From NCBI GenBank assembly GCA_945907065.1, contig CAMDSC010000011.1:1-64000 (forward strand): a DNA stretch of 64,000 nt, read 5' to 3'. Below are positions 1-64,000 of this stretch, piece after piece (position 1 is the stretch's first letter; every line of letters starts with the position of its first letter). The translations under genes were made by a program, and so were the position numbers. Source of the stretch: Chitinophaga pinensis (GTDB taxonomy: Bacteria > Bacteroidota > Bacteroidia > NS11-12g > UBA9320). Under the pieces are notes generated by a model. That model worked only from the letters and a program-made list of their open reading frames with translations. It ran no database searches and was not told the DNA's origin.

Positions 1-100
1 GTGGTAAATGTAACATTCTGTTTCTAATAAACATTTGAGATAAAATGAAGGATACAGCTACTAAGTCCGCCACATCGCAAATCTGCAAACCGTTATGGGC
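1..100 (+). repeat. attC-like cassette recombination site, left part cut off by window edge (site a)
   Basis: Bases 1-100 match 732-831 at a constant offset of 731 bases, with most positions identical. The right arm (67-100) starts CCGCCACATCGCAAATCTGC and ends in GTTATGGGC at 92-100, which fits an integron R' core (G^TT cleavage point). The left arm and R'' core would lie before base 1. By analogy with site b the site should fold into an imperfect hairpin. The attC identity is inferred from structure and from its agreement with sites b and c, not from a database. Confidence 0.6.
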
Positions 101-823
101 AAGTTTAAAAACCAAGACGGTCTGCGAAAGCCAAAGGGCTGACCACCCAATGTGACAGAAAAGAAAAATAAAAAAGTGGAGACCAGAACCCACTTTAATA
201 AACGGGGCGTATTCTGAAAAGCCTTATGAGTAGGAATTAAACATCAAATTCAAACAAAATGGCAAAATTAAATTACATCGCATTAGGTGCTGCTGGATTA
301 GCGGCAATCAGTGTTTTTTTACCTTGGGTTGAAGCTTCTAGTTCAGCAAGCTTTGGTGGCTACAGTGCAAACTATTCTTCAGGTGGTATTTCAGGTATTT
401 CAATTGGCGGAGGTATTTTTGGTTTACTAGTAGCGCTTGCAGGTGGTTTTATGGCATTTAAAAACATCAAATTTGCGTTTATAGCTGGAGCCGTAAATTT
501 CCTAAACGGACTTGGGTATATGTTAGGTTGGTTTGGCGCAGGTGGTGGAGCAAGTTACAGTTCAAGTTTCGGAGGAGGTTCTGCACGAGCAAGTGTAGAC
601 CCTCAAGTCGGACTTTATTTGTTCGTTTTAGCATCATTGGTTTTTGTGATTTTTACTCTCAAAAATTTGAAAGGAGAAAAAACAGAATAAAACCAGCCCA
701 TAACAGCACATTTGCGGATATGGCGGGTTTAGTGGTAATTGAAACATTCTACTTCTAATAAACATTTGAGGTGCAATGAAAGATATCGCTTCTATGTCCG
801 CCACATCGCAAATCTGCAAAACG
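93..823 (+). mobile_element. Gene cassette 1 (one gene plus its attC-like site)
   Basis: The unit runs from TTATGGGC just after the G of site a to the G of site b. Its first bases (GTTATGGGC at 92-100) are the exact reverse complement of GCCCATAAC at 696-704, the left core of its own terminal site. That is what results when a circular cassette with a self-complementary attC inserts by G^TT cleavage. It carries a single plus-strand gene at 259-690. The 158-base leader (101-258) holds a weak 7-bp hairpin (173-179 with 190-196) and no other gene. Mobility is inferred; no integrase gene is in the window. Confidence 0.6.
259..690 (+). CDS. Small glycine/serine-rich membrane protein, function unknown (cassette gene)
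   Basis: A 143-residue protein of hydrophobic segments (about residues 5-24, 48-66, 70-92 and 117-134) separated by Gly/Ser-rich loops such as SSSASFGGYS and GAGGGASYSSSFGGG. It should be an integral membrane protein with about four helices and two small extracytoplasmic loops. I do not recognise the family. It ends six bases before the R'' core of the terminal hairpin, the usual position of a gene in an integron cassette. The ATG follows an A-rich leader without a Shine-Dalgarno sequence, as is normal in Bacteroidota. Alternatives such as a small transporter or phage-exclusion protein cannot be judged from sequence. Confidence 0.7.
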   Translation: MAKLNYIALGAAGLAAISVFLPWVEASSSASFGGYSANYSSGGISGISIGGGIFGLLVALAGGFMAFKNIKFAFIAGAVNFLNGLGYMLGWFGAGGGASYSSSFGGGSARASVDPQVGLYLFVLASLVFVIFTLKNLKGEKTE

Positions 824-832
824 TTATAGGTA
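696..832 (+). repeat. attC-like site b, complete imperfect inverted repeat
   Basis: The left arm (696-726, from GCCCATAAC to TATGGCGG) and right arm (798-832, from CCGCCACATCGCAAATC to GTTATAGGTA) are imperfect reverse complements. Matching blocks are CCGCCA, CGCAAAT, TGC and the terminal GTTAT/ATAAC core. A loop of about 70 bases (727-797) is shared almost entirely with site a. Core triplets AAC (702-704) and GTT (823-825) are as expected of attC R'' and R', but the full RYYYAAC/GTTRRRY consensus is not met (CCATAAC and GTTATAG). At the core edge the two arms match each other less well than they match the neighbouring sites, as the cassette model requires. Confidence 0.62.
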
Positions 833-849
833 ACCAAAAGAAAAAATAG

Positions 850-1092
850 ATGAAATATAAAATTGACACGAAAGAGCTTTATACAGACAATGGTGTATTT
901 GTCAAGAAAATGCAATGCCAAATTGGAGTTGATTGGGGAAAAATGGAGCCAGGCAACAATGATCTAGAAAGAATTTGTAGCCATTGTAATAAGTCAGTTC
1001 TAGATGTTGAATTTTTGTCTGATGATGAGGTTCTTTTTCTATTAAATAAGAGGCCCGAAACTTGTATAAAAATTAACACAAAAATAGTTTGA
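850..1092 (+). CDS. Small cysteine-containing protein, function unknown (cassette gene)
   Basis: An 80-residue soluble protein. The centre reads ICSHCNKSVLDVEFLSDDEV and is followed by RPETCIKI. This resembles the CxxCxKxVxDFxxMSxxE...C segment found near the N-terminus of many uncharacterised Bacteroidota proteins (recalled, not searched), so the cysteines may bind a metal or form a disulfide. There is no signal peptide. It is followed after one base by the next gene, so the two are probably translated together. No function is proposed. The start ATG is preceded by an A-rich stretch. Confidence 0.65.
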   Translation: MKYKIDTKELYTDNGVFVKKMQCQIGVDWGKMEPGNNDLERICSHCNKSVLDVEFLSDDEVLFLLNKRPETCIKINTKIV

Positions 1093-1093
1093 A

Positions 1094-1576
1094 ATGGCAT
1101 TTTGGAAAAGCATTACCAAAGGAGAGGAAAGTCTTCGAATAATTAAAACTATACGTGGCCAAAAAGGTATTGACAACGCAATCGCAAATGGAACTAAATT
1201 AATCATCAAGAATGTTGAGCCATTTTCAGCGGTTAAAGGTAAATACTGTATAGTCAGAAACAAAAAGTCTAGCAAGGAATCCAAAATTTTCGACTTCAGA
1301 GATGACAGAGGTTATTCGGACGATTATGAAATAGTAAAGGATTGGACATATCAATATCATAATTATGATTTTCCCCAAGAGGCTGCATATATTATACCCA
1401 ACGACATTAAAGAGGGCGAAATAGTTATGATAGATGATTTAATTGAAAATTTTCTTGGCTATCACTATAATCAAGGTGGAAGTGACAGATTGAAAAGCTG
1501 CAAGGCCATATGGAAGGATAATGATCTGCAAATTCAATACAATCCAGATATAGACTGCATAAGCGCTGTAGGGTGA
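1094..1576 (+). CDS. Hypothetical protein, 160 aa (cassette gene)
   Basis: A soluble 160-residue protein without signal peptide or membrane segments. The N-terminal half is basic (KSITKGEESLRIIKTIRGQK); the C-terminal half is rich in Tyr, Asp and Asn. I recognise no family. It starts one base after the stop of the 80-aa gene and ends eight bases before the left core of site c, so the two genes travel as one cassette. Pairs of unknown genes in one cassette are often functionally linked (toxin with antidote, enzyme with partner), but nothing in the sequence establishes that here. Confidence 0.62.
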   Translation: MAFWKSITKGEESLRIIKTIRGQKGIDNAIANGTKLIIKNVEPFSAVKGKYCIVRNKKSSKESKIFDFRDDRGYSDDYEIVKDWTYQYHNYDFPQEAAYIIPNDIKEGEIVMIDDLIENFLGYHYNQGGSDRLKSCKAIWKDNDLQIQYNPDIDCISAVG

Positions 1577-1584
1577 AATTTGGC

Positions 1585-1665
1585 TACCTATAACACCGTG
1601 TAAGCAATATTGCCTTGCCGCAGGCGCAACACAAGGCAACATCGCCTACACGCAAAACGTTAAAA
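1585..1665 (+). repeat. attC-like site c, terminal site of the cassette array
   Basis: The left arm starts TACCTATAAC (1585-1594) and continues GTGTA, GC, AT, TTGCCTTG. The right arm reads CAAGGCAA, AT, GC, TACAC, GCAAAACGTTA, ending with GTT at 1659-1661. The arms form an imperfect hairpin of about 75 bases with unpaired bases, of a different sequence class from sites a and b. The right core (GTTAAAA) does not complement the left core, as expected for the last site of an array, whose right side is chromosomal. Confidence 0.58.
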
Positions 1666-1731
1666 ATTTAAAACTTGCGAAGCTCCCAAAGGATGCCCTA
1701 GCGGCCTCATTTTTTTTTAAAAACGCCCCAC

Positions 1732-1770
1732 AAAAACAAAAAGGGAAGCCGAAACTTCCCTTTTTGTTTT
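1732..1770. terminator. Intrinsic terminator, probably bidirectional
   Basis: ACAAAAAGGGAAG (1736-1748) pairs with CTTCCCTTTTTGT (1755-1767) around a six-base loop, flanked by A and T tracts that give a U-run on either strand. It lies 22 bases beyond the stop of the minus-strand M16 peptidase, which it most likely terminates. It also closes the cassette array on the plus strand. Confidence 0.75.
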
Positions 1771-1791
1771 AATATTTAAAGTTAAAATAAA

Positions 1792-4617
1792 TTAATCCAA
1801 AGATATTTCTTTCACCTTACCATAACCCAATTTGTTTAATGACTCACGAATTTTATAAGCATGACCTACTACAATTATAGTCATAGTTTCGGGGTGCAAC
1901 ATTTTTTGAGCCGTGGCATCCACATCCGCTTTTGTTATACTTTCAATCAATTTTAATTGCTCATTTACATAGTTCTTAGGCAAATTATAAGTTATAATTC
2001 TGTTTAAGAAACCAGCTTTTTGATTTGGTGATTCATATTTTAATGCATCGGCCAATAACAAAGAACTTTTGGTAAACTTTAATTCTTCTTCAGTAACACC
2101 ATTGGCTTTGTAATTTACTATTTCTTTCATTACCTCACGAATAGCGCTATCTGTAGCATTGGCTCTGATATCACCTTGCCAAAAGAAAGAACCATACTGC
2201 TTACCTCCAACAAAAGCCGATTGTGGGCTGTATGCAAATCCATGTTCTTCACGAATATTCATGGTTAAGCGGCTATTAAAATTACCTCCTAAAGGAAAAT
2301 ACATAACGTTTGACTTAAAGAAATCACCATTGTAATCATATGGAATATGACTTTGAGCCACAGTAACTACCGATTGAGGTGCATAGGGTTTATCAATTAA
2401 ATAAATCTGAACTTTATCAGAAACTGGTATAGTGCCAATAGAAGGAATTACAACGGGTTTGCTCTTCCATTTATTTAAAAAGCTTAATTTATTAATGGCT
2501 TCTTCTTTTGATATATCTCCTGAGATAACCAGTGAAGTAACCGATGGCGAGTAGTTAGTATTGTAATAATTTTTAACATCCTCTAACGCTATTTTTTTGA
2601 TAGATTTATAAGTTCCAGTATTGGCTTCTTCAATTAAAGTTCCCTTAAATAATATCCTATTGTAAGCTATATCCGACATGTTAGAAGGATTTTTCTTATT
2701 GCTCTGAACAGATTCAAGGCTTTGTTTTTTTAATCGTTTAAAATCAGCTGCATCAAAACGTGGAGTCATCAAAGCTCCTTCAAGCAAACTAAGTGTTTTT
2801 TCAAGATTTTCTTTTAAACAACTTACATAGCAGTTAGTCCCGTTTTCAGAACTTCCAAAACCAATATTACTTCCTAATTTATCCAATTCATTTTGAAATT
2901 CTTCTGAAGTTAATGAAGTAGTTCCTTCTGTCATCAAAGCTGCCGTCATCGCTGCTGTTCCAATAGGATACTTTCCTGTTTCTAATAATTGGCCACCTTC
3001 AATATTAAAAGAAAGAATAACTTTAGGGCTTTCGCTGGTTTGAGTACCAATAAGTTTTAAACCATTTTCTAGAGTCATTTGATAGTATTCAGGTAAATTA
3101 ACCGATGAAACTGGTTTTGGGGTTGGGGTTTTTGAACGATCAAAATTGTCAATCGGTGCTTCGTAAGTTAAATTATCATATTGAGGATCATTTACTTTTT
3201 GTTCAAAAGCATGAGGATTCACACTTTTACCTTTGGCTGTATCTTCATTTTCTTTAGCTTGAGGAACCACATTAATAATTATACATTTTTTATCTTTTAT
3301 GTAGGTTCTAAAAACTCGCATCACATCGTCTGTAGTTACTGCTTCAATATCGGCCAATTCATTGTTTAAATTATAGCTTTTATTAAGCATCATACTCCAA
3401 TGACTTAATTTTAAAGCTTTAGCCTGAACACCGTCCATCACATTTATTGCACTCGTTTTGAAAACGGTTTTGGCTTTGTTCAAATCTTCTAAAGAACATC
3501 CTTTTGTATCAAATTCGGTAAGTACTTCTCTTATTTTGGTTTCAACTTCTTTAGTTGTTAATCCTCCATAGGCAGCCACAGCATCTATTTCCATCATACC
3601 GGCCAACTCTAAAGAACTATTACTGGAAGATACCTGAACTGCATCTTCAGTTTTTACTAATTTTTTGTATAATGGCGAACTGTTATTACCAGCTATTACA
3701 TAGGCTAAAATTTCTAAAGCATTTTGGTCTTTATGAAATTCAGGTACTGTAGGCCAAGCCATTAAAGTAAGTGGCAAATATATATTATCCGGTATTTCTA
3801 CATATTGATCATAAGGTAAAATAGGTGCTGCCATTCTCACCTTACGAACCGGTTTTCCTTTGGCAATGGTGCCATAGTATTTATTAACCCATTCTTTTAC
3901 TTCAGTAGGATTAACATCTCCTGAAACTACTATTGTAGCATTATTTGGTTTATACCATCTCAAAAAGAATTTACGCAAATCATCATAAGTAGCAATATCT
4001 AAATCATCAGTAAACCCAATTGGTGTCCACTCATAAGTATTATTGGCAAACATGGTTTTAAACATTACTTCGCTTAGCATACCGTAAGGTTGGTTATCAT
4101 AGCTTTGCTTCTTTTCGTTTTTTACAGCATTACGTTGGCTTTCAAATTTTGCTTGCGTAAATCCTTCTAATAAAGTTGACATTCTATCCGCTTCCATCCA
4201 AAGCATTGTTTCAGTAAAATTGCTTGGTGCAGTATTTATATAAACGGTTTTATCAAAAGCAGTGAAAGCATTGTTAGTACCACCTGCTTTTGAGATCAAT
4301 TTAAAATGTTCTTCATCAGCTATATTTTTAGAGCCTTGAAACATCATATGTTCAAAGAAATGTGCAAATCCACTATTTCTAACACTTTCGCGAGCCGAAC
4401 CAACATGGTAAGCTATTTCAACGTGCACAATAGGGTCTGAGTGATCTTCGTGAATAATTAAGGTAAGATCATTACTTGTAAGTTTATACTTTTCAAAAGC
4501 AATAATTGGTTTTCCTGGTTGTGGATCTACTTTTTCTAATAACTCAAACTGGCCGTAGGCTGTAGAGGCAATTGCAAAAAAAGCTAGACTTAAAATAGAT
4601 TTGATTTTTTTTATCAT
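1792..4617 (-). CDS. M16 family zinc metallopeptidase (insulinase/pitrilysin type), two-module
   Basis: A secreted or periplasmic metallopeptidase of 941 residues. Residues 1-22 form a signal peptide ending YGQ. The inverted zinc motif HFFEH is at 86-90, with a downstream Glu-rich helix (NEKKQSYDNQPYG) that should give the third zinc ligand, so the N-terminal module is catalytic. A second M16 module from about residue 520 lacks HxxEH (GTAAMTAALMTEGT stands there), as in inactive second halves of the family. Length fits Bacteroidota single-chain two-module M16 enzymes, which degrade peptides or process exported proteins; the substrate is unknown. It is transcribed alone, with a promoter at 4634-4666 and a terminator at 1732-1770. 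Confidence 0.93.
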   Translation of the reverse strand: MIKKIKSILSLAFFAIASTAYGQFELLEKVDPQPGKPIIAFEKYKLTSNDLTLIIHEDHSDPIVHVEIAYHVGSARESVRNSGFAHFFEHMMFQGSKNIADEEHFKLISKAGGTNNAFTAFDKTVYINTAPSNFTETMLWMEADRMSTLLEGFTQAKFESQRNAVKNEKKQSYDNQPYGMLSEVMFKTMFANNTYEWTPIGFTDDLDIATYDDLRKFFLRWYKPNNATIVVSGDVNPTEVKEWVNKYYGTIAKGKPVRKVRMAAPILPYDQYVEIPDNIYLPLTLMAWPTVPEFHKDQNALEILAYVIAGNNSSPLYKKLVKTEDAVQVSSSNSSLELAGMMEIDAVAAYGGLTTKEVETKIREVLTEFDTKGCSLEDLNKAKTVFKTSAINVMDGVQAKALKLSHWSMMLNKSYNLNNELADIEAVTTDDVMRVFRTYIKDKKCIIINVVPQAKENEDTAKGKSVNPHAFEQKVNDPQYDNLTYEAPIDNFDRSKTPTPKPVSSVNLPEYYQMTLENGLKLIGTQTSESPKVILSFNIEGGQLLETGKYPIGTAAMTAALMTEGTTSLTSEEFQNELDKLGSNIGFGSSENGTNCYVSCLKENLEKTLSLLEGALMTPRFDAADFKRLKKQSLESVQSNKKNPSNMSDIAYNRILFKGTLIEEANTGTYKSIKKIALEDVKNYYNTNYSPSVTSLVISGDISKEEAINKLSFLNKWKSKPVVIPSIGTIPVSDKVQIYLIDKPYAPQSVVTVAQSHIPYDYNGDFFKSNVMYFPLGGNFNSRLTMNIREEHGFAYSPQSAFVGGKQYGSFFWQGDIRANATDSAIREVMKEIVNYKANGVTEEELKFTKSSLLLADALKYESPNQKAGFLNRIITYNLPKNYVNEQLKLIESITKADVDATAQKMLHPETMTIIVVGHAYKIRESLNKLGYGKVKEISLD

Positions 4618-4633
4618 GAAATATAATTTTCCG

Positions 4634-4666
4634 CAAATTAAATCCTAAAGTTTTAAATAGTTCAAA
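4634..4666 (-). promoter_or_regulatory. Bacteroidota-type promoter of the M16 peptidase gene
   Basis: On the minus strand TTTG (4666-4663), 21 bases, then TTAATTTG (4641-4634). This is the -33 TTTG / -7 TAnnTTTG pattern of the Bacteroidota primary sigma factor with one deviation in the -7 box. It places transcription start about 10 bases before the ATG at 4617. Confidence 0.6.
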
Positions 4667-4713
4667 AAGGTTTCGATAAACTTAAATAAATTATAGGATG
4701 GACGAACTGTACA

Positions 4714-4752
4714 AAAAAAATAACCTTTCTGCGAGGAAAGGTTATTTTTAAA
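4714..4752 (-). terminator. Intrinsic terminator after the DUF4399 gene
   Basis: AAAAATAACCTTTC (4716-4729) pairs with GAAAGGTTATTTTT (4736-4749) with a six-base loop. On the minus strand a T-run follows. It lies 26 bases after the stop of the DUF4399 gene and before the M16 promoter, so it separates the two minus-strand units. Confidence 0.78.
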
Positions 4753-4775
4753 TAATCTATATAAAATTGAATAAC

Positions 4776-5249
4776 TTACTTCTTTACATTTATAGTAATA
4801 GTTTTACTCCATCTTGGTCCATAAGAAGAATGCACTCCATTGCCAAATTGAAGAGTGATGGTATGATATCCTGGAGTTAATTTCAGTTCAGTTTCAGTTT
4901 GACCTTTTCCAAAATGCAAATGAGTTTCGTCCAACAATACTGGTTGACCTTCAGGAGTAGATTCTCCATCTACTATTATATGATGATGACCTTTTAATTC
5001 ACTAATTGCTCCGGCATTTTCAATTTCCATTCCTTTAACTCCCATTTTCACCAAAACGGGATTTTTCACTTCCTGACTGTCTTTTAAATCTACATAGAAC
5101 ACTCCTTTTCCACCGACTGTATCCAATACATCCAAAGTTATTGTTTCGGTAATTAAAGTTGTGTCACCAACAGTAGAAGTTGAACTATCTTTGTTTTGTG
5201 TACATGAAAACAAAGCACAAAGAGCTGAAATTAATATAACATTTTTCAT
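4776..5249 (-). CDS. DUF4399 lipoprotein
   Basis: A 157-residue exported lipoprotein with signal and lipobox LFSC near residue 16. The body carries the DUF4399 signature: GHHHIIVDG, DETHLHFGKGQTETELKL, PGYHTITLQFGNG. The His-rich turns suggest metal binding or a cupredoxin-like fold, but the role is not known. The longer reading frame back to 5300 would run through tRNA-His, so the start is the ATG at 5249, two bases after the tRNA CCA end. It is probably read from the tRNA promoter at 5378-5408. Confidence 0.88.
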   Translation of the reverse strand: MKNVILISALCALFSCTQNKDSSTSTVGDTTLITETITLDVLDTVGGKGVFYVDLKDSQEVKNPVLVKMGVKGMEIENAGAISELKGHHHIIVDGESTPEGQPVLLDETHLHFGKGQTETELKLTPGYHTITLQFGNGVHSSYGPRWSKTITINVKK

Positions 5250-5251
5250 TT

Positions 5252-5329
5252 TGGGGTGAAAGACGGGGCTCGAACCCGCGACCTCTTGAACCACAATCAA
5301 GCACTCTAACCAACTGAGCTACAATCACC
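5252..5329 (-). tRNA. tRNA-His (anticodon GTG), CCA encoded
   Basis: On the minus strand the cloverleaf is complete: extra G at -1 facing C73 (the tRNA-His identity pair), D arm TAGCTCAGTTGGTTAGAGT, anticodon stem CTTGA/TCAAG with loop TTGTGGT (anticodon GTG), T arm GCGGG/CCCGT with loop TTCGAGC, and an encoded CCA at 5252-5254. The acceptor stem is odd: GTGATTG against CTTTCAC leaves two adjacent U-U mismatches (positions 5-68 and 6-67). The gene is tightly followed by the DUF4399 gene. Confidence 0.93.
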
Positions 5330-5377
5330 ATTTTCTAAGTATTTCCTGGTTTAAAAACCTTGTAATATTTAGGAGTG

Positions 5378-5408
5378 CAAAAATAGTAATATTACTATTC
5401 AACTCAAA
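5378..5408 (-). promoter_or_regulatory. Promoter of tRNA-His/DUF4399 with a palindrome in the spacer
   Basis: On the minus strand TTTG (5408-5405), 19 bases, then TATTTTTG (5385-5378), a perfect TTTG-N19-TAnnTTTG match. The perfect 16-base palindrome ATAGTAATATTACTAT (5383-5398) lies in the spacer and touches the -7 box, where a dimeric regulator could bind. The promoter call is by consensus; the regulatory role of the palindrome is inference. Confidence 0.62.
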
Positions 5409-5441
5409 TTCTTTTTCAAATGAAATTTATATTTATTTTTC

Positions 5442-5461
5442 ATAGCATAGTCCTATGCTAT
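5442..5461. repeat. Perfect inverted repeat at the 5' end of the flippase gene
   Basis: ATAGCATAG (5442-5450) and CTATGCTAT (5453-5461) are perfect inverted repeats separated by TC. They cover the first ATG of the flippase frame (5455-5457). It could be an operator or a leader hairpin; nothing else identifies it. Confidence 0.5.
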
Positions 5462-6849
5462 TCTCTTCTCTATTTGCCTTAGATGATATAGATATCTCAT
5501 TGGTATTTTATAGATTTGTCACACAATTGGTAAAGCGGTTTTTAGATAGGACAAAAGGAGTGTTAACACAAAGTGAAGGGCTTGGTTATTTACAAATTTA
5601 CAATCTCATTAAAACTGCAGGAATAGTTGTTGTATCCATCATTTTTGCCAAAATAATTCCTAACCCACTTATTATTAATAGTTGGGAAACAATCTTACTA
5701 CTTGGCACGGGGTTCACCTTTTTTTATGTTTCTGGCCTTGGTTATACTTTAGTTAGTTTTATAAAGCAATTTAAAAATGAACAGCGGCCCATTATTTTTA
5801 AAAACACCTTTGTTCTCTTATTTATTTTCAGTATCTTTTCAAGTATTTGTATACTTTTCACAGCTATCTATATTCCAAGTATTTCACTCCCTGTTTCACA
5901 GCTTATCTTTTTTTGTATCTATATCGTAGGCAATGTTTGCAGCACTGTTGTTGAGTATATTTATTTTTTAAATAAAAGCTACTATAAACTGCTTGGATGG
6001 GGAATCCTTAATTTTATAATTTTTATTTTGGCTCCAACTATACCACTCATCTTAGAATATGATTTTATTTATTCAATGTATGCTTTGGCCGCTTTTGGAG
6101 TTTTAAAATTTGGAGTTACCTTGCGCTTAATAGGATTATCTTTTAGACTTAACCAACTTAACTATTTAAAACCGCTTTTAATTTTTAACTGGCCGGTAAT
6201 TGTATCTTTACTCTTCGGAACAGGTTATATTTATTGCGCTAACTTCATTTTGAAAGATACCATATCCGTTAACGATTTTAACTTGTTTAGATACGGCAGC
6301 CGCGAATTTCCATTGTTTATTGTCATGGCCAATTCATTTAGCATAGTATTGGGTGGTATTACTGCCGAAAAATTTAATACCCTAAATTATTGGGATGAAA
6401 TTAAAAAATCACATCTCAGATTAATGCATCAATTATTTCCTCTAGCATGCATTTTAATGCTAAGTTCTAAGTATCTTTTTCAACTAGTATATTCCGATAG
6501 CTTTATTTCGGCATACACAATTTTCAATATTCTAATGCTTACAATTATTGCCCGGGTTTTATTTCCACAGTCATTACTTATGGGAAAAGGCAAAACCAGA
6601 TATGCCTTTTATTCAGCCTTGTTAGAGTTTATTATTGGAATTGGTCTTGTGCTTATTTTAACCCCAAACTATGGTATTGTCGGTGCCGCTTTTGCACTTT
6701 CATTAGCTTATTTTACCGAAAAACTAATCCTGATTTTATTTTGCTATCAACAAAACATTCCATTTCATAAAAGCATAAATTTAAAATGGTTGGTTGCATA
6801 CATTTTACTTTTGATTTTGTGTTTTGGTTTCAGCATGCGTTTTAATTAA
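5455..6849 (+). CDS. Polysaccharide/lipid-linked oligosaccharide flippase-like membrane protein (Wzx/MATE-like)
   Basis: Up to 464 residues with about 12 hydrophobic segments spread through the length, few charged residues, and the organisation of the Wzx/RfbX branch of the MOP superfamily. Family members move lipid-linked sugar repeat units across the inner membrane for surface polysaccharide assembly; the substrate is unknown. The first 30 residues (LFALDDIDISLVFYRF) are unlike a normal family N-terminus, and the ATG sits inside a perfect inverted repeat. A downstream TTG or GTG, giving a start close to VKRFLDRTKGVLTQSEGLGY, is plausible. It stands alone between a divergent tRNA and a DUF2147 gene rather than in a polysaccharide cluster. 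Confidence 0.75.
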   Translation: MLFSSLFALDDIDISLVFYRFVTQLVKRFLDRTKGVLTQSEGLGYLQIYNLIKTAGIVVVSIIFAKIIPNPLIINSWETILLLGTGFTFFYVSGLGYTLVSFIKQFKNEQRPIIFKNTFVLLFIFSIFSSICILFTAIYIPSISLPVSQLIFFCIYIVGNVCSTVVEYIYFLNKSYYKLLGWGILNFIIFILAPTIPLILEYDFIYSMYALAAFGVLKFGVTLRLIGLSFRLNQLNYLKPLLIFNWPVIVSLLFGTGYIYCANFILKDTISVNDFNLFRYGSREFPLFIVMANSFSIVLGGITAEKFNTLNYWDEIKKSHLRLMHQLFPLACILMLSSKYLFQLVYSDSFISAYTIFNILMLTIIARVLFPQSLLMGKGKTRYAFYSALLEFIIGIGLVLILTPNYGIVGAAFALSLAYFTEKLILILFCYQQNIPFHKSINLKWLVAYILLLILCFGFSMRFN

Positions 6850-6905
6850 AATTTTCCATTAGTAGTTTTTTTGATTTTTAAATACGTATTTCGAATAAAA
6901 AAAAT

Positions 6906-7346
6906 ATGAAAAAACTTAAATACTTTCTTCTTGTAAGTCTCTTTATTTCTTGGTTTGCTTATTCTCAAAAAAATGCCGATGACATTGAAGGCACTTGGTA
7001 TAATGGGGAAAAAAGCTCAAAAATTAAGATTGAAAAATGTGGTAATAAATACTGCGGTAAAATTGTTTGGTTAAAAAAAGATAAGGAAGATGATGGGGGC
7101 CCAAGAATTGACAAAAACAATCCGGATACCAAAAAAAGAAAGAATCTTATGATTGGGTTACAAATACTTAATTCCTTTAAATATTACAAAAATGATAAAG
7201 TTTGGGATGATGGAACTATTTATGATCCTAAAAACGGCAAAACATACAGTTGTACAATAAAAAAGGTTGGAAAAACACTTGAGGTTAGAGGTTATGTTGG
7301 CATAAGCATGTTTGGCCGAACAGATGTTTGGACTTTTGCTGAATAA
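6906..7346 (+). CDS. DUF2147 exported protein
   Basis: A 146-residue protein with a signal peptide (about 1-20, ending AYSQ). The mature part has the DUF2147 pattern: IEGTWYNGEKSSKIKIEKC near the start, YCGKIVWL, then DDGTIYDPKNGKTYSCTIK and a C-terminal GRTDVWTF. This is a small lipocalin-like beta-barrel family, periplasmic or outer-membrane associated, with no established biochemical role. Two Cys (KCGNKYCG) lie close together and could form a disulfide. It starts 56 bases after the flippase and may share its transcript. Confidence 0.85.
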   Translation: MKKLKYFLLVSLFISWFAYSQKNADDIEGTWYNGEKSSKIKIEKCGNKYCGKIVWLKKDKEDDGGPRIDKNNPDTKKRKNLMIGLQILNSFKYYKNDKVWDDGTIYDPKNGKTYSCTIKKVGKTLEVRGYVGISMFGRTDVWTFAE

Positions 7347-7425
7347 TTTGTAATCATTCAATATTTCATTCAATGATTTAGTAAATTAACTATTTTATTT
7401 ACCTTCGAATCAAATTTAGAAGACC

Positions 7426-8235
7426 ATGGACTATAAATTCAAAAAAATCCTAATTGGCTTTGATAACTCTGCTTCATCAGTTATTGCATTGCAAAAAGCA
7501 CTTCATACTTGTAAAGTTTTTAATACACCTTTATATGTTGTAAATGTTAAAGATCCTAAATCTAATGCCAAAGGATACAATATAAATATTCAAGAAGTGG
7601 CTGATACCTTTGGTGTGCCTATTCATTATATGGAAAAAACAGGTAATGTGAGTCGGGAAATTCATGCCACTGAAAAGGAGATAAAAGCCGACCTTATATT
7701 TATGGGTGCCCATGGTTTAAATGGGTTTCAGCCCTATTGGATTGGAAGCAATGCCCTTAGAGTTATTTCAGCCTCTAACTGTCCTGTAATTTCGGTTCAG
7801 GCCGATTCAGCTCAAACTGATTTTAAAAATATAATATTACCTCTTGACAATAGTTCAGAAACTCGTCAAAAAGTTCCTTATGCTGCAGTAATGGCCTTGG
7901 CTTTTGGAGCTACAATCCATATATTAAGTGTGAGCAAAGACAAAACTGAAGAAACCCGCAATCGGATAGAAATATATGGGAAACAAACCTTAAAATATTT
8001 AACAGATATAGGAATAAAAGTTACATATGATTTAAGACAAGGCAGCAGTGTAGCACAAACCTGTATTGATTACGCCATAGAAAGAAATGCCGGACTGATA
8101 ATGATGATGACCGAAACCGAAAGCAACAACTGGTTTATGGGCACAGTAGCGCAGCAATTGGTAAATCATTCACCCGTGCCAATTCTTTCAATTCATAGCC
8201 GCGATTTGTATCTTTCAGGAGACACAGGGTATTAA
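7426..8235 (+). CDS. Universal stress protein, tandem UspA domains
   Basis: A 269-residue cytoplasmic protein of two Usp domains (about 1-128 and 132-260). The first keeps the ATP-binding signature G94-xx-G97-x9-G107-S108 (GAHG ... GSN). The second has lost it (MTETESNNWFMGTVAQQL), so probably only the first binds nucleotide. Tandem Usp proteins accumulate under starvation or respiratory stress; the partner is unknown. A possible -7 box TACCTTCG lies at 7400-7407, 19 bases before the ATG, without a clear -33 element. It is a single gene. Confidence 0.93.
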   Translation: MDYKFKKILIGFDNSASSVIALQKALHTCKVFNTPLYVVNVKDPKSNAKGYNINIQEVADTFGVPIHYMEKTGNVSREIHATEKEIKADLIFMGAHGLNGFQPYWIGSNALRVISASNCPVISVQADSAQTDFKNIILPLDNSSETRQKVPYAAVMALAFGATIHILSVSKDKTEETRNRIEIYGKQTLKYLTDIGIKVTYDLRQGSSVAQTCIDYAIERNAGLIMMMTETESNNWFMGTVAQQLVNHSPVPILSIHSRDLYLSGDTGY

Positions 8236-8337
8236 CCTTATTATTAATTACCCAATATCTAAGCATAATTGTACAAATAATTAGAATCACCTGCTTTACT
8301 GTTTAGAATTATTACTTAGGCTCATACACTTAACCTC

Positions 8338-8345
8338 TAAATTTG
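8338..8345 (+). promoter_or_regulatory. Possible -7 promoter element of the large TPR gene
   Basis: TAAATTTG at 8338-8345 fits TAnnTTTG exactly and lies seven bases before the ATG at 8353, which would give a nearly leaderless mRNA or favour the second ATG at 8362. No good TTTG is seen at the -33 position, so support is partial. Confidence 0.35.
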
Positions 8346-8352
8346 CCGTTTA

Positions 8353-11300
8353 ATGAATATTATGCGCAAGTTTTTTTTATTGGTATCGGTTGCAATTGCC
8401 GGAATTGTTCAGGCACAAAAAACTCAGGTTTATTCCAACCCCGATTACTATTATAATTATGCTTTAGAATTATTTCAAAAAGAGCTATACGGCCCGGCCA
8501 TACAACAATTTTCAACTTATATTTCTTTATCTACCGATCCACTTAAAAAAAGCGATGCAGAAATATATCGCGCCGTTGGCCATCTTAAATCAGGCCACGA
8601 AAATTCTGAAATCACCTTAGAAGAAATGCTTGACAAGCATCCTGAAAATGCTTTAAATAATCTGGTATATTTTGAATTGGGCAATTACTATTTTGATAAC
8701 AACAAGTTTAAACGAGCTGCGGGATATTATGCAAAAACCGATATTTCAGGATTAAGTGAAGAGAAAACAGATGAAATGAATTTTAAAATGGGCTATTCAT
8801 TTTTTAAAGCAAAAAAGAATGATTTGGCTAAATCGCATTTTGAAAGCTTGCGAAATCAACCCGGTGAATACTATGCCCGAACCAATTATTACTACGGCTA
8901 TATGTGCTACATGGATAAACAGTATGATTGTGCCCTTAAAAGCTTTGAAAAAATAAAAGACGAAGGATTTGAGTCCATCCCGATTTTTATTGCTCAAATG
9001 TATTATGCCAAAGCTGAGTATCAAAAAGCCATTGATTACAGCAATAAAATAAGTAAGGAGAAATATGCCAACGACCTTAATTTAATAAAGGGAAAATCAA
9101 ATTTTCAGTTGGGAAAATATGACGAAGCCAATAAATATTTTAGCAAGTGTGACCTTACCAACCTAAAACCAACCGATGAAGAACGCTATGAAATAGGCTA
9201 CACCGCCTATACACAAAAGAAATATGAAGATGCCAATTCACAGTTTATAAAACTTACTGCTTTGGATTCTCCACTTGGGCAAATCTCCAATTTTTATTTA
9301 GGTCAATCGTTTTTAAAACTTAATAAAAAACAAAATGCCTACAATGCCTTTGGCGAAGCCAAGCGGATGAACCACAATGCAGAGGTTAAAGAATCGGCTC
9401 ACTTTAATTATGCTAAGTTGGCTGTGGAATTAGGCTACTCCAATGTGGCCTTAAAATCCATTCAAGATTTTATTACCGATTTTCCAAAGTCGGAATTTAA
9501 TGACGATGCCAAAGGATTATTGGCCGAATTGTTATTACAAACCAAAAACTACAAACAAGCTTGCGAAATACTTTCAGACCTAAAATCCTACAATGCCCAA
9601 AGTAAAATGGCTTACCAAATGGTACATTTTCACTATGCCGAAATTTTATATGACAACAAAGAATTTACCGAGGCTGAAAGTTATTTCAAGAAATCTTTAA
9701 AATATGTTTCAGATAAAAAACTGGAAGGTGAAGCTTGGTATTGGTTGGGCGAATTAGCTTATAAAAACGAAAAATATACCGATGCAATTAATAACTTTAA
9801 TCGGTTTATAAATATGAGTGACGGCAGCCAAAGCACTTTGTTTAATAATACATTTTACAACATTGGCTATTGTTATTACCTTGACAAAAATTATACTCAG
9901 GCTCTTAACTATTTTAAAAAATATAAAGACGAAAGCAGCTTTGTTCCTTCCAATGCCGACCGATATATTGATAATATGCTACGTTTGGCAGATAGTTATT
10001 TTATAACCGGACAATATGAAAAAGCAGCTGAAAGCTATGGTTTTGTAAGCAGCAAAAAAGTAAACACAAGCGACTATGCCATATTTCAACAGGGGATTAT
10101 TTATGGTTTGCTGGATAAGCGGGATTTAAAAATTGCTACGCTTCGCAATATTCCTCAAAGCTACCCCAAGAGCATTTATATTGATGATGCCATTTATGAA
10201 TTAGGGGCTGAATATTTGGAAGCTGAAAACTACAGTACTGCCGAAGGTTTCTTTAAAAAACTATTAACCGAACACCCTTTAAGTCCTCATATTGCTGATG
10301 CCTATCTCAAATTAGGTTTACTAAATTATAACCAAAAGAAAGAAAGTCAGGCTATCAGTTATTATCAGGAAGTGATTAAGCGGTTTCCAAAAACTACTGA
10401 ATCAGAAGTAGCTCTAGATGCTTTGGAAATTATTTATGTTCAGGGTGGCCGCGGTGATGAATACTTAGAAATGTTAAGTAAAATCCCCGGAGCAAAGGTT
10501 CGTTTGTCTTATCAGGATTCATTACTATACGAATCAGCCATTACCAATTATCGTGAAGGAAATTGTGTGAAAGCTATAGCTGGCTTTAAGAACTATTTAA
10601 CCAAATTTGGCATCAATGCATTTTTTTATATACCGGCTAATTATATGAAAGCTGAGTGTGAATACAAGGACAAAAAATACGACGATGCTTTACCTAACTT
10701 TAAAATAGTGGCCGAAGCCGAAAGAAACGAATACACCGAAAAAGCAGCCTTGCGTGTGGCTCGTATTTATTATATAAAAAAGGATTACAAAGCAGCTTTG
10801 CCTTACTATGATATTTTAAATAAAAACTCCAGCAACAAGGATAATACTGTTGAATCATTATTAGGATTAATGCGTTGCAATTATCAAACTGAAAATTATA
10901 CTGAAGCCAAACGCTATGCAATTGACCTTTTATCACAAACCAACGTGCCAAAAGATGTATTGGTAGAAACCAATATGAACTTGGGCCGAATAGCCGTGAT
11001 CGACAAAAACTGGCGAACAGCCCAGTTCCATTTTAATTATGTACTTAAAGAAAACAAAACTGCTTTGGGGGCTGAAGCCCTTTATAACAAGGCGGATATT
11101 GCGTATAACATGTCCAAACGTGATTCATGCAAAAGTTTAGTATTTAAGTTAAACGATGATTTTGCTTCTTACGAAAATTGGGTAGTAAAAGGCTTTATTT
11201 TACTAAGCGATGTATACCGCGATGAAATGGATTATTTCCAAGCCAGAGCTACCTTACAAAGTATTATTGATAATACCGAGATTAAGGAATTACTAGAAAT

Positions 11301-11379
11301 TGCCAAACGCAAACTGGAAGAATTAAATGCTTTAGAAAAATCAAGCAGCGAAGGTGTGAAAGAGGAAAAGGACGAGTAG
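8353..11379 (+). CDS. Large exported tetratricopeptide repeat protein
   Basis: A 1008-residue protein with a signal peptide (about 1-22, ending VQAQ) followed by TPR-like helical repeats along nearly the whole length. Typical units contain YYxGxxxFxxxxYxxAxxxF, for example FELGNYYFDNNKFKRAAGYY, YWLGELAYKNEKYTDAINNF and YELGAEYLEAENYSTAEGFF. It should be a periplasmic scaffold, like many long Bacteroidota TPR proteins; partners are unknown. The C-terminal tail is charged (LEKSSSEGVKEEKDE). Either the ATG at 8353 or the one at 8362 could start it. It is convergent with gldD. Confidence 0.88.
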   Translation: MNIMRKFFLLVSVAIAGIVQAQKTQVYSNPDYYYNYALELFQKELYGPAIQQFSTYISLSTDPLKKSDAEIYRAVGHLKSGHENSEITLEEMLDKHPENALNNLVYFELGNYYFDNNKFKRAAGYYAKTDISGLSEEKTDEMNFKMGYSFFKAKKNDLAKSHFESLRNQPGEYYARTNYYYGYMCYMDKQYDCALKSFEKIKDEGFESIPIFIAQMYYAKAEYQKAIDYSNKISKEKYANDLNLIKGKSNFQLGKYDEANKYFSKCDLTNLKPTDEERYEIGYTAYTQKKYEDANSQFIKLTALDSPLGQISNFYLGQSFLKLNKKQNAYNAFGEAKRMNHNAEVKESAHFNYAKLAVELGYSNVALKSIQDFITDFPKSEFNDDAKGLLAELLLQTKNYKQACEILSDLKSYNAQSKMAYQMVHFHYAEILYDNKEFTEAESYFKKSLKYVSDKKLEGEAWYWLGELAYKNEKYTDAINNFNRFINMSDGSQSTLFNNTFYNIGYCYYLDKNYTQALNYFKKYKDESSFVPSNADRYIDNMLRLADSYFITGQYEKAAESYGFVSSKKVNTSDYAIFQQGIIYGLLDKRDLKIATLRNIPQSYPKSIYIDDAIYELGAEYLEAENYSTAEGFFKKLLTEHPLSPHIADAYLKLGLLNYNQKKESQAISYYQEVIKRFPKTTESEVALDALEIIYVQGGRGDEYLEMLSKIPGAKVRLSYQDSLLYESAITNYREGNCVKAIAGFKNYLTKFGINAFFYIPANYMKAECEYKDKKYDDALPNFKIVAEAERNEYTEKAALRVARIYYIKKDYKAALPYYDILNKNSSNKDNTVESLLGLMRCNYQTENYTEAKRYAIDLLSQTNVPKDVLVETNMNLGRIAVIDKNWRTAQFHFNYVLKENKTALGAEALYNKADIAYNMSKRDSCKSLVFKLNDDFASYENWVVKGFILLSDVYRDEMDYFQARATLQSIIDNTEIKELLEIAKRKLEELNALEKSSSEGVKEEKDE

Positions 11380-11410
11380 GATTAATAATCAAAAGTAATA
11401 TCAAATCTAA

Positions 11411-11974
11411 TTATTCAAATTTAAAACTTCGAATCATTTGACCAATGTCTTGTTTAATAAAATCAACAACCGGGCCTATGGAATCAATGGTGGTGTAGCT
11501 ATTAAAATATAATGCTCCTCTAAAAAATTTAGACTTATTGTCGGTTAAATAAAAATTGTAAGGAGTAGCCGTTTCGCCATCTATTAAAAAATACATGCCG
11601 CTGCGGCCATTGCTGTCAGTAATTTCACCGTCGATAATATCACTTGCTTTTACAGTGTGTTTGTAAACCAAGTTTCGGCTGTCATGTATCAGCGTGTCCA
11701 ACTCTAATGAATTTTTAAAGGTTTTATAACTTAAATGCAAGGTGGCATCAAACGGCAAATAAGTTAAGTTATACCAATTGGAGCCTGCAGTATCCGATTG
11801 CATAATGCTATACACCGGTTTTTCAAACGAATAAGGAACTCCGTCACTCTGCCAAAGTTGGTAAACATGTTTTGGTAAATCAATTCGCGGATAGGCGTGC
11901 TGCTTGGGCAATGAAGGCTCCATGCATGAATAAATACTAAAAATAAATAGAAAATATATTAACGACTTTCGCAT
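11411..11974 (-). CDS. gldD: Gliding motility lipoprotein GldD
   Basis: A 187-residue lipoprotein with lipobox YSC at about residue 17. Family features: PKQHAYPRIDLPKHVYQLW near the N-terminus, PYSFEKP, YKTFKNSLELDTLIHDSRNL, YKHTVKASDI and the C-terminal DFIKQDIGQMIRSFKF. GldD is required for gliding and T9SS function in Flavobacterium johnsoniae, but homologues also occur in non-gliding Bacteroidota. Its start overlaps the gldE stop by one base (TAATG), so the two are translationally coupled at the end of mutY-ssb-gldE-gldD, a conserved Bacteroidota order. Confidence 0.93.
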   Translation of the reverse strand: MRKSLIYFLFIFSIYSCMEPSLPKQHAYPRIDLPKHVYQLWQSDGVPYSFEKPVYSIMQSDTAGSNWYNLTYLPFDATLHLSYKTFKNSLELDTLIHDSRNLVYKHTVKASDIIDGEITDSNGRSGMYFLIDGETATPYNFYLTDNKSKFFRGALYFNSYTTIDSIGPVVDFIKQDIGQMIRSFKFE

Positions 11975-13332
11975 TATTCGTCCTCCGCCTTTTCAGGATT
12001 AATAATGGTTTTTATTCGGTTAATTTTTCTTCGGTCAGCACTTTCAATTATAAAAGTAAAGACACCGTATTCAATTTTATCACCTATGGAAGGAATGTTT
12101 TGAGTTATTTCCATTATCAATCCTGCCAATGAATCCGACTCTCCTTTTACATCATCAAAATAACCCGGTTCGGCTTCTGTAATTTTTATAAAATCATTGA
12201 TAGAGATTTTACCCTCAAATACATAATTAAAAGCATCCAACTTAGAATAGGTCATTTCATCTTCGTCAAATTCATCTTTTATTTCACCAAATATTTCTTC
12301 TAAAATATCTTCTAAAGTTACTATTCCCAAGGTGCCACCATATTCATCAATAACCACCGCCATGTGAATATGCTTTTCCTGAAATTCACTTAGCAGGTCA
12401 TCTATTTTTTTAAATTCAGGAACAAAAAAAGCAGGCCGTAATAAGGTATTCCAATCTAGATTGGTGTGGTCATTTACATAAGGCAACAAATCTTTGATAT
12501 ACAAAACTCCTGTAATACTATCAAACGATTCCTCGTAAACAGGAATACGCGAATAGCCCCATTCATTAACCTTAAGCATCAGTTCGTCAAACAATATACT
12601 TTGCTCCACGGCCATTACATCCAAGCGCGATTTCATAATCTGCTTCACACTAATATTCCCAAAATTTACAAGGCTTTTTAGTATATTTTTTTCGTCAGTT
12701 AGGTCTTCATCTGAGGTTATTTCAATAGCATGATTCAGTTCTTCTAAAGAAACGGAATGTTGTTTGGTTTCAAAATATTTATCCAAAAAATTAGAGCTTT
12801 TGGTAAGTATCCAAATGAAAGGTTTTAATAATTTTTGGGAATAATAAAGTGGTATCGACATTCTGTGAACTACACTTACCGCATTTTGAGTTGCATAAAT
12901 TTTTGGAGTTACTTCGCTTATTAATACTATAATAAACGTTATAAGAACCACTTCAAATAAAAAACCTGCTACTGGGTATAACTCAAGTTGAAAAAGCATA
13001 CTGAGCAACAAAGAAGAACCTATAACTACAAAAATATTTGTAAAATTATTAATCAATAAAATACTTGCCAAAAGTGTTTTTCCGGCTTCTTCTTCATCTG
13101 GTTCACGCAAAAGTTTTATGGCAAACTGAGCCGATTTTTTTTCATCTTCTTTAAGTTCGGCTATATCAGATGGATTTAGAGAGAAAAAAGCATTTTCGGC
13201 TGCCGATGTAATGGTAGAAATAATTAGCATTACCAAAATAACTATAAATAGTATAATCACTAATCCCAAATTTGCCGACCAATTTGGGTTTATAAATAGA
13301 AATGTTAAATAATTATTCGGGTCTGGGTCCAA
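11974..13332 (-). CDS. gldE: Gliding motility-associated protein GldE (CNNM/CorC-type membrane protein)
   Basis: A 452-residue membrane protein. Residues 15-190 form a CNNM/DUF21 transmembrane domain with four hydrophobic segments, 205-330 a pair of CBS domains (including YSRIPVYEESFDSITGVLYI and MAVVIDEYGGTLGIVTLEDI), and 345-440 a CorC/HlyC C-terminal domain. The family includes Mg/Co transport-associated proteins. GldE supports GldD in F. johnsoniae, where overexpression partly suppresses gldB defects. The gene lies 25 bases after ssb. The first ATG in frame is used, and the N-terminus precedes the first membrane helix sensibly. Confidence 0.93.
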   Translation of the reverse strand: MDPDPNNYLTFLFINPNWSANLGLVIILFIVILVMLIISTITSAAENAFFSLNPSDIAELKEDEKKSAQFAIKLLREPDEEEAGKTLLASILLINNFTNIFVVIGSSLLLSMLFQLELYPVAGFLFEVVLITFIIVLISEVTPKIYATQNAVSVVHRMSIPLYYSQKLLKPFIWILTKSSNFLDKYFETKQHSVSLEELNHAIEITSDEDLTDEKNILKSLVNFGNISVKQIMKSRLDVMAVEQSILFDELMLKVNEWGYSRIPVYEESFDSITGVLYIKDLLPYVNDHTNLDWNTLLRPAFFVPEFKKIDDLLSEFQEKHIHMAVVIDEYGGTLGIVTLEDILEEIFGEIKDEFDEDEMTYSKLDAFNYVFEGKISINDFIKITEAEPGYFDDVKGESDSLAGLIMEITQNIPSIGDKIEYGVFTFIIESADRRKINRIKTIINPEKAEDE

Positions 13333-13357
13333 GTTTTATTAGATTTTTTAGATAATA

Positions 13358-13798
13358 TTATGAAAGTTCCCCCTCGTGAAATTCATCATCAGAAAAAGAT
13401 TCATTTATTCCTTCATGTAATTCTTCATTTTTAATATCAACAGGTTGATTATCATTTTCAAACCTATTTTTTTCTTTATTAACAATGGTTATATTTATTC
13501 CTCTTATTTTTTTTTGACTGCGGCTTACTCCTTCTTTATCTGTCCAGTTATCCGTTCTTATTTTTCCTTCCAAATAAATGGTATATCCTTTCTTAAGGTA
13601 CTTTTCGGCAATTTTAGCCAAGCTGTCCCAAAGTTCAATATTATGCCATTCGGTTTGTCGTATTCTATTGTTTTTTCTATCGGTATAAACCTCATTAGTA
13701 GCTAATGGAAACGTAGCAACCACTCTATTATTATCGAGATATCTAACATCAGGATCACGGCCTAAATTACCTAATAAAATAACCTTATTGACAGACAT
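13358..13798 (-). CDS. ssb: Single-stranded DNA-binding protein
   Basis: A 146-residue protein. The N-terminal OB fold is clear: VNKVILLGNLGRDPDVRY, TEWHNIELWDSLAKIAEKYL, KKGYTIYLEGKIRTDNW. SSB coats single-stranded DNA in replication and repair. The tail is short and acidic but ends DDEFHEGELS, not the usual DDxxPF tip that recruits partner proteins, so this may be a secondary SSB or one with altered partner binding. It is one base pair from mutY (stop/start spacing of two bases), in the repair and gliding cluster. Confidence 0.95.
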   Translation of the reverse strand: MSVNKVILLGNLGRDPDVRYLDNNRVVATFPLATNEVYTDRKNNRIRQTEWHNIELWDSLAKIAEKYLKKGYTIYLEGKIRTDNWTDKEGVSRSQKKIRGINITIVNKEKNRFENDNQPVDIKNEELHEGINESFSDDEFHEGELS

Positions 13799-13800
13799 AA

Positions 13801-14952
13801 TTACATAAAATAATTTTTCACTTCCTTGCTTTCAATATACTTGGTAATTAGCCGTGGAAGCGAATAAAACTCAGTTAAACTTTTAATTTCAACTTCAAAG
13901 GTATTATTTTTTTCAGATGTAACTTTATATTTATTTTTAAAATCAGTCGGATTAATACTGTCTTGCCTATCTGTTGATACTGATTCAGAAACATTATGAT
14001 GCGTTTCATTTTTCAAGGCTACCAAGTAAAAAGTTGCAGCAATTACTCTATGACTTAATATATGTTTAAGAACTAATATGTCAAACAATTCAAAGTCTCC
14101 AAAATCGTTTTTTATTACCTGAAAAAAATCATTTTCGTTGCTTTCACCTTCCATTTCATATAATGGAAATGTATACATATTTTTCCAAATAGCGTTAGCG
14201 GTTCTTTTAGTAATAAGGGTTTTATCATTGGCCAAAAGAGGAACTACAAAATTGAAAAAGAGTTTTTTAGAAACCGTTTTTTTAGACTTTAAAGGATAAG
14301 AAAGCATTGTATTATCTTTTCGTGAAAGGCAAAAAGCTTCAAGCGGGCAATTAGTACAATTTGGATTTTGAGGTCGGCAAACTAACGACCCCAGTTCCAT
14401 CATGGCCTGATTATGTGTGGCCGGATGATTCTTATCTAAAACTTGGTTGGCAAGTTCCTTTATAATTTTAATACCTTTTGAAGTATTTGCAGGTTCATTT
14501 ATTTTAAATAACCTTGAAATTACACGTATTACGTTTCCATCTACCACAGCAACCGGTTCGTCATAGGCTATTGAAGCAATAGCGGCAGCTGTATATTCAC
14601 CAACCCCTTTTAATTTCAATAAATCATTATAATTTCCAGGAAAAACACCGTTTAATTCAAAATAAATATGTTTAGCTGTTTGCAAAAGGTTTCTCGCTCG
14701 GGAATAATAGCCAAGACCTTGCCATAATTTTAAAACCTTGTCTTCAGAAGATTCAGCAAGGTTTTTTAGCGTTGGAATTTCATTTATAAATTTCTCAAAA
14801 TAAGGAGTTCCTTGTATAACCTGAGTTTGCTGTAAAATAATTTCGGAAAGCCAAATAGTATAAGCATCTTTAGTTTTTCGCCATGGCATTTGCCTGTGAT
14901 TAGCATCATACCATTGAGCAAGTTGATAACTTAGGGAGTCGTGATCTTCCAA
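13801..14952 (-). CDS. mutY: A/G-specific adenine DNA glycosylase MutY
   Basis: A 383-residue base-excision repair enzyme that removes adenine mispaired with 8-oxoguanine. The catalytic Glu is E37 (WLSEIILQQTQ), the helix-hairpin-helix is LKLKGVGEYTAAAI, and the catalytic Asp is D138 (VAVVDGNVIRV). The 4Fe-4S loop has C192, C199, C202 and C208 with spacing C-x6-C-x2-C-x5-C. These positions equal those of E. coli MutY. A C-terminal NUDIX-like 8-oxoG recognition domain starts near residue 230. It is the first gene of the mutY-ssb-gldE-gldD unit, after a 284-base gap shared with the divergent HU operon. Confidence 0.97.
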   Translation of the reverse strand: MEDHDSLSYQLAQWYDANHRQMPWRKTKDAYTIWLSEIILQQTQVIQGTPYFEKFINEIPTLKNLAESSEDKVLKLWQGLGYYSRARNLLQTAKHIYFELNGVFPGNYNDLLKLKGVGEYTAAAIASIAYDEPVAVVDGNVIRVISRLFKINEPANTSKGIKIIKELANQVLDKNHPATHNQAMMELGSLVCRPQNPNCTNCPLEAFCLSRKDNTMLSYPLKSKKTVSKKLFFNFVVPLLANDKTLITKRTANAIWKNMYTFPLYEMEGESNENDFFQVIKNDFGDFELFDILVLKHILSHRVIAATFYLVALKNETHHNVSESVSTDRQDSINPTDFKNKYKVTSEKNNTFEVEIKSLTEFYSLPRLITKYIESKEVKNYFM

Positions 14953-15173
14953 TTTAAAATTTATATTTCAATACTATGACTTTTTGCTAAAAATTGTTTT
15001 GCTAATTTTATCTATAACCAAAATTTATTTATTAATAGAAATTTGCAAACAAATCCATCTTTTGAAAATAATATTTTGTCAAAAATACAAACATTCAAAT
15101 TAAACTATTGAGAAGTTAAAATTGACAAATAAAGGTCTTAAGATTATTAAATAATTTTATCTAACTAAATCAT

Positions 15174-15206
15174 TTTGGCTTGTTTATTAAATTTTTTTTA
15201 ACTTTG
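15174..15206 (+). promoter_or_regulatory. Strong Bacteroidota promoter of the HU operon
   Basis: TTTG at 15174-15177 (in ATTTTGG), 21 bases, then TAACTTTG at 15199-15206. Both boxes match the consensus perfectly. Transcription should start near 15212, about 25 bases before the HU ATG. It overlaps the upstream in-frame extension of the HU frame, which argues for the internal start. The rest of 14953-15173 is very AT-rich with no other clear feature. Confidence 0.75.
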
Positions 15207-15236
15207 TTTGCAGCCCTAATAAAAAACGAAAACGAT

Positions 15237-15545
15237 ATGACCAAAGCAGATGTAATCAATGAGATAACAGAAAAAACCGGAATAGAAAAAATTGCGGTAC
15301 AAGAAACTGTTGAAAGCTTTTTTAAAGTAATTAAAAACGCAATGAACGATGGTGAAAATGTATATTTCAGAGGATTTGGAAGCTTTATTCTTAAAAAAAG
15401 AGCAACAAAAGTAGCTCGTAATATCTCTAAGAACACTCAGCTTACAATTCCTGAACATTTTATCCCAAAATTTAAACCTGCTAAAGTTTTTGTTGAAAAA
15501 ATAAAGAAAAGCGACAAGGTTAAAAGTAAAGCAGCTTCAGCATAA
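15237..15545 (+). CDS. HU-family DNA-binding protein
   Basis: A 102-residue histone-like nucleoid protein. It begins MTKADVINEITEKTGIEK, has the dimerisation helices, the FRGFGSFILKKRATKVARN segment and a C-terminal arm region ending in a Lys/Ala-rich tail. HU bends and compacts DNA. The open frame extends to 15180, but that would translate through the perfect promoter at 15174-15206, so the ATG at 15237 is chosen. It is the first gene of a probable operon reaching to rlmH. The basic tail (KKSDKVKSKAASA) is slightly longer than E. coli HU. Confidence 0.95.
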   Translation: MTKADVINEITEKTGIEKIAVQETVESFFKVIKNAMNDGENVYFRGFGSFILKKRATKVARNISKNTQLTIPEHFIPKFKPAKVFVEKIKKSDKVKSKAASA

Positions 15546-15559
15546 TTCTAAGATTACAA

Positions 15560-16291
15560 TTGTTTTCAAGTAAAAATTCTAAACGTCAACTCTATCTTGC
15601 ATTGGTAATTGCCGTATTGTTAGGGGTTATTACTTGGTTCGGGTTAAATTTTAATTCAGCAAAATACGACAAACCAATTGTTACCCAGAATGAAGCCGTT
15701 GGAAAAATAGATATTATTGCACTTCTTCAAAGATTTTCAGGTACCGACAAGGAAATAAATAGTTTAATAAAAAAACTTGAAAAAGATTCACTAAACCCTT
15801 CCAATATTGAAGCTTTAAAAAACTTTGGAACAAAAATACCCGTTGATGTTTATTCGGCTTATGCCCTTTATCTTCAAGGGATAAATGAAAAGAACAATAC
15901 ATTTCTACAACAAGCTGCGAGTTTGTTTTTTGAATCAGGAACTCACGATCCCGACTCATTGGCAGATAAAACCACCTACAGTGTTTATTCGATAAGATCT
16001 TGTGAAAGGATTTTAAAAACAGACTCAAAAAACTTAGCCGCTCTTACTTCAAAAGCCATAGCAATAGTATATTTTGGTGGAGCTATAATGGAAGGTGTGG
16101 GTATATTAAAACAAGTTGAAAGTATCGATTCAAACTATGTTGACGCCCAACATCATTTAATGATTTTAGACTTACAAAGCGGACAATTCAAAAAAGCAGA
16201 AAAACGTCTGAAAAAATTATTACATTTGCAGCCCGAAAATCAGCAATATGCTGAGATATTATTAAAATTAGAAACTCAACAAATTAAGTAA
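15560..16291 (+). CDS. Membrane-anchored TPR protein
   Basis: A 243-residue protein with an N-terminal signal anchor (residues 10-29, LYLALVIAVLLGVITWFGL) and an alpha-helical, TPR-like region facing the periplasm (for example IEALKNFG, FLQQAASLFFESGTHDPDSL, QSGQFKKAEKRLKKLLHLQPE). It starts at a TTG, 14 bases after HU, so it is co-transcribed with it. Such anchors between hup and rng recur in Bacteroidota, but the role is not known. The C-terminal repeat is the best TPR match. Confidence 0.85.
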   Translation: MFSSKNSKRQLYLALVIAVLLGVITWFGLNFNSAKYDKPIVTQNEAVGKIDIIALLQRFSGTDKEINSLIKKLEKDSLNPSNIEALKNFGTKIPVDVYSAYALYLQGINEKNNTFLQQAASLFFESGTHDPDSLADKTTYSVYSIRSCERILKTDSKNLAALTSKAIAIVYFGGAIMEGVGILKQVESIDSNYVDAQHHLMILDLQSGQFKKAEKRLKKLLHLQPENQQYAEILLKLETQQIK

Positions 16292-16299
16292 AAATATTT

Positions 16300-16389
16300 A
16301 TGCCAAGCGGAAAGAAAAGAAAACGTCACAAAATTGCTACTCACAAGCGTAAAAAACGTTTAAGAAAAAATAGACATAAGAAAAAGTAA
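16300..16389 (+). CDS. 29-residue AURKAIP1/COX24-domain peptide, probable mS38/bS22-like ribosomal protein
   Basis: A complete 29-codon frame (ATG at 16300, TAA at 16387-16389) starting MPSGKKRKRHKIATHK and continuing with alternating Lys/Arg. The composition and the KRKRHK...HKRKKRLRK pattern match the AURKAIP1/COX24 domain, whose mitochondrial member is ribosomal protein mS38 and whose mycobacterial counterpart is bS22. It should bind rRNA in the small subunit; this is family knowledge plus inference. It lies eight bases after the TPR gene and 17 before rng, within the operon. It is easily missed because of its length. Confidence 0.85.
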   Translation: MPSGKKRKRHKIATHKRKKRLRKNRHKKK

Positions 16390-16406
16390 TTTTTTAATTC
16401 AAATTA

Positions 16407-17957
16407 GTGGCTAACGAACTTTATATCGAAGTAACGCCGCAGGATGAAAAAATTGCCTTTTTACAAGACAAGCGACTTACAGAGTTTTACCAAGAAAAAA
16501 AAGGTAAAAACATTGTCGTTGGTGATATTTTTGTAGGTATAGTCAGGAAAATACTTCCTGGAAATAACGCTGCTTTTGTTAACATAGGTCTGGATAAAGA
16601 TGCTTTTGTTCATTATTCAGATTTAGGACCAAATATCAAGTCTTTTTCAAAATTTTCTCGAACAGGTTTACAAGGTGGTTTGACCGGAAACGGTTTGCAA
16701 AAGTTTCAATTTGAACCTGAAACATTAAAAACCGGAAACGTTTCGGAAGTACTCAAACGCAACCAACAAATTCTTGTACAGATTTTAAAGGAACCTATTT
16801 CATCTAAGGGCCCTCGTGCTACCGCAGAAATTACGGTAGCAGGATCATATTGTATTTTAATACCTTTTTATCATCATGTAAATATTTCTAAAAAAATAGT
16901 TGAACGTGCTGAGAGAAATAGATTAAAGGCAATTGTCCATAACCTAAAACCTGAAAATTTTGGAGTTGTTATCAGAACTGCGGCTCAAAATGTAGGAGAA
17001 GATATTCTAAAAAAGGACCTTGAAGAGCTATTAATTCGATGGAATAGCATGGTTAATCTTTTGAAAAATGCCAAGCAAGGAGATAAAGTTTTAGGTGAAC
17101 CATCATTTGCAATTTCAATTGTAAGAGATTATTTATCATTAGATCTCACTGGGATTTATACAAATGATCCTGAAAACTTCAAACAACTTGAAAAATATCT
17201 TGAAAATTCTCAATCGAATGCTTTCAAATCACTTAGACTGCATAAAGGCCAAGCTTCATTATTTGAGCATTTTGGAATAAATAAACAGCTAAAAACTAGT
17301 TTTGGCAAAACCGTATCCTTCTCAGGTGGCGCTTATTTAGTTATTGAACATACCGAAGCGTTACACGTTATTGATGTAAATAGTGGCTCCAATCATAATA
17401 AAGAAAATAGTCAGGAAGAAAATGCTTTACAAGTAAATCTAGAAGCGGCCAAAGAAATAGCAAGGCAAGTAAAATTGCGTGATATGGGTGGCATAATTGT
17501 GATTGACTTTATTGATACAAAGGAAAATAATCACAAAAAGCAAATTTTGAATGAACTTCAAGATGCAATGAAATCGGACAAGGCGAGTCATAATATTTTA
17601 CCTATGAGCAAGTTTTGTTTGGTTCAATTAACTCGAGAAAGAGTAAGACCTGAAACAAATATTATTACTGAAGAAAATTGCCCAATGTGTAAAGGTACCG
17701 GCTATGTGACCTCATCGCAAAATATAGAGGATGATATTGAGGCAAGTGTTAAATATCTAGCACATAGTCTCAACTTCAAAAATGTAAAAATTGTAACTCA
17801 TCCGTTTATAGCCGCGTATTTCAAAAAAGGAATTATTTCAAAACGATTTAAATGGAGAATGGATTTTAAAATAAATGTAAATATTGTAGCAGATTCATCA
17901 CTTCATTATGGAGAATTTCATATTTTTGATGAAAATGACGAAGAAATTAAACTGTAA
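16407..17957 (+). CDS. rng: Ribonuclease E/G family endoribonuclease
   Basis: A 516-residue protein starting at GTG (MANELYIEVTPQDEK). An S1 domain spans about 36-130 (GDIFVGIVRKILPGNNAAFVNIG). The catalytic DNase I-like region carries D323 (VIDVNSG) and the DFID motif at 367-370, the two metal-binding Asp of the family. The zinc-link CPMCKGTG follows near residue 432. Length and the lack of a long disordered tail fit RNase G rather than RNase E. It processes rRNA 5' ends and degrades mRNA. It follows the ribosomal peptide gene and precedes an OmpA gene by 13 bases. Confidence 0.95.
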   Translation: MANELYIEVTPQDEKIAFLQDKRLTEFYQEKKGKNIVVGDIFVGIVRKILPGNNAAFVNIGLDKDAFVHYSDLGPNIKSFSKFSRTGLQGGLTGNGLQKFQFEPETLKTGNVSEVLKRNQQILVQILKEPISSKGPRATAEITVAGSYCILIPFYHHVNISKKIVERAERNRLKAIVHNLKPENFGVVIRTAAQNVGEDILKKDLEELLIRWNSMVNLLKNAKQGDKVLGEPSFAISIVRDYLSLDLTGIYTNDPENFKQLEKYLENSQSNAFKSLRLHKGQASLFEHFGINKQLKTSFGKTVSFSGGAYLVIEHTEALHVIDVNSGSNHNKENSQEENALQVNLEAAKEIARQVKLRDMGGIIVIDFIDTKENNHKKQILNELQDAMKSDKASHNILPMSKFCLVQLTRERVRPETNIITEENCPMCKGTGYVTSSQNIEDDIEASVKYLAHSLNFKNVKIVTHPFIAAYFKKGIISKRFKWRMDFKINVNIVADSSLHYGEFHIFDENDEEIKL

Positions 17958-17970
17958 TTAAAATAATGTT

Positions 17971-18972
17971 ATGTATAAAATTCAAAGTTTTTCACTAATT
18001 CTATTAACTGTAATTACTTTATTATCGTGTGTTCCTCAACGCAAGTTTGCAGAACTTGAAACAAAATACAATAAATTAACAACTGATAAAAAAGCATGTG
18101 ATTCCATTAATGATGGATATGAAAAAGATGTTTTGAAATTAAAAGCAGACCTAGAAAAAACTAAAGATGAATTTGCTAAACTTTCATCAAATTTTACTGA
18201 GATGGAGTCATTGTATAATCGTGTAAAAAAAACGTATGACGAACTTACTTTAACCTATGAAAAACGTCTAGCAAGCGAATCTCTAACTAAAGATGAATTG
18301 AAAAAGAGTTTGCGTGAATTAGAAAGCAAGTTGGTAAAAAAAGAATTGGAACTAAATGAAAAAGAGGCCAATTTGATAAAAAAAGAAGAGGAAGCTAAAA
18401 AACTAAATGAAGATTTTTCGACAATAGAAAAGAGTTTGAAGGAACGTGAAGAAAAAGTCAAAGAACTTGAACAGTTGATAAAGTTAAAGGATGAAAGTGT
18501 AAATAAACTTAAAGAAACATTAACCAATGCCTTAATTGGATACAAAGAAAATGGACTTAATGTAACTTCAAGAGACGGAAAAGTATATGTTTCAGTAGAC
18601 GAAAAGTTGCTTTTTCAATCGGGTAAAGTAGATGTTGATCCAAATGGTAAAAAAGCTTTATTGAAACTTTGTGAAACCTTAAAAAGCAATATTGATTTTG
18701 ATATTTTAGTAGAAGGACATACCGACAATATGCCAATAAAAACGGCACGATTTGAAGATAATTGGGATTTAAGTGTATTAAGAGCTACTGCTATTACAAG
18801 AATAATGACCAAGGAAGGCAAAATTGATTCTAAAAAAATTATACCTGCCGGTAGAGGGGAAAACTTCCCTGTAGATAATGCAGATTCAAAAGAAGCAAGA
18901 GCAAAAAACAGAAGAATTGAGATAATAATAAGTCCGAGTTTGAAGGAAATAATGAACATACTTAATAAATAA
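17971..18972 (+). CDS. OmpA-family lipoprotein with long coiled coil
   Basis: A 333-residue outer-membrane lipoprotein. The signal ends in LLSC (Cys near residue 20), a long charged coiled coil covers about 25-180 (heptads rich in Lys, Glu and Leu), and an OmpA C-terminal peptidoglycan-binding domain covers 205-325 (VEGHTDNMPI, WDLSVLRATAITRIM, PAGRGENFPV, AKNRRIEI). It should tether the outer membrane to the cell wall. The coiled coil would act as a spacer. It lies between rng and rlmH with short gaps, suggesting one transcript. Confidence 0.92.
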   Translation: MYKIQSFSLILLTVITLLSCVPQRKFAELETKYNKLTTDKKACDSINDGYEKDVLKLKADLEKTKDEFAKLSSNFTEMESLYNRVKKTYDELTLTYEKRLASESLTKDELKKSLRELESKLVKKELELNEKEANLIKKEEEAKKLNEDFSTIEKSLKEREEKVKELEQLIKLKDESVNKLKETLTNALIGYKENGLNVTSRDGKVYVSVDEKLLFQSGKVDVDPNGKKALLKLCETLKSNIDFDILVEGHTDNMPIKTARFEDNWDLSVLRATAITRIMTKEGKIDSKKIIPAGRGENFPVDNADSKEARAKNRRIEIIISPSLKEIMNILNK

Positions 18973-18977
18973 TTTTA

Positions 18978-19451
18978 TTGAAAATAAAGCTTATTGCAAT
19001 TGGTAAAACAAACGGCGACTGGTTAATTAAAGGTATATCTGAATATCAAAACCGACTTACTCATTATACCAATTTTGAATTAATTGAAATACCGGATGTT
19101 AAAAATAGGGCCAACCTTTCAGTTGAAAAACTAAAAGAGGCAGAATTAACTGAATTGGAAAAGCATATTGACAAAGATTCATGCATAATTGCTCTAGATG
19201 AAAAAGGGAAACAATACACTTCAGAATTGTTTTCAGCATACATAGAAAAAAAAATGGTTGGCGGAACCAAACAATTAATTTTTATTATAGGGGGTGCATT
19301 TGGTACTTCTAATAAAATACTTGATAATTGTAATGACAAAATAGCACTGTCCCTTATGACTTATTCGCATCAAATGGTTCGTTTAATTTTTGTGGAACAA
19401 CTCTACAGAGCCTTTACCATCATTAAAAACGAGAAATACCATCATAAATAA
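18978..19451 (+). CDS. rlmH: 23S rRNA pseudouridine-1915 N3-methyltransferase RlmH
   Basis: A 157-residue SPOUT-class methyltransferase that modifies helix 69 of 23S rRNA in assembled ribosomes. Motifs: MKIKLIAIGKTNGDW at the N-terminus, ALDEKGKQYTSE, the SAM-binding knot FIIGGAFGTS, and the C-terminal ALSLMTYSHQMVRLIFVEQLYRA followed by YHHK. Length is exactly that of the family. It starts at TTG five bases after the OmpA gene. It is probably the last gene of the HU operon. Confidence 0.97.
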   Translation: MKIKLIAIGKTNGDWLIKGISEYQNRLTHYTNFELIEIPDVKNRANLSVEKLKEAELTELEKHIDKDSCIIALDEKGKQYTSELFSAYIEKKMVGGTKQLIFIIGGAFGTSNKILDNCNDKIALSLMTYSHQMVRLIFVEQLYRAFTIIKNEKYHHK

Positions 19452-19580
19452 GTCAAAAAATAAAGTGTGAATAAGTTCTGAATAAAAAATTGGCAACAAT
19501 TTTGCTTTAAGGACGTTATAATTTTAGGTTTGACCGAATAAAAATAAGAATAAATTAAATTAAGAATAGTATAAAATATT

Positions 19581-19823
19581 ATGGCAAAAGTTATTGACGA
19601 AAAAGGAAAAGTAGGGAGGCCTTCAACGAAGCCGGTTGAAAAGAAAAAAGCATATTACGTGAATGTAGTTGTAAAAAACCCGCATTTAGGAACAGTGAGC
19701 AATGTGTTGGTAAGCAGAGATTCAAAAAGTGAAGCAATGTTTTTACTAAGAAGGAGTTCTCAAGGTAGTGATTATTTAGGCTACTGGGATGGTAAATCGT
19801 ATGTAAAGGAAAATTTAAATTAA
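19581..19823 (+). CDS. Conserved-looking 80-aa protein, function unknown
   Basis: A small soluble protein. A basic, Pro-containing start (KVGRPSTKPVEKKK) is followed by a compact beta-rich segment (AYYVNVVVKNPHLGTVSNVLV) and SEAMFLLRRSSQGSDYLGYW. I do not recognise the family. It is monocistronic: a 129-base upstream gap with no clear promoter, and a strong terminator six bases after its stop. The GRPS motif resembles AT-hook cores (GRP), which could mean DNA binding, but this is weak. Confidence 0.65.
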   Translation: MAKVIDEKGKVGRPSTKPVEKKKAYYVNVVVKNPHLGTVSNVLVSRDSKSEAMFLLRRSSQGSDYLGYWDGKSYVKENLN

Positions 19824-19828
19824 AAACA

Positions 19829-19855
19829 TAAAGCACCTTCGGGTGCTTTTTTTAT
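19829..19855 (+). terminator. Intrinsic terminator with TTCG tetraloop
   Basis: AAAGCACC (19830-19837), loop TTCG, GGTGCTTT (19842-19849), then a T-run. It ends four bases before the TTG start of the MFS gene, so that gene must either be read from within or through the terminator or use a later start. Confidence 0.9.
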
Positions 19856-19858
19856 ATA

Positions 19859-21028
19859 TTGAATAATTCACTTTACACCCCACTTTTTTTTAAATTAACT
19901 TTCGGTTCGTTATTATTTTTTGGAAGTATGAATATGATACTTCCTGAGTTACCAGGATATCTAGATTCAATGGGAGGTAAAGACTATAAAGGTGCTATTA
20001 TAGGATTATTTACTCTTACAGCTTGTATTTCAAGGCCATTTAGCGGCCGATTAGCTGATACAGTAGGACGGATTCCTATAATTATGTTTGGCACTATCAT
20101 AGCTGTAATTACCAATTCATTATATATTATTGCTCCTACCATATTAGGATTTTTAATACTAAGACTCATTCATGGTTTAACGGTTGGTTTTAATTCAACA
20201 GGTGCTACAGCATACATTAGTGATATTGTTCCTAGCGAAAAAAGAGGGGAAGCAATGGGTTTTTTTGGATTGATGAATAATATTGGTGCAGGATTAGCAC
20301 CTTTGTTAGGTAGCTTTCTGACAAAAACTTATGGAATTAATTCTATGTTTCTTGCAGCTTCCTTTTTAGCTGCGGGTTCAGCTTTGATATTTTGGAAGAT
20401 GAATGAAACATTAAAAAGCAAACAACCATTTAAAATGAGTTTATTAAATCTTGAAAAAAAAGATTTAGCCGAAAAACGTGTTTGGTTACCTGCATTAATT
20501 ATGTTTCTTATGGTATTTTCTTACGGAACAGTTTTAACAGTTGGATTTGATTTAGCTGAACAATTAAATGCACCAAATAAGGGAATAATTTTGATGATAA
20601 TGACTTTATCCTCAATATTAATAAGGGTTATAGCCGGCAAATTTTCCGACCGGTTTGGGCGAAAAACCGCCATGTTATTTGGATTATTAACTTTGACAAT
20701 TGGTTTAGTTATGATGGCCGATGCCAAAGATTTATATCATTTGTATATTGGAACTTTTATTGTTGGGCTCGCTAATGGCATGAACAATCCTACCATTTTT
20801 GCCTGGGTAGCTGATTGGGGAAACCCTAAAAATACGGGTCGTGCAATTTCTACTTTATTTATTGCACTCGAAATCGGGGTTGGAATAGGTTCATTTATTT
20901 CCGCTGATATTTATAATAATAAATTGTCAAATATTCCTTTGGCCTTTTATATGGCTGCTGCATTGGCTTTTATTGCTGCTGTCATTTTAGTCTCAAAATG
21001 GAAATATAGACCAAAAATTATTTTCTAA
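19859..21028 (+). CDS. Major facilitator superfamily transporter
   Basis: A 389-residue inner-membrane transporter with 12 hydrophobic segments. MFS motif A is present twice, between TM2 and TM3 (GRLADTVGRIP) and in the second half (GKFSDRFGRKT). The overall form suggests the drug:H+ antiporter or arabinose-efflux-like branch; the substrate is unknown. The start is TTG at 19859, directly after the preceding terminator; a Met at residue 24 (MNMILPELPG) lies inside TM1 and is a poor alternative. The stop overlaps that of the convergent DUF2797 gene by four bases. Confidence 0.9.
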   Translation: MNNSLYTPLFFKLTFGSLLFFGSMNMILPELPGYLDSMGGKDYKGAIIGLFTLTACISRPFSGRLADTVGRIPIIMFGTIIAVITNSLYIIAPTILGFLILRLIHGLTVGFNSTGATAYISDIVPSEKRGEAMGFFGLMNNIGAGLAPLLGSFLTKTYGINSMFLAASFLAAGSALIFWKMNETLKSKQPFKMSLLNLEKKDLAEKRVWLPALIMFLMVFSYGTVLTVGFDLAEQLNAPNKGIILMIMTLSSILIRVIAGKFSDRFGRKTAMLFGLLTLTIGLVMMADAKDLYHLYIGTFIVGLANGMNNPTIFAWVADWGNPKNTGRAISTLFIALEIGVGIGSFISADIYNNKLSNIPLAFYMAAALAFIAAVILVSKWKYRPKIIF

Positions 21029-21837
21029 AACTCCAATGAAACTCGATAACCTGCATGGCTACGAATATTTATTACAAAACTGTTATCAATCATCCAATAT
21101 TGCCCTTTTATACCTGTTAGGGTTCCTTCTATTTCAGGGTTTGAATCCAGTTTTACACTTTTCACCTTTTCAGGATAACTAAGCACTGGATATTTTATAA
21201 GCATTTCTTCCGAATCGGTTTTTATCCATTGCTTTAATTCCTCAGGAATAAAATCAGCAAAATGGTTTCTTTCTTTTATTAAATCTACAGGTTCACCATC
21301 TGATTTTAACATTTTTTGCCAATTAGTTTTATCAGCTAAATGATTTTTTAAAGCAACTTCCACCAAACCCGCCGCTTGACGATAGGGAGTTTCAGCAATC
21401 ACTATGGCTTGGCTTGCTCCTTGATCTATCCATCTTGTAGGTACTTGCGTTGTTCGAGTCACTCCAATTTTTAAACCACTTGTATTACTTAAATAAGCGT
21501 AATGTGGCTGCATGTGGTGTGCCATTTCCCATTCATAATCGCGCAAGGCTATTCCTTCATGTATACGACTCAACTCAGGACGAATGATACTTGGTGACGC
21601 TTCCGGCGAATTCATGAAGGCATCATAACTCATTCCGTCACCAAAGGTTTTATTTATTTTTTTGCCAGTAACCACACAATGGATGGCATTTTCAAATGTG
21701 AGGCGAATTTTTTGACCTATCAATTCATTTAATGGAATATAATGATTGGGGGCTAAAACATTATAGAGCGGAAGTTGATATTGAACCACATCGCCCAATG
21801 CCGATTTCATTTTTCTAATATTTCCTGAGAGTTTCAT
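21025..21837 (-). CDS. DUF2797 protein
   Basis: A 270-residue cytoplasmic protein with the DUF2797 signatures: GQKIRLTFENAIHCVVTGKKI, IHEGIALRDYEWEMAHHMQPH, YLSNTSGLKIGVTRTTQVPT and RWIDQGASQAIVIAETPYRQAAGLVE. Members in other phyla carry Cys residues of a likely zinc site in the first third. Here only one Cys remains (HCVVTGKK) and the others are Ser, Met or Ala, so metal binding is unlikely. Biochemical role unknown. It lies three bases downstream of the M61 peptidase gene and is probably co-transcribed with it. Confidence 0.85.
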   Translation of the reverse strand: MKLSGNIRKMKSALGDVVQYQLPLYNVLAPNHYIPLNELIGQKIRLTFENAIHCVVTGKKINKTFGDGMSYDAFMNSPEASPSIIRPELSRIHEGIALRDYEWEMAHHMQPHYAYLSNTSGLKIGVTRTTQVPTRWIDQGASQAIVIAETPYRQAAGLVEVALKNHLADKTNWQKMLKSDGEPVDLIKERNHFADFIPEELKQWIKTDSEEMLIKYPVLSYPEKVKSVKLDSNPEIEGTLTGIKGQYWMIDNSFVINIRSHAGYRVSLEF

Positions 21838-21840
21838 ATA

Positions 21841-23604
21841 TTATTTTACCCAGAAATTATATAGAACTTTTTGTTCTTCCGTCACATTTTCCATTTTCAC
21901 CAACTTATAATTCACCGTTGGGTCTTTTTCAGGAACCACCTTTAAAGTTATTAATTTTCCCATGCGGCTAACTAACATTTCAGCTTCAATTCCTTCTTTT
22001 AATCGTGAAGTAAATTCATCAATATCACCATTCACGCGATATCCGTTTATTGCTATTATTTCATCGTTCACACTTAGTCCTGCTTTGCTTGCTGGGCGAT
22101 TTACCTCTACAAATTTTACAATCGTCTTGCCATTTTCCAATTTTGTATTTATTCCCAAAGGCATCTTGCCCGAAGGTTGATTTTTAAGTTCTACTCCTAC
22201 ATATTGCAAATATTTACCGTACTCAATAGGATTTGTTGTATAAACCATGTTTTGTAATAACTCCGTAAATGATGAACCTGCCACAGTTTCCAATGCTTTC
22301 GCAAATTCATCTTCAGTAAATCCGCGTTTTTTAGTTTTATAATACTCAGTGTAAAGCAATCGCATTACATCGTCCAGTTTTTTTTTGCCATTCGTGCGTT
22401 TTATTATTTCCAAATCAATAATCATGGAAGCCAACATGCCTTTTTGATAATAACTTATGGTGCTGTTATCACTGTTTTCATCGGCTATATAAAATTTTAT
22501 CCAAGCATCAAAACTACTTGCGGCTAAAGTTTGAACTTTTGCTCCCGGCAAATTTTCCATTTTGGTAATGGCAGTAGCCACTATTGCCAAATATTCTTCA
22601 TCCTTATAAATTTCACAACGCTTTAAAAATAAATCATCAAAGTAGGAAGTAATTCCTTCCATTATCCAAAGCATATTGGTGTAGTTTTCTTTGGTGTAAT
22701 CAAAAGGCCCCAACTCAATGGGACGAATCCGTTTCACATTCCAAAGGTGAAAATATTCGTGAGCTATCAGTCCTAAAAAGCTTTTATATTTTGCTTCATT
22801 ACTATAGGCCCAACGTTGAATCACCGAAGTTTGGCTGTTCAAATGTTCCAATCCTCCCCCACCCGATTCCACATTTTGTATAAAAATCACATACTCCGGT
22901 GATGGATGTTCACCCATCATTGAAATTTCCTTTTCGATTATTTTAGTAAAGTCGGCTTTAATTTTTACAACATCGTAATTACCTTCGCCTAACATAGCTA
23001 CGCGGTGTTTTATACCCCCAACCTCAAAATTTATAATTTCATGATTGCCCAATGCAAAAGGGCTATCGGCTAATAAATCATAGTTGTCAGCTGTAAAAAA
23101 ATTTGAGCCGGATTCAGGCAAAGCCACTGTTATATTTTTCCAGTTGGCTGGTTTGGTATAATTGATTTTACACTTTTGGTTTTGATAACCCTCGGCATAC
23201 ATAAATACCGAAACCCCATGAAGAAAAGCACAAAACTGATCTACATAACTGGTTCTAACGCCTTGCTCAAAAGCATAAACATTGTAAGTAACCGTAATTT
23301 TTGATACTCCTTTGTTAAAATTTACACGCCAAGTATATTTATTTATTTTCTCAACTACTAGTTTTTCATTGCCGGTAATTGCTTCAAGTCTTTCTATATT
23401 TCGGGCAAACTCGCGAACCTTATAGGAACCGGGAGTCCACACCGGCATAATAAAATCTGTAAACGTTCCCGAAGGTTTTTCAATTTCCATTTCTACTTGA
23501 ACAAAATGACTCTCAGGTTTTGGAAACGAAACCTTATAAATAACTTCTCCCTGCATTTTTGTGGCGGTAATTAATAATATGATTAAAAGTTTGAGCCTAT
23601 TCAT
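21841..23604 (-). CDS. M61 family (glycyl aminopeptidase-like) metallopeptidase with PDZ domain
   Basis: A 587-residue exported peptidase. A signal peptide covers about 1-19, a beta-sandwich N-terminal domain up to about residue 200, and the catalytic domain has the zinc motif HEYFH at 282-286 (LIAHEYFHLWNVKRIRP) with a downstream Glu helix (LWIMEGITSYFDDL) as third ligand. A PDZ domain lies at about 485-560 (RPASKAGLSVNDEIIAINGY). M61 enzymes cleave N-terminal Gly or Ala from peptides in the periplasm. The gene precedes the DUF2797 gene on the same strand. Confidence 0.93.
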   Translation of the reverse strand: MNRLKLLIILLITATKMQGEVIYKVSFPKPESHFVQVEMEIEKPSGTFTDFIMPVWTPGSYKVREFARNIERLEAITGNEKLVVEKINKYTWRVNFNKGVSKITVTYNVYAFEQGVRTSYVDQFCAFLHGVSVFMYAEGYQNQKCKINYTKPANWKNITVALPESGSNFFTADNYDLLADSPFALGNHEIINFEVGGIKHRVAMLGEGNYDVVKIKADFTKIIEKEISMMGEHPSPEYVIFIQNVESGGGGLEHLNSQTSVIQRWAYSNEAKYKSFLGLIAHEYFHLWNVKRIRPIELGPFDYTKENYTNMLWIMEGITSYFDDLFLKRCEIYKDEEYLAIVATAITKMENLPGAKVQTLAASSFDAWIKFYIADENSDNSTISYYQKGMLASMIIDLEIIKRTNGKKKLDDVMRLLYTEYYKTKKRGFTEDEFAKALETVAGSSFTELLQNMVYTTNPIEYGKYLQYVGVELKNQPSGKMPLGINTKLENGKTIVKFVEVNRPASKAGLSVNDEIIAINGYRVNGDIDEFTSRLKEGIEAEMLVSRMGKLITLKVVPEKDPTVNYKLVKMENVTEEQKVLYNFWVK

Positions 23605-23721
23605 GGCAGCGCGAAAATAAGGAATTGATTTGGAGATTTGGAAATTTGAAAATTTGAAAATTTAAACTTGGATTTAAATACCGAAATTTAAAGATGGTTT
23701 GTGACCAATATGATAAAAATT

Positions 23722-23789
23722 AACCACATAGGCATGCATAAACAAAGGTTTTCACATAGATTATATGTGGCTCTATGTTCTATGTGGTT
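23722..23789. repeat. Nested inverted repeat in the intergenic region
   Basis: AACCACATAG (23722-23731) and CTATGTGGTT (23780-23789) are perfect inverted repeats. Inside them CACATA (23753-23758) pairs with TATGTG (23764-23769). Similar CACATAG/CTATGTGG intergenic repeats are common in Bacteroidota genomes (recalled). The adjoining 23636-23665 is a run of short GAAAATTT-type repeats. No gene is seen in 23605-23821. Confidence 0.5.
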
Positions 23790-23821
23790 CAAAAAAAAAG
23801 AATACATTTGTTAAACAAATT

Positions 23822-25645
23822 ATGAAAAAATTAATACTCCTCGTGTCGCTTTTTATAAGCCTTTCCGCCTTTTCGCAAGCCAAATTCCAATTGGGTGTAA
23901 ATCTGGATGATAATGGAGCATTTGTAAATATTATAAACCACACGAACCGCTACAGCAATGCTACAAGCTATGATAGTTTGGGTTGGCCTAAGAGCAATTT
24001 TGATTTGGTATTATTGGATGGACGCCCAGCCACAGAATGGAATGGCACCATTGACGACCCCGAAACCTACCGCATTAATTACAGCGGACGTTACAAATGC
24101 AGTTTTAAAGGCATTGCCACTATTACCGCCACCGGCACAAGTGTAGCCATAGAAAACAAAACCTATGACACACCCTCCAATACCACCACCTTTGATTTTG
24201 TAATTGGAGGTTTTCCAAACGCCAATCATGGGTTAACATTTCTAAGTTTCAATGCCACACAGCGAACGGCTGCCAGTGCTGCAAATACTGGAATAACTAA
24301 CCTAAAAGTAAACCGCCCCGGTTATCCGCTTACTACCACAAAAATCTTTACTGATGAATTTATAAGCCTTTGCAAAGCCGCCGATTTTGCATGTTATCGT
24401 TATTACAATCTTCAAAATATATGGGATGGCGAACCTACCTACCCAGCTACCACCAAATGGGAAAACCGGAAAACTCCGTTGGATGCAAATCAAAAAAACA
24501 TGCAGGCCATAAATGGTAAAAGGGATGCCTGGTGCTGGGACTATATTGTGGAACTATCTAATATCTTAAAAAAAGATATTTGGATTAACGTTCACATGTC
24601 TTGCGATTCAAATTATGTAAGCAATCTTGCCAAATTTTTAAAACAAAAACTTGACCCAGCCATAAATATTTATATCGAAAATAGCAACGAAGTGTGGAGC
24701 CCAACCCAACTTACCCATGGGCCATACAATAAAGCACAAGCCGATTTTTATAAGATAACCTTCGACCAAAACTATGCCAGGCGGTGTGTGGAGCTTTCTA
24801 AATGGTTTGGCATGGTGTATGGAAGCAATGAAATAAATAAAAAAATAAGGGTCCTTGTGGCAGGGCAACAATCTTACCCTGGCCGAAGTGATAACCATCT
24901 GAACTATATAAAAAATACCTTTGGCGAACCAAAAAATTATATTTATGCCAACAGCACCGCTCTGTATTTTGGGTCAACAAATGCGAGTTCTACCGACCCA
25001 TTGGTGATTAATAACGGCATGATTGCGGACATCAATGGCCAAATTGCCACGAGTACCAATTTAGCTTACCGCCCTGTGCATATTACCAAAGCCAAAACCT
25101 GGGACCTGCCCGGTGGCTGCACCAGTTATGAAGGTGGCCCCCACTTGCCCGCAGGTGGAGGCACTACCAATCTTGCCAATCAAATACTGGCACACCGCAC
25201 CACCCAAATGCGCGATGCCATTGAGCTAAGTTATTTGGAGGGCTGGCGAAGCCTGGGCGGTGGACTGGCCATGTATTTTACCCTGTCATCGGCCTATAAC
25301 CGCTATGGTTGCTGGGGACTTACCGATGATTATACCAACCCCGAACGCAATTATAAAATGCAGGCCATGCGAAATATACTTAATAAAGCGGCTTCTATTT
25401 CCAAAACCAACGAATGGAAAATGATAAGCATTTATCCAAATCCTGCTGGCAATTATTTGGAAATAAACCTTGGCAATACTAACCCCTTGCCTAAAAAAAC
25501 GGAAATAGAAATTTGCAACTTATTGGGAGAAACCCTGATGCGAATGCCTGCTGAAGAAAATTCAAGAATCAGTATATCAGAATTACCCGCCGGAATGTAT
25601 TATTTAAAGATAGGTGAGATGATGGGTAGATTTGTTAAGGATTGA
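23822..25645 (+). CDS. T9SS-exported protein with glycoside hydrolase-like domain and C-terminal sorting domain
   Basis: A 607-residue secreted protein. A signal peptide (MKKLILLVSLFISLSAFSQ) starts at the ATG at 23822; the longer frame to 23765 only adds sequence before it. The centre contains IYIENSNEVWSPTQ, an Asn-Glu motif like the acid/base NE of clan GH-A glycosidases and of cellulose-binding-annotated proteins, preceded by WCWDYIVELSNIL. The last 75 residues (ISIYPNPAGNYLEINLG ... GMYYLKIGEMMGRFVKD) are a type A T9SS sorting domain, so it is exported by the T9SS and anchored or released at the surface. The substrate is unknown. Codons look richer in G+C than in neighbouring genes. Confidence 0.82.
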   Translation: MKKLILLVSLFISLSAFSQAKFQLGVNLDDNGAFVNIINHTNRYSNATSYDSLGWPKSNFDLVLLDGRPATEWNGTIDDPETYRINYSGRYKCSFKGIATITATGTSVAIENKTYDTPSNTTTFDFVIGGFPNANHGLTFLSFNATQRTAASAANTGITNLKVNRPGYPLTTTKIFTDEFISLCKAADFACYRYYNLQNIWDGEPTYPATTKWENRKTPLDANQKNMQAINGKRDAWCWDYIVELSNILKKDIWINVHMSCDSNYVSNLAKFLKQKLDPAINIYIENSNEVWSPTQLTHGPYNKAQADFYKITFDQNYARRCVELSKWFGMVYGSNEINKKIRVLVAGQQSYPGRSDNHLNYIKNTFGEPKNYIYANSTALYFGSTNASSTDPLVINNGMIADINGQIATSTNLAYRPVHITKAKTWDLPGGCTSYEGGPHLPAGGGTTNLANQILAHRTTQMRDAIELSYLEGWRSLGGGLAMYFTLSSAYNRYGCWGLTDDYTNPERNYKMQAMRNILNKAASISKTNEWKMISIYPNPAGNYLEINLGNTNPLPKKTEIEICNLLGETLMRMPAEENSRISISELPAGMYYLKIGEMMGRFVKD

Positions 25646-25702
25646 GAATTAAAGGGAGATAAACTGTGAATAATATCTTATCAACTTCGCTTCTTATAAT
25701 AG

Positions 25703-25710
25703 TAGGTTTG
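25703..25710 (+). promoter_or_regulatory. Possible -7 promoter element of the DpnI-like gene
   Basis: TAGGTTTG fits TAnnTTTG exactly, 39 bases before the ATG. No clear TTTG is seen 19-21 bases upstream, so the promoter is only partly supported. Confidence 0.4.
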
Positions 25711-25749
25711 AAACTTTGACTTTAAAGGGATGATAGTAAAAGTCCACTC

Positions 25750-26514
25750 ATGAACTTAAATTTTAATACCAAATTAGCCGAAGGATATTCCAGTAATTCT
25801 CAAATTGCAAGAGTTTTATCTGAAGCTTGGGTTAAGGAAAACTCATATTGTCCAAGTTGTGGCAATCTTCCTTTAAATGAATTTGAAAATAATAGACCAG
25901 TTGCAGATTTTTATTGCCTTAGTTGCAGCGAAGAATTTGAATTAAAAAGTAAAATCGGATTAATGTCAAACACCATTACAGATGGTGCTTACGCCTCAAT
26001 GATTCAAAGAATTAATTCAAATAAAAATCCCAATTTTTTCTTTTTAACATATACGAAACAATGGTCAGTAAATAATTTTTTGATTATTCCGAAGCAATTT
26101 TTTACACCTGAAATAATTATAAAAAGAAAACCTTTAGCAGAAACTTCAAGAAGAAAAGGTTGGATAGGGTGCAATATAAATATTTCAAATATTGCCGAAT
26201 CCGGTAAGGTTTTTTTGGTTAAAAATGCTGAACCAATAAATAGGGACATAGTAAAAGAGTCTTTCAATAAAACTCTTTTTCTTAGGGAAAAAAGTACTGA
26301 CTCAAAAGGTTGGCTATTGGATTTAATGAATTGTATTGATTCAATTTCAAAAGATTCATTTACTTTAGATGATGTTTATAAATTTGAAGATAAATTAAAA
26401 GTCAAATACCCTAATAACAATTTTATTAAAGATAAAATTAGGCAACAACTTCAAATACTCAGAGATAAAAATTTAATTGAATTTACTGGTAGAGGTAATT
26501 ATAAGAAAGTATAG
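25750..26514 (+). CDS. dpnI: DpnI-like methyl-directed type IIM restriction endonuclease
   Basis: A 254-residue protein, the same length as pneumococcal DpnI and similar along the whole chain. It has a zinc finger C34-C37/C56-C59 (YCPSCG ... YCLSC) and a PD-(D/E)xK nuclease core with D53 (PVADFYC), E64 and K66 (EFELKSK), at DpnI numbering. There are conserved stretches around 73-105 (NTITDGAYASMIQR, NPNFFFLTYTK) and a C-terminal winged helix (about 183-254; IRQQLQILRDKNLIEF, GRGNY) that in DpnI reads the methylated adenine. DpnI cuts G(m6A)TC, so this should destroy Dam-methylated incoming DNA. It is followed two bases later by a 65-aa gene and faces a Dam-like methylase gene. Confidence 0.95.
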   Translation: MNLNFNTKLAEGYSSNSQIARVLSEAWVKENSYCPSCGNLPLNEFENNRPVADFYCLSCSEEFELKSKIGLMSNTITDGAYASMIQRINSNKNPNFFFLTYTKQWSVNNFLIIPKQFFTPEIIIKRKPLAETSRRKGWIGCNINISNIAESGKVFLVKNAEPINRDIVKESFNKTLFLREKSTDSKGWLLDLMNCIDSISKDSFTLDDVYKFEDKLKVKYPNNNFIKDKIRQQLQILRDKNLIEFTGRGNYKKV

Positions 26515-26516
26515 TA

Positions 26517-26714
26517 ATGAAAAAATTCATATTCGTAACACCTGAAGGAAATACTGAATCACCAAATGGTAAAGAGATAGAAAATTTGCAAGTCATTGGA
26601 TTTGCTGAGGGAATAGATGAAGTAGAAGCAATTAAAAACTTATTGAAAGAAAATCCATGGATTTGGGATTCAGGATTTAACGTTGCTGAATTTATAGGTC
26701 ATGAGCTAGCTTAA
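26517..26714 (+). CDS. 65-aa protein downstream of the DpnI-like gene, function unknown
   Basis: A small acidic soluble protein, MKKFIFVTPEGNTESPNGK at the start and NLLKENPWIWDSGFNVAEF later. Similar short MKKFIFVTPEG proteins with IENLQVIGFA occur in diverse bacteria as unnamed genes (recalled). It starts two bases after the nuclease stop, so the two are translated from one mRNA. The pneumococcal dpnI operon also has a second small gene (dpnD), but I do not see clear sequence agreement with it. It may modulate the nuclease; that is inference from position only. Confidence 0.7.
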   Translation: MKKFIFVTPEGNTESPNGKEIENLQVIGFAEGIDEVEAIKNLLKENPWIWDSGFNVAEFIGHELA

Positions 26715-26727
26715 AAATAGATGACGT

Positions 26728-27204
26728 TTACAATTCTATAAACTTTCCCTCAATTCCAGATTCCTTTAAAATTTTTGCGTTGTTTTTCCCATAGGCTATA
26801 AAAACACTTGGCGCTCCTGGTGTTCCTCCTATCCCTCCACTTACATGATAAAATCTGATTCTACCTTTTACAAATAAAATTCCGGAAGCACTATCCCAGA
26901 CATTTTCAAAAAATAATTTTGTTTCCGTTCTGGCAAATAAAACAGCTATTCCATTTCCGTGAGATTTCAATTTGCTGAGCCATAGGTTTAAATTCTTATC
27001 ATAAGGCGGATTACAAAAAACTCTTCCAAACCATTCCTTGCTTAATCCATCATCCAAAATAGTAAAATTATTCTTTGCATGCAAAAAAGGTGGGTCGATA
27101 GGACAACATGGGTCTAAATCAAACTCACCTAATTTTTTAACAAGTTCCGGCGGTGTCAGCCATTCTACTTTACCAGTTTTAGATTTCTCAAATGATGTAT
27201 TCAT
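26728..27204 (-). CDS. Phage-type Dam-like DNA N6-adenine methyltransferase
   Basis: A small methyltransferase of the phage Dam family (PF05869 type). From MNTSF: SKTGKVEWLTPPELVKKLG, then FDLDPCC (SAM-binding region), DDGLSKEW, and the catalytic NPPY motif in RVFCNPPYDKNL, followed by VLFARTETKLFF. It would methylate adenine N6 with SAM; target specificity cannot be read from sequence. An ATG at 27252 would give 174 residues, but family N-termini begin near SxKTGKxEWxTP, so the ATG at 27204 is preferred. It is convergent with the DpnI-like pair, 13 bases away. Coexistence with a G(m6A)TC-cutting enzyme is paradoxical. Confidence 0.85.
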   Translation of the reverse strand: MNTSFEKSKTGKVEWLTPPELVKKLGEFDLDPCCPIDPPFLHAKNNFTILDDGLSKEWFGRVFCNPPYDKNLNLWLSKLKSHGNGIAVLFARTETKLFFENVWDSASGILFVKGRIRFYHVSGGIGGTPGAPSVFIAYGKNNAKILKESGIEGKFIEL

Positions 27205-27218
27205 ATTTTCTAATTCTA

Positions 27219-27234
27219 GATCTAAAGTGAGATC
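27219..27234. promoter_or_regulatory. Pair of GATC sites at the 5' end of the methyltransferase gene
   Basis: GATC occurs at 27219-27222 and 27231-27234, 12 bases apart, just upstream of the preferred ATG (27204). If the enzyme methylates GATC, its own leader carries two targets, and the DpnI-like nuclease could cut there. Function is inference; GATC also occurs elsewhere in the window. Confidence 0.3.
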
Positions 27235-27384
27235 ATTTTTTTGATATATCAACTTTGTTAATATTGCTTCTATTAATATCGGTCTGTATTTATAAAGAAG
27301 AGAAATAAATCAAGTGTTAACAACGAAATATTTATTTGTAGTATTGCATGAATAAATTTAACAAATAAGCTTTAAAAAACCTAA

Positions 27385-27912
27385 ATGAAAAAAACTCTCA
27401 TACTCGTTGTAGCCTTCAGTATCACATTTAGCCTTGGCTTTGCTTTTAATTCCTTCCTAACCAAAAGCAATAGCACTGAACCAACCCTAAGAAAAGTAAC
27501 CGGTATTGGCGGCATTTTTTTTAAGTGCAAAGACCCAAAAAAATTGCGGGCATGGTACGAAACCAATCTGGGTTTTAATACCAATCAATATGGGGCTGTG
27601 TTTGAATGGCGACAGGGTGCCGATACTACCAAAAAAGGATTTACCCAATGGAGCCCATTCAATGAAAAAACCAAGTATTTTGAACCTTCAACCAAAGACT
27701 TTATGATTAATTACAGGGTAGAAAACCTTGAAGAACTTATGGCGCAACTAAAGATGAACGGTGTAACCATTACCGATACCATTGAAACTGTGGAATACGG
27801 CAAGTTTGTTCACATCATGGATATTGAAGGCAACAAAATAGAATTATGGGAACCCAACGATAGTGAATTTGAAAAACTTGGGGTACAGATTGGAGCTAAA
27901 ACTACCAAATAA
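27385..27912 (+). CDS. Membrane-anchored VOC (glyoxalase/dioxygenase superfamily) protein
   Basis: A 175-residue protein. Residues 1-25 are a hydrophobic signal or signal anchor (LILVVAFSITFSLGFAF), followed by a single VOC domain: GIGGIFFKCKDPKKLRAWYE, LGFNTNQYGAVFEW, and the C-terminal VHIMDIEGNKIELWEPND typical of the family. VOC proteins bind metals and act as glyoxalases, dioxygenases or resistance proteins; close cytoplasmic relatives lack the signal. The catalytic role is unknown. It is transcribed away from the Dam-like gene, with a shared 180-base upstream region lacking a clear promoter pair. Confidence 0.85.
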   Translation: MKKTLILVVAFSITFSLGFAFNSFLTKSNSTEPTLRKVTGIGGIFFKCKDPKKLRAWYETNLGFNTNQYGAVFEWRQGADTTKKGFTQWSPFNEKTKYFEPSTKDFMINYRVENLEELMAQLKMNGVTITDTIETVEYGKFVHIMDIEGNKIELWEPNDSEFEKLGVQIGAKTTK

Positions 27913-27930
27913 TTTCTATGTCTTAATCCA

Positions 27931-28500
27931 CTAATCAATTAAGTCGTTATATTTTGATTCTGCAACAAATCTGCTTTTACGCTGAAGTAATATTGGATAC
28001 AGATTAAAAAGAATTGAGAAAATTGACAAGCAAATAAAATCAAGGTACTTGCCATTTAAGAGATATTGAAATTGCACAAAAATCGTTATGATTAAAGTAA
28101 ATAAATGGGATGTTTCCGACCGTTTGGTTTCTTCGTAAAACACTTTTACATACTCTCCACCCCTCCCCTTTAGATAAACACGTTGGTTTAAATGTTTAAA
28201 AAAAGAATGAACCAAAATATGTCTAAATCTTTCAACTCCTAGGTTTTTAAAATAATTTTCCGTCTCAAATTTCTTTAGCTTATAGTATACTTTTGGCAGC
28301 CTAAAGTACTTGAATATTTTAAAAAAGAAGTACCCGAATAATATTATAACCCAAACTTGTACAAACTGAAGAACTATACTCATCAGTGATGAATTATCAT
28401 TTATTGAAACTTTATAAATATTAATTTCAATAAAGAAAATACAGCTAAATATTACTATTAGAGTAATTAATTTAACGCCGAAACTATTTTTCTGTAACAT
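27931..28500 (-). CDS. Small integral membrane protein, weakly resembling CrtO-type acyltransferases
   Basis: About 189 residues (ATG at 28500; a GTG at 28524 is possible but lies deeper in the upstream gene). Two hydrophobic segments are near the N-terminus (11-30 and 43-62) and two near the C-terminus. The C-terminal pattern ETKRSETSHLFTL ... LFNLYPILLQRKSRF resembles ETxRAExxHW...NLPxIxxQRxxR of glycosyl-4,4'-diaponeurosporenoate acyltransferases. This is a recollection-level match. Its 5' end overlaps the 3' end of the N-terminal cusA fragment by 17 bases, right at the place where that gene is broken. Confidence 0.6.
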   Translation of the reverse strand: MLQKNSFGVKLITLIVIFSCIFFIEINIYKVSINDNSSLMSIVLQFVQVWVIILFGYFFFKIFKYFRLPKVYYKLKKFETENYFKNLGVERFRHILVHSFFKHLNQRVYLKGRGGEYVKVFYEETKRSETSHLFTLIITIFVQFQYLLNGKYLDFICLSIFSILFNLYPILLQRKSRFVAESKYNDLID

Positions 28501-29770
28501 TTGATTTATTAAACTGAACTTCACTTAAATGCCTGTATGAATTTTCGACCATTACAATTCCATCGTCTACAATTACTCCAATTGCTAAAGCAATTCCTGT
28601 TAACGACATAATGTTAGATGAAAAACCAAAAGCATTTAGTAAAATAAAAGCAGATGCAACCGCAATAGGAATTTGAATAAGGATGATTAAAGCACTCCGC
28701 CAATGAAACAAGAAAATTAAAATTACCAGTGTTACACTAATAAATACTTCCAACAAAGTTCCCTTTACTGAATGGATGGCTTCTTCAATTAACCCACTTC
28801 GGTCATAATCAATTTTAAACTTCACTCCTTCAGGCAATCCCTTTTGCACTTCCTCCATTTTTAATTTTACATTTTTGATTGCAGCATCGGCATTTTCGCC
28901 ATAGCGCATCACCACTATTCCTCCTACCTTCTCTCCTTCACCATTCCCATCAAAAATGCCATAACGAATATCTCCTCCCATTTGAACAGAGCCTACATCT
29001 TTAATCCGAATCGGTACATTGTTAGATGTGCTGAGCGCAATATTTTCAATTTCACTCATGGATTTGATATAACCCAAACCTCGCACGATGTAAGATTTAT
29101 CACTCATCTCAAATTTTCGACCGCCAACATCATTGTTATTAGCCCTCACAGCTTTTAAAACATCCATCATCGAAAGATTATAATAGTTCAATTTTACGGG
29201 GTCGATAATCGCTTGATACTGTTTTTGAAACCCACCAAACGATGCCACTTCACTCACTCCGGGAACCGTTTGCAATGCAAATTTTATATACCAATCCTGC
29301 AATGCACGTTGTTCGCCAAGGTCATACCCTTTGGCATCCAGTGAATACCAAAAAATATGGCCTACCCCAGTTCCATCCGGACCAAGTGTGGGTGAAATGC
29401 CTTCGGGTAAAAGTTTTTGAGCAAAATTTAATCGTTCCGACACACGGGTTCTGGCCCAGTAAATATCTACATCATCCTCAAATACCAAATACACGAAACT
29501 CATCCCAAACATGGAGGCCCCGCGTATGTTTTTTAATTTGGGCACACCTTGTAAATTGGAAACCAAAGGATAAGTAATTTGGTCTTCTATTACCTGCGGA
29601 CTTCTTCCCATCCATTCGGTAAAAACGATGACCTGATTTTCGGATAAATCAGGAATGGCATCTACAGGATTATTTTTTACTTCATAAATCCCCCATCCCA
29701 GCATTCCTGCTGCAACAAGCAATACAATTAACCGATTGCGAAGTGAAAATGAAATGAGTTTTTCTACCAT
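28484..29770 (-). CDS. cusA: N-terminal part of a heavy-metal efflux RND pump (CusA/CzcA), separated from its C-terminal part
   Basis: 428 residues corresponding to the first about 420 of a roughly 1,040-residue CusA: TM1 (RLIVLLVAAGMLGWGIYE), first periplasmic porter loop (PDLSENQVIVFTEWMGRSP to about residue 335), TM2-TM4 with SGIALAIGVIVDDGIVMVEN, which holds the proton-relay Asp. The frame then stops after SEVQFNKSNVTEK, in the cytoplasmic loop before TM5. The missing part, starting KERLKIIEKASKQVG, is encoded 5 kb upstream in the same operon at 33740-35638. The two pieces fit end to end without loss. They may assemble as a split pump, or be a broken gene. Confidence 0.9.
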   Translation of the reverse strand: MVEKLISFSLRNRLIVLLVAAGMLGWGIYEVKNNPVDAIPDLSENQVIVFTEWMGRSPQVIEDQITYPLVSNLQGVPKLKNIRGASMFGMSFVYLVFEDDVDIYWARTRVSERLNFAQKLLPEGISPTLGPDGTGVGHIFWYSLDAKGYDLGEQRALQDWYIKFALQTVPGVSEVASFGGFQKQYQAIIDPVKLNYYNLSMMDVLKAVRANNNDVGGRKFEMSDKSYIVRGLGYIKSMSEIENIALSTSNNVPIRIKDVGSVQMGGDIRYGIFDGNGEGEKVGGIVVMRYGENADAAIKNVKLKMEEVQKGLPEGVKFKIDYDRSGLIEEAIHSVKGTLLEVFISVTLVILIFLFHWRSALIILIQIPIAVASAFILLNAFGFSSNIMSLTGIALAIGVIVDDGIVMVENSYRHLSEVQFNKSNVTEK

Positions 29771-29819
29771 AATATTTAAAGCATCAATTTAAGATCATCA
29801 AAGATTTAAAATAATTTAT

Positions 29820-30059
29820 TTAATGTTTGGTTAATTTGGTTAAATCCATTTTACAGGTTGGACATTGTCCCATTATATCTGAATTAATTTGATGATGCAT
29901 TTCACACTGGTAAAATGTTTGACCACTTAACAGTTTCATGGTGTCAAGGTCAAATTTTTGAGTCTCATTTGCTGATTGTCCATCATTTTTTGTTGAACTG
30001 TTGCAAGATGCAAACACCATTGAAACTGCTACTAACCCTAAAATAATTACCTTTTTCAT
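29820..30059 (-). CDS. Heavy-metal-binding domain lipoprotein
   Basis: A 79-residue lipoprotein. The signal ends in ASC (Cys near residue 19). The C-terminal half is a heavy-metal-binding domain: FYQCEMHHQINSDIMG followed by CPTCKM, equivalent to YxCxMHPxI...GxCPxCxMxL in CusB proteins. It probably hands Cu or Ag to the efflux system in the periplasm. It lies in the efflux operon between the second adaptor and the N-terminal cusA piece. Confidence 0.88.
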   Translation of the reverse strand: MKKVIILGLVAVSMVFASCNSSTKNDGQSANETQKFDLDTMKLLSGQTFYQCEMHHQINSDIMGQCPTCKMDLTKLTKH

Positions 30060-30103
30060 ATATAAATTTTTTATGTTTAATTTTTCTATTGTTTATTACC
30101 AAA

Positions 30104-31303
30104 TTACATATCCATTCCTTCCATCGGATTTGCCCCTCTTTTAAAAACATACTCACTATTTAATAAGTAGGCTCCTGTAATAACTATAACCTCCCCTTCC
30201 TTAATGCCCGATACTATTTCAACCATTTGACTGTTTTGCATTCCAAGATTAACCATTTTATTTTCAAAAATTCCATTACTATTTCTTACCCAAACATTTG
30301 CACCCTTGCTATCCTGAATTATAGCATCGATTGGAAGTGCCAATGCCGTTTTCTTTTCTGTTTGCAAGGAAATATTTGCAAGCATACCAGGTTTTATTTG
30401 TTGCGAAGGGTTCGTTATTTTAAATCGTGCCAGTACATATCTCTCAGGCGATTGAACCTGTGGATCAATAAAAATAACCTTTCCTGTAAATAATTTCTCA
30501 CTAGCAGCCTCAATGGAAAAATTAGCTTCGGTACCCTGTTCTATATATTGAAGGTAAGGCAAATATAATTGAGCTTCTACCCATAGGGAATTGAGTGAAG
30601 CCAATCGAAAAAGGGTATTGCCTATAGATACATAATTCCCTTCAACAATTGAAATTTCACTTACATAGCCACCAGTAGTTGCAAAAACTGGCACGGTTTG
30701 CATAACCTCTTTCGATATTTTAATTTTATTAATCTGAGCTTCACTCATACCATAAAGCAGTAATTTATTTTTTGAGGCTGTTCCAAGTCCTATTAAAGGT
30801 GAATTACTTTGTAATGAAATTATATATTCTTGTTGTGCATTATTTAAATCTTCACTATAGATTTCATATAATAATTGCCCCTGGTTTATATAGTCACCTA
30901 CATTTTTTACCAATAATTTTTCAATTCTGCCATTTACTCTAGCACTGATAGCATCGGCCAAATTTTGGTCAACAGTTACTCTGCCTGTAAGTGTAATTTC
31001 CTTTGCCAAAATATGTTCACGCAAAGTATCGTAAGATATATTTGCTAACTTTATTTGTTGCTTGCTCAATTGTATTTGCCCTGATTTGAGGTTATTTTTC
31101 TTAACCATAATAAGTTCCATATGGCAAATAGGACAAATACCTTCCTTGTTTTCTATTACTTGTGGATCCATAGAACAGGTGTAGTATTCATCTTCTCCTG
31201 CCATTTTTAAGTGGTTACCTTTGTTATTACAAGATAAAAGGGCGGTTGACGAAATAATTTGCACCATCCATAATAAACTAATAATTTTATTTACCTTATT
31301 CAT
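30104..31303 (-). CDS. cusB: CusB-type periplasmic adaptor with N-terminal heavy-metal-binding domain
   Basis: About 399 residues. Signal with lipobox LLSC; heavy-metal-binding domain directly after (YYTCSMDPQVIENKEGICPI and CHMELIMV); then the membrane-fusion (HlyD/CusB) body with beta-barrel and lipoyl segments (ARVNGRIEKLLVKNVGDYI, PVFATTGGYVSEISIVEGNYV, IKPGMLANISL). It links the inner-membrane pump to TolC and may deliver metal. The ATG at 31303 (MNKVNKIISLLW) is preferred over 31330; it overlaps the upstream gene by eight bases. A second adaptor gene precedes it, so the operon has two. Confidence 0.9.
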   Translation of the reverse strand: MNKVNKIISLLWMVQIISSTALLSCNNKGNHLKMAGEDEYYTCSMDPQVIENKEGICPICHMELIMVKKNNLKSGQIQLSKQQIKLANISYDTLREHILAKEITLTGRVTVDQNLADAISARVNGRIEKLLVKNVGDYINQGQLLYEIYSEDLNNAQQEYIISLQSNSPLIGLGTASKNKLLLYGMSEAQINKIKISKEVMQTVPVFATTGGYVSEISIVEGNYVSIGNTLFRLASLNSLWVEAQLYLPYLQYIEQGTEANFSIEAASEKLFTGKVIFIDPQVQSPERYVLARFKITNPSQQIKPGMLANISLQTEKKTALALPIDAIIQDSKGANVWVRNSNGIFENKMVNLGMQNSQMVEIVSGIKEGEVIVITGAYLLNSEYVFKRGANPMEGMDM

Positions 31304-32504
31304 CTTCTTTCGTAATAATAAAACTTTCACTATCTACCATATACTGAGCATTGGCTGCTACTTGGTCATCAATGTTTAAACCTTGAATTATCTGAACTAA
31401 TGAGTCAGATACAAACCCTGTTCTTATTTTTTTAGATTGAAAAGCCTCTTTGGTCTTTAAAAAAACGATTTGATTTTGGCCAATATTAATTACTGCTTTT
31501 CTTGGCAACCACAACCCAACTATTTCTTTGGTATTTATTTTGGCATTAACCAATGTGCCAATTTTTAAATTATGTTTTGATTCATTTTCCAAATAAACTC
31601 TTGCCTTAATGGCTGATGCATTTTGGCCAGTAACCGGTTCAATATAATTAATTTCAGCATCTATTACGTGCGTTGGGTTAGTTTCGGATGTTAATGAAAC
31701 CTTCTCTCCAACGTTTATTAATTTAGCATCTATAGGAAAAATATTTAATACTGCCCAAATTCGACTGGTGTTATAAATAGCAAAAATCGGCTGGCCACTT
31801 TCGATATACATTCCTTCTTTGATTGAAAGTGCCGAAGTTTGTGATGAAGGTATATTTTCAATTTGTCCCTGAGTTGAAGAATTTGACGAATTCCTATTTC
31901 CTGAACCCATGCCATTACCCATGGATGGTGTAGCATTGGCAACTCCGTTTGATAATCCTATATCATGAATATGTCCGCTATACTGGCTGTAAACAGGTAA
32001 AGGATTGATTTGTTTTCTTAACATTTCAATTTGTCGAAGTTGTTCTTCAGTTACCCCAAGCAATTTTAATTTCTGCTTGGATGATTTAATAAGAGCAGCC
32101 TCACCGATTGGATTGTTCAACAAAAAAATAAGATTCTGTTGTTCACTTAAAATTTCCGGACTATAAATATCCATGATACGCTGCCCTTTGGAAACCATCT
32201 CAAAATTATACCTAACATATAATTTCTCTATTCGTCCGCCAAAACGGGCACTAATATTATTGAGCAAACTTGGGTCGTATGCAATAATACCGGTAGCTTC
32301 CAAAATTGGAGCAATAGATTTTTGTACTGGTAAAATCGTTTTTACTTCGCTAAACACCGTTTGATTTGCAGGTTGTTCCAACCCATTTAAATCTCCAGTT
32401 TTTGTGGAAAGATGTTCCGGTTCGCTATTATTTTTACAAGAAAAAAGAGTTATTAGGTAACAAATAATAAGCAATAGCTGCTTTAACCTTAGACCATTAA
32501 CCAT
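31296..32504 (-). CDS. CusB-type periplasmic adaptor without heavy-metal-binding domain
   Basis: About 402 residues from the ATG at 32504 (MVNGLRLKQLLLIICYLI), which sits just after the tolC stop; the longer frame to 32540 overlaps tolC. Lipobox LFSC; HlyD-type body (ISARFGGRIEKLYVRYNFEM, GEKVSLTSETNP, GTLVNAKINTKEIVGLWLP). A Gly/Ser/Asn-rich insertion with MGNGMGSGNRNSSNSS lies near residues 200-225 and is likely a flexible loop. With the next gene it may form a hetero-oligomeric adaptor. The eight-base overlap suggests translational coupling. Confidence 0.88.
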   Translation of the reverse strand: MVNGLRLKQLLLIICYLITLFSCKNNSEPEHLSTKTGDLNGLEQPANQTVFSEVKTILPVQKSIAPILEATGIIAYDPSLLNNISARFGGRIEKLYVRYNFEMVSKGQRIMDIYSPEILSEQQNLIFLLNNPIGEAALIKSSKQKLKLLGVTEEQLRQIEMLRKQINPLPVYSQYSGHIHDIGLSNGVANATPSMGNGMGSGNRNSSNSSTQGQIENIPSSQTSALSIKEGMYIESGQPIFAIYNTSRIWAVLNIFPIDAKLINVGEKVSLTSETNPTHVIDAEINYIEPVTGQNASAIKARVYLENESKHNLKIGTLVNAKINTKEIVGLWLPRKAVINIGQNQIVFLKTKEAFQSKKIRTGFVSDSLVQIIQGLNIDDQVAANAQYMVDSESFIITKEDE

Positions 32505-32514
32505 TAACCATGGT

Positions 32515-33753
32515 TTATCGTATTTCCATTTCTCTCTCATAATTAACTTGTAAATTTAGTAAGGTATTTAAGCGATCGAGTTCATTCATTTTTGCCATGC
32601 GATACATTTTTAATCCATCCAAAACCAAAAATAAATCTTCGGTGTTTTGCTCATAGGAAAGCATTGCCGCTTGATAACTATTTATGTAAGCGGGAATAAT
32701 ATTCTCCTTATAATTTGCTAATTGTTTTTTGGCTGATAATATCTGAGTTTGTAAGGAAGTAATCATTCCAGCCGTTTCATTTATTAGAGATTTTTTTTGA
32801 AAACTTATCGCATTGGCTGCATTGTTCAATCCTTTGATGTTTGCCTTGTATTCTTTAGAAGCAAAGGGTGCTATAGGAATTACCATCATTGCCATTGCTG
32901 AATACAATTTTGGCATTGGCATCACTCTGTAAGTTTGCATGTGGGTAATAGAAAATCCAAAATCGGGCAACCGTTTTGATTGTTCTACTTTCTGCTGAAG
33001 CCTAACCAAATCAATGCTGGCATCATATTGTTTTATATCGCTTCGCGAAGAGGCAATTAGTGCAGTATCTGTTAATTTGATCTCATAATGTTTTGGTTTT
33101 AAAGTTGTATCAATATCAAAAATAAAAGATTGATCAATATTCATTAAGGTATTAATCTCCACATTTTTCATTCTAATATCCGCCATAAACATCGTTTGCA
33201 TATTTCTCAATTCAAATAAATCGGCCTGAGCTTTGTATATATTACTAAGTTTTTCTTTGTTGTATGTGTATCGCAGTTGCGCCACCTTTAATACATACTG
33301 AAGTAAGGAATCGGTTTGAATTAATACCTCGTATTTTTTTTTCAAAACAATCCATTCATTATAATTCTGTTTTGCCATGGCAAACATTCCATTTTTTTTG
33401 GCCCCTTTGCCTTGTTTTTCAATTGACAACATACCCTGCATCAAATTATAATTGGCACTTTGCTTGGTTCGATTAGGTATCATTTGTTGCCCTGAGAACA
33501 TCCACATACCTTCTCTAAAGTTATTGTAAGGAGTTTGCCATGGACCTGTAGAAAAAGTAGAAGGCATCCAGCTTTTTGCACCTTCCGAATAATTATTTAT
33601 GGCACTTATTTGTTCATCATACATTTTAAGCATCGGGTTATTTTTCTCTATTCTGTTTAATACTGAATCTAGGGTAAAAACCTGTGCAAATAGCCCATTA
33701 GATAGTATGCAACAGATAATAAACAATAAGTAAATCTTTTTAAATCGCTTCAT
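32515..33753 (-). CDS. TolC-family outer-membrane efflux protein
   Basis: A 412-residue protein with signal peptide (ending LFAQ, about residue 24) and two long alpha-helical hairpin regions typical of TolC/CusC (for example VLKVAQLRYTYNKEKLSNIY and AYINSYQAAMLSYEQNTEDL). It forms the outer-membrane channel of the efflux system. The N-terminal half is Met-rich (MWMFSGQQMIPN, MQGM, MFAMAKQ), which suits a copper or silver path. Its start overlaps the end of the C-terminal cusA piece by 14 bases. Confidence 0.9.
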   Translation of the reverse strand: MKRFKKIYLLFIICCILSNGLFAQVFTLDSVLNRIEKNNPMLKMYDEQISAINNYSEGAKSWMPSTFSTGPWQTPYNNFREGMWMFSGQQMIPNRTKQSANYNLMQGMLSIEKQGKGAKKNGMFAMAKQNYNEWIVLKKKYEVLIQTDSLLQYVLKVAQLRYTYNKEKLSNIYKAQADLFELRNMQTMFMADIRMKNVEINTLMNIDQSFIFDIDTTLKPKHYEIKLTDTALIASSRSDIKQYDASIDLVRLQQKVEQSKRLPDFGFSITHMQTYRVMPMPKLYSAMAMMVIPIAPFASKEYKANIKGLNNAANAISFQKKSLINETAGMITSLQTQILSAKKQLANYKENIIPAYINSYQAAMLSYEQNTEDLFLVLDGLKMYRMAKMNELDRLNTLLNLQVNYEREMEIR

Positions 33754-35638
33754 GTTTTCCTACCAATAAAATTTTACCATACTTTTTCAATTCCCTTAAT
33801 TTCACTATTTCAAAAATGACCGGTGTTACTAATAAAACATAGATTGTAGATGTAATAACACCACCTATTAATGGAAGAGTAATTGGCAGCATCACATCGC
33901 TTCCTGTTCCTGTTGCCCAAAGGATAGGTACGAGGCCAAAAAGTGATACCGAAACGGTCATTAATTTAGGTCGTAAACGCTGAACTGCCCCATCCATAAT
34001 GTATTTACGCAAATCATATTTTGAAATAGTTTCCGATGAATTTCCTTTATCGGCCACTAATTTCTCCATATATTCGTTCAAATATATCATCATGAGCATA
34101 GCTGTTTCTACTGCTACACCAAACAAGGCTATAAATCCTACAGCTACTGCTACCGAAAGGTTTACTCCATAAAAATATACCATGTAGACGCCACCTATTA
34201 AAGCAAAAGGAACTGTTATCATAGTAAGTAAAGCTTCTTTCAAAGATTTATATGTAAAATACAAGACTATAAAAATAATGAGAAGTACTATGGGCATTAT
34301 TAATGTCAAAGTTTTGTTGGCTCGAATCTGATTTTCCCATTGTCCGCTCCATTCAAGGTTATAACCTGTGGGAAGTTTGGAAAACATTTTATTTAATTTA
34401 GCCTGAGCTTCCTTTACTGTACTGCCTAAATCACGGTCGCGAACATTAAATAAAACCGTACCGCGAAGCATGGCATTTTCTGAATTTATCATCGGTGGAC
34501 CTTCGGATATATTTACTTCGGCCACTGATGATAAAGGAATGGTGCCATAATTCATCGTCTTTACAGGTATTTGATTAATAGCTTCTAAACTATTTCGATA
34601 GTCTTGGGCAAATCGGGCATTAACCGTAAATCGTTCCCGCCCTTCAATTGTTGAGGTAAGATTCATCCCACCTAATGCCGTTTCCACATACATATTTACA
34701 TCATCCACGCTCAAACCATATTTGCCTATTTCGTCTTTCCTTATAGTGATATCTATATATCTGCCACCCGTAATTGGTTCAACATATAAATCTTTAATTC
34801 CATTTATTCCTTGCAATTCATTTTTCATTCGAGTAGCAAGCTTATATATTGAATCCAGATTTTGACCATAAATTTTTAGCCCGACATCTGTTCTTATTCC
34901 AGTGGATAGCATATTAATCCGGTTAATAATGGGTTGGGTAAAACCATTAACCACCCCGGGTATTTGAAGCTTCGCATTCAATTCATTGATGATATCATCT
35001 TTTGTGATTTCGGCTCGCCATTGTGCTTGAGGTTTTAACAAAATGATGGTTTCAATCATACTAATGGGAGAATTATCTGTAGCTGTATTGGCTCTACCAG
35101 CTTTCCCCAATACATTTTCTACCTCCGGAACCGACTTAATTATTTTATCCTGAACCTGTAAAATCCTCTTCACCTCTGAGTTAGAAACATCCGGTAAGGT
35201 GACTGGCATGAACAAAATAGAACCTTCATCCAATGGCGGCATAAATTCTGTTCCCATTCTAAACATCATCCCAATACCAATTATCAGAGCAATTATATTT
35301 ATTCCAATAACCGTTTTGCGCCATTGCAAACACCATGAAATAATGGGTGAATATATTTTTTCGAGGATTCGAGTTACAGGATTTGCACTTTCAGGTTTCA
35401 GGTTTCCTTTGAGGAAAAAAGAAATTAAAACTGGGGCAAGTGTAATGGCCAAAAAAGCATCAATAATTAGGATAAACGTTTTTGTCCACGCAAGAGGATG
35501 AAACAATTTTCCTTCTATACCAGTTAATAAAAACACAGGGAGGAACGACGTAATTACAACTATAGTGGAGTAAAATACACCCGGCCCTACTTGCTTTGAA
35601 GCTTTTTCTATAATTTTTAAACGTTCTTTTTTGTCCAT
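33740..35638 (-). CDS. cusA: C-terminal part of a heavy-metal efflux RND pump (CusA/CzcA), separated from its N-terminal part
   Basis: 632 residues from the ATG at 35638 (MDKKERLKIIEKASKQVG); a TTG at 35683 would add 15 residues of no family character. It covers TM5-TM12 and the second porter loop (ITSFLPVFLLTGIEGKLF, GTEFMPPLDEGSILFMPVT, NRINMLSTGIRTDVGLKI, GGRYIDITI). The Met of INMLSTGI matches one of the three metal-binding Met of E. coli CusA, while the GM of GMTVADV appears here as GL (KYGLSVDDV). Residues before KERLK are encoded at 28484-29770. It is the first pump gene of the operon. Confidence 0.9.
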   Translation of the reverse strand: MDKKERLKIIEKASKQVGPGVFYSTIVVITSFLPVFLLTGIEGKLFHPLAWTKTFILIIDAFLAITLAPVLISFFLKGNLKPESANPVTRILEKIYSPIISWCLQWRKTVIGINIIALIIGIGMMFRMGTEFMPPLDEGSILFMPVTLPDVSNSEVKRILQVQDKIIKSVPEVENVLGKAGRANTATDNSPISMIETIILLKPQAQWRAEITKDDIINELNAKLQIPGVVNGFTQPIINRINMLSTGIRTDVGLKIYGQNLDSIYKLATRMKNELQGINGIKDLYVEPITGGRYIDITIRKDEIGKYGLSVDDVNMYVETALGGMNLTSTIEGRERFTVNARFAQDYRNSLEAINQIPVKTMNYGTIPLSSVAEVNISEGPPMINSENAMLRGTVLFNVRDRDLGSTVKEAQAKLNKMFSKLPTGYNLEWSGQWENQIRANKTLTLIMPIVLLIIFIVLYFTYKSLKEALLTMITVPFALIGGVYMVYFYGVNLSVAVAVGFIALFGVAVETAMLMMIYLNEYMEKLVADKGNSSETISKYDLRKYIMDGAVQRLRPKLMTVSVSLFGLVPILWATGTGSDVMLPITLPLIGGVITSTIYVLLVTPVIFEIVKLRELKKYGKILLVGKHEAI

Positions 35639-35784
35639 TTTTAAAATAATCACTTTTAAAATACTGGTTTTTGTAATCTTCAAAAACCCTTATTTTGATA
35701 ATAAATAAATGTAAAAACTGTCTGAAACAAAGCGTCCAAACACTAATAGCCATTCTTAATTAAATAGCTAAATAATTTAAAAAA

Positions 35785-36177
35785 TCAAATAAGAAATACC
35801 CTATCCAAAATATAAATTGGAACTTTTGGCTTGAATTGCGGTGGAAGATAAAAATCAGAAACAGTATAATTTAGTTGTGTTTCGAGAGCTAAAACATTCT
35901 GATTAAAGGGTTTAAAAATCAATTTAAGATGGGTTGATTTAAAAGTGAAATAATTTATTTTAGCATTATCAATTTTTGCTTTAAAAACAGTCGTTTTGTC
36001 TTTACAGCAACTTGATTTCATAGCTTTATCTCCACAATCACATTTTTGCTTTTCTGTAGAAAAGAAATTAATGGATGAAATTTCGCCACCGCAGTAATGC
36101 AACGTAATTGCCATTCCTGAGTTAGAAATCAAGAAAAAAACAACAAGCAATATGGCAGATATCCGTTTCAATTTCAA
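35785..36177 (-). CDS. HYC_CC_PP-type small exported protein
   Basis: A 130-residue protein with a signal peptide (about 1-22), then HYCGGEISSINFF, CDCGDKAMKSSCCKD, and a C-terminal YLPPQFKPKVPIY. This His-Tyr-Cys / Cys-Cys / Pro-Pro arrangement is a Bacteroidota family that usually stands before cusA-type efflux genes and probably binds Cu or Ag; that link is recalled, not shown here. It lies about 150 bases upstream of the C-terminal cusA piece on the same strand, so it likely opens the operon. Confidence 0.82.
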   Translation of the reverse strand: MKLKRISAILLVVFFLISNSGMAITLHYCGGEISSINFFSTEKQKCDCGDKAMKSSCCKDKTTVFKAKIDNAKINYFTFKSTHLKLIFKPFNQNVLALETQLNYTVSDFYLPPQFKPKVPIYILDRVFLI

Positions 36178-36269
36178 TACAAATATACAAATATTATGAA
36201 ATCACATTATGATAATGGTCATTTTTACAAATTCAAATTCCTTTCTAAGTAAATAATTTTTCATTTACA

Positions 36270-38156
36270 CTATATCCTTTCCACCTTTATCATTCTATCC
36301 CCCACTCCTAATTTATGAATGGTTTCCATGCCTTTTATTACATATCCGATAATCGTATATCTACCATCAAGATGCGGTGTGGGGCAATGCGTTACAAACC
36401 ATTGGCAACTTTCAGTATCGGGACCAGATGAGGCTAAACCAACTGCACCGCTTGTATATTTTAAAGAAGAAAACTCGCTGCGGATGGTATAATTTACCCC
36501 ACCAAAACCATCACCGCGAGGACAACCGCCTTGCACCACAAAATTGGGTACCATGCGGTGAAAATATTTTCCATTATAAAAACCATCCTCTACCAACTTG
36601 AGGATAGAAGCTACCGAACCTGGGGCTTCATTCACATTCATTTGAATAATAAATTCACCCTTATTGGTGGTTACTTTGATTTTTTGGTCGACCTTAATTT
36701 TTACCACATAATCCCAGTTAATTGGGTGGTTCCATTCTGCTTCAGGTTTTTTGTAAACGGTTTTATTAATCATTGCCAGCACTTTTGTGATATCAATATA
36801 AGCTTCCATTTCCTGAGGAAGTTGCAACTTTGCTTGAGCTTCAATTAATAAGTCTTTGTAATTGGGTTCCAGTGAAATTTGTTTATCCAAAATGGCATTG
36901 GCTATAATACTCAAAGCTCCTTCATCTGCATCTTTTATTAATATGGCTACCGATTCATTAAAATCGCTAATTAAATTATCGGGAAACCCTTTGGAATTTC
37001 TACATTTTATTAATGATTCCATAGCCGCTGATTTAACCGCTGATTGCTCGGTTTGCATTAAAACGGTGCTAATTGCTGCGTAATTATAGTAACTATTTTC
37101 AAGCAATTGCAGGTTCCAAATTTTATCATAAATAGTATTGGTAACTGCGAGTTTTAAGTTGTTATACTTACATTCATTGGCTTTTAAAAGATTAATAATT
37201 GCTGGTGAATAGGTTAGTAGTGGATTTTTTTCAAAAGCTTTGCAGTTTTTTGAGATAAGTTCGGAATAGGTGAGTTGAACCGCCGGAGATTTGAAATTAA
37301 ACATCTCAACAGTTAAAGAATCAAACTTAAATTTACTCAAACCCATTGCTCTATAGACAGATACTACTTTTAAGGATTGATCTACATAACCAGTATTATC
37401 TAATTCACTAATACTCCTTTTAAGAATATCCCAAATAATTAATGAATCTTTAGCTTTCACATCTACTTTACCAAGTGCTATAAAAAGTGGAATAGCTATA
37501 TCTGAGGAGTAATGTGATGACAAATTGAGATAATTTTCTGATGATAATTTATAAGGCGTTCTTGCAAAATACCACGCAGCATAAAACTGATTGTCACGGG
37601 TATTAGGATAAAGAAAAGTATTCACCATTTTATCCGTTAAAGATTTCTCCCCCACTCCTTTAAGCATTGCACGGTAAATACACTCAGCATAACCCGGTTG
37701 GTCACTATTGCTAATGGCTACTAGTTTATCAACTTTTGATTTTGTAATGCATTTGCCCAGTGCTACCAACGCAGCAGGTTTTATTTTTTGTTTCCTTTTA
37801 TGGTTAATTATTTTTAATAAATATGGAATATAAAACGAATCGCGGCTTTGGCCAATGGCTTCCAATGAAGCTATTTTCACATCCGTATTTCCTTTTTTTA
37901 TAAGTTTTAATAATGATTTTCTTAAGCTACCATCTTGCCAACTTTGTAATCCTTTTAAGGCTAATATTTTTTGAGATTTCGTTCCCTTTATTAAAATGGA
38001 TTTGGTATAAACCAAGTCATTGCGGTCTTTTGCTTCCCAAATTTTTTGATTGGTTTTGTCAGTAAATATATTTTGAGAATTTGCTTTTTGGGGTACTACT
38101 AGCCAAGCCAAAATAATGCAGAAACTATAACAAAAATTATTTTTGAGCTGTGACAT
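36270..38156 (-). CDS. HEAT-repeat protein with C-terminal cyclophilin-type peptidyl-prolyl isomerase
   Basis: About 628 residues from the ATG at 38156 (MSQLKNNFCYSFCII), which gives a clean signal peptide; the longer frame to 38273 overlaps the LptG-like gene. Residues about 40-480 are helical HEAT-like repeats (VKIASLEAIGQSRDSFYIPY, KPAALVALGKCI). The last 150 are a cyclophilin domain (FYNGKYFHRMVPNFVVQGGC, GPDTESCQWFVTH, HLDGRYTIIGYVIKGMETI). It should be a periplasmic folding factor on a scaffold. It overlaps the upstream permease gene by 20 bases. Confidence 0.9.
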   Translation of the reverse strand: MSQLKNNFCYSFCIILAWLVVPQKANSQNIFTDKTNQKIWEAKDRNDLVYTKSILIKGTKSQKILALKGLQSWQDGSLRKSLLKLIKKGNTDVKIASLEAIGQSRDSFYIPYLLKIINHKRKQKIKPAALVALGKCITKSKVDKLVAISNSDQPGYAECIYRAMLKGVGEKSLTDKMVNTFLYPNTRDNQFYAAWYFARTPYKLSSENYLNLSSHYSSDIAIPLFIALGKVDVKAKDSLIIWDILKRSISELDNTGYVDQSLKVVSVYRAMGLSKFKFDSLTVEMFNFKSPAVQLTYSELISKNCKAFEKNPLLTYSPAIINLLKANECKYNNLKLAVTNTIYDKIWNLQLLENSYYNYAAISTVLMQTEQSAVKSAAMESLIKCRNSKGFPDNLISDFNESVAILIKDADEGALSIIANAILDKQISLEPNYKDLLIEAQAKLQLPQEMEAYIDITKVLAMINKTVYKKPEAEWNHPINWDYVVKIKVDQKIKVTTNKGEFIIQMNVNEAPGSVASILKLVEDGFYNGKYFHRMVPNFVVQGGCPRGDGFGGVNYTIRSEFSSLKYTSGAVGLASSGPDTESCQWFVTHCPTPHLDGRYTIIGYVIKGMETIHKLGVGDRMIKVERI

Positions 38157-39219
38157 AAAAATAAATAGCAATTGGTATGAAAAATAAATTGGGCAACCAC
38201 ACTGATAGTATTGGAGCCATGCTGCCAGTGGAGCCATACGATATAAACCATTGGATAAAAAACAAGTAGGCAAAACTTACAAATAATCCTACTGCTAGGT
38301 TAACTCCCATGCCACCACGTTTTTTAGAACTGGAAACACAAACTCCAATAAATGTGAGCAGCATCAATGAAAATGGGGCTGAATATCGTCGGTATTTTTC
38401 AGTTTGATAAAAAAATGCTCTGCCTGTTCCTCTCATTTTTTCAAGCTCAATATAGGTATTCAATTCACTCATATTAAACGATTGCACATCATCATCTCGC
38501 CTAAAAAAATCGGTTGGATTAAACGGTATTAGTGTATCCAAATATTCACCCATAACTAAATTTTCAGTACCGTTATCATAAATTTTGCGGTAGCGATATT
38601 TAAATAATCTCCATTTACTTTTTTTAGCAAACCAATTGATTCTTTCGGCTGTTAGCTTTTTAGTTATTTTACCATTATCAATCCATTCAATATTTAGGTT
38701 ATATCCAGAACTATCCATACGGTCAAAATTGCCCATAGACATTACTACCCCGGGTTTTATTTGCCTCACAATGTTTTCTCTATATTCATCATTTATATTT
38801 CTAATATACCGGTTTTCAAAATTCACTCTAAGCTTATCACTTCGCGGAATAACCCAAGCATTTAGCACAAAGGAAAATACACCTAATACTGCTGCTACCA
38901 ATATATAAGGTCTTAAAAAACGATTGTAGGAAATTCCAGAAGCCAGCATCGAAACTATTTCAGACTTGCCGGCTAATTTTGAGGTAAAAAAAATAACCGT
39001 TAAAAAAACAAAGAATGGGCTAAATAAATTAAGGATAAAAGGTATAAAATTAAAATAATAACCTTTTACAATTGCACTAAATGGGGCTTGTTTTTCTACA
39101 AATTCATCTAATTTTTCTGAAACGTCAAAAATTACAATGATTAATGTAAAAAGTCCGAGAGCAACAATAAATGTTGACAGGAATTTTTTAATAATATATT
39201 TATCTATTAATTTTAACAT
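38137..39219 (-). CDS. LptF/LptG-family (YjgP/YjgQ) lipopolysaccharide transport permease
   Basis: A 360-residue inner-membrane protein with six helices: three at the N-terminus (FIVALGLFTLIIVIFDVSE, FIPFILNLFSPFFVFLTVI, ...ASGISYNRFLRPY), a periplasmic beta-jellyroll (about 125-245) and three at the C-terminus. This is the LptF/G layout of the ABC exporter that extracts lipopolysaccharide to the LptA-C bridge. In many Bacteroidota it sits directly after tgt; here three genes intervene. Whether it is LptF or LptG cannot be decided. Confidence 0.9.
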   Translation of the reverse strand: MLKLIDKYIIKKFLSTFIVALGLFTLIIVIFDVSEKLDEFVEKQAPFSAIVKGYYFNFIPFILNLFSPFFVFLTVIFFTSKLAGKSEIVSMLASGISYNRFLRPYILVAAVLGVFSFVLNAWVIPRSDKLRVNFENRYIRNINDEYRENIVRQIKPGVVMSMGNFDRMDSSGYNLNIEWIDNGKITKKLTAERINWFAKKSKWRLFKYRYRKIYDNGTENLVMGEYLDTLIPFNPTDFFRRDDDVQSFNMSELNTYIELEKMRGTGRAFFYQTEKYRRYSAPFSLMLLTFIGVCVSSSKKRGGMGVNLAVGLFVSFAYLFFIQWFISYGSTGSMAPILSVWLPNLFFIPIAIYFYVTAQK

Positions 39220-39265
39220 TTACAGATATTATGAAAGGCAAAAACTAGCTACTTCTGCTTTCATA

Positions 39266-39625
39266 TTAATCAAGTTTGTCTTTCACTGATTTGAATGCAG
39301 TATAAAAAATATGAATCAATTCATTGCATTCTTCTATTAAAGGAGTAACTAATTGCGTTTCCATCATTTGCTCATCGTTTATAAATTCTAAAATATAGCC
39401 GCATCGGTCGGCCAATTCAGAACAATCACTCAGCTTTTTAACAAAATTAACCGTGGATTGCCCAACTAATAATCCTCGGGTTTTTGAAGGCAAATCAATA
39501 GCTACTGCTAATAATTCATTGCGAAGATGAAGCGCAATTAAATTATTAGCAGGCAATAACAAAGCTAGTTTTGTACAAGTATGGCCTAATATTTTTGTTC
39601 GTTCTCTAAGTTCTACTGGATTCAT
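39266..39625 (-). CDS. Four-helix bundle protein (23S rRNA IVS-type)
   Basis: A 119-residue all-helical protein: ELRERTKILGHTCTKLALLL, LRNELLAVAIDLPSK, FVKKLSDCSELADRCGYILEF, LIEECNELIHIFYTAFKSV. This resembles the small four-helix bundle family first noticed in 23S rRNA intervening sequences, here as a free-standing gene. Function is unknown. It lies between an outer-membrane barrel and the LptF/G gene on the same strand. Confidence 0.78.
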   Translation of the reverse strand: MNPVELRERTKILGHTCTKLALLLPANNLIALHLRNELLAVAIDLPSKTRGLLVGQSTVNFVKKLSDCSELADRCGYILEFINDEQMMETQLVTPLIEECNELIHIFYTAFKSVKDKLD

Positions 39626-39722
39626 ATCAACGGCAAATTTAATATAAGATGTAAGATAGTTAGATATAAGATTTAAGACTAATGAATAAGTGTCAATTTC
39701 TTATAACAAAGTATCAGAATTA

Positions 39723-40718
39723 TTACTCAATTGATTTATCCTTCACCTTAAACCGATATGAAAATCCAAATGTAGCCTGATATTGAGAAGCTATTTGAGT
39801 TTTGGTTACATTCTGGTAAATTGGGATTTCGGTTAGGGCATAAAGTGTTATTTTTTGCTGATAGGTGTAACTTACTTGAGGAGCAAAAAACACTTTTTTA
39901 TAACCTGTTGCGGCTGGGTCATAGTTGGGATAGGCATGCACTAAGATATCTTTATTTAGCTTCATTTTATTTAGCCATTCCCCACGAACCTGTAAGGTAA
40001 CTCCTAAACTTTTTAAAAATGTTTTACTTGCAAAGAATCCTACACTAAAAAAATCACCATGTTTTTCGCCCATTTCATTCCAGCCCCTTTTTATGTAGGT
40101 AGCGTTTGTAAATACTCTAAATTTTGAATAGTCTTTTAAATAAAAGGTATAAAAAATAAGGTCTTGTGCCCCCGAGGATGGTTGAACTGCCAAAGTTTTT
40201 CTTACATAAAAGACTTCATTTGAAATAGGGACGACATAGCGCGATGAATCATTATATTTTCCTAAAGGTATTTTGAAACCCAAACCAACTGTAAGTTCCG
40301 TTTTTTTATTCTTTTTGGTTTTGTTAATTATATCATAACGTGGAAAAATTATCAAATCACCAATTCCTTTGGATTTAATAGTTTCGGCTTTATTTAATGT
40401 TACCTGGGTTTTATTCAAAAAATAACCCATTTCTAAATACATGCTAAAATCCTTTGTAATTCCATAACCCAAACGATTGTAAATATAATTACTGCTAAAA
40501 TTATCTAAAAAATCCTTAGCAGGTTTATCACCGGTTAAAAATTTTCGGGTGGTTATATGCTGAAAATTTGAGTTAATATCAAACTGATGTTGCATAAGCA
40601 CCCCTTGTGATGCGCCTCCAGCAATTGGACTTCCGCTTCCTCCGGCACAACATTGTGCACTGGTTTTAAAAACCGATAATCCTAAAATACTGAAGAGAAG
40701 TATTTTTTTTAAGTTCAT
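39723..40718 (-). CDS. Outer-membrane beta-barrel protein with N-terminal CCAGGSG motif
   Basis: A 331-residue protein: signal peptide (about 1-21), then QCCAGGSGSPIAGGASQGVL, then alternating amphipathic strands with aromatic girdles and a C-terminal strand ending FGFSYRFKV, as in porin-like barrels. The CCAGG start of the mature protein suggests a metal or thiol function at the periplasmic side. Function unknown. It follows the thioredoxin-like T9SS gene after 19 bases and probably shares its mRNA. Confidence 0.78.
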   Translation of the reverse strand: MNLKKILLFSILGLSVFKTSAQCCAGGSGSPIAGGASQGVLMQHQFDINSNFQHITTRKFLTGDKPAKDFLDNFSSNYIYNRLGYGITKDFSMYLEMGYFLNKTQVTLNKAETIKSKGIGDLIIFPRYDIINKTKKNKKTELTVGLGFKIPLGKYNDSSRYVVPISNEVFYVRKTLAVQPSSGAQDLIFYTFYLKDYSKFRVFTNATYIKRGWNEMGEKHGDFFSVGFFASKTFLKSLGVTLQVRGEWLNKMKLNKDILVHAYPNYDPAATGYKKVFFAPQVSYTYQQKITLYALTEIPIYQNVTKTQIASQYQATFGFSYRFKVKDKSIE

Positions 40719-40737
40719 ATTAACAATAAAGATATGA

Positions 40738-41520
40738 TTAATGAGAAACTGCTAATCTTAGAGTTTTTGTTCCAAAAGGTTCGGTCACTTTCACCAAATA
40801 AAGTCCTTCAGAAATATCTGAGGTAGAAATTTCAATATCATTTTTGCCCTGAGCTAATAATTCATTATTTATAACTGTCATTACTTTTTGTCCTAATGAA
40901 TTAAAAACTTCAATTGTTACTTCTACCGAATTTTTTAGAGTCAAAGAAACATTTGCATTAATAATGGCCGGATTAGGATTAATAGAAATAGCTACATCGG
41001 ATTCCGGATTTTTGCTAATGGAAGCAGCGGTTAAAGCAGCATTAATGGCCACTTGAATCTTGGTTACATCACCGGCGGCGGTATTTATTTCATTAAAAAA
41101 AATTGTGTGATTTATTCCGCCCATTATCACAATTTTTGGCATTCCTGATGAGCCATACTTACTCATATCTATAACACTATTTGAGAACCGGGTGGTATTA
41201 GGCATACTGTATTGATCCACCCAACCATTTAATTGTGTACAGGAATTATTGGCATAATCATCAGCTATATACATAAATACTTTGCCGGGATTAGTGGCAG
41301 CATAACTTTGAACAATATTATAAGCGGTTTTTGATGGAAGAAGACAGGATGAACAAGGCATCACCCAATCCAGCACTATTACTTTCCCACTATTCAATTC
41401 AGCAAATAAATCGTGGTTATTTCCGCTGCAATCATTGCAATTAAAATTGGTAGCTGTTGTTTGTGAGAAGCCGGAACAGGCTATTAAAACAAAGGAAAAT
41501 AATGAAATTATTTTTTTCAT
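40738..41520 (-). CDS. Thioredoxin-like exported protein with T9SS sorting domain
   Basis: About 260 residues from the ATG at 41520 (MKKIISLFSFVLIACSGFSQ signal). A thioredoxin-like part (residues 25-165) has the redox-type motif CSSC in VIVLDWVMPCSSCLLPSK and a cis-Pro-like SGMPKIVIMGG. The last 75 residues (ISINPNPAIINANVSLTL ... GLYLVKVTEPFG) are a T9SS type A sorting domain. It should be a surface-exposed disulfide protein. It lies upstream of the CCAGGSG barrel and may act on it. Confidence 0.85.
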   Translation of the reverse strand: MKKIISLFSFVLIACSGFSQTTATNFNCNDCSGNNHDLFAELNSGKVIVLDWVMPCSSCLLPSKTAYNIVQSYAATNPGKVFMYIADDYANNSCTQLNGWVDQYSMPNTTRFSNSVIDMSKYGSSGMPKIVIMGGINHTIFFNEINTAAGDVTKIQVAINAALTAASISKNPESDVAISINPNPAIINANVSLTLKNSVEVTIEVFNSLGQKVMTVINNELLAQGKNDIEISTSDISEGLYLVKVTEPFGTKTLRLAVSH

Positions 41521-41585
41521 GAAATTTATAATTTTAAACAAACTTACAAATATTAAAATAGAATAAACAATGACCTAAGTCATAT

Positions 41586-42704
41586 TTACAACCTCACATC
41601 CAATACCTTTACTAATGAATTCTTCCATTCTGTAAAAGTTCCTTCTTGTATTTTTTCACGGGCAGTAGTTACTAGCCACATGTAAAATTTAAGATTATGA
41701 ATACTTGAAATTTGGGCCGCCAGGTATTCTTTAGCAACCAGTAAGTGCCGCAAATACGCTTTGGAATAATGCGGTGTAAGCTCATCATCAATCGGGCTGA
41801 AGTCATTGTCCCATTTTTTGTTTCGGATATTTATGGTTCCGTTTTTGGTAAACAACATTCCGTTGCGGGCATTGCGGGTAGGCATTACACAATCAAACAT
41901 ATCTATACCCAAAGCTATACATTCCAAAATGTTGGCCGGTGTTCCCACTCCCATCAGGTAGCGAGGTTTGTCGGCAGGTAAAATAGAACACACCAAATCG
42001 GTCATGGCATACATATCTTCGTGGGGTTCGCCAACGGAAAGGCCGCCTATGGCATTTCCTTCGCAATTCATCGAAGCTATATATTCGGCAGATTGCTTGC
42101 GCAAATCCGTAAATGTGCTGCCTTGAACTATAGGGAAAAGAGTTTGACTATACCCATACAATCCTTCGGTAGTATTAAAATGTTCCACACATCGTTTAAG
42201 CCAACGGTGGGTAAGATGCATGCTTTTTTCGGCATACGTTTTTTCGCAAGGCCAAGGGGTACATTCATCAAAAGCCATTATTATATCAGCACCTATTTCA
42301 CGCTGTGTATCCATCACATTTTCAGGGGTAAAAAGCAATTTACTTCCATCAATATGGCTTCTGAACTCTACACCGTCCTCTTTTAGTTTTCGGTTGGCAG
42401 AGAGTGAATATACCTGATAACCTCCACTGTCTGTAAGTATCGGCCGGTCCCAATTAATAAATTTATGCAACCCACCGGCTTGTTTTAAAATAGAAGTACC
42501 AGGTCTGAGATATAAATGATAGGTATTTCCTAAAATAATAGGGGCATTAATACTTTCCTTTAAAAAATATTGGTCTACAGCTTTAACAGTTCCTTGGGTC
42601 CCAACTGGCATAAAAACTGGAGTTTGAATGAGGCCGTGGTCGGTTTCAATCAGGCCCGTTCTGGCTTTGCTTTTTGAGTCGGTTACTTGAAGGGTAAACT
42701 TCAT
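41586..42704 (-). CDS. tgt: Queuine tRNA-ribosyltransferase
   Basis: A 372-residue enzyme that exchanges G34 for the queuosine precursor in tRNA-Asp, -Asn, -His and -Tyr. Motifs: MPVGTQGTVKAV, ILTDSGGYQVYSL with the general-acid Asp, GNAIGGLSVGE, PRYLMGVGTP, and DCVMPTRNARNGMLFT with the nucleophile Asp. The zinc loop usually written CxCxxC before YSKAYLRHL is absent (DDELTPHYSKAYL), though IHN with the His remains; Bacteroidota Tgt proteins appear to lack it as a group (recalled). It starts directly at the porT stop. Confidence 0.96.
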   Translation of the reverse strand: MKFTLQVTDSKSKARTGLIETDHGLIQTPVFMPVGTQGTVKAVDQYFLKESINAPIILGNTYHLYLRPGTSILKQAGGLHKFINWDRPILTDSGGYQVYSLSANRKLKEDGVEFRSHIDGSKLLFTPENVMDTQREIGADIIMAFDECTPWPCEKTYAEKSMHLTHRWLKRCVEHFNTTEGLYGYSQTLFPIVQGSTFTDLRKQSAEYIASMNCEGNAIGGLSVGEPHEDMYAMTDLVCSILPADKPRYLMGVGTPANILECIALGIDMFDCVMPTRNARNGMLFTKNGTINIRNKKWDNDFSPIDDELTPHYSKAYLRHLLVAKEYLAAQISSIHNLKFYMWLVTTAREKIQEGTFTEWKNSLVKVLDVRL

Positions 42705-43397
42705 TTATTCAAAATGAAGGGATAACTGAATCAGTTTGGGATAAAGCCCGCCCAGAGATTTTGTAAAAATATAGTTATCCTGAATTAGGGAATTTCCAAT
42801 ATCATTGCTCAACTTAATTTCAGGAGAAAATTTAAAATAAGGATAGTATAGATCTAAACCAAAACCCAAATCATAATTAATTGTAGAGGCATGCATTCCA
42901 ACCACAGGTTTGGTAGCGCTTCGTTCGGTTTCGGCATCGCTCGTAAAATTATAGCGATACCCTAATCCGCCAATCACATAGCATCTAAAATTTTTATGCC
43001 TTACCGATTTGTATTTTATTAATAATGGAACTTCAAAATATGTAGACTGCAACATCGCTGTTTTTGTAGTTCCACCTTTAAAGTGGTATGTTAAATTTCG
43101 CTGCGACATAACCTGAACAATTGCCATTGTTCTAAAATCCCAAAATTCGTTTAAGTGAAAATTTACAATTCCTCCTACTCCTAAACCTGGGAAATTGGTG
43201 GTTGTTATATTATTTAGGGTATCGTTGGGTAAACTAAAAAAACTCTCACTTCTTGAAAATTTCATTTTACCATAAGTACCAATTATTGAAAACCCAAAAT
43301 GTATTTTTTGATTGAGGTCATAAAGTGGGTCATTCATTTGAGCCATTGATGACTTACCAATGAATATGGTGATAATAATGATTAATAATCGTTTCAT
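42705..43397 (-). CDS. porT: T9SS component PorT (SprT)
   Basis: About 230 residues from the ATG at 43397 (MKRLLIIIITIFIGKSS signal). The mature part is an outer-membrane beta-barrel of the porin-like PorT family (IHFGFSIIGTYGKMKF, YFEVPLLIKYKSV, GGLGYRYNF, YPKLIQLSLHFE). PorT is needed for T9SS export in Porphyromonas and Flavobacterium. Its place between ubiE and tgt supports the call, as ubiE-porT is a conserved pair. The longer frame to 43436 overlaps ubiE and is rejected. Confidence 0.8.
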   Translation of the reverse strand: MKRLLIIIITIFIGKSSMAQMNDPLYDLNQKIHFGFSIIGTYGKMKFSRSESFFSLPNDTLNNITTTNFPGLGVGGIVNFHLNEFWDFRTMAIVQVMSQRNLTYHFKGGTTKTAMLQSTYFEVPLLIKYKSVRHKNFRCYVIGGLGYRYNFTSDAETERSATKPVVGMHASTINYDLGFGLDLYYPYFKFSPEIKLSNDIGNSLIQDNYIFTKSLGGLYPKLIQLSLHFE

Positions 43398-43401
43398 TGT
43401 T

Positions 43402-44121
43402 TTATTTAACAGCGGTGTATAACGTACAAACTCCAAACATAAAACGTTTTTCTTTGCAATCCAAATATCCGCATTGGGTCATTATTTCAACAAATTGCTT
43501 TCCATCAGGAAAAGCATTTACAGATTGGGGCAAATAGGTGTATGCTTTATTATTTTTTGAAAATATCTTTCCAATAAAAGGTAAAATATTATTGAAGTAG
43601 AAATTATAGAATTGTTTAAACGGAAATGTGGATGGTCTTGAAAATTCAAGAATTGCTACCATTCCACCCTTTCTTAATACACGGTACATTTCAGATAACC
43701 CTTTAGTAAGATTTTCAAAATTTCTTACTCCAAACGCTACAGTTACAGCATCAAATTCATTCTCCGAATAGTTAATATTTTCAGAATCTCCTTTTTCTAG
43801 AACAATATTGGTAATGCCTGCTTTCTTTAGCTTCTCACTACCAAAAGCCAACATACCTTCCGAAATATCAATCCCAATAATTTTATCAGGATTTAATCTT
43901 AATGCCTCTATTGCTAAATCACCAGTACCAGTAGCTACATCTAATATTTTTTTAGGGCTAATCGGCTTTAAAGCATCAATGGTTTTTTTTCTCCAAACTT
44001 TGTCAATGCCTAACGATAATGTGTGATTTAGAAAATCGTATTTAGGACTGATGGAATCAAACATTTGTTCCACTTGAATTTTTTTTGACTCAGGTGAAAG
44101 TATATCAGGTTTTACTTGCAT
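43402..44121 (-). CDS. ubiE: Demethylmenaquinone methyltransferase UbiE/MenG
   Basis: About 239 residues from the ATG at 44121 (MQVKPDILSPESKK); the frame to 44184 would overlap engB. SAM-binding motif I is ILDVATGTGDLAIEAL; KIIGIDISEGMLAFG and FDAVTVAFGVRNFENLTKGL are the UbiE signatures. It methylates demethylmenaquinone, the last step of menaquinone synthesis, which feeds the nuo complex in this window. It is the first gene of ubiE-porT-tgt, divergent from engB with a 44-base gap. Confidence 0.96.
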   Translation of the reverse strand: MQVKPDILSPESKKIQVEQMFDSISPKYDFLNHTLSLGIDKVWRKKTIDALKPISPKKILDVATGTGDLAIEALRLNPDKIIGIDISEGMLAFGSEKLKKAGITNIVLEKGDSENINYSENEFDAVTVAFGVRNFENLTKGLSEMYRVLRKGGMVAILEFSRPSTFPFKQFYNFYFNNILPFIGKIFSKNNKAYTYLPQSVNAFPDGKQFVEIMTQCGYLDCKEKRFMFGVCTLYTAVK

Positions 44122-44165
44122 ACAAGTTGCAAATATACGGCTATTGACATAGCTTTGGAAACGAT

Positions 44166-44765
44166 ATGGAAGTGAAGATAGCACGGTTTTTAAAATCTTT
44201 TGGAGAGTACTCTCAAATGCAAAATGAACTCAAACCAGAGTTTGCATTTATAGGCAGAAGTAATGTTGGAAAGTCATCGTTAATTAATATGCTTTGCAAT
44301 AATAAATACTTAGCTAAAACATCTTCGACACCTGGAAAAACAAAGCTTATCAACCAATTTTTAATTAATGAAAAATGGTATTTAGTAGATTTGCCAGGCT
44401 ATGGATACGCGAGAGTTTCGAAAGGTGATAAAAAAGTATTTGATAGTTTAATCACCAGTTATATTATTAATCGTGAAAATCTTTATTGCTTATTTGTATT
44501 AATTGATAGCCGTTTGGAACCCCAAAAAATAGATTTAGAATTTATAACTAAATGCGGTGAATCGGGCATTCCAATTTGTTTGGTTTTTACCAAGATTGAT
44601 AAAGACAAAGGAAAATATGTAACCCAAAATGTAGAAGCTATGCTTAATGAGCTTAAAAAAACTTGGGAAAATTTACCCACCTATTTGCTTTCCTCTGCCG
44701 AAAAAGGCGATGGACGAAAAGAAATTTTAAAGTTTATTGATGGTGCTTTAAAGTCAAATAGTTAA
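44166..44765 (+). CDS. engB: Ribosome biogenesis GTPase EngB (YihA/YsxC)
   Basis: A 199-residue GTPase: G1 GRSNVGKSS, G2 around SSTPGKTKLI, G3 VDLPGYGYARV, G4 FTKIDKD, G5 near LSSAEK. It assists late assembly of the 50S subunit. Length is normal. It is divergent from ubiE and six bases before the FAD oxidoreductase gene, so the two plus-strand genes are likely co-transcribed. Confidence 0.97.
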   Translation: MEVKIARFLKSFGEYSQMQNELKPEFAFIGRSNVGKSSLINMLCNNKYLAKTSSTPGKTKLINQFLINEKWYLVDLPGYGYARVSKGDKKVFDSLITSYIINRENLYCLFVLIDSRLEPQKIDLEFITKCGESGIPICLVFTKIDKDKGKYVTQNVEAMLNELKKTWENLPTYLLSSAEKGDGRKEILKFIDGALKSNS

Positions 44766-44771
44766 TAAAAT

Positions 44772-45899
44772 ATGTTAAGTTTTTGGGAGAAAAATAGTTT
44801 TTTAAACTATGATATTATTATTGTAGGTGGAGGAATCAATGGGCTTTCTGCTGCTTGTGCCATCAAAGAAAAATATCCTAAACGAAGTGTTCTAATTTTG
44901 GAACGAGGCAGTTGGCCACTAGGGGCAAGTACCCGAAATGCCGGGTTTGCCTGCTTTGGAAGTTTTGCAGAAATACGGGACGATATAAGCCAAAATGGAT
45001 TGGACAAAGCCTTGCAATTAATTGAGTGGCGGGTTAAAGGTTTGGAAATTCATAAACAAAGATTAGGAACTCAAAAAATGGGTTACAAAACTACCGGTGG
45101 TGGTGAAATTTTATTTAACGATGAACCTTTTGAAAAGGAAGAGTTGGAAACAATGAACTACCATCTAAAACCAATTTTAAATGCTGATGTTTTCAAAACT
45201 GATATATCAAAGGTTAATGAATATGGTTTTAGTTCCAAAAATATCAGCCAATTTATAACAAATAGTTGCGAAGGTCAGGTAGATTCAGGTTTGCTAATGT
45301 ATAATCTTTGGCAATATACCACTAGTCTTGGAGTAATTATTATGAACGGAATGGAAGTTTTGGATTTTAATGATTCAGGTAAAAATTGTGAAATAATTAC
45401 CAAACATAATCTGTTAAGTGAAACTCCAAAATTTACTTGCCAAACCTTAATTTTTAGTACCAATGCTTTTTCATCACACTTCTTTCCAAATTTGGATGTC
45501 GTACCGGGCCGCGGACAAATACTAGCCACCAAACCCATTGAAGGATTAAAATTTAAAGGTATTTTTCATTTTCGCCAGGGTTATTATTATTTCAGGAATT
45601 ATGGTAACCGTATAATTTTTGGTGGTGGCCGAAACGAAAATAAAGAAGGAGAAACAACCACAGAAATAGCTTTGAATAATGAAATTCAAAACAGTTTAGA
45701 CCACTATTTACAAACCTTAATAATTCCGGAAACGAATTATGAAATAGATTGTCGCTGGGCTGGTATTATGGCTTTTGGTAAAGATAAACTCCCAATTATT
45801 GAACGGGTTTCACCCAATGTGATAGCAGGAGTTAGAATGGGTGGAATGGGTGTGGCATTGTCCGGGGTTACTGCAGAGAGGATTGCAGAGATAGTGTAA
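44772..45899 (+). CDS. FAD-dependent oxidoreductase (DAO family)
   Basis: A 375-residue enzyme with an N-terminal Rossmann FAD site (DIIIVGGGINGLSAACAI, ILERGSWPLGASTRNAGFA) and a D-amino-acid-oxidase-type C-terminal part (VPGRGQILATKPIEGLKFKG, GGGRNE, CRWAGIMAFGKDKLPIIERV). It probably oxidises an amine or amino acid; the substrate is unknown. The GASTRNAGF segment is typical of Bacteroidota members. It ends five bases before the convergent transketolase gene. Confidence 0.88.
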   Translation: MLSFWEKNSFLNYDIIIVGGGINGLSAACAIKEKYPKRSVLILERGSWPLGASTRNAGFACFGSFAEIRDDISQNGLDKALQLIEWRVKGLEIHKQRLGTQKMGYKTTGGGEILFNDEPFEKEELETMNYHLKPILNADVFKTDISKVNEYGFSSKNISQFITNSCEGQVDSGLLMYNLWQYTTSLGVIIMNGMEVLDFNDSGKNCEIITKHNLLSETPKFTCQTLIFSTNAFSSHFFPNLDVVPGRGQILATKPIEGLKFKGIFHFRQGYYYFRNYGNRIIFGGGRNENKEGETTTEIALNNEIQNSLDHYLQTLIIPETNYEIDCRWAGIMAFGKDKLPIIERVSPNVIAGVRMGGMGVALSGVTAERIAEIV

Positions 45900-45904
45900 A
45901 TTAA

Positions 45905-46858
45905 CTACTTCCTTGCCATCACTCTCTTCACCGCCTCAACAATATTAACCGTATCCAAGCCATATTTCACAAGCAATTCATCCGGTGTTCCACTTTCGCC
46001 AAAACTGTCGTTTACCGCTACCATTTCTACAGGTTTTGGATTATTCAAAGCCAATAACTGGCAAATACTGTCGCCCAACCCACCATTCATCTGGTGTTCT
46101 TCAGCTGTAACAGCGCAACCCGTTTTGGCCACAGATGCCAATACCGCTTCTTTATCCAAAGGTTTTATAGTATGAATATTTATTATATCTGCTTCAATAC
46201 CCATTTCAGCTAATATTTCGCCGGCTTTAATAGCTTTCCAAACCAAGTGACCGGTACAAAAAATTGAAACGGCATTTCCATTATTGATATGCCAAGCCTT
46301 TCCAATTTCAAATTTTTGGTCGGGAGCTGTAAACACAGGCCATTTAGGGCGGCCAAAACGTAAATAAACCGGCCCTTCATAATCTGCAATGGCAATAGTA
46401 GCGGCTTTGGTTTGGTTATAATCACAAGGATTAATAACTACCATTCCGGGTAGCATTTTCATTAATCCTATATCTTCTAATATTTGATGGGTAGCCCCGT
46501 CTTCACCCAAAGTAACTCCGGCATGAGAAGCACAAATTTTTACATTTTTACCCGAATAAGCCACCGACTGACGGATTTGATCATATACCCTTCCTGTACT
46601 GAAATTGGCAAAGGTTCCTGTAAACGGAATTTTTCCACCTGTGGCCAAACCTGCGGCCATACCTATCATATTGGCTTCAGCTATTCCTGTTTGTATAAAT
46701 CGTTCTGGAAATTCCTTTTTAAATGCATCCATTTTTAACGACCCGGTTAGGTCTGCACATAAGGCTACCACATTAGGATTGGTTCGTCCCAATTCCAATA
46801 AGCCTGCACCAAACCCTGAACGGGTATCTTTTTGATCGAGTATTTCTATTTTAACCAT
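45905..46858 (-). CDS. Transketolase, C-terminal subunit (pyrimidine-binding and C domains)
   Basis: A 317-residue protein: pyrimidine-binding domain (SGFGAGLLELGRTNPNVVAL, GIAEANMIGMAAGLATGG, FANFSTGRVYDQIRQSVAYS, ASHAGVTLGEDGATHQ) and transketolase C-terminal domain (VSIFCTGHLVWKAI, AEEHQMNGGLGDSI). With the N-terminal subunit at 48356-49228 it forms a thiamine-diphosphate transketolase of the pentose phosphate pathway. In split-transketolase Bacteroidota the two genes are usually adjacent; here a VWA gene lies between them. Confidence 0.95.
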   Translation of the reverse strand: MVKIEILDQKDTRSGFGAGLLELGRTNPNVVALCADLTGSLKMDAFKKEFPERFIQTGIAEANMIGMAAGLATGGKIPFTGTFANFSTGRVYDQIRQSVAYSGKNVKICASHAGVTLGEDGATHQILEDIGLMKMLPGMVVINPCDYNQTKAATIAIADYEGPVYLRFGRPKWPVFTAPDQKFEIGKAWHINNGNAVSIFCTGHLVWKAIKAGEILAEMGIEADIINIHTIKPLDKEAVLASVAKTGCAVTAEEHQMNGGLGDSICQLLALNNPKPVEMVAVNDSFGESGTPDELLVKYGLDTVNIVEAVKRVMARK

Positions 46859-46870
46859 TTTAAATAATTC

Positions 46871-48262
46871 TTAAAGTACATTAAGCGGCGTTACTTGTCC
46901 TGATTTTATTTCAAAGTCAACACGCTTTGTTGCTATTATTCGTTTGTCAATATTTGCTCTGCAAATTAGTTTATACATTCCAGGCTGCAATACAATAATT
47001 TGTGAACTTGATCCATTATTAATATTTATTACCCATTCCAATTTATTGTTTTTCATACGGTAAATTGCTCCAGTTACGCCTAATCGTGAATAGAAATTAA
47101 GCTTACCAGGTTGGTCTATTTCCAAAACTGTAACATCCGTTTGCTTTATTTTAATATCATATTCATAGATACGTGGAGTACTTAATATTTCAATATCATA
47201 ATTCCCCACTATATATTTATCCATCGTATTGAAATCCTGAACATTTACTACTTCATGGGTCCCGGCTTTTTTAACAATACACTGTAACCTATTGTAATTT
47301 GTAACCCCATTTACTCTTAATTTAAGTCCTCCTTGTGGAGCAGAAATGGCTACTATATTATGCCTGCCTGCTATTATTTCCACTCCTTCCTTTTTAACAG
47401 GAGGTAATGTATGCACTACTATATTATAACGATTTACAGGATCAAGATTAATAGTATCAGGCACTCCGTTATTATTTAAGGTATGAATAAAATTATCTGT
47501 AACACGACCCGTATGATTATCGTAAAAGGTCATGTTTACATCGGTTTCAATTGCCCTACCACTTTGATCTAATAAATTTACCTGCAAGGTGGTATTATTT
47601 ATTGCTTGAGAAATAACTACTTTTAGTACATCGTCAAAACCTTCTTCGGTAGTTGCATCAAAAAAACGGCCTATGCATTCAAATTGTCTCCCAAATTCTT
47701 TATCCAATCCTACCCCAATAATAAAAGGTCTTAAAATTACGCCACGCCTTTGCAATGCTTCCGATACGGCACAAGGGTCTCCATTACATTCTTCCAATCC
47801 ATCGGTTATTAATATTATAACATTTCTACTTCTATTATCTTGTGGAAAATCAAAGGCCGCTTCTTGCAAAGAATAGGCAATCAATGTGGTTCCTAAGGGT
47901 CTAATTTCACGCAATTTAACTTTCATAGCGTCGTGATTATTTTTTCCAAAAGGAATTTCAAGTTTTGTATCGCGACAATTTTGCTTGTCTTTGGTAGTTT
48001 GATGCCCATAAACTCTTAGGGCTATTTCAAGATTTGGGGTATTACGCAAGCTATCCACCATTTTGGATAACAGGCGTTTAGCCACATCCATTCGTGTATC
48101 ACGTCCCATTTCGGCATACATGCTGCCGCTGGCATCCAATAAAAATAAAATACGAGTTTTGTTGGGTTGTTGAGCGTTTACGTTAGCAAATGGCATACTT
48201 GTAAAAACCAGTAGTATAATACAGAAAATGAACTTACTTTTAAATAATGCTCTGTGTTTCAA
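46871..48262 (-). CDS. VWA-domain exported protein
   Basis: A 463-residue protein with a signal peptide (about 1-30), a von Willebrand A domain (about 36-205) with the MIDAS motif DASGS (LFLLDASGSMYAEM), a Thr ligand near PLGTTLI and ITDGLEECNGDPC, and a C-terminal half of beta-rich repeats (ISAPQGGLKLRVNGV, YDIEILSTPRIYEY). It should bind metal and a protein or carbohydrate ligand in the periplasm or at the surface. Function unknown. It is inserted between the two transketolase genes, 12 bases before the second. Confidence 0.85.
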   Translation of the reverse strand: MKHRALFKSKFIFCIILLVFTSMPFANVNAQQPNKTRILFLLDASGSMYAEMGRDTRMDVAKRLLSKMVDSLRNTPNLEIALRVYGHQTTKDKQNCRDTKLEIPFGKNNHDAMKVKLREIRPLGTTLIAYSLQEAAFDFPQDNRSRNVIILITDGLEECNGDPCAVSEALQRRGVILRPFIIGVGLDKEFGRQFECIGRFFDATTEEGFDDVLKVVISQAINNTTLQVNLLDQSGRAIETDVNMTFYDNHTGRVTDNFIHTLNNNGVPDTINLDPVNRYNIVVHTLPPVKKEGVEIIAGRHNIVAISAPQGGLKLRVNGVTNYNRLQCIVKKAGTHEVVNVQDFNTMDKYIVGNYDIEILSTPRIYEYDIKIKQTDVTVLEIDQPGKLNFYSRLGVTGAIYRMKNNKLEWVININNGSSSQIIVLQPGMYKLICRANIDKRIIATKRVDFEIKSGQVTPLNVL

Positions 48263-48355
48263 ATTGCTTATTTTTAATAAAACCTAATTACAAATATTAA
48301 ACCTTTGTAAATAGTATTACGAAAAAGTTATGCTTCTATTGTCCTGTAAATTAAA

Positions 48356-49228
48356 TTAGTAGTCTCCCAATGTCTCCGGCAATTGTGCCAACGCATTAGC
48401 CAGTTGCTCATTGTTAGGTGCTATACCATGCCATTCATGGCTACCCATCATAAAATCAACACCGGCTCCCATGTCTGTTTTCATTTTTATTAAGACAGGC
48501 TTTCCTTGTCCTGACATACTTTTTGCTTTGTTCAATATTTCCAACACATTTCCCATATTGTTTCCATCCATATCCAAAGTAAGCCAACCAAATGCTTCAA
48601 ACTTATCCTTAATCTCGGTAAGTCCCATTATGTCTTTGGTACTACCATCAATTTGCTGACCATTAAAATCAACTATACCAATTAAATTATCAACCTTATT
48701 ATGGGCTGCAAACATTATTGCTTCCCAATTTTGTCCTTCCTCCAATTCACCATCGCCCATTAAGCAATACACAGTTTTTGGGTCATTGTTCATTTGTTTG
48801 CTCAAAGCAATTCCGGTAGCTACCGAAAGCCCTTGTCCTAAAGAACCTGAGGCTATCCTCACTCCTTCCAAATGTTCATGAGTAGCAGGATGGCCTTGTA
48901 ATCTTGAATTTAATTTTCTGAAAGTTGCCAGTTCTTTTACGTCAAAAATACCAGCATGGGCCATGGTACTATAAAGCACCGGTGAAATATGGCCATTGGA
49001 TAAAATAAAAATATCCTCGCCTTTCCCGTCCATTTTAAATGGTTTGGCTTTATAATCCATTACCTCATGGAATAAAGCAACCAACAAATCGGCACAACCT
49101 AATGATCCACCGGGATGACCGGATTGCACCGCATGTACCATTCTTACTATATCGCGTCTTACCTGACAAGCGATTTCCTGAAGCTGTTTAACACTATGTT
49201 TTGGTGACATATATTTTACAAATTTCAT
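48356..49228 (-). CDS. Transketolase, N-terminal (thiamine diphosphate-binding) subunit
   Basis: A 290-residue subunit: HAVQSGHPGGSLGCADLLVA, the GDG...N ThDP motif (CLMGDGELEEGQNWEAI), VDFNGQQIDGST and KMKTDMGAGVDFM. It binds the pyrophosphate of ThDP and needs the C-terminal subunit at 45905-46858. The ATG at 49210 (MSPKHSVKQL) is an equally good start. The 94-base gap to the VWA gene has no obvious terminator. Confidence 0.94.
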   Translation of the reverse strand: MKFVKYMSPKHSVKQLQEIACQVRRDIVRMVHAVQSGHPGGSLGCADLLVALFHEVMDYKAKPFKMDGKGEDIFILSNGHISPVLYSTMAHAGIFDVKELATFRKLNSRLQGHPATHEHLEGVRIASGSLGQGLSVATGIALSKQMNNDPKTVYCLMGDGELEEGQNWEAIMFAAHNKVDNLIGIVDFNGQQIDGSTKDIMGLTEIKDKFEAFGWLTLDMDGNNMGNVLEILNKAKSMSGQGKPVLIKMKTDMGAGVDFMMGSHEWHGIAPNNEQLANALAQLPETLGDY

Positions 49229-49355
49229 GTATTAAACATTGGAAATATAGTGTTGTGGAAACTTGGGGGAATACTATTTATAAATTCAGATTCAATACTT
49301 TTGAAAATAAAACTAAAGATAGTAAGATTTACTTTTTTTGACACAAATTGATACT

Positions 49356-50909
49356 CTACTTCGCCGCCAGTGTTATCAGAGGTATCAGCATTTCTTCAAT
49401 GGAAATACCCCCATGCTGAAACGTATTGTCGTAATAATTGGAATAGTGGTTTTGGTTGTTGGGGTAAACGAAATATCCGTTTTCCCTGGCAAAGATAAAA
49501 TTGCTGCTGAGATGTTGTTTGGGTAAGAATCCATCTTCGGGTTTAAGTATTTCAAATACTTCCTTTTTATTATAACTTAAATTTTTTCCAGTTTTGTAAC
49601 GTAGATTGGAGGTGGTTTTTTTATCGCCAATCACTTTTATGGTTTCACTTACTCTTACTGAACCATGGTCGGTGGAGATCACTATTTTTCCTCCTTTCTC
49701 TGCTATTTTTTTCATAGCTTCCCAAAGTGGAGAATGTTCAAACCAACTTTGAGTTATGCTTCTGTATGCAGGTTCTTCCTCAGCCAGTTCCCTCATTATC
49801 TTATAGTCGGTACGGGCATGGCTCAGCGAATCCACAAAATTGTAAACAATCACATTCATCTCGTTGCTGAACATATTGGGTATATCATCCAGCATATCTT
49901 TTGCCTGATCAAGATTTACAACTTTGGTATATTTAGTTTTCATTGGCTTGCGCAAACGACCTAACAAATCTGTAAAAAAATCCCCTTCAAAATTATTTTT
50001 ACCCCCGTCATCTTCATCATTGCTCCATTTGCCTGGAAAACGTTTTTCAATATCCGAAGGCATTAATCCGGCAAAAATGGAATTGCGGCAATACTGAGTA
50101 CTTGTAGGCAAAATAGACAAATATAAATCCTCCTTTTCTACTCTAAAGTATTCAGAAATAATGGGTGAAATAGTACGCCATTGGTCAAAACGAAGATTGT
50201 CAATCAAAATGAAGAAAAAAGGTTTTCCGACTTCTTGCTCCGTTAAAATTCCCCGTCGCATCAAAGTATGACTCATTATGGGAGCCTGGGTATTATCGTA
50301 AGGTAAAAATTTAAGGTAATTGTCTTCCACATACTTGCAAAAATTCTTATTGGCTTCCTGTTTTTGCATTTTAAAAACTTCCTCCATTCCCGTTTCCTGA
50401 CTCTGGTCAAAATTAACTTCCCAGTAAACTAATTTTTTATAAAGGTTTTTCCAATCTTCAAAACTTAGCCTCTCGCCCATTGTCATGCCTATATTCCTAA
50501 ATTCCTGCTGGTAGCCTGAAGTGGTTTTTTCCTTTACCAGCTCGCGTTTTTCAAGAATTTTTTTAATACTTAAAAGAATCTGGTTGGGATGGGCAGGTTT
50601 AATAAGGTAATCGTCTATTTTGGTACCAATGGCATCTTCCATCATACCTTCCTCTTCATTTTTTGTGATAAGAACAACCGGTAAATCATTGCGGTATTCT
50701 TTTACTTGCTTAAGTACTTCCAATCCAGATATACCCGGCATATTTTCATCTAAAAAAACAATATCAAAATATTGCTTTTTTACTTCGTCAATTGCATCAC
50801 GGCCGTTATTTACAGTGGTTATTTTGTATCCTTTATTTTCAAGAAAAATAATGTGTGGTTTTAGAAGTTCAATTTCATCGTCAGCCCAAAGTATGTGTTC
50901 GTTTGCCAT
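49356..50909 (-). CDS. porX: T9SS response regulator PorX (receiver plus PglZ domain)
   Basis: A 517-residue protein. Receiver domain 1-125: acidic pocket D10/D11, phosphorylation site D54 (VFLDENMPG), conserved Lys near residue 106 (LIKPAHP). A helical linker is followed by a PglZ/alkaline phosphatase-superfamily domain (about 205-515: ILIDNLRFDQW, LPTSTQYCRNSIFAG, NFVDSLSHAR, VISTDHGSVRV). PorX controls T9SS gene expression and, in Porphyromonas, its PglZ domain has phosphodiesterase activity on oligonucleotides. It is divergent from the HD gene and appears monocistronic. Confidence 0.95.
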   Translation of the reverse strand: MANEHILWADDEIELLKPHIIFLENKGYKITTVNNGRDAIDEVKKQYFDIVFLDENMPGISGLEVLKQVKEYRNDLPVVLITKNEEEGMMEDAIGTKIDDYLIKPAHPNQILLSIKKILEKRELVKEKTTSGYQQEFRNIGMTMGERLSFEDWKNLYKKLVYWEVNFDQSQETGMEEVFKMQKQEANKNFCKYVEDNYLKFLPYDNTQAPIMSHTLMRRGILTEQEVGKPFFFILIDNLRFDQWRTISPIISEYFRVEKEDLYLSILPTSTQYCRNSIFAGLMPSDIEKRFPGKWSNDEDDGGKNNFEGDFFTDLLGRLRKPMKTKYTKVVNLDQAKDMLDDIPNMFSNEMNVIVYNFVDSLSHARTDYKIMRELAEEEPAYRSITQSWFEHSPLWEAMKKIAEKGGKIVISTDHGSVRVSETIKVIGDKKTTSNLRYKTGKNLSYNKKEVFEILKPEDGFLPKQHLSSNFIFARENGYFVYPNNQNHYSNYYDNTFQHGGISIEEMLIPLITLAAK

Positions 50910-50944
50910 TGTAATTTTAACGAGATGTTTAGTTTAAATATTGC

Positions 50945-51075
50945 TTGCCACAAAGAAACAAAAGCTTAACCACAGATTAGCAGATTATTATTTTAAATAT
51001 TATCTGGAAAATAAAAAACTCAGATTATAGGTTTAAAATCCATTGTTACAATAACCCAATAACTAATTAACTTTG
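50945..51075 (+). promoter_or_regulatory. Intergenic region with repeat remnants and promoter of the HD-domain gene
   Basis: TAACTTTG at 51068-51075 fits TAnnTTTG; ATTG at 51042-51045, 22 bases upstream, is an approximate -33 box. Transcription would start just before the TTG start at 51086. Upstream, GCCACAAAGAAACAAAAGC and CCACAGATTAGCAGATT (50947-50988) resemble degenerate intergenic repeats common in Bacteroidota. Confidence 0.5.
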
Positions 51076-51085
51076 CCCAACCACT

Positions 51086-52294
51086 TTGAACAAATTAAAA
51101 ATAATAAACGATCCTGTTTATGGTTTTATAACCATCCCTTATGAAATCATCTTTGATTTGATGGAGCATCCGTGGTTTCAAAGATTAAGGCGTATTAATC
51201 AACTGGGGTTAACCCATCTTGTTTATCCCGGAGCTATTCACACACGATTTCACCATGCACTTGGCGCTTTGCATTTAATGACCAAAGCATTAGATACATT
51301 AGAACAAAAAGGGGTAGAACTAACAGCTGAAGAAAAAGAAGCTACCTGTATTGCCATATTGCTGCACGATATTGGTCATGGCCCATTTTCTCATGTTTTG
51401 GAAAATACCATTTTGCCAGATATTCATCACGAAACCATTTCGTTGGAATTAATGCAATTGCTAAACAAAGAGTTTAAAGGACGATTGAATTTGGCCATTG
51501 AAATATTTATAGATAATTACCCTAAAAAATTTCTTCATCAACTGATAAGTAGTCAGCTGGATATGGATCGCCTGGATTACCTAACCCGTGATTCATTTTA
51601 TACCGGCGTGAGTGAAGGTATTGTTGGTATTGATCGCATTATAAGTATGCTGGCAGTAAAGGATAATGAATTGGTGGTTGAGGAAAAAGGAATTTACAGT
51701 ATTGAGAAATTTATTATTGCCCGTCGTTTAATGTATTGGCAGGTGTATTTACACAAAACAACTTTGGCTGCCGATACTCTAATTACAAATATTATGAGGC
51801 GAGCAAAGGAATTATTGGCTATTAATTATCCTCTAAATACAACTGATAATCTACTTTATTTTTTAAAATTAAAATCTCCAATTGCAGTAGATTCTTTATT
51901 GTTTGAAAAGTTTAATAAAATTGATGATTCGGATTTAATATTAAATATTAAACAATGGCAGGAATGCGATGACTTTGTGTTAAGTAAATTATGTAAATCG
52001 TTAATTAATCGGAAACTTCCAAAAATCAGTATTCAAAACAAACCCTTTGATAAATCATTAATAGAGGAAAGAAAAAGTAATGCTTTAGCAAATATTAAAG
52101 ATTTGAACAACTCAACCATTGGCTATTTTGTAAATACCGGAACCGTAAAAAACGAAGCTTATAAAACAAAAGGAACCATAAAAATATTGACCAAACAAGG
52201 CGAATTGAAAGACCTTGCTAAAGCTTCTGATAATTACAATATTGCTTCGTTAACCGAAACCGTTACAAAATATTATTTAAGTTTTTTGGGATAG
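51086..52294 (+). CDS. HD-domain phosphohydrolase (dNTPase/SAMHD1-like)
   Basis: A 402-residue cytoplasmic protein starting at TTG (MNKLKIINDPVYGFITIPYE). HD motifs: FHHALGALHLM (first His), LLHDIGHGPFSHVLE (HD pair) and LDMDRLDYLTRDSFYTG (last Asp). The N-terminal IHDPVYGxI-type segment and HPxFQRLRRINQLG belong to the SAMHD1/YdhJ-like dNTP triphosphohydrolase group, so it may degrade dNTPs; the activity is inferred. It is convergent with nuoN, four bases apart. Confidence 0.92.
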   Translation: MNKLKIINDPVYGFITIPYEIIFDLMEHPWFQRLRRINQLGLTHLVYPGAIHTRFHHALGALHLMTKALDTLEQKGVELTAEEKEATCIAILLHDIGHGPFSHVLENTILPDIHHETISLELMQLLNKEFKGRLNLAIEIFIDNYPKKFLHQLISSQLDMDRLDYLTRDSFYTGVSEGIVGIDRIISMLAVKDNELVVEEKGIYSIEKFIIARRLMYWQVYLHKTTLAADTLITNIMRRAKELLAINYPLNTTDNLLYFLKLKSPIAVDSLLFEKFNKIDDSDLILNIKQWQECDDFVLSKLCKSLINRKLPKISIQNKPFDKSLIEERKSNALANIKDLNNSTIGYFVNTGTVKNEAYKTKGTIKILTKQGELKDLAKASDNYNIASLTETVTKYYLSFLG

Positions 52295-52298
52295 TTTT

Positions 52299-53681
52299 TT
52301 ATAAACCAATAATATTTGGAAAAATAGCCAAAACTATTAATGCTACAAATGCTATAGATATAACAACATAGCCAGCATAATTCTTTTCAGGTAATTCATT
52401 ACTTTCTGTAGCCTCAACTTTATTAAAATACATAGCTGTAATAGCTCTGAAATAGTAATAAATACTAATGGCCGAACTACAAATTGCAATAACTACCAAC
52501 CACAAGTGTTCGCTTATTGCTTGCTTAAAAATTGAATATTTAGCAAAAAAGCCAGGAAATGGAGGAATGCCAGAAAGTGACAACAAACATACTGTTAATA
52601 TTAAGGCCAAAACAGGAGAACGTTTTCCTAAACCATTAAATACAGAAAAACTATTATCTTTATTATGATTAGGATTTAGGATTAACAAACAAGCGAATAT
52701 TCCAATTGTAGCCAATGAATATACAATTAAATAAAATCCAACTATTGATGGAGTATCTTTATTAACAGTAATCAAGGCCATTAATACATATCCTACATGC
52801 GAAATACTACTATAAGCCATCATTCGCTTAAAGTCATCTTGCAATACCGCCACCATATTCGCAAACAACATTGTGGCTGCCGACATAATAGCTAATATTA
52901 AATACCAATCGCTGCTTAACATTGGGCTTAAATAGATGATAAATTTCAAAAAGGCGCCCAATCCGGCAGTTTTTACTACCGTAGCCATAAAAGCAGTTAC
53001 CAAAGTAGGACTTCCTTGATACACATCAGGACTCCAATAATGGAAAGGAACGGCAGCTATTTTAAAAGCAAAGGCAATTGTAATAAACAATAAACCTATA
53101 CTTATCATGGCTGGATTTGATTCCAATGCTGTGGCTGAAAGGCTTCGAATGGCATCCAAATCAAAGGTTCGTGTTGCTCCATAAATTAGGGCTATTCCAA
53201 ATAATAAGAAACCAGTGGCAAAAGCTCCCATTATAAAATATTTAAGAGCGGCTTCATTGGATTTTAAATTATTCCTATTGCTTCCAACCATAACATATAA
53301 AGGAATTGACAAAATTTCAATACCTAAAAATAACATTACCATGTTATTGAAACTAACCATACACACGACACCACAAAGAACAAAAAACATAAGACCAATA
53401 ATATCACCAAAACTTTCATTGGTATAGCTAAATCCTTTTGCCGACATTAGGGCTATAAGCAAGGTGCTACCAATTGCTATTGCAATAAAAAGTGTTGAAT
53501 AATTATCGAAAACCAGCATATTTCGCAAATATTCAGGGCCATAATAACTATCGTAGCATAAGTATCCAAGTGCCGTTGCCAAAGCTATTGTGGCAAACAA
53601 AGGCAATATTTTCTTCAGTCCAAATATGCCACCAAACAATGAGAAAATGCCTGATATAAATAGTAATATTAAGGTTTTCAT
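52299..53681 (-). CDS. nuoN: NADH-quinone oxidoreductase subunit N
   Basis: A 460-residue membrane subunit of complex I, one of three Mrp-like proton-pumping subunits, with about 14 helices. Family motifs include LFLGIEILSIPLYVMVG with the key Glu, KIAAVPFHYWSPDVYQGSP with the conserved Lys, and LSLSGIPPFPGFFAKYSIF. It is the last gene of the nuo operon and overlaps nuoM by four bases. Confidence 0.97.
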   Translation of the reverse strand: MKTLILLFISGIFSLFGGIFGLKKILPLFATIALATALGYLCYDSYYGPEYLRNMLVFDNYSTLFIAIAIGSTLLIALMSAKGFSYTNESFGDIIGLMFFVLCGVVCMVSFNNMVMLFLGIEILSIPLYVMVGSNRNNLKSNEAALKYFIMGAFATGFLLFGIALIYGATRTFDLDAIRSLSATALESNPAMISIGLLFITIAFAFKIAAVPFHYWSPDVYQGSPTLVTAFMATVVKTAGLGAFLKFIIYLSPMLSSDWYLILAIMSAATMLFANMVAVLQDDFKRMMAYSSISHVGYVLMALITVNKDTPSIVGFYLIVYSLATIGIFACLLILNPNHNKDNSFSVFNGLGKRSPVLALILTVCLLSLSGIPPFPGFFAKYSIFKQAISEHLWLVVIAICSSAISIYYYFRAITAMYFNKVEATESNELPEKNYAGYVVISIAFVALIVLAIFPNIIGL

Positions 53682-55132
53682 AATGTAGCTCCCCCTTTCA
53701 TAAGTGATATCAAGTCGTTTACAGATGTGTCAGAAATATTTAAAATCAGATTAGGAAAAACTCCTATTGTTATTACCAAAATCACAATGATACCTAAGGT
53801 TAAATATTCCGACCATGATAATTTTCCAATTCTTCCACCATTGTCTTTTTCAGGACCATACATCGCCAATTGGTATACTCGTAACATATAAACTGCACAA
53901 AAAATAATGGTTAATCCTGAAACTATTCCTAAAATAATTTGATAATTAAAAGTGGCATTCAATAATAAAAATTCACCCGTAAAACCGTTGGTGAAAGGAA
54001 CGGCAACGCTTCCCAACATTATCATCATAAATAAAAAAGCAAAACCTCTACCGTATTTTGCAAGTCCACCCATTTTGGTTAAGTCACGTGTTTTCAAACG
54101 CCGCTCAATAATTTCAGCTACAAAAAATAAGCCGATAACATTTATACCGTGGTTAAAACTTTGTAAAATTCCACCTTGTAACCCTTCTTTGTTCCAAGTC
54201 ATAATACCGGCCGCAATTAAACCAACATGGCTAACTGAGGACCATGCAATCACACGTTTAATATCATTTTGCCTTATGGCAATAATAGCGGCATAAATAA
54301 TTCCAATAACTGCTAAAATTATAAAGATATTGTAATTGCAACCGCAGGCATTTTTAGCCATTGGCCACATCCAACGAATCATTCCAAAAATACCCATTTT
54401 AAGCATAATACCTGAAAGTAGCATTGTGCCTTGTGCAGGTGCTACACTATATGTATCGGCCTGCCATGTATGAAATGGGAATACTGGCATTTTAATTGCA
54501 AATGCGATAAAAAACGCCCAAAGAACTAGTGTTGATTCCCAGCCATTCATTTCTGCCTTCAACATTTCACTCCATTCAAAACTATGATTTCCAGGGGTAT
54601 GAAGGTAAACAAATATTAAAGCTAAGAGCATTAATAAACTTCCTAAAAATGTATAGATGAAAAATTTAAAGGTTATTTTAATTCTGTTTTCTCCACCCCA
54701 AATTCCTACTATAAAGTAAATTGGAATTAAAGCCAGTTCCCAAAATATGTAAAACATCAAACCATTTGTGGAAAGGAAAACGCCATTTAAGGCGCCTTGC
54801 ATAATTAATACAAGCGATAAAAACTTTGTCATTCCAGAATAATTATTATCCCAAGCACTTAGTATTATTAGCACACAAGCAATATTGGTAAGCAACAACA
54901 TTACCATAGCAATGCCATCAATACCCGTTGAATAATTTAGTCCAAGTGCCGAAAACCATTCGTAACTTGAAGCATATTGAATTGCTTTGTTTTTTACATC
55001 AAATCCTGACAACAAAACAAAGTTTACTATTAACTGTGCAACCGATGCAGTTAGTGCTATTATTTTTGCAAGCTTATCTTTAAAAACTAAAGCTAACAGG
55101 GCTGCTATGAAAGGAATTATTATAAGTACCAA
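53678..55132 (-). CDS. nuoM: NADH-quinone oxidoreductase subunit M
   Basis: A 484-residue membrane subunit with about 14 helices: FYIFWELALIPIYFIVGIWG (conserved Glu), KMPVFPFHTWQADTYSVAP (conserved Lys), AWSSVSHVGLIAAG. It forms the middle proton channel of complex I. The four-base overlap with nuoN and four-base gap to nuoL are typical of this operon. Confidence 0.97.
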   Translation of the reverse strand: MVLIIIPFIAALLALVFKDKLAKIIALTASVAQLIVNFVLLSGFDVKNKAIQYASSYEWFSALGLNYSTGIDGIAMVMLLLTNIACVLIILSAWDNNYSGMTKFLSLVLIMQGALNGVFLSTNGLMFYIFWELALIPIYFIVGIWGGENRIKITFKFFIYTFLGSLLMLLALIFVYLHTPGNHSFEWSEMLKAEMNGWESTLVLWAFFIAFAIKMPVFPFHTWQADTYSVAPAQGTMLLSGIMLKMGIFGMIRWMWPMAKNACGCNYNIFIILAVIGIIYAAIIAIRQNDIKRVIAWSSVSHVGLIAAGIMTWNKEGLQGGILQSFNHGINVIGLFFVAEIIERRLKTRDLTKMGGLAKYGRGFAFLFMMIMLGSVAVPFTNGFTGEFLLLNATFNYQIILGIVSGLTIIFCAVYMLRVYQLAMYGPEKDNGGRIGKLSWSEYLTLGIIVILVITIGVFPNLILNISDTSVNDLISLMKGGATL

Positions 55133-55136
55133 AATA

Positions 55137-57020
55137 TTATACCAATTGATAAATTACCAAAAATGTGATGACACCTACTACCATTGCCAACAAATAATAC
55201 TCAACATTACCCGATTGCACTAGTCGTAAATATTTACCGCAAACTGTAACACCTTTTCCTGAAAAATTCACTATTCCATCTATAAACCTTCTGTCCATAA
55301 AATCATGGGCAAAACTTGAAAGCCACTCGATGGGTTTTAGAATTAATTTATTATAAATTTCATCAAAATAATATTTATGACTTAAAATTTTCTCTACACC
55401 AGTTTCTTCTTCAATAGCAACTGGAATATTTTTATTAGAAACATAATAACGGCGGGTTGCAAATATTATAATTACTAAAATAATAACAGATACTACCAAT
55501 ACTATAATTTCAAATAACTCAGATGGATGAGGAATGTGAGCATTTATTAATACTTTACTCAAAAATTCATCAACAAAATGGTGATGATAAAATAATGATG
55601 ATAACCCCAAAAATCCACCAACACAAGAAAGAATTGCTAATAGAATTAAAGGAATGGTCATAGTTACCGGGCTTTCATGCAAGTGGTGCTTTTGTTCTTC
55701 TGTTCCTCTAAATTCTCCATGAAAGGTTAAAAAATATAAACGGGCCATATAAATGGCGGTAACAATTGAAGTTAACGCCAATAACACAAATACAACTATT
55801 CCGTTACCATAATAGGCTTTTGCTAATATTTCATCTTTACTAAAAAAACCTGCCAACGGTGGAACGCCTGCTATTGCAAGAGTTCCTAATAAGAATGTAA
55901 TGTGAGTAATCTTTAATTTTTTACTAAGTCCACCCATAAACCGAATGTCTTGTTCACCGCTCATGGCATGAATTACACTTCCTGAACCTAAGAATAATAA
56001 AGCTTTAAAAAATGCGTGGGTTGTAACGTGAAATAAGGCAGTAGAATAAGCTCCAACGCCGAGCGCAACAAACATATATCCCAGCTGACTAACGGTTGAA
56101 TAGGCTAATACCTTTTTAATATCATTTTGTTTAATGGCGATAGTAGCGGCAACAATTGCGGTAACCAAACCAACTACTAACACAATGATAGAAGCTAATT
56201 CGGAGCTTACAAAAAACACAGAAGAGCGGGCTACTAAATAAATTCCAGCAGTTACCATTGTGGCAGCATGTATTAATGCAGAAACGGGTGTAGGACCGGC
56301 CATTGCATCAGGCAACCAAGTAAATAATGGAATTTGAGCACTTTTGCCAATAGCACCTACAAATAATAATATGCAAATTAATTCAATAGTTCCTTTATTG
56401 GCAGAGGCTGCACCTGAAAAAACAGTTTGATAATCAGTAGTACCGAAGGTATTGAACAAAACAAATATTCCTATCAATAAACCTAAATCACCAATGCGGT
56501 TCATAATAAAGGCTTTGCGGGCTGCATAGCCGTATTCTTTATTGGCATACCAAAATCCAATCAACAGATACGAACACATTCCTACCCCTTCCCAGCCAAA
56601 AAACATAATTACATAATTGGCTCCTAAAACTAACGAAAGCATTGAAAATATGAAGAGATTTAGATAAGCAAAAAACTTATAAAAACCTTCGTCATGTTGC
56701 ATATATCCAATGGAATAGATATGAATTAAGAAACCAACACCGGTCACTATCAGCATCATCCAAACGGAAAGCCTGTCGGCTAAAAAACTAAAATCAATAC
56801 TGATATTTCCTGCTGCTATCCAATTATACATATCGAGCTTAACAGATTCACCGCCATTGCTTAGATGATTGAATAGAATAACAGAACATACGAAACTAAC
56901 CAAAACACTTAGAGAGGAAATTATGCCCGTAATGTTTTTTGACATAAAACGCCCAAGTAATCCTGAAATAACAAATCCTAAAAGTGGTATAAAAATGGCT
57001 AAAGCTATATAATTTTCCAT
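55137..57020 (-). CDS. nuoL: NADH-quinone oxidoreductase subunit L
   Basis: A 627-residue membrane subunit: FGWEGVGMCSYLLIGFW (conserved Glu), AQIPLFTWLPDAMAGPTPVS (conserved Lys), HVTTHAFFKALLFLGSGSVI, AIAGVPPLAGFFSKDEIL. The C-terminal extension (about 500-627) carries the lateral helix and last membrane helix. It is the distal proton channel. It follows nuoK by eight bases. Confidence 0.97.
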   Translation of the reverse strand: MENYIALAIFIPLLGFVISGLLGRFMSKNITGIISSLSVLVSFVCSVILFNHLSNGGESVKLDMYNWIAAGNISIDFSFLADRLSVWMMLIVTGVGFLIHIYSIGYMQHDEGFYKFFAYLNLFIFSMLSLVLGANYVIMFFGWEGVGMCSYLLIGFWYANKEYGYAARKAFIMNRIGDLGLLIGIFVLFNTFGTTDYQTVFSGAASANKGTIELICILLFVGAIGKSAQIPLFTWLPDAMAGPTPVSALIHAATMVTAGIYLVARSSVFFVSSELASIIVLVVGLVTAIVAATIAIKQNDIKKVLAYSTVSQLGYMFVALGVGAYSTALFHVTTHAFFKALLFLGSGSVIHAMSGEQDIRFMGGLSKKLKITHITFLLGTLAIAGVPPLAGFFSKDEILAKAYYGNGIVVFVLLALTSIVTAIYMARLYFLTFHGEFRGTEEQKHHLHESPVTMTIPLILLAILSCVGGFLGLSSLFYHHHFVDEFLSKVLINAHIPHPSELFEIIVLVVSVIILVIIIFATRRYYVSNKNIPVAIEEETGVEKILSHKYYFDEIYNKLILKPIEWLSSFAHDFMDRRFIDGIVNFSGKGVTVCGKYLRLVQSGNVEYYLLAMVVGVITFLVIYQLV

Positions 57021-57028
57021 CTACCCTA

Positions 57029-57343
57029 TCAATGTTTTAATTTATCTAACAAACTAATATCTACTGATTTTGTATTTCGGTAGATCATAACTAAAATGGC
57101 CAGTCCTACTGCAACTTCAGCTGCCGCTACTACCATTATAAAAAATACAAATATTTGTCCAGCAGCATCTTGAAAATAAGTAGAGAAAGCTGTAAATAAA
57201 AGATTAACCGCATTAAGCATTAACTCAACGCACATTAATAATACAATACCGTTTCTGCGTATCAATACACCGATAACACCGATGCTAAATAATATTGAAC
57301 TTAACCAAATATAATGGTCTATTGGTGGTAAATAACTATTCAC
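57029..57343 (-). CDS. nuoK: NADH-quinone oxidoreductase subunit K
   Basis: A 104-residue subunit with three helices; the conserved Glu residues lie in LLMCVELMLNAVNLLFTA and MVVAAAEVAVGLAILV. It is part of the fourth proton path. It overlaps nuoJ by eight bases. Confidence 0.96.
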   Translation of the reverse strand: MNSYLPPIDHYIWLSSILFSIGVIGVLIRRNGIVLLMCVELMLNAVNLLFTAFSTYFQDAAGQIFVFFIMVVAAAEVAVGLAILVMIYRNTKSVDISLLDKLKH

Positions 57344-57851
57344 TTATTACCTCCGTTTCCCCGTTGTGGCGCTTGCCAACTAATATTGCTCCTACCATAG
57401 CTGATAAAAATAATATTGAACTTATTTCGAATGGAACCACAAAATCGGTAAATAAAACTCGTCCCAAATTTTTAACTAAACCAATATCTGTAATTGGTAA
57501 ATTTTCAGAATTGGTATTGCTTTTTATTAAGGCTCCTAAAAGCGTAATCAATAATAAACCACCTGCAATAACTCCTGCCAATTTTGTTTTCATGGATTTT
57601 TGAGGTTCAGTTTCTTTATTTAAGTTTAGAAGCATAAGTACAAACAGAAACAAAACCATTATTGCTCCGGCATAAACTATAATATTTACTACAAACAAAA
57701 ACTGAGCATTCATAAGTAAATATTGGCCCGAAACCATAAAAAAAGTGGCGATTAAATACAAAACACTATGAACAGGATTGCGGGCTGCAATCATCAAAAT
57801 GGCTGTAAGGATTGTTAATCCGCTGAGTATGTAAAATAGATATCCCAACAT
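57336..57851 (-). CDS. nuoJ: NADH-quinone oxidoreductase subunit J
   Basis: A 171-residue subunit with five helices (LFYILSGLTILTAILMIA, RNPVHSVLYLIATFFMVS, VVNIIVYAGAIMVLFLFVLM). The YAGAIMVLFLFV segment is the family signature with the pi-bulge helix. It sits between nuoI and nuoK, and its C-terminus overlaps nuoK. Confidence 0.95.
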   Translation of the reverse strand: MLGYLFYILSGLTILTAILMIAARNPVHSVLYLIATFFMVSGQYLLMNAQFLFVVNIIVYAGAIMVLFLFVLMLLNLNKETEPQKSMKTKLAGVIAGGLLLITLLGALIKSNTNSENLPITDIGLVKNLGRVLFTDFVVPFEISSILFLSAMVGAILVGKRHNGETEVISE

Positions 57852-57866
57852 TATTTTAAATTTTCT

Positions 57867-58418
57867 TTAATCATTGAATTTTTGTGTTACTACTTCGATA
57901 GTTTGTCTATTTGAGACATCTACTCGTTTATCAATCGGCTCTACCAATCTATCTTTACCATAAATAAAATCTTGTCGCTCAAAATTAGCAGGCATAATCT
58001 CTGTTGTCAAAAAGATAGCCTCCTTTGGGCAGGCTTCTTCGCACAAACCACAAAAAATACATCTCAGCATATTTATTTCATATACGGTTGCATACTTCTC
58101 TTCTCGGTATAATCCTTCTTCTCCTTTTTTACGTTCAGCCGAGGTCATAGTTATAGCTTCAGCCGGACAAGCAACAGCGCATAACCCACAGGCTGTACAA
58201 CGTTCAGCTCCTTTTTCATCACGTTTCAAAACATGCTTCCCTCTATAAACATCACTAACGGGACGTGTTTGCTCAGGATATTTAATCGTTGCACCTTTCA
58301 TGAAAAGGTGTTTTAAAGTGATAAACAAACCTCCAATAACTGCCGGGAGATATATTCTCTCCATAAAAGTCATTTTCTTGTTCGAAACTTCTATGCTCCT
58401 ATTACTTAGGGATTTCAT
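57867..58418 (-). CDS. nuoI: NADH-quinone oxidoreductase subunit I
   Basis: A 183-residue peripheral-arm subunit with two 4Fe-4S ferredoxin motifs: CTACGLCAVACPAEAI and CIFCGLCEEACPKEAI. They carry clusters N6a and N6b that pass electrons toward cluster N2. An amphipathic N-terminus (LPAVIGGLFITLKHLF) lies on the membrane. It lies 23 bases after nuoH. Confidence 0.97.
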   Translation of the reverse strand: MKSLSNRSIEVSNKKMTFMERIYLPAVIGGLFITLKHLFMKGATIKYPEQTRPVSDVYRGKHVLKRDEKGAERCTACGLCAVACPAEAITMTSAERKKGEEGLYREEKYATVYEINMLRCIFCGLCEEACPKEAIFLTTEIMPANFERQDFIYGKDRLVEPIDKRVDVSNRQTIEVVTQKFND

Positions 58419-58441
58419 TTAAGGATTCTAATTATTTTAGT

Positions 58442-59494
58442 TTAAAACATTTTTGATATCATAGCCCACAAATCATCTTTGAACATTAGCCATCCTCCAG
58501 TTACCATCAAATTTATAATAGCTAAAGGAATTAAAGCTTTCCATCCAAGTTGCATTAATTGATCATATCTGAAACGTGGTAAAGTCCATCTTACCCACAT
58601 AAAAAAGAAAATGAAAAATAAAATTTTTGCAAAGAAAACTGCAACCCCAATAAAGGTAATAGCATTGGCTGATAAACCTAAATCATGCATAAAAGGAAAA
58701 TTATAACCTCCAAAAAATAATACTGAAATTACTGCGGAAGAAATAAACATATTGATATACTCTGCAAAAAGAAAAAATCCAAGTTTCATGCTGCTATACT
58801 CTGTATGATAACCACCGATTAATTCTGATTCACATTCAGCCATATCAAATGGGGCACGGTTGCACTCAGCAAATGCGCAAACTATAAAAAGTAAAAAAGC
58901 CAAGGGTTGATAAAAAACATTCCATTGTCCTCCCTTTTGAGCCTCTACAATATCTCCTAGATTTAATGAACCTGTGGTCATAACAACCGCTAATATGGCT
59001 AAGCCCATTGCTAATTCATAGCTTATCATTTGTGAACTGGCTCTAACTGCACCATATAGTGAGTACTTATTATTAGATGCCCATCCACCAATCATTATTC
59101 CATAAACACCGATAGAAACAAATCCCATGATATAAAGAATTCCTATATCTATGTTGGCTATTTGCAAATTAAAGGTTTCACCAAAAAGTGTTAAAGTACC
59201 GCCCCAAGGAATAATTGCCCCTGTCATACAAGCCGTGAACATGGCCAAACCAGGCGCTAAAATAAATAACCACTTTTCAGATTTTCCTGGAATAAAATCT
59301 TCTTTAAAAAACATTTTACCCCCATCAGCCAAAGGCTGAAAAATACCCCATGGACCCGCTCTGTCAGGGCCAATACGGTCTTGAATTCCTGCTGCCACTT
59401 TTCGTTCCATATATGTGGAATACATAGCTGCCACAAGAGTGATAATGAATATGATTAGAATTATGACGATTTTAATTATTAATAATATACTCAT
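58442..59494 (-). CDS. nuoH: NADH-quinone oxidoreductase subunit H
   Basis: A 350-residue membrane subunit with eight helices that forms the quinone chamber: STYMERKVAAGIQDRIGPDRAGPWG, QPLADGGKMFFKEDFIP, CAFAECNRAPFDMAECESELI, GYHTEYSSMKLGFF. These are the most conserved loops of the family. It lies three bases after nuoG. Confidence 0.97.
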   Translation of the reverse strand: MSILLIIKIVIILIIFIITLVAAMYSTYMERKVAAGIQDRIGPDRAGPWGIFQPLADGGKMFFKEDFIPGKSEKWLFILAPGLAMFTACMTGAIIPWGGTLTLFGETFNLQIANIDIGILYIMGFVSIGVYGIMIGGWASNNKYSLYGAVRASSQMISYELAMGLAILAVVMTTGSLNLGDIVEAQKGGQWNVFYQPLAFLLFIVCAFAECNRAPFDMAECESELIGGYHTEYSSMKLGFFLFAEYINMFISSAVISVLFFGGYNFPFMHDLGLSANAITFIGVAVFFAKILFFIFFFMWVRWTLPRFRYDQLMQLGWKALIPLAIINLMVTGGWLMFKDDLWAMISKMF

Positions 59495-59497
59495 TTT

Positions 59498-60442
59498 CTA
59501 TCCTATTTCTTTTATGTTATCCTCAGGTTTTAACTCATAATGCCCTTGCCCTATAATTGAACCACGTTCAATGTGTCTTGGTCCTTCAATGGTCCATTTT
59601 GCTAAATCTTTGCTATCAAAACGGCAAGTATTACAAATAAAATCTTTTACTTCACCATATTGGTCTTTGCGACCAGTTACTCTATAAATTTCATCTCCAA
59701 ACATCCAAACTACTGCTTCACCTGAACATTTATCGCACTTGCAATGAGCATTCATAGGATTCAAAAACCAAACACGACTTTTAAATCTAAATGTTTTATC
59801 TGTCAAAGCTCCCACAGGGCAAACATCAATCACATTTCCACTAAAATCATTTTCAATAGAATTATGAATATAAGTTCCTATTTCTGAATGATCTCCACGA
59901 TTTAAAACTCCATGAACTCTACTATCGGTAATTTGATCTACAGTATTTACACATCTGTAGCATAAAATACAGCGTGTCATGTGGAGCTGAATATTTGGTC
60001 CTATATCAATTTTTTCGAAGGTTCGTTTGTCTTCTTCATATCGTGAACCAGATGCTCCATGCTCGTATGACAAATTTTGTAAATCACACTCACCAGCCTG
60101 ATCGCAAATTGGACAATCCAAAGGATGATTTATTAATAAAAATTCAACAACCCCTTTACGGGCATCCATCACTTTAGCACTTGATTTATTACCCACTTCC
60201 ATTCCATCCATCACTGGTGTAGAACAACTTGCTACTAATTTCGGCATTGGGCGTGGATCTTTTTCTGAGCCTTTGGTAACCTCTACCAAACAGGTTCGGC
60301 ATTTCCCTCCACTTACATCCAATTTACTATAATAGCACATTGCAGGTGGTACTAAGTCTCCACCAATTTGGCGAGCCGCATTTAGTATTGTTGTTCCTTC
60401 TGCTACCTCAATGGTATGTCCGTCGATTGTTACTTTTGGCAT
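59498..60442 (-). CDS. nuoG: NADH-quinone oxidoreductase subunit G, short form
   Basis: A 314-residue iron-sulfur subunit. 2Fe-2S ferredoxin domain at the N-terminus (CYYSKLDVSGGKCRTC ... C), then the His-Cys 4Fe-4S motif (HPLDCPICDQAGECDLQ) and a 4Fe-4S pair region (CILCYRCVNTV, CPVGAL). The C-terminal half lacks the molybdopterin-oxidoreductase domain of the about 900-residue E. coli NuoG, but has extra Cys (CKCDKCSGEAV, CNTCRFD). Short NuoG proteins are the rule in many Bacteroidota, so this is not a truncation. Confidence 0.95.
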   Translation of the reverse strand: MPKVTIDGHTIEVAEGTTILNAARQIGGDLVPPAMCYYSKLDVSGGKCRTCLVEVTKGSEKDPRPMPKLVASCSTPVMDGMEVGNKSSAKVMDARKGVVEFLLINHPLDCPICDQAGECDLQNLSYEHGASGSRYEEDKRTFEKIDIGPNIQLHMTRCILCYRCVNTVDQITDSRVHGVLNRGDHSEIGTYIHNSIENDFSGNVIDVCPVGALTDKTFRFKSRVWFLNPMNAHCKCDKCSGEAVVWMFGDEIYRVTGRKDQYGEVKDFICNTCRFDSKDLAKWTIEGPRHIERGSIIGQGHYELKPEDNIKEIG

Positions 60443-60446
60443 TTTT

Positions 60447-61790
60447 TTATATTGCTAAAACCGGTTCTTTTACCAAACCATAATTTTTTTCTAAACACTT
60501 TACGGGCTCATTAATGTGCCATTCAAATTCTTCACGGAAATGACGGATTGCTGCAGCTACTGGCCATGCTGCGGCATCACCTAATGGGCAAATTGTATTT
60601 CCTTCTATTTTGCGTTGAACATCCCATAATAAATCAATATCATGCTTGTGACCATGTCCATTTTCAATGCGGTGCAATACTTTTTCCATCCAACCTGTTC
60701 CTTCTCTGCAGGGGCTACATTGTCCACAACTCTCATGATGATAAAAACGGGTAAAATTCCATGTATTACGAACTATGCATTGGTCTTCATCAAATACTAT
60801 AAATCCTCCCGAACCTAACATACTTCCAGTTGCAAATCCTCCATCGGCCAAAGATTCATAACTCATTAACCGTTGTTCGCCAGCAGAAGTTTTTGTAACT
60901 AAATAATGCGGTAATATTGGAACCGATGACCCTCCGGGAACACACGCTTTTAATCGTTTTCCATCTTTTATTCCACCACAATATTCGTCAGAGTATAAAA
61001 ATTCTTCAACGGATAATCCTAATTCAATTTCATACACTCCCGGTTTGCTAATATTACCGCAAGCAGAAATAAGTTTGGTACCTGTACTTCTACCAATACC
61101 AATTTTTGCATACTCATCTCCTCCGTTATTTACAATTGAAACAACAGAAGCCAAAGTTTCTACATTATTAACAACTGAAGGACATTGCCATAATCCTTTA
61201 ATTGCAGGAAAAGGTGGCTTCATTCGGGGATTTCCACGTTTGCCTTCTAAGGATTCAATAAGCGCTGTTTCCTCACCACATATATATGCGCCAGCTCCGG
61301 GAGTAACATATAAATCCAAATTATATCCGCTTCCTTTAATATTTTTACCCAACCACCCGTTGGTATATGCTTCGGCTATGGCTTTTTCTAAAATGCGAAG
61401 AATCCACATAAACTCACCTCGGATATAAATGTAAGATGTGTTACATCCTAATGCATAACTTGACAAAATCATTCCTTCAATCAAAAGATGAGGATTTTTT
61501 TCCATCAAATATCTATCTTTAAATGTTCCAGGCTCAGATTCATCTGCATTGCAAAGCAAATAGCGAGGAACTCCTTCAGGTTTGGCAATAAAACTCCATT
61601 TCATTCCTGCAGGAAATCCTGCTCCTCCCCTACCTCTTAACCCAGATTTTTTAACTTCTTCCACCACTTCATCGGGTGTCATTTTTTTCAATGCTTTTTC
61701 TACCGCCTCGTATCCACCTTCTTTTCGGTATACATCGTAGGTATGAATATTTTCAACATTTATTTTTTCAAGCAGTATTTTGCGTCCCAT
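60447..61790 (-). CDS. nuoF: NADH-quinone oxidoreductase subunit F
   Basis: A 447-residue subunit that binds NADH and FMN and carries 4Fe-4S cluster N3: GLRGRGGAGFPAGMKWSFI (FMN/NADH), CNADESEPGTFKDR, GAGAYICGEETALIESLEG, and the cluster motif SCGQCSPCREGTGWM with the distant Cys in NTICPLGDAA. Length is typical. It follows nuoE by one base. Confidence 0.97.
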   Translation of the reverse strand: MGRKILLEKINVENIHTYDVYRKEGGYEAVEKALKKMTPDEVVEEVKKSGLRGRGGAGFPAGMKWSFIAKPEGVPRYLLCNADESEPGTFKDRYLMEKNPHLLIEGMILSSYALGCNTSYIYIRGEFMWILRILEKAIAEAYTNGWLGKNIKGSGYNLDLYVTPGAGAYICGEETALIESLEGKRGNPRMKPPFPAIKGLWQCPSVVNNVETLASVVSIVNNGGDEYAKIGIGRSTGTKLISACGNISKPGVYEIELGLSVEEFLYSDEYCGGIKDGKRLKACVPGGSSVPILPHYLVTKTSAGEQRLMSYESLADGGFATGSMLGSGGFIVFDEDQCIVRNTWNFTRFYHHESCGQCSPCREGTGWMEKVLHRIENGHGHKHDIDLLWDVQRKIEGNTICPLGDAAAWPVAAAIRHFREEFEWHINEPVKCLEKNYGLVKEPVLAI

Positions 61791-61791
61791 C

Positions 61792-62310
61792 TTAGCTATG
61801 CTTTGTTCTTAATGTTAATAATAAATTATCAACCTTTTCTTCTGTTAAATTTTCATAATAGGTCTCGCCTATTTGCAGCATTGGGCCATATCCACAAGCG
61901 CCTAAACACTCTGCCGCTTTTAACGTAAAGATGCCATCGGATGAAGTTTCTCCTGTTTTAATATTTAAAGAAGTTTGAATATGCTTTAATATTTTTTCTG
62001 CACCTACCAGGCAACAAGGCCCAGTATGACAAAATTCAATAACCACTTTTCCTACAGGATTAAGATTATACATACTGTAAAATGAGGCTACCTCATATAC
62101 CTCTATGGGTTGTATATGCAATAGTCTGGAAACATAATCCATAACATCTACACTTAACCAATTTCCGAACTCTTCCTGAGCCATGTGCAGTATTCTTAAA
62201 ATTGCACTCTTTTGTTTACCTTCGGGAAATTGCTTTATAATTCTGTCAATTTCCTTTAAAGTTTCGGGTTTGAATTGAATATTACTTTCAGCTGTTTCCA
62301 TATTATGCAT
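61792..62310 (-). CDS. nuoE: NADH-quinone oxidoreductase subunit E
   Basis: A 172-residue subunit with a thioredoxin-like 2Fe-2S fold: ligands in CHTGPCCLVGAEKIL and CLGACGYGPMLQIGETYY. The cluster (N1a) lies beside the FMN of NuoF. The N-terminal helices (KQSAILRILHMAQEEFGNWL) are standard. Its ATG overlaps the nuoD stop by eight bases. Confidence 0.96.
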   Translation of the reverse strand: MHNMETAESNIQFKPETLKEIDRIIKQFPEGKQKSAILRILHMAQEEFGNWLSVDVMDYVSRLLHIQPIEVYEVASFYSMYNLNPVGKVVIEFCHTGPCCLVGAEKILKHIQTSLNIKTGETSSDGIFTLKAAECLGACGYGPMLQIGETYYENLTEEKVDNLLLTLRTKHS

Positions 62311-63508
62311 CTAATTCTCCGGCTATTACATTTAAACTACTCATTGTTACAATGGCATCACTTAGCATCGAGCCTTTTATCATTTCGGGATAGGCTTGGT
62401 AATAAATAAAACAAGGTCTTCTGAAATGCAGACGGTAAGGTGTTCTACCACCATCACTTATTAAATAAAAGCCCAATTCCCCATTGCCACCTTCTACTGC
62501 ATGATAAACTTCTCCAGAAGGAATATCCGTTTCACCCATCACAATTTTAAAATGATAGATTAACGCTTCCATGCTGCGATAAACTTCTTGTTTTGGGGGT
62601 AAATAAAATTCAGGAACATCTGCATGATAATTACCAGCGGGCATTTTATCCAAGGCTTGACGAATAATTGAAAGGCTTTGGTGAATTTCTTCTTGCCTCA
62701 CATTAAATCGGTCAAATGTATCTCCGCTTTTGCCCACCGGAACTTTAAATTCAAAATCTTGATAAGATGAATATGGATTCATCACCCTCACATCATAATC
62801 AATTCCTGCAGCTCTCAAATTTGGACCTGTAAAACCATAATTTAAAGCTCTTTCAGCACTAATAGGTCCAACGTCTATTGTCCTATCCATAAATATACGG
62901 TTGCGGCACAGCATATTTTCAAAGTCTTCCAATCGTTTGGGAAACTCTTTTAAAAATGCATTAAGTTTATTATATAACTCAGGACTGAAATCACGCTCAA
63001 ATCCACCTATTCGTCCAATATTTGTAGTTAATCGGGCTCCGCAAACTTCTTCAAACATGTCATAAATACGTTCACGTTCCTGAAACAAATAGAAAAACCC
63101 TGTTAAAGCTCCCGTATCCACTCCAATTACACAATTGCAAACCAAGTGGTCTGAAATTCTAGCAAGTTCCATAATTATAACCCGCATGTAATCCACCCGT
63201 TTTGGAACTTCAATACCAATAAGTTTTTCAACAGTCATATCCCATCCTAAATTATTAATGGGCGATGAACAATAATTTAATCTATCAGTTAATGTAGTAA
63301 TTTGATTAAAAGGTCTTCTTTCAGCTATTTTTTCAAAAGCCCTGTGAATATAACCACAAGTTTGTTCAGCAGATTGAATACGTTCACCATCCATGGTTAA
63401 TACATTCTGAAAAATTCCGTGAGTGGCAGGATGCGTTGGGCCAAGGTTTAACGTAGCCAACTCACCATCCATGCTATCGGTTGCAACTAATTGTTGTGAT
63501 TTATCCAT
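62303..63508 (-). CDS. nuoD: NADH-quinone oxidoreductase subunit D
   Basis: A 401-residue 49-kDa-type subunit: NLGPTHPATHGIFQNVLTM, GYIHRAFEKIAERRPFNQI, TDRLNYCSSPINNLGW, and GEVYHAVEGGNGELGFYLIS near the C-terminus. It builds the quinone-reduction site with NuoB and NuoH. The nuoC and nuoD genes are separate, not fused as in E. coli, and overlap by eight bases. Confidence 0.97.
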   Translation of the reverse strand: MDKSQQLVATDSMDGELATLNLGPTHPATHGIFQNVLTMDGERIQSAEQTCGYIHRAFEKIAERRPFNQITTLTDRLNYCSSPINNLGWDMTVEKLIGIEVPKRVDYMRVIIMELARISDHLVCNCVIGVDTGALTGFFYLFQERERIYDMFEEVCGARLTTNIGRIGGFERDFSPELYNKLNAFLKEFPKRLEDFENMLCRNRIFMDRTIDVGPISAERALNYGFTGPNLRAAGIDYDVRVMNPYSSYQDFEFKVPVGKSGDTFDRFNVRQEEIHQSLSIIRQALDKMPAGNYHADVPEFYLPPKQEVYRSMEALIYHFKIVMGETDIPSGEVYHAVEGGNGELGFYLISDGGRTPYRLHFRRPCFIYYQAYPEMIKGSMLSDAIVTMSSLNVIAGELDA

Positions 63509-64000
63509 GGTTGTTCCCTTTTGCTAAAGCTTTTTTATTATCAAACGTTACATTTTCATTTCCATCTCTACCAAAAAATCTATCATCTTTATCAGTGCGT
63601 GTAGCATCTTCCATCGGATACTCTTTACGCATAGGGAAATAATCCATTTCGTCCATATTTAATATGCGTTTCAAATTAGGATGTCCTTCAAAAATAATTC
63701 CGTAAAAATCGAAGGTTTCCCGTTCCATCCAATTGGCTGCTGAATAAATTTCGCATATAGTTGGCACATTAATATTTTCACGACCCACAAAGGTTTTTAA
63801 TCTCAATCTAAAATTAGCTTCTAAATTATGAAGGTGATAAACTACTGCAAATTCACGATTTCCTTGGTTTGGATAATGCACCCCGCATATATCTGTTAAA
63901 AAGATAAAATTCATTTGCTCATCATCTTTTAGCCAATGAATCAATGCCTTTAAATTTGGAACAGCAATTTCTAAAGTTAATAAACCATAGGGTTCAGAAG
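63501..64000 (-). CDS. nuoC: NADH-quinone oxidoreductase subunit C, 5' end outside the window
   Basis: A 30-kDa-type subunit. Visible motifs: FIFLTDICGVHYPNQGNREF, YHLHNLEANFRLRLKTFVG, YSAANWMERETFDFYGIIFE and the C-terminal MDYFPMRKEYPMED. The frame is open across 63945-64000 (reading PYGLLTLEIAVPNLKAL), which matches the N-terminal part of the family, so the TTG at 63944 is not the start and the gene continues past the window edge. nuoA and nuoB are expected further right. Confidence 0.95.
   Translation of the reverse strand, partial: SEPYGLLTLEIAVPNLKALIHWLKDDEQMNFIFLTDICGVHYPNQGNREFAVVYHLHNLEANFRLRLKTFVGRENINVPTICEIYSAANWMERETFDFYGIIFEGHPNLKRILNMDEMDYFPMRKEYPMEDATRTDKDDRFFGRDGNENVTFDNKKALAKGNNHG

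Follow-up and report, generated by a model that had tools for sequence, protein, structure and literature searches.

How does an RND permease come to be encoded by two genes which stand in reverse order within one operon, and could such an arrangement still give rise to a working pump? This question is raised by a stretch of 64,000 nucleotides from Chitinophaga pinensis (GCA_945907065.1, contig CAMDSC010000011.1, positions 1-64,000; hereafter termed the window), in which a CusA-type permease is split at 28484-35638 on the minus strand. RND pumps are usually studied as single 12-TM chains; here, the chain is cut between the aspartate of the proton relay and its partners. A full-text search of the open-licence literature returned no description of a split CusA. 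The findings are, as a whole, best explained by a functional Cu(I)/Ag(I)-type RND pump whose permease consists of two polypeptides and which would have originated by gene fission and a later relocation of the N-terminal (N) piece. We assign this reading a probability of roughly 0.87.

Genomic Organization of the Split Pump Operon

All genes of the locus are located on the minus strand and would be transcribed in the order HYC_CC_PP, C-terminal (C) piece, tolC, cusB1, cusB2, HMBD lipoprotein and N piece. The C piece (33740-35638; 632 aa) starts with an ATG at 35638, stops at 33740 and comprises TM5-TM12 together with the second periplasmic domain, as identified by its ORF, matches to ACR_tran (positions 415-1020) and TIGR00914 (432-1042) and alignment to residues 431-1049 of CusA in the PDB. 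The N piece (28484-29770; 428 aa) was assigned in the same way to TM1-TM4 and the first periplasmic domain (ACR_tran 2-422, TIGR00914 1-429, PDB CusA 8-430). ORFs and profiles thereby confirm the original prediction that both pieces lie on one strand, with the C piece coming first in the operon and the N piece last.

Between the two pieces, a TolC-family outer-membrane factor (OEP, PF02321; 32515-33753) overlaps the C piece by 14 nt and is followed by two CusB-like adaptors. Adaptor 1 (31296-32540; PF16576, TIGR00999) has no HMBD and overlaps tolC by 26 nt, while adaptor 2 (30104-31330; PF16576, PF19335, TIGR01730 above cut-off) carries an N-terminal heavy-metal-binding domain; its ORF runs into that of adaptor 1 and its true start is uncertain. 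A small lipoprotein of 79 aa with an HMBD-like motif (29820-30059; 23.4 bits for PF19335 vs. a cut-off of 23.6) is encoded immediately 5' of the N piece. The locus is flanked by a gene for a HYC_CC_PP family protein 5' of the C piece (35785-36177; NF047658 above cut-off), which precedes the pump in many relatives too, and by a CrtO-like acyltransferase gene (27931-28524; PF18927), whose probable ATG at 28500 was deduced from the alignment with G006, an assembly of the same genus. According to coordinates and sequence, adjacent genes from the C piece onward either overlap by 14-35 nt or are about 45-50 nt apart and consequently read like a single operon. Scans of the locus for sigma-70-type promoters and terminators yielded nothing clearly above chance, and a scan for the two-box promoter pattern of the Bacteroidota type gave no full match.

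The Two Pieces Complement Each Other

Together, the two pieces cover the ACR_tran profile end to end (2-422 in N and 415-1020 in C). Each of them alone misses the cut-off of 701 bits of the CusA/CzcA model TIGR00914 (471 bits for N, 619 bits for C), which is exceeded only jointly, and the locus does not encode a single 12-TM polypeptide but two ORFs 4 kb apart with four and eight predicted TM helices, respectively. The break falls into the cytosolic loop between TM4 and TM5, a loop whose length and sequence vary across the whole family. The coverage of ACR_tran and TIGR00914 thus bears out a CusA-type pump split at this loop with its parts in reversed order. AlphaFold models of the separate halves were of moderate confidence (pLDDT 67), and the best PDB match of both was CusA. 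As each half scores below the NCBIfam cut-off for CusA, metal-resistance surveys based on this cut-off would miss split pumps, and the present case suggests that many ACR_tran "fragments" annotated in Bacteroidota may be whole pumps.

In E. coli CusA, D405, E939 and K984 form the proton relay and M573, M623, M672 and E625 the Cu(I) site; transport is abolished when D405, E939 or K984 is mutated (PMC8092243). In our alignment, D405 corresponds to D402 of the N piece, and E939 and K984 correspond to E512 and K559 in C-piece numbering. The methionine triad and E625 are found as M145, M195, M244 and E197 of the C piece and are invariant in alignment A1, and T987 and K482 of CusA are likewise kept, both in the C piece. 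Of the TM methionines that form three pairs in E. coli CusA, the alignment retains only M391-M1009 and M410, so that two pairs are lost. Given this loss, the path of the metal across the membrane may differ from that in E. coli CusA.

It had also been claimed that the two pieces fit end to end with no residues lost. This is roughly right, yet partly a coincidence: the N piece of G006 ends in VQFKE, a similarly short tail is present in the other permuted operons, and in the window the reading frame continues into the start of the CrtO-like gene, which supplies the last codons of the tail NKSNVTEK. As judged by this comparison, the last roughly eight residues of the N piece are not ancestral.

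Split CusA Pumps Across Bacteroidia

In a survey of 395 sampled Bacteroidia genomes, in which N pieces were checked at those loci whose DNA was retrieved, the C piece had 64 strong matches, of which 57 were located in open frames of 630-730 aa and the other seven in longer, fused frames. Both pieces were present at 78 of the 80 best named loci. Among these 78, the N piece lies upstream of the C piece as a separate gene in 75 cases, two loci are permuted and one is fused. The 75 N-upstream loci include 26 with overlapping frames (18 of them as ATGA) and 39 with a gap of 0-15 nt, i.e., 65 with one or the other arrangement. Carriers include isolates of Flavobacterium, Sphingobacterium, Mucilaginibacter, Chitinophaga, Pontibacter, Hymenobacter and Runella, and the finished plasmid of Haliscomenobacter hydrossis carries the two halves as annotated CDS. 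The two-gene CusA is therefore common across Bacteroidota and not peculiar to the window. The distances of N and C pieces correlate with r = 0.85 over 79 split pumps (the best of 500 shuffles reached 0.15), a co-divergence that fits co-inherited partners and would be expected for linked genes as well.

Three individual loci deserve mention. On each of the contigs of L122 and L128, two split pumps are found near each other, with identities of about 62% and 68% for the N pieces of L122. On a plasmid of Hymenobacter radiodurans (L177, 5676-8991), the annotation of the C piece begins only at 7894 and the match falls into two pieces, which might reflect an extra break or a sequencing error.

Alternative Explanations for the Two Gene Pieces

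All named genomes with the permuted order are MAGs, and the window belongs to a draft genome of 63 contigs (99.9% complete), in which the front of cusA could have been misplaced to the far end of the operon during assembly. The same order (C, tolC, cusB1, cusB2, N) was, however, found in eight assemblies spanning several families: the window, G006, G155, G298, G273, L056, G528 and G322, the last being the same stretch as L055 and counted once. In most of these operons, the HMBD lipoprotein gene sits directly 5' of the N piece. The pieces of G006 are 92% (C) and 94% (N) identical to those of the window; over all seven further assemblies, the C pieces are 84-92% identical and the flanking genes differ. 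Eight assemblies, some of them from other families, are very unlikely to share one misjoin, and a misassembly, which had been named beforehand as a refuting outcome, is rejected and retains a negligible probability. Recoding would provide another way to make the split merely apparent, as a frameshift or stop readthrough might normally join the pieces into one chain. In most relatives the frames indeed overlap by 4-14 nt or are only a few nt apart, which invites this suspicion for the split-adjacent operons. In the permuted operons, however, it is impossible, as the N piece lies 4 kb downstream of the C piece, and other genes separate the halves in an isolate of Chitinophaga japonensis (L125, a methyltransferase-like gene) and in L121 (two small genes and a lipoprotein gene). 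Recoding is thus rejected as very unlikely, and N and C are indicated as separate products; herein lies the main value of the permuted clade, which points to two separate polypeptides where the split-adjacent operons leave the matter under suspicion.

Gene fragments are a common form of decay, and the pieces might accordingly be the drifting remains of a broken cusA. Between the window and G006, dN and dS amount to 0.038 and 1.29 for the N piece and to 0.045 and 1.25 for the C piece, with the differences concentrated at third codon positions in both halves. The resulting dN/dS of about 0.03 in both halves is a rough value, since dS is near saturation, and should be read as well below 0.1; both pieces are under strong purifying selection. 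Furthermore, the catalytic residues are conserved, the split form is maintained throughout a class, and a search for RND domains detected no second CusA in the 99.9% complete genome that could take over. The only other full-length RND gene in this genome encodes 1141 aa on contig 3 and is 26% identical to the C piece where it matches. A pseudogene is rejected on the grounds of selection and seems extremely improbable, and the second refuting outcome named in advance, a separate intact cusA beside decaying pieces, does not apply. Alternatively, one half alone could be a working transporter, with the other being vestigial or serving a separate role. The C piece would be the candidate, as it holds the methionine triad and two of the three relay residues. 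Against this stand the location of D405, which is essential in E. coli CusA, solely in the N piece, the about equal constraint on both halves and the presence of N with C at every retrieved locus long enough to show both. Such a division is therefore considered very improbable.

A Proposed Two-Piece Pump

From the observed split, gene order, conservation, selection, tree nesting and distribution of residues, we infer that the pieces most likely co-assemble into a pump with three N and three C subunits. In this model of a two-polypeptide permease, N (TM1-4) and C (TM5-12) would insert into the membrane separately, in line with an even number of TM helices in each and a break on the cytosolic side. 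They would then associate into a CusA-like protomer and further into the trimer, whose partners would be the two CusB-like adaptors and the TolC protein encoded in the operon. The substrate, Cu(I)/Ag(I), and the stoichiometry of the two adaptors are likewise parts of the model rather than observations. As the proton relay is divided, with D405 in N and E939 and K984 in C, neither half should be a complete transporter. The original suggestion that both halves could form a working split RND pump is likely to hold, given purifying selection, the divided relay and the intact triad.

A split class and, in one clade, separated genes provide a ready test of the folding of RND protomers and of proton coupling. 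A more far-reaching and quite unlikely proposal is that split CusA represents a phylum-wide class of two-polypeptide RND pumps, in which the free N subunit could be exchanged or separately controlled. If true, the supply of N could set pump assembly, or N could be shared between coexisting paralogous split pumps such as those of L122 and L128.

Comparison with Known Systems

E. coli CusA, an HME-RND exporter of Cu(I)/Ag(I) (PDB 3K07, 3NE5, 7KF5-8), resembles the window pump in its fold, the sum of 12 TM helices, the methionine triad with E625, the relay D405/E939/K984 and an operon with CusB and TolC homologues. It differs in that the window pump consists of two polypeptides broken at TM4-TM5, has two differing CusB-like adaptors, keeps the TM methionine pairs only partly and shows a permuted gene order.

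SecD/SecF constitutes an RND-type 12-TM unit that many bacteria naturally make as two proteins and others as a fusion. Among natural RND proteins of two chains, it is the closest kind known. In contrast to the window pump, the break of this RND-related protein export factor is at the TM6/TM7 internal repeat and its function is another one. With 24.5 bits against a cut-off of 160 for the SecF model TIGR00966, the window pump does not belong to SecD/SecF. Heteromeric RND pumps of the MdtBC/SmeJK type likewise employ two different inner-membrane RND proteins per pump; each of these, however, is a full-length 12-TM permease, whereas the window pieces are fragments of one permease and neither is full length, which sets them apart from the MdtBC type. 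Longer CusA relatives of Bacteroidota with frames of about 1440-1540 aa belong to the same superfamily and phylum and are 31-36% identical to the C piece, but they are probably products of fusion, not fission. Their extra length is presumably TolC, making them probable CusA-TolC fusions.

Probable Fission and Relocation, Possible Re-Fusion

A tree was calculated from N plus C sequences with 45 rows, including seven of the eight permuted operons, with bootstrap values that were not fully settled. All seven fall into a single clade (100/100), which is nested among split-adjacent operons, and the sister of this clade is G256 (96/92) with the order tolC-cusB1-cusB2-lipo-N-C. This nesting indicates that fission came first and that the permutation was a later move of a free-standing gene. 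According to the tree, the split predates the permutation, and what was relocated was an already separate gene. The original prediction had called for a circular intermediate or a move of the 5' third of an intact gene; this requirement is not borne out, as the tree places an earlier and widespread fission before the move. The third route it named, tandem duplication with matching losses, is kept as one of the simplest, although it would have started from already split genes. Duplicate remnants (a second N, C or tolC piece) were not found around the permuted operons and G256, weak tblastn matches included, and duplication and loss consequently remain a putative mechanism.

In the resulting scenario, a CusA gene would have been cut at the cytoplasmic TM4-TM5 loop early in a Bacteroidota lineage, leaving adjacent and usually overlapping halves, and re-fusion or repeated fission would have followed in a few lineages. 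Indeed, the split family also contains fused members (L064, L167, L168 and L169). A single split clade that leaves these out is rejected by an AU test, which implies re-fusions or repeated fissions and an N/C boundary that was lost or gained several times. L168 is a fused gene whose linker, S-MTALERMNIIEHSS, resembles the start MTTAERIKIIE of split C pieces, which points to a re-fusion in this case. The N gene would then have moved from the front of the operon to its end in the ancestor of a single clade. The simplest routes for this move would be tandem duplication with complementary loss and ordinary translocation. The permuted clade would subsequently have spread horizontally, with one copy entering a site at an LptG-PPIase pair in the ancestor of the window genome and G006. 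In G004 and G002, which belong to the same genus as the window, this pair is found at the same place without the operon, and this synteny supports the acquisition of the whole block.

An excised circle of the operon that re-inserted at another breakpoint would produce the permuted order as well, and the third cyclic order in G256, sister to the permuted clade, is what circles with their cyclic shifts would yield. The same orders can, however, be obtained by tandem duplication and complementary loss, no integrase is seen at the junctions, and in L056, which branches close to the base of the clade, the HMBD lipoprotein gene is still located 5' of the C piece with N alone at the operon end, as a single-gene move would leave it. 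A circular intermediate is thus possible but not needed, with the odds clearly against it compared with the relocation of a free-standing N gene.

At the G256 locus itself (L166, 3077-10188), which carries the third cyclic order, a probable P-type ATPase gene is located 5' of the pump genes. In the window, two proteins are encoded at 39723-41541 on the minus strand, a CCAGGSGSP protein of 331 aa and one of 267 aa that bears a Por sorting tail; homologues are present beside the pump in G006 and directly downstream of the N piece in L056, and they appear to travel with the pump. On the other side of the operon, a gene for a DpnI-family endonuclease (25750-26514, plus strand) adjoins that of a phage-type Dam N6-adenine methyltransferase (26728-27252, minus strand). 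The DpnI family cuts methylated GATC, and should the methyltransferase mark this site, the pair would be self-damaging.
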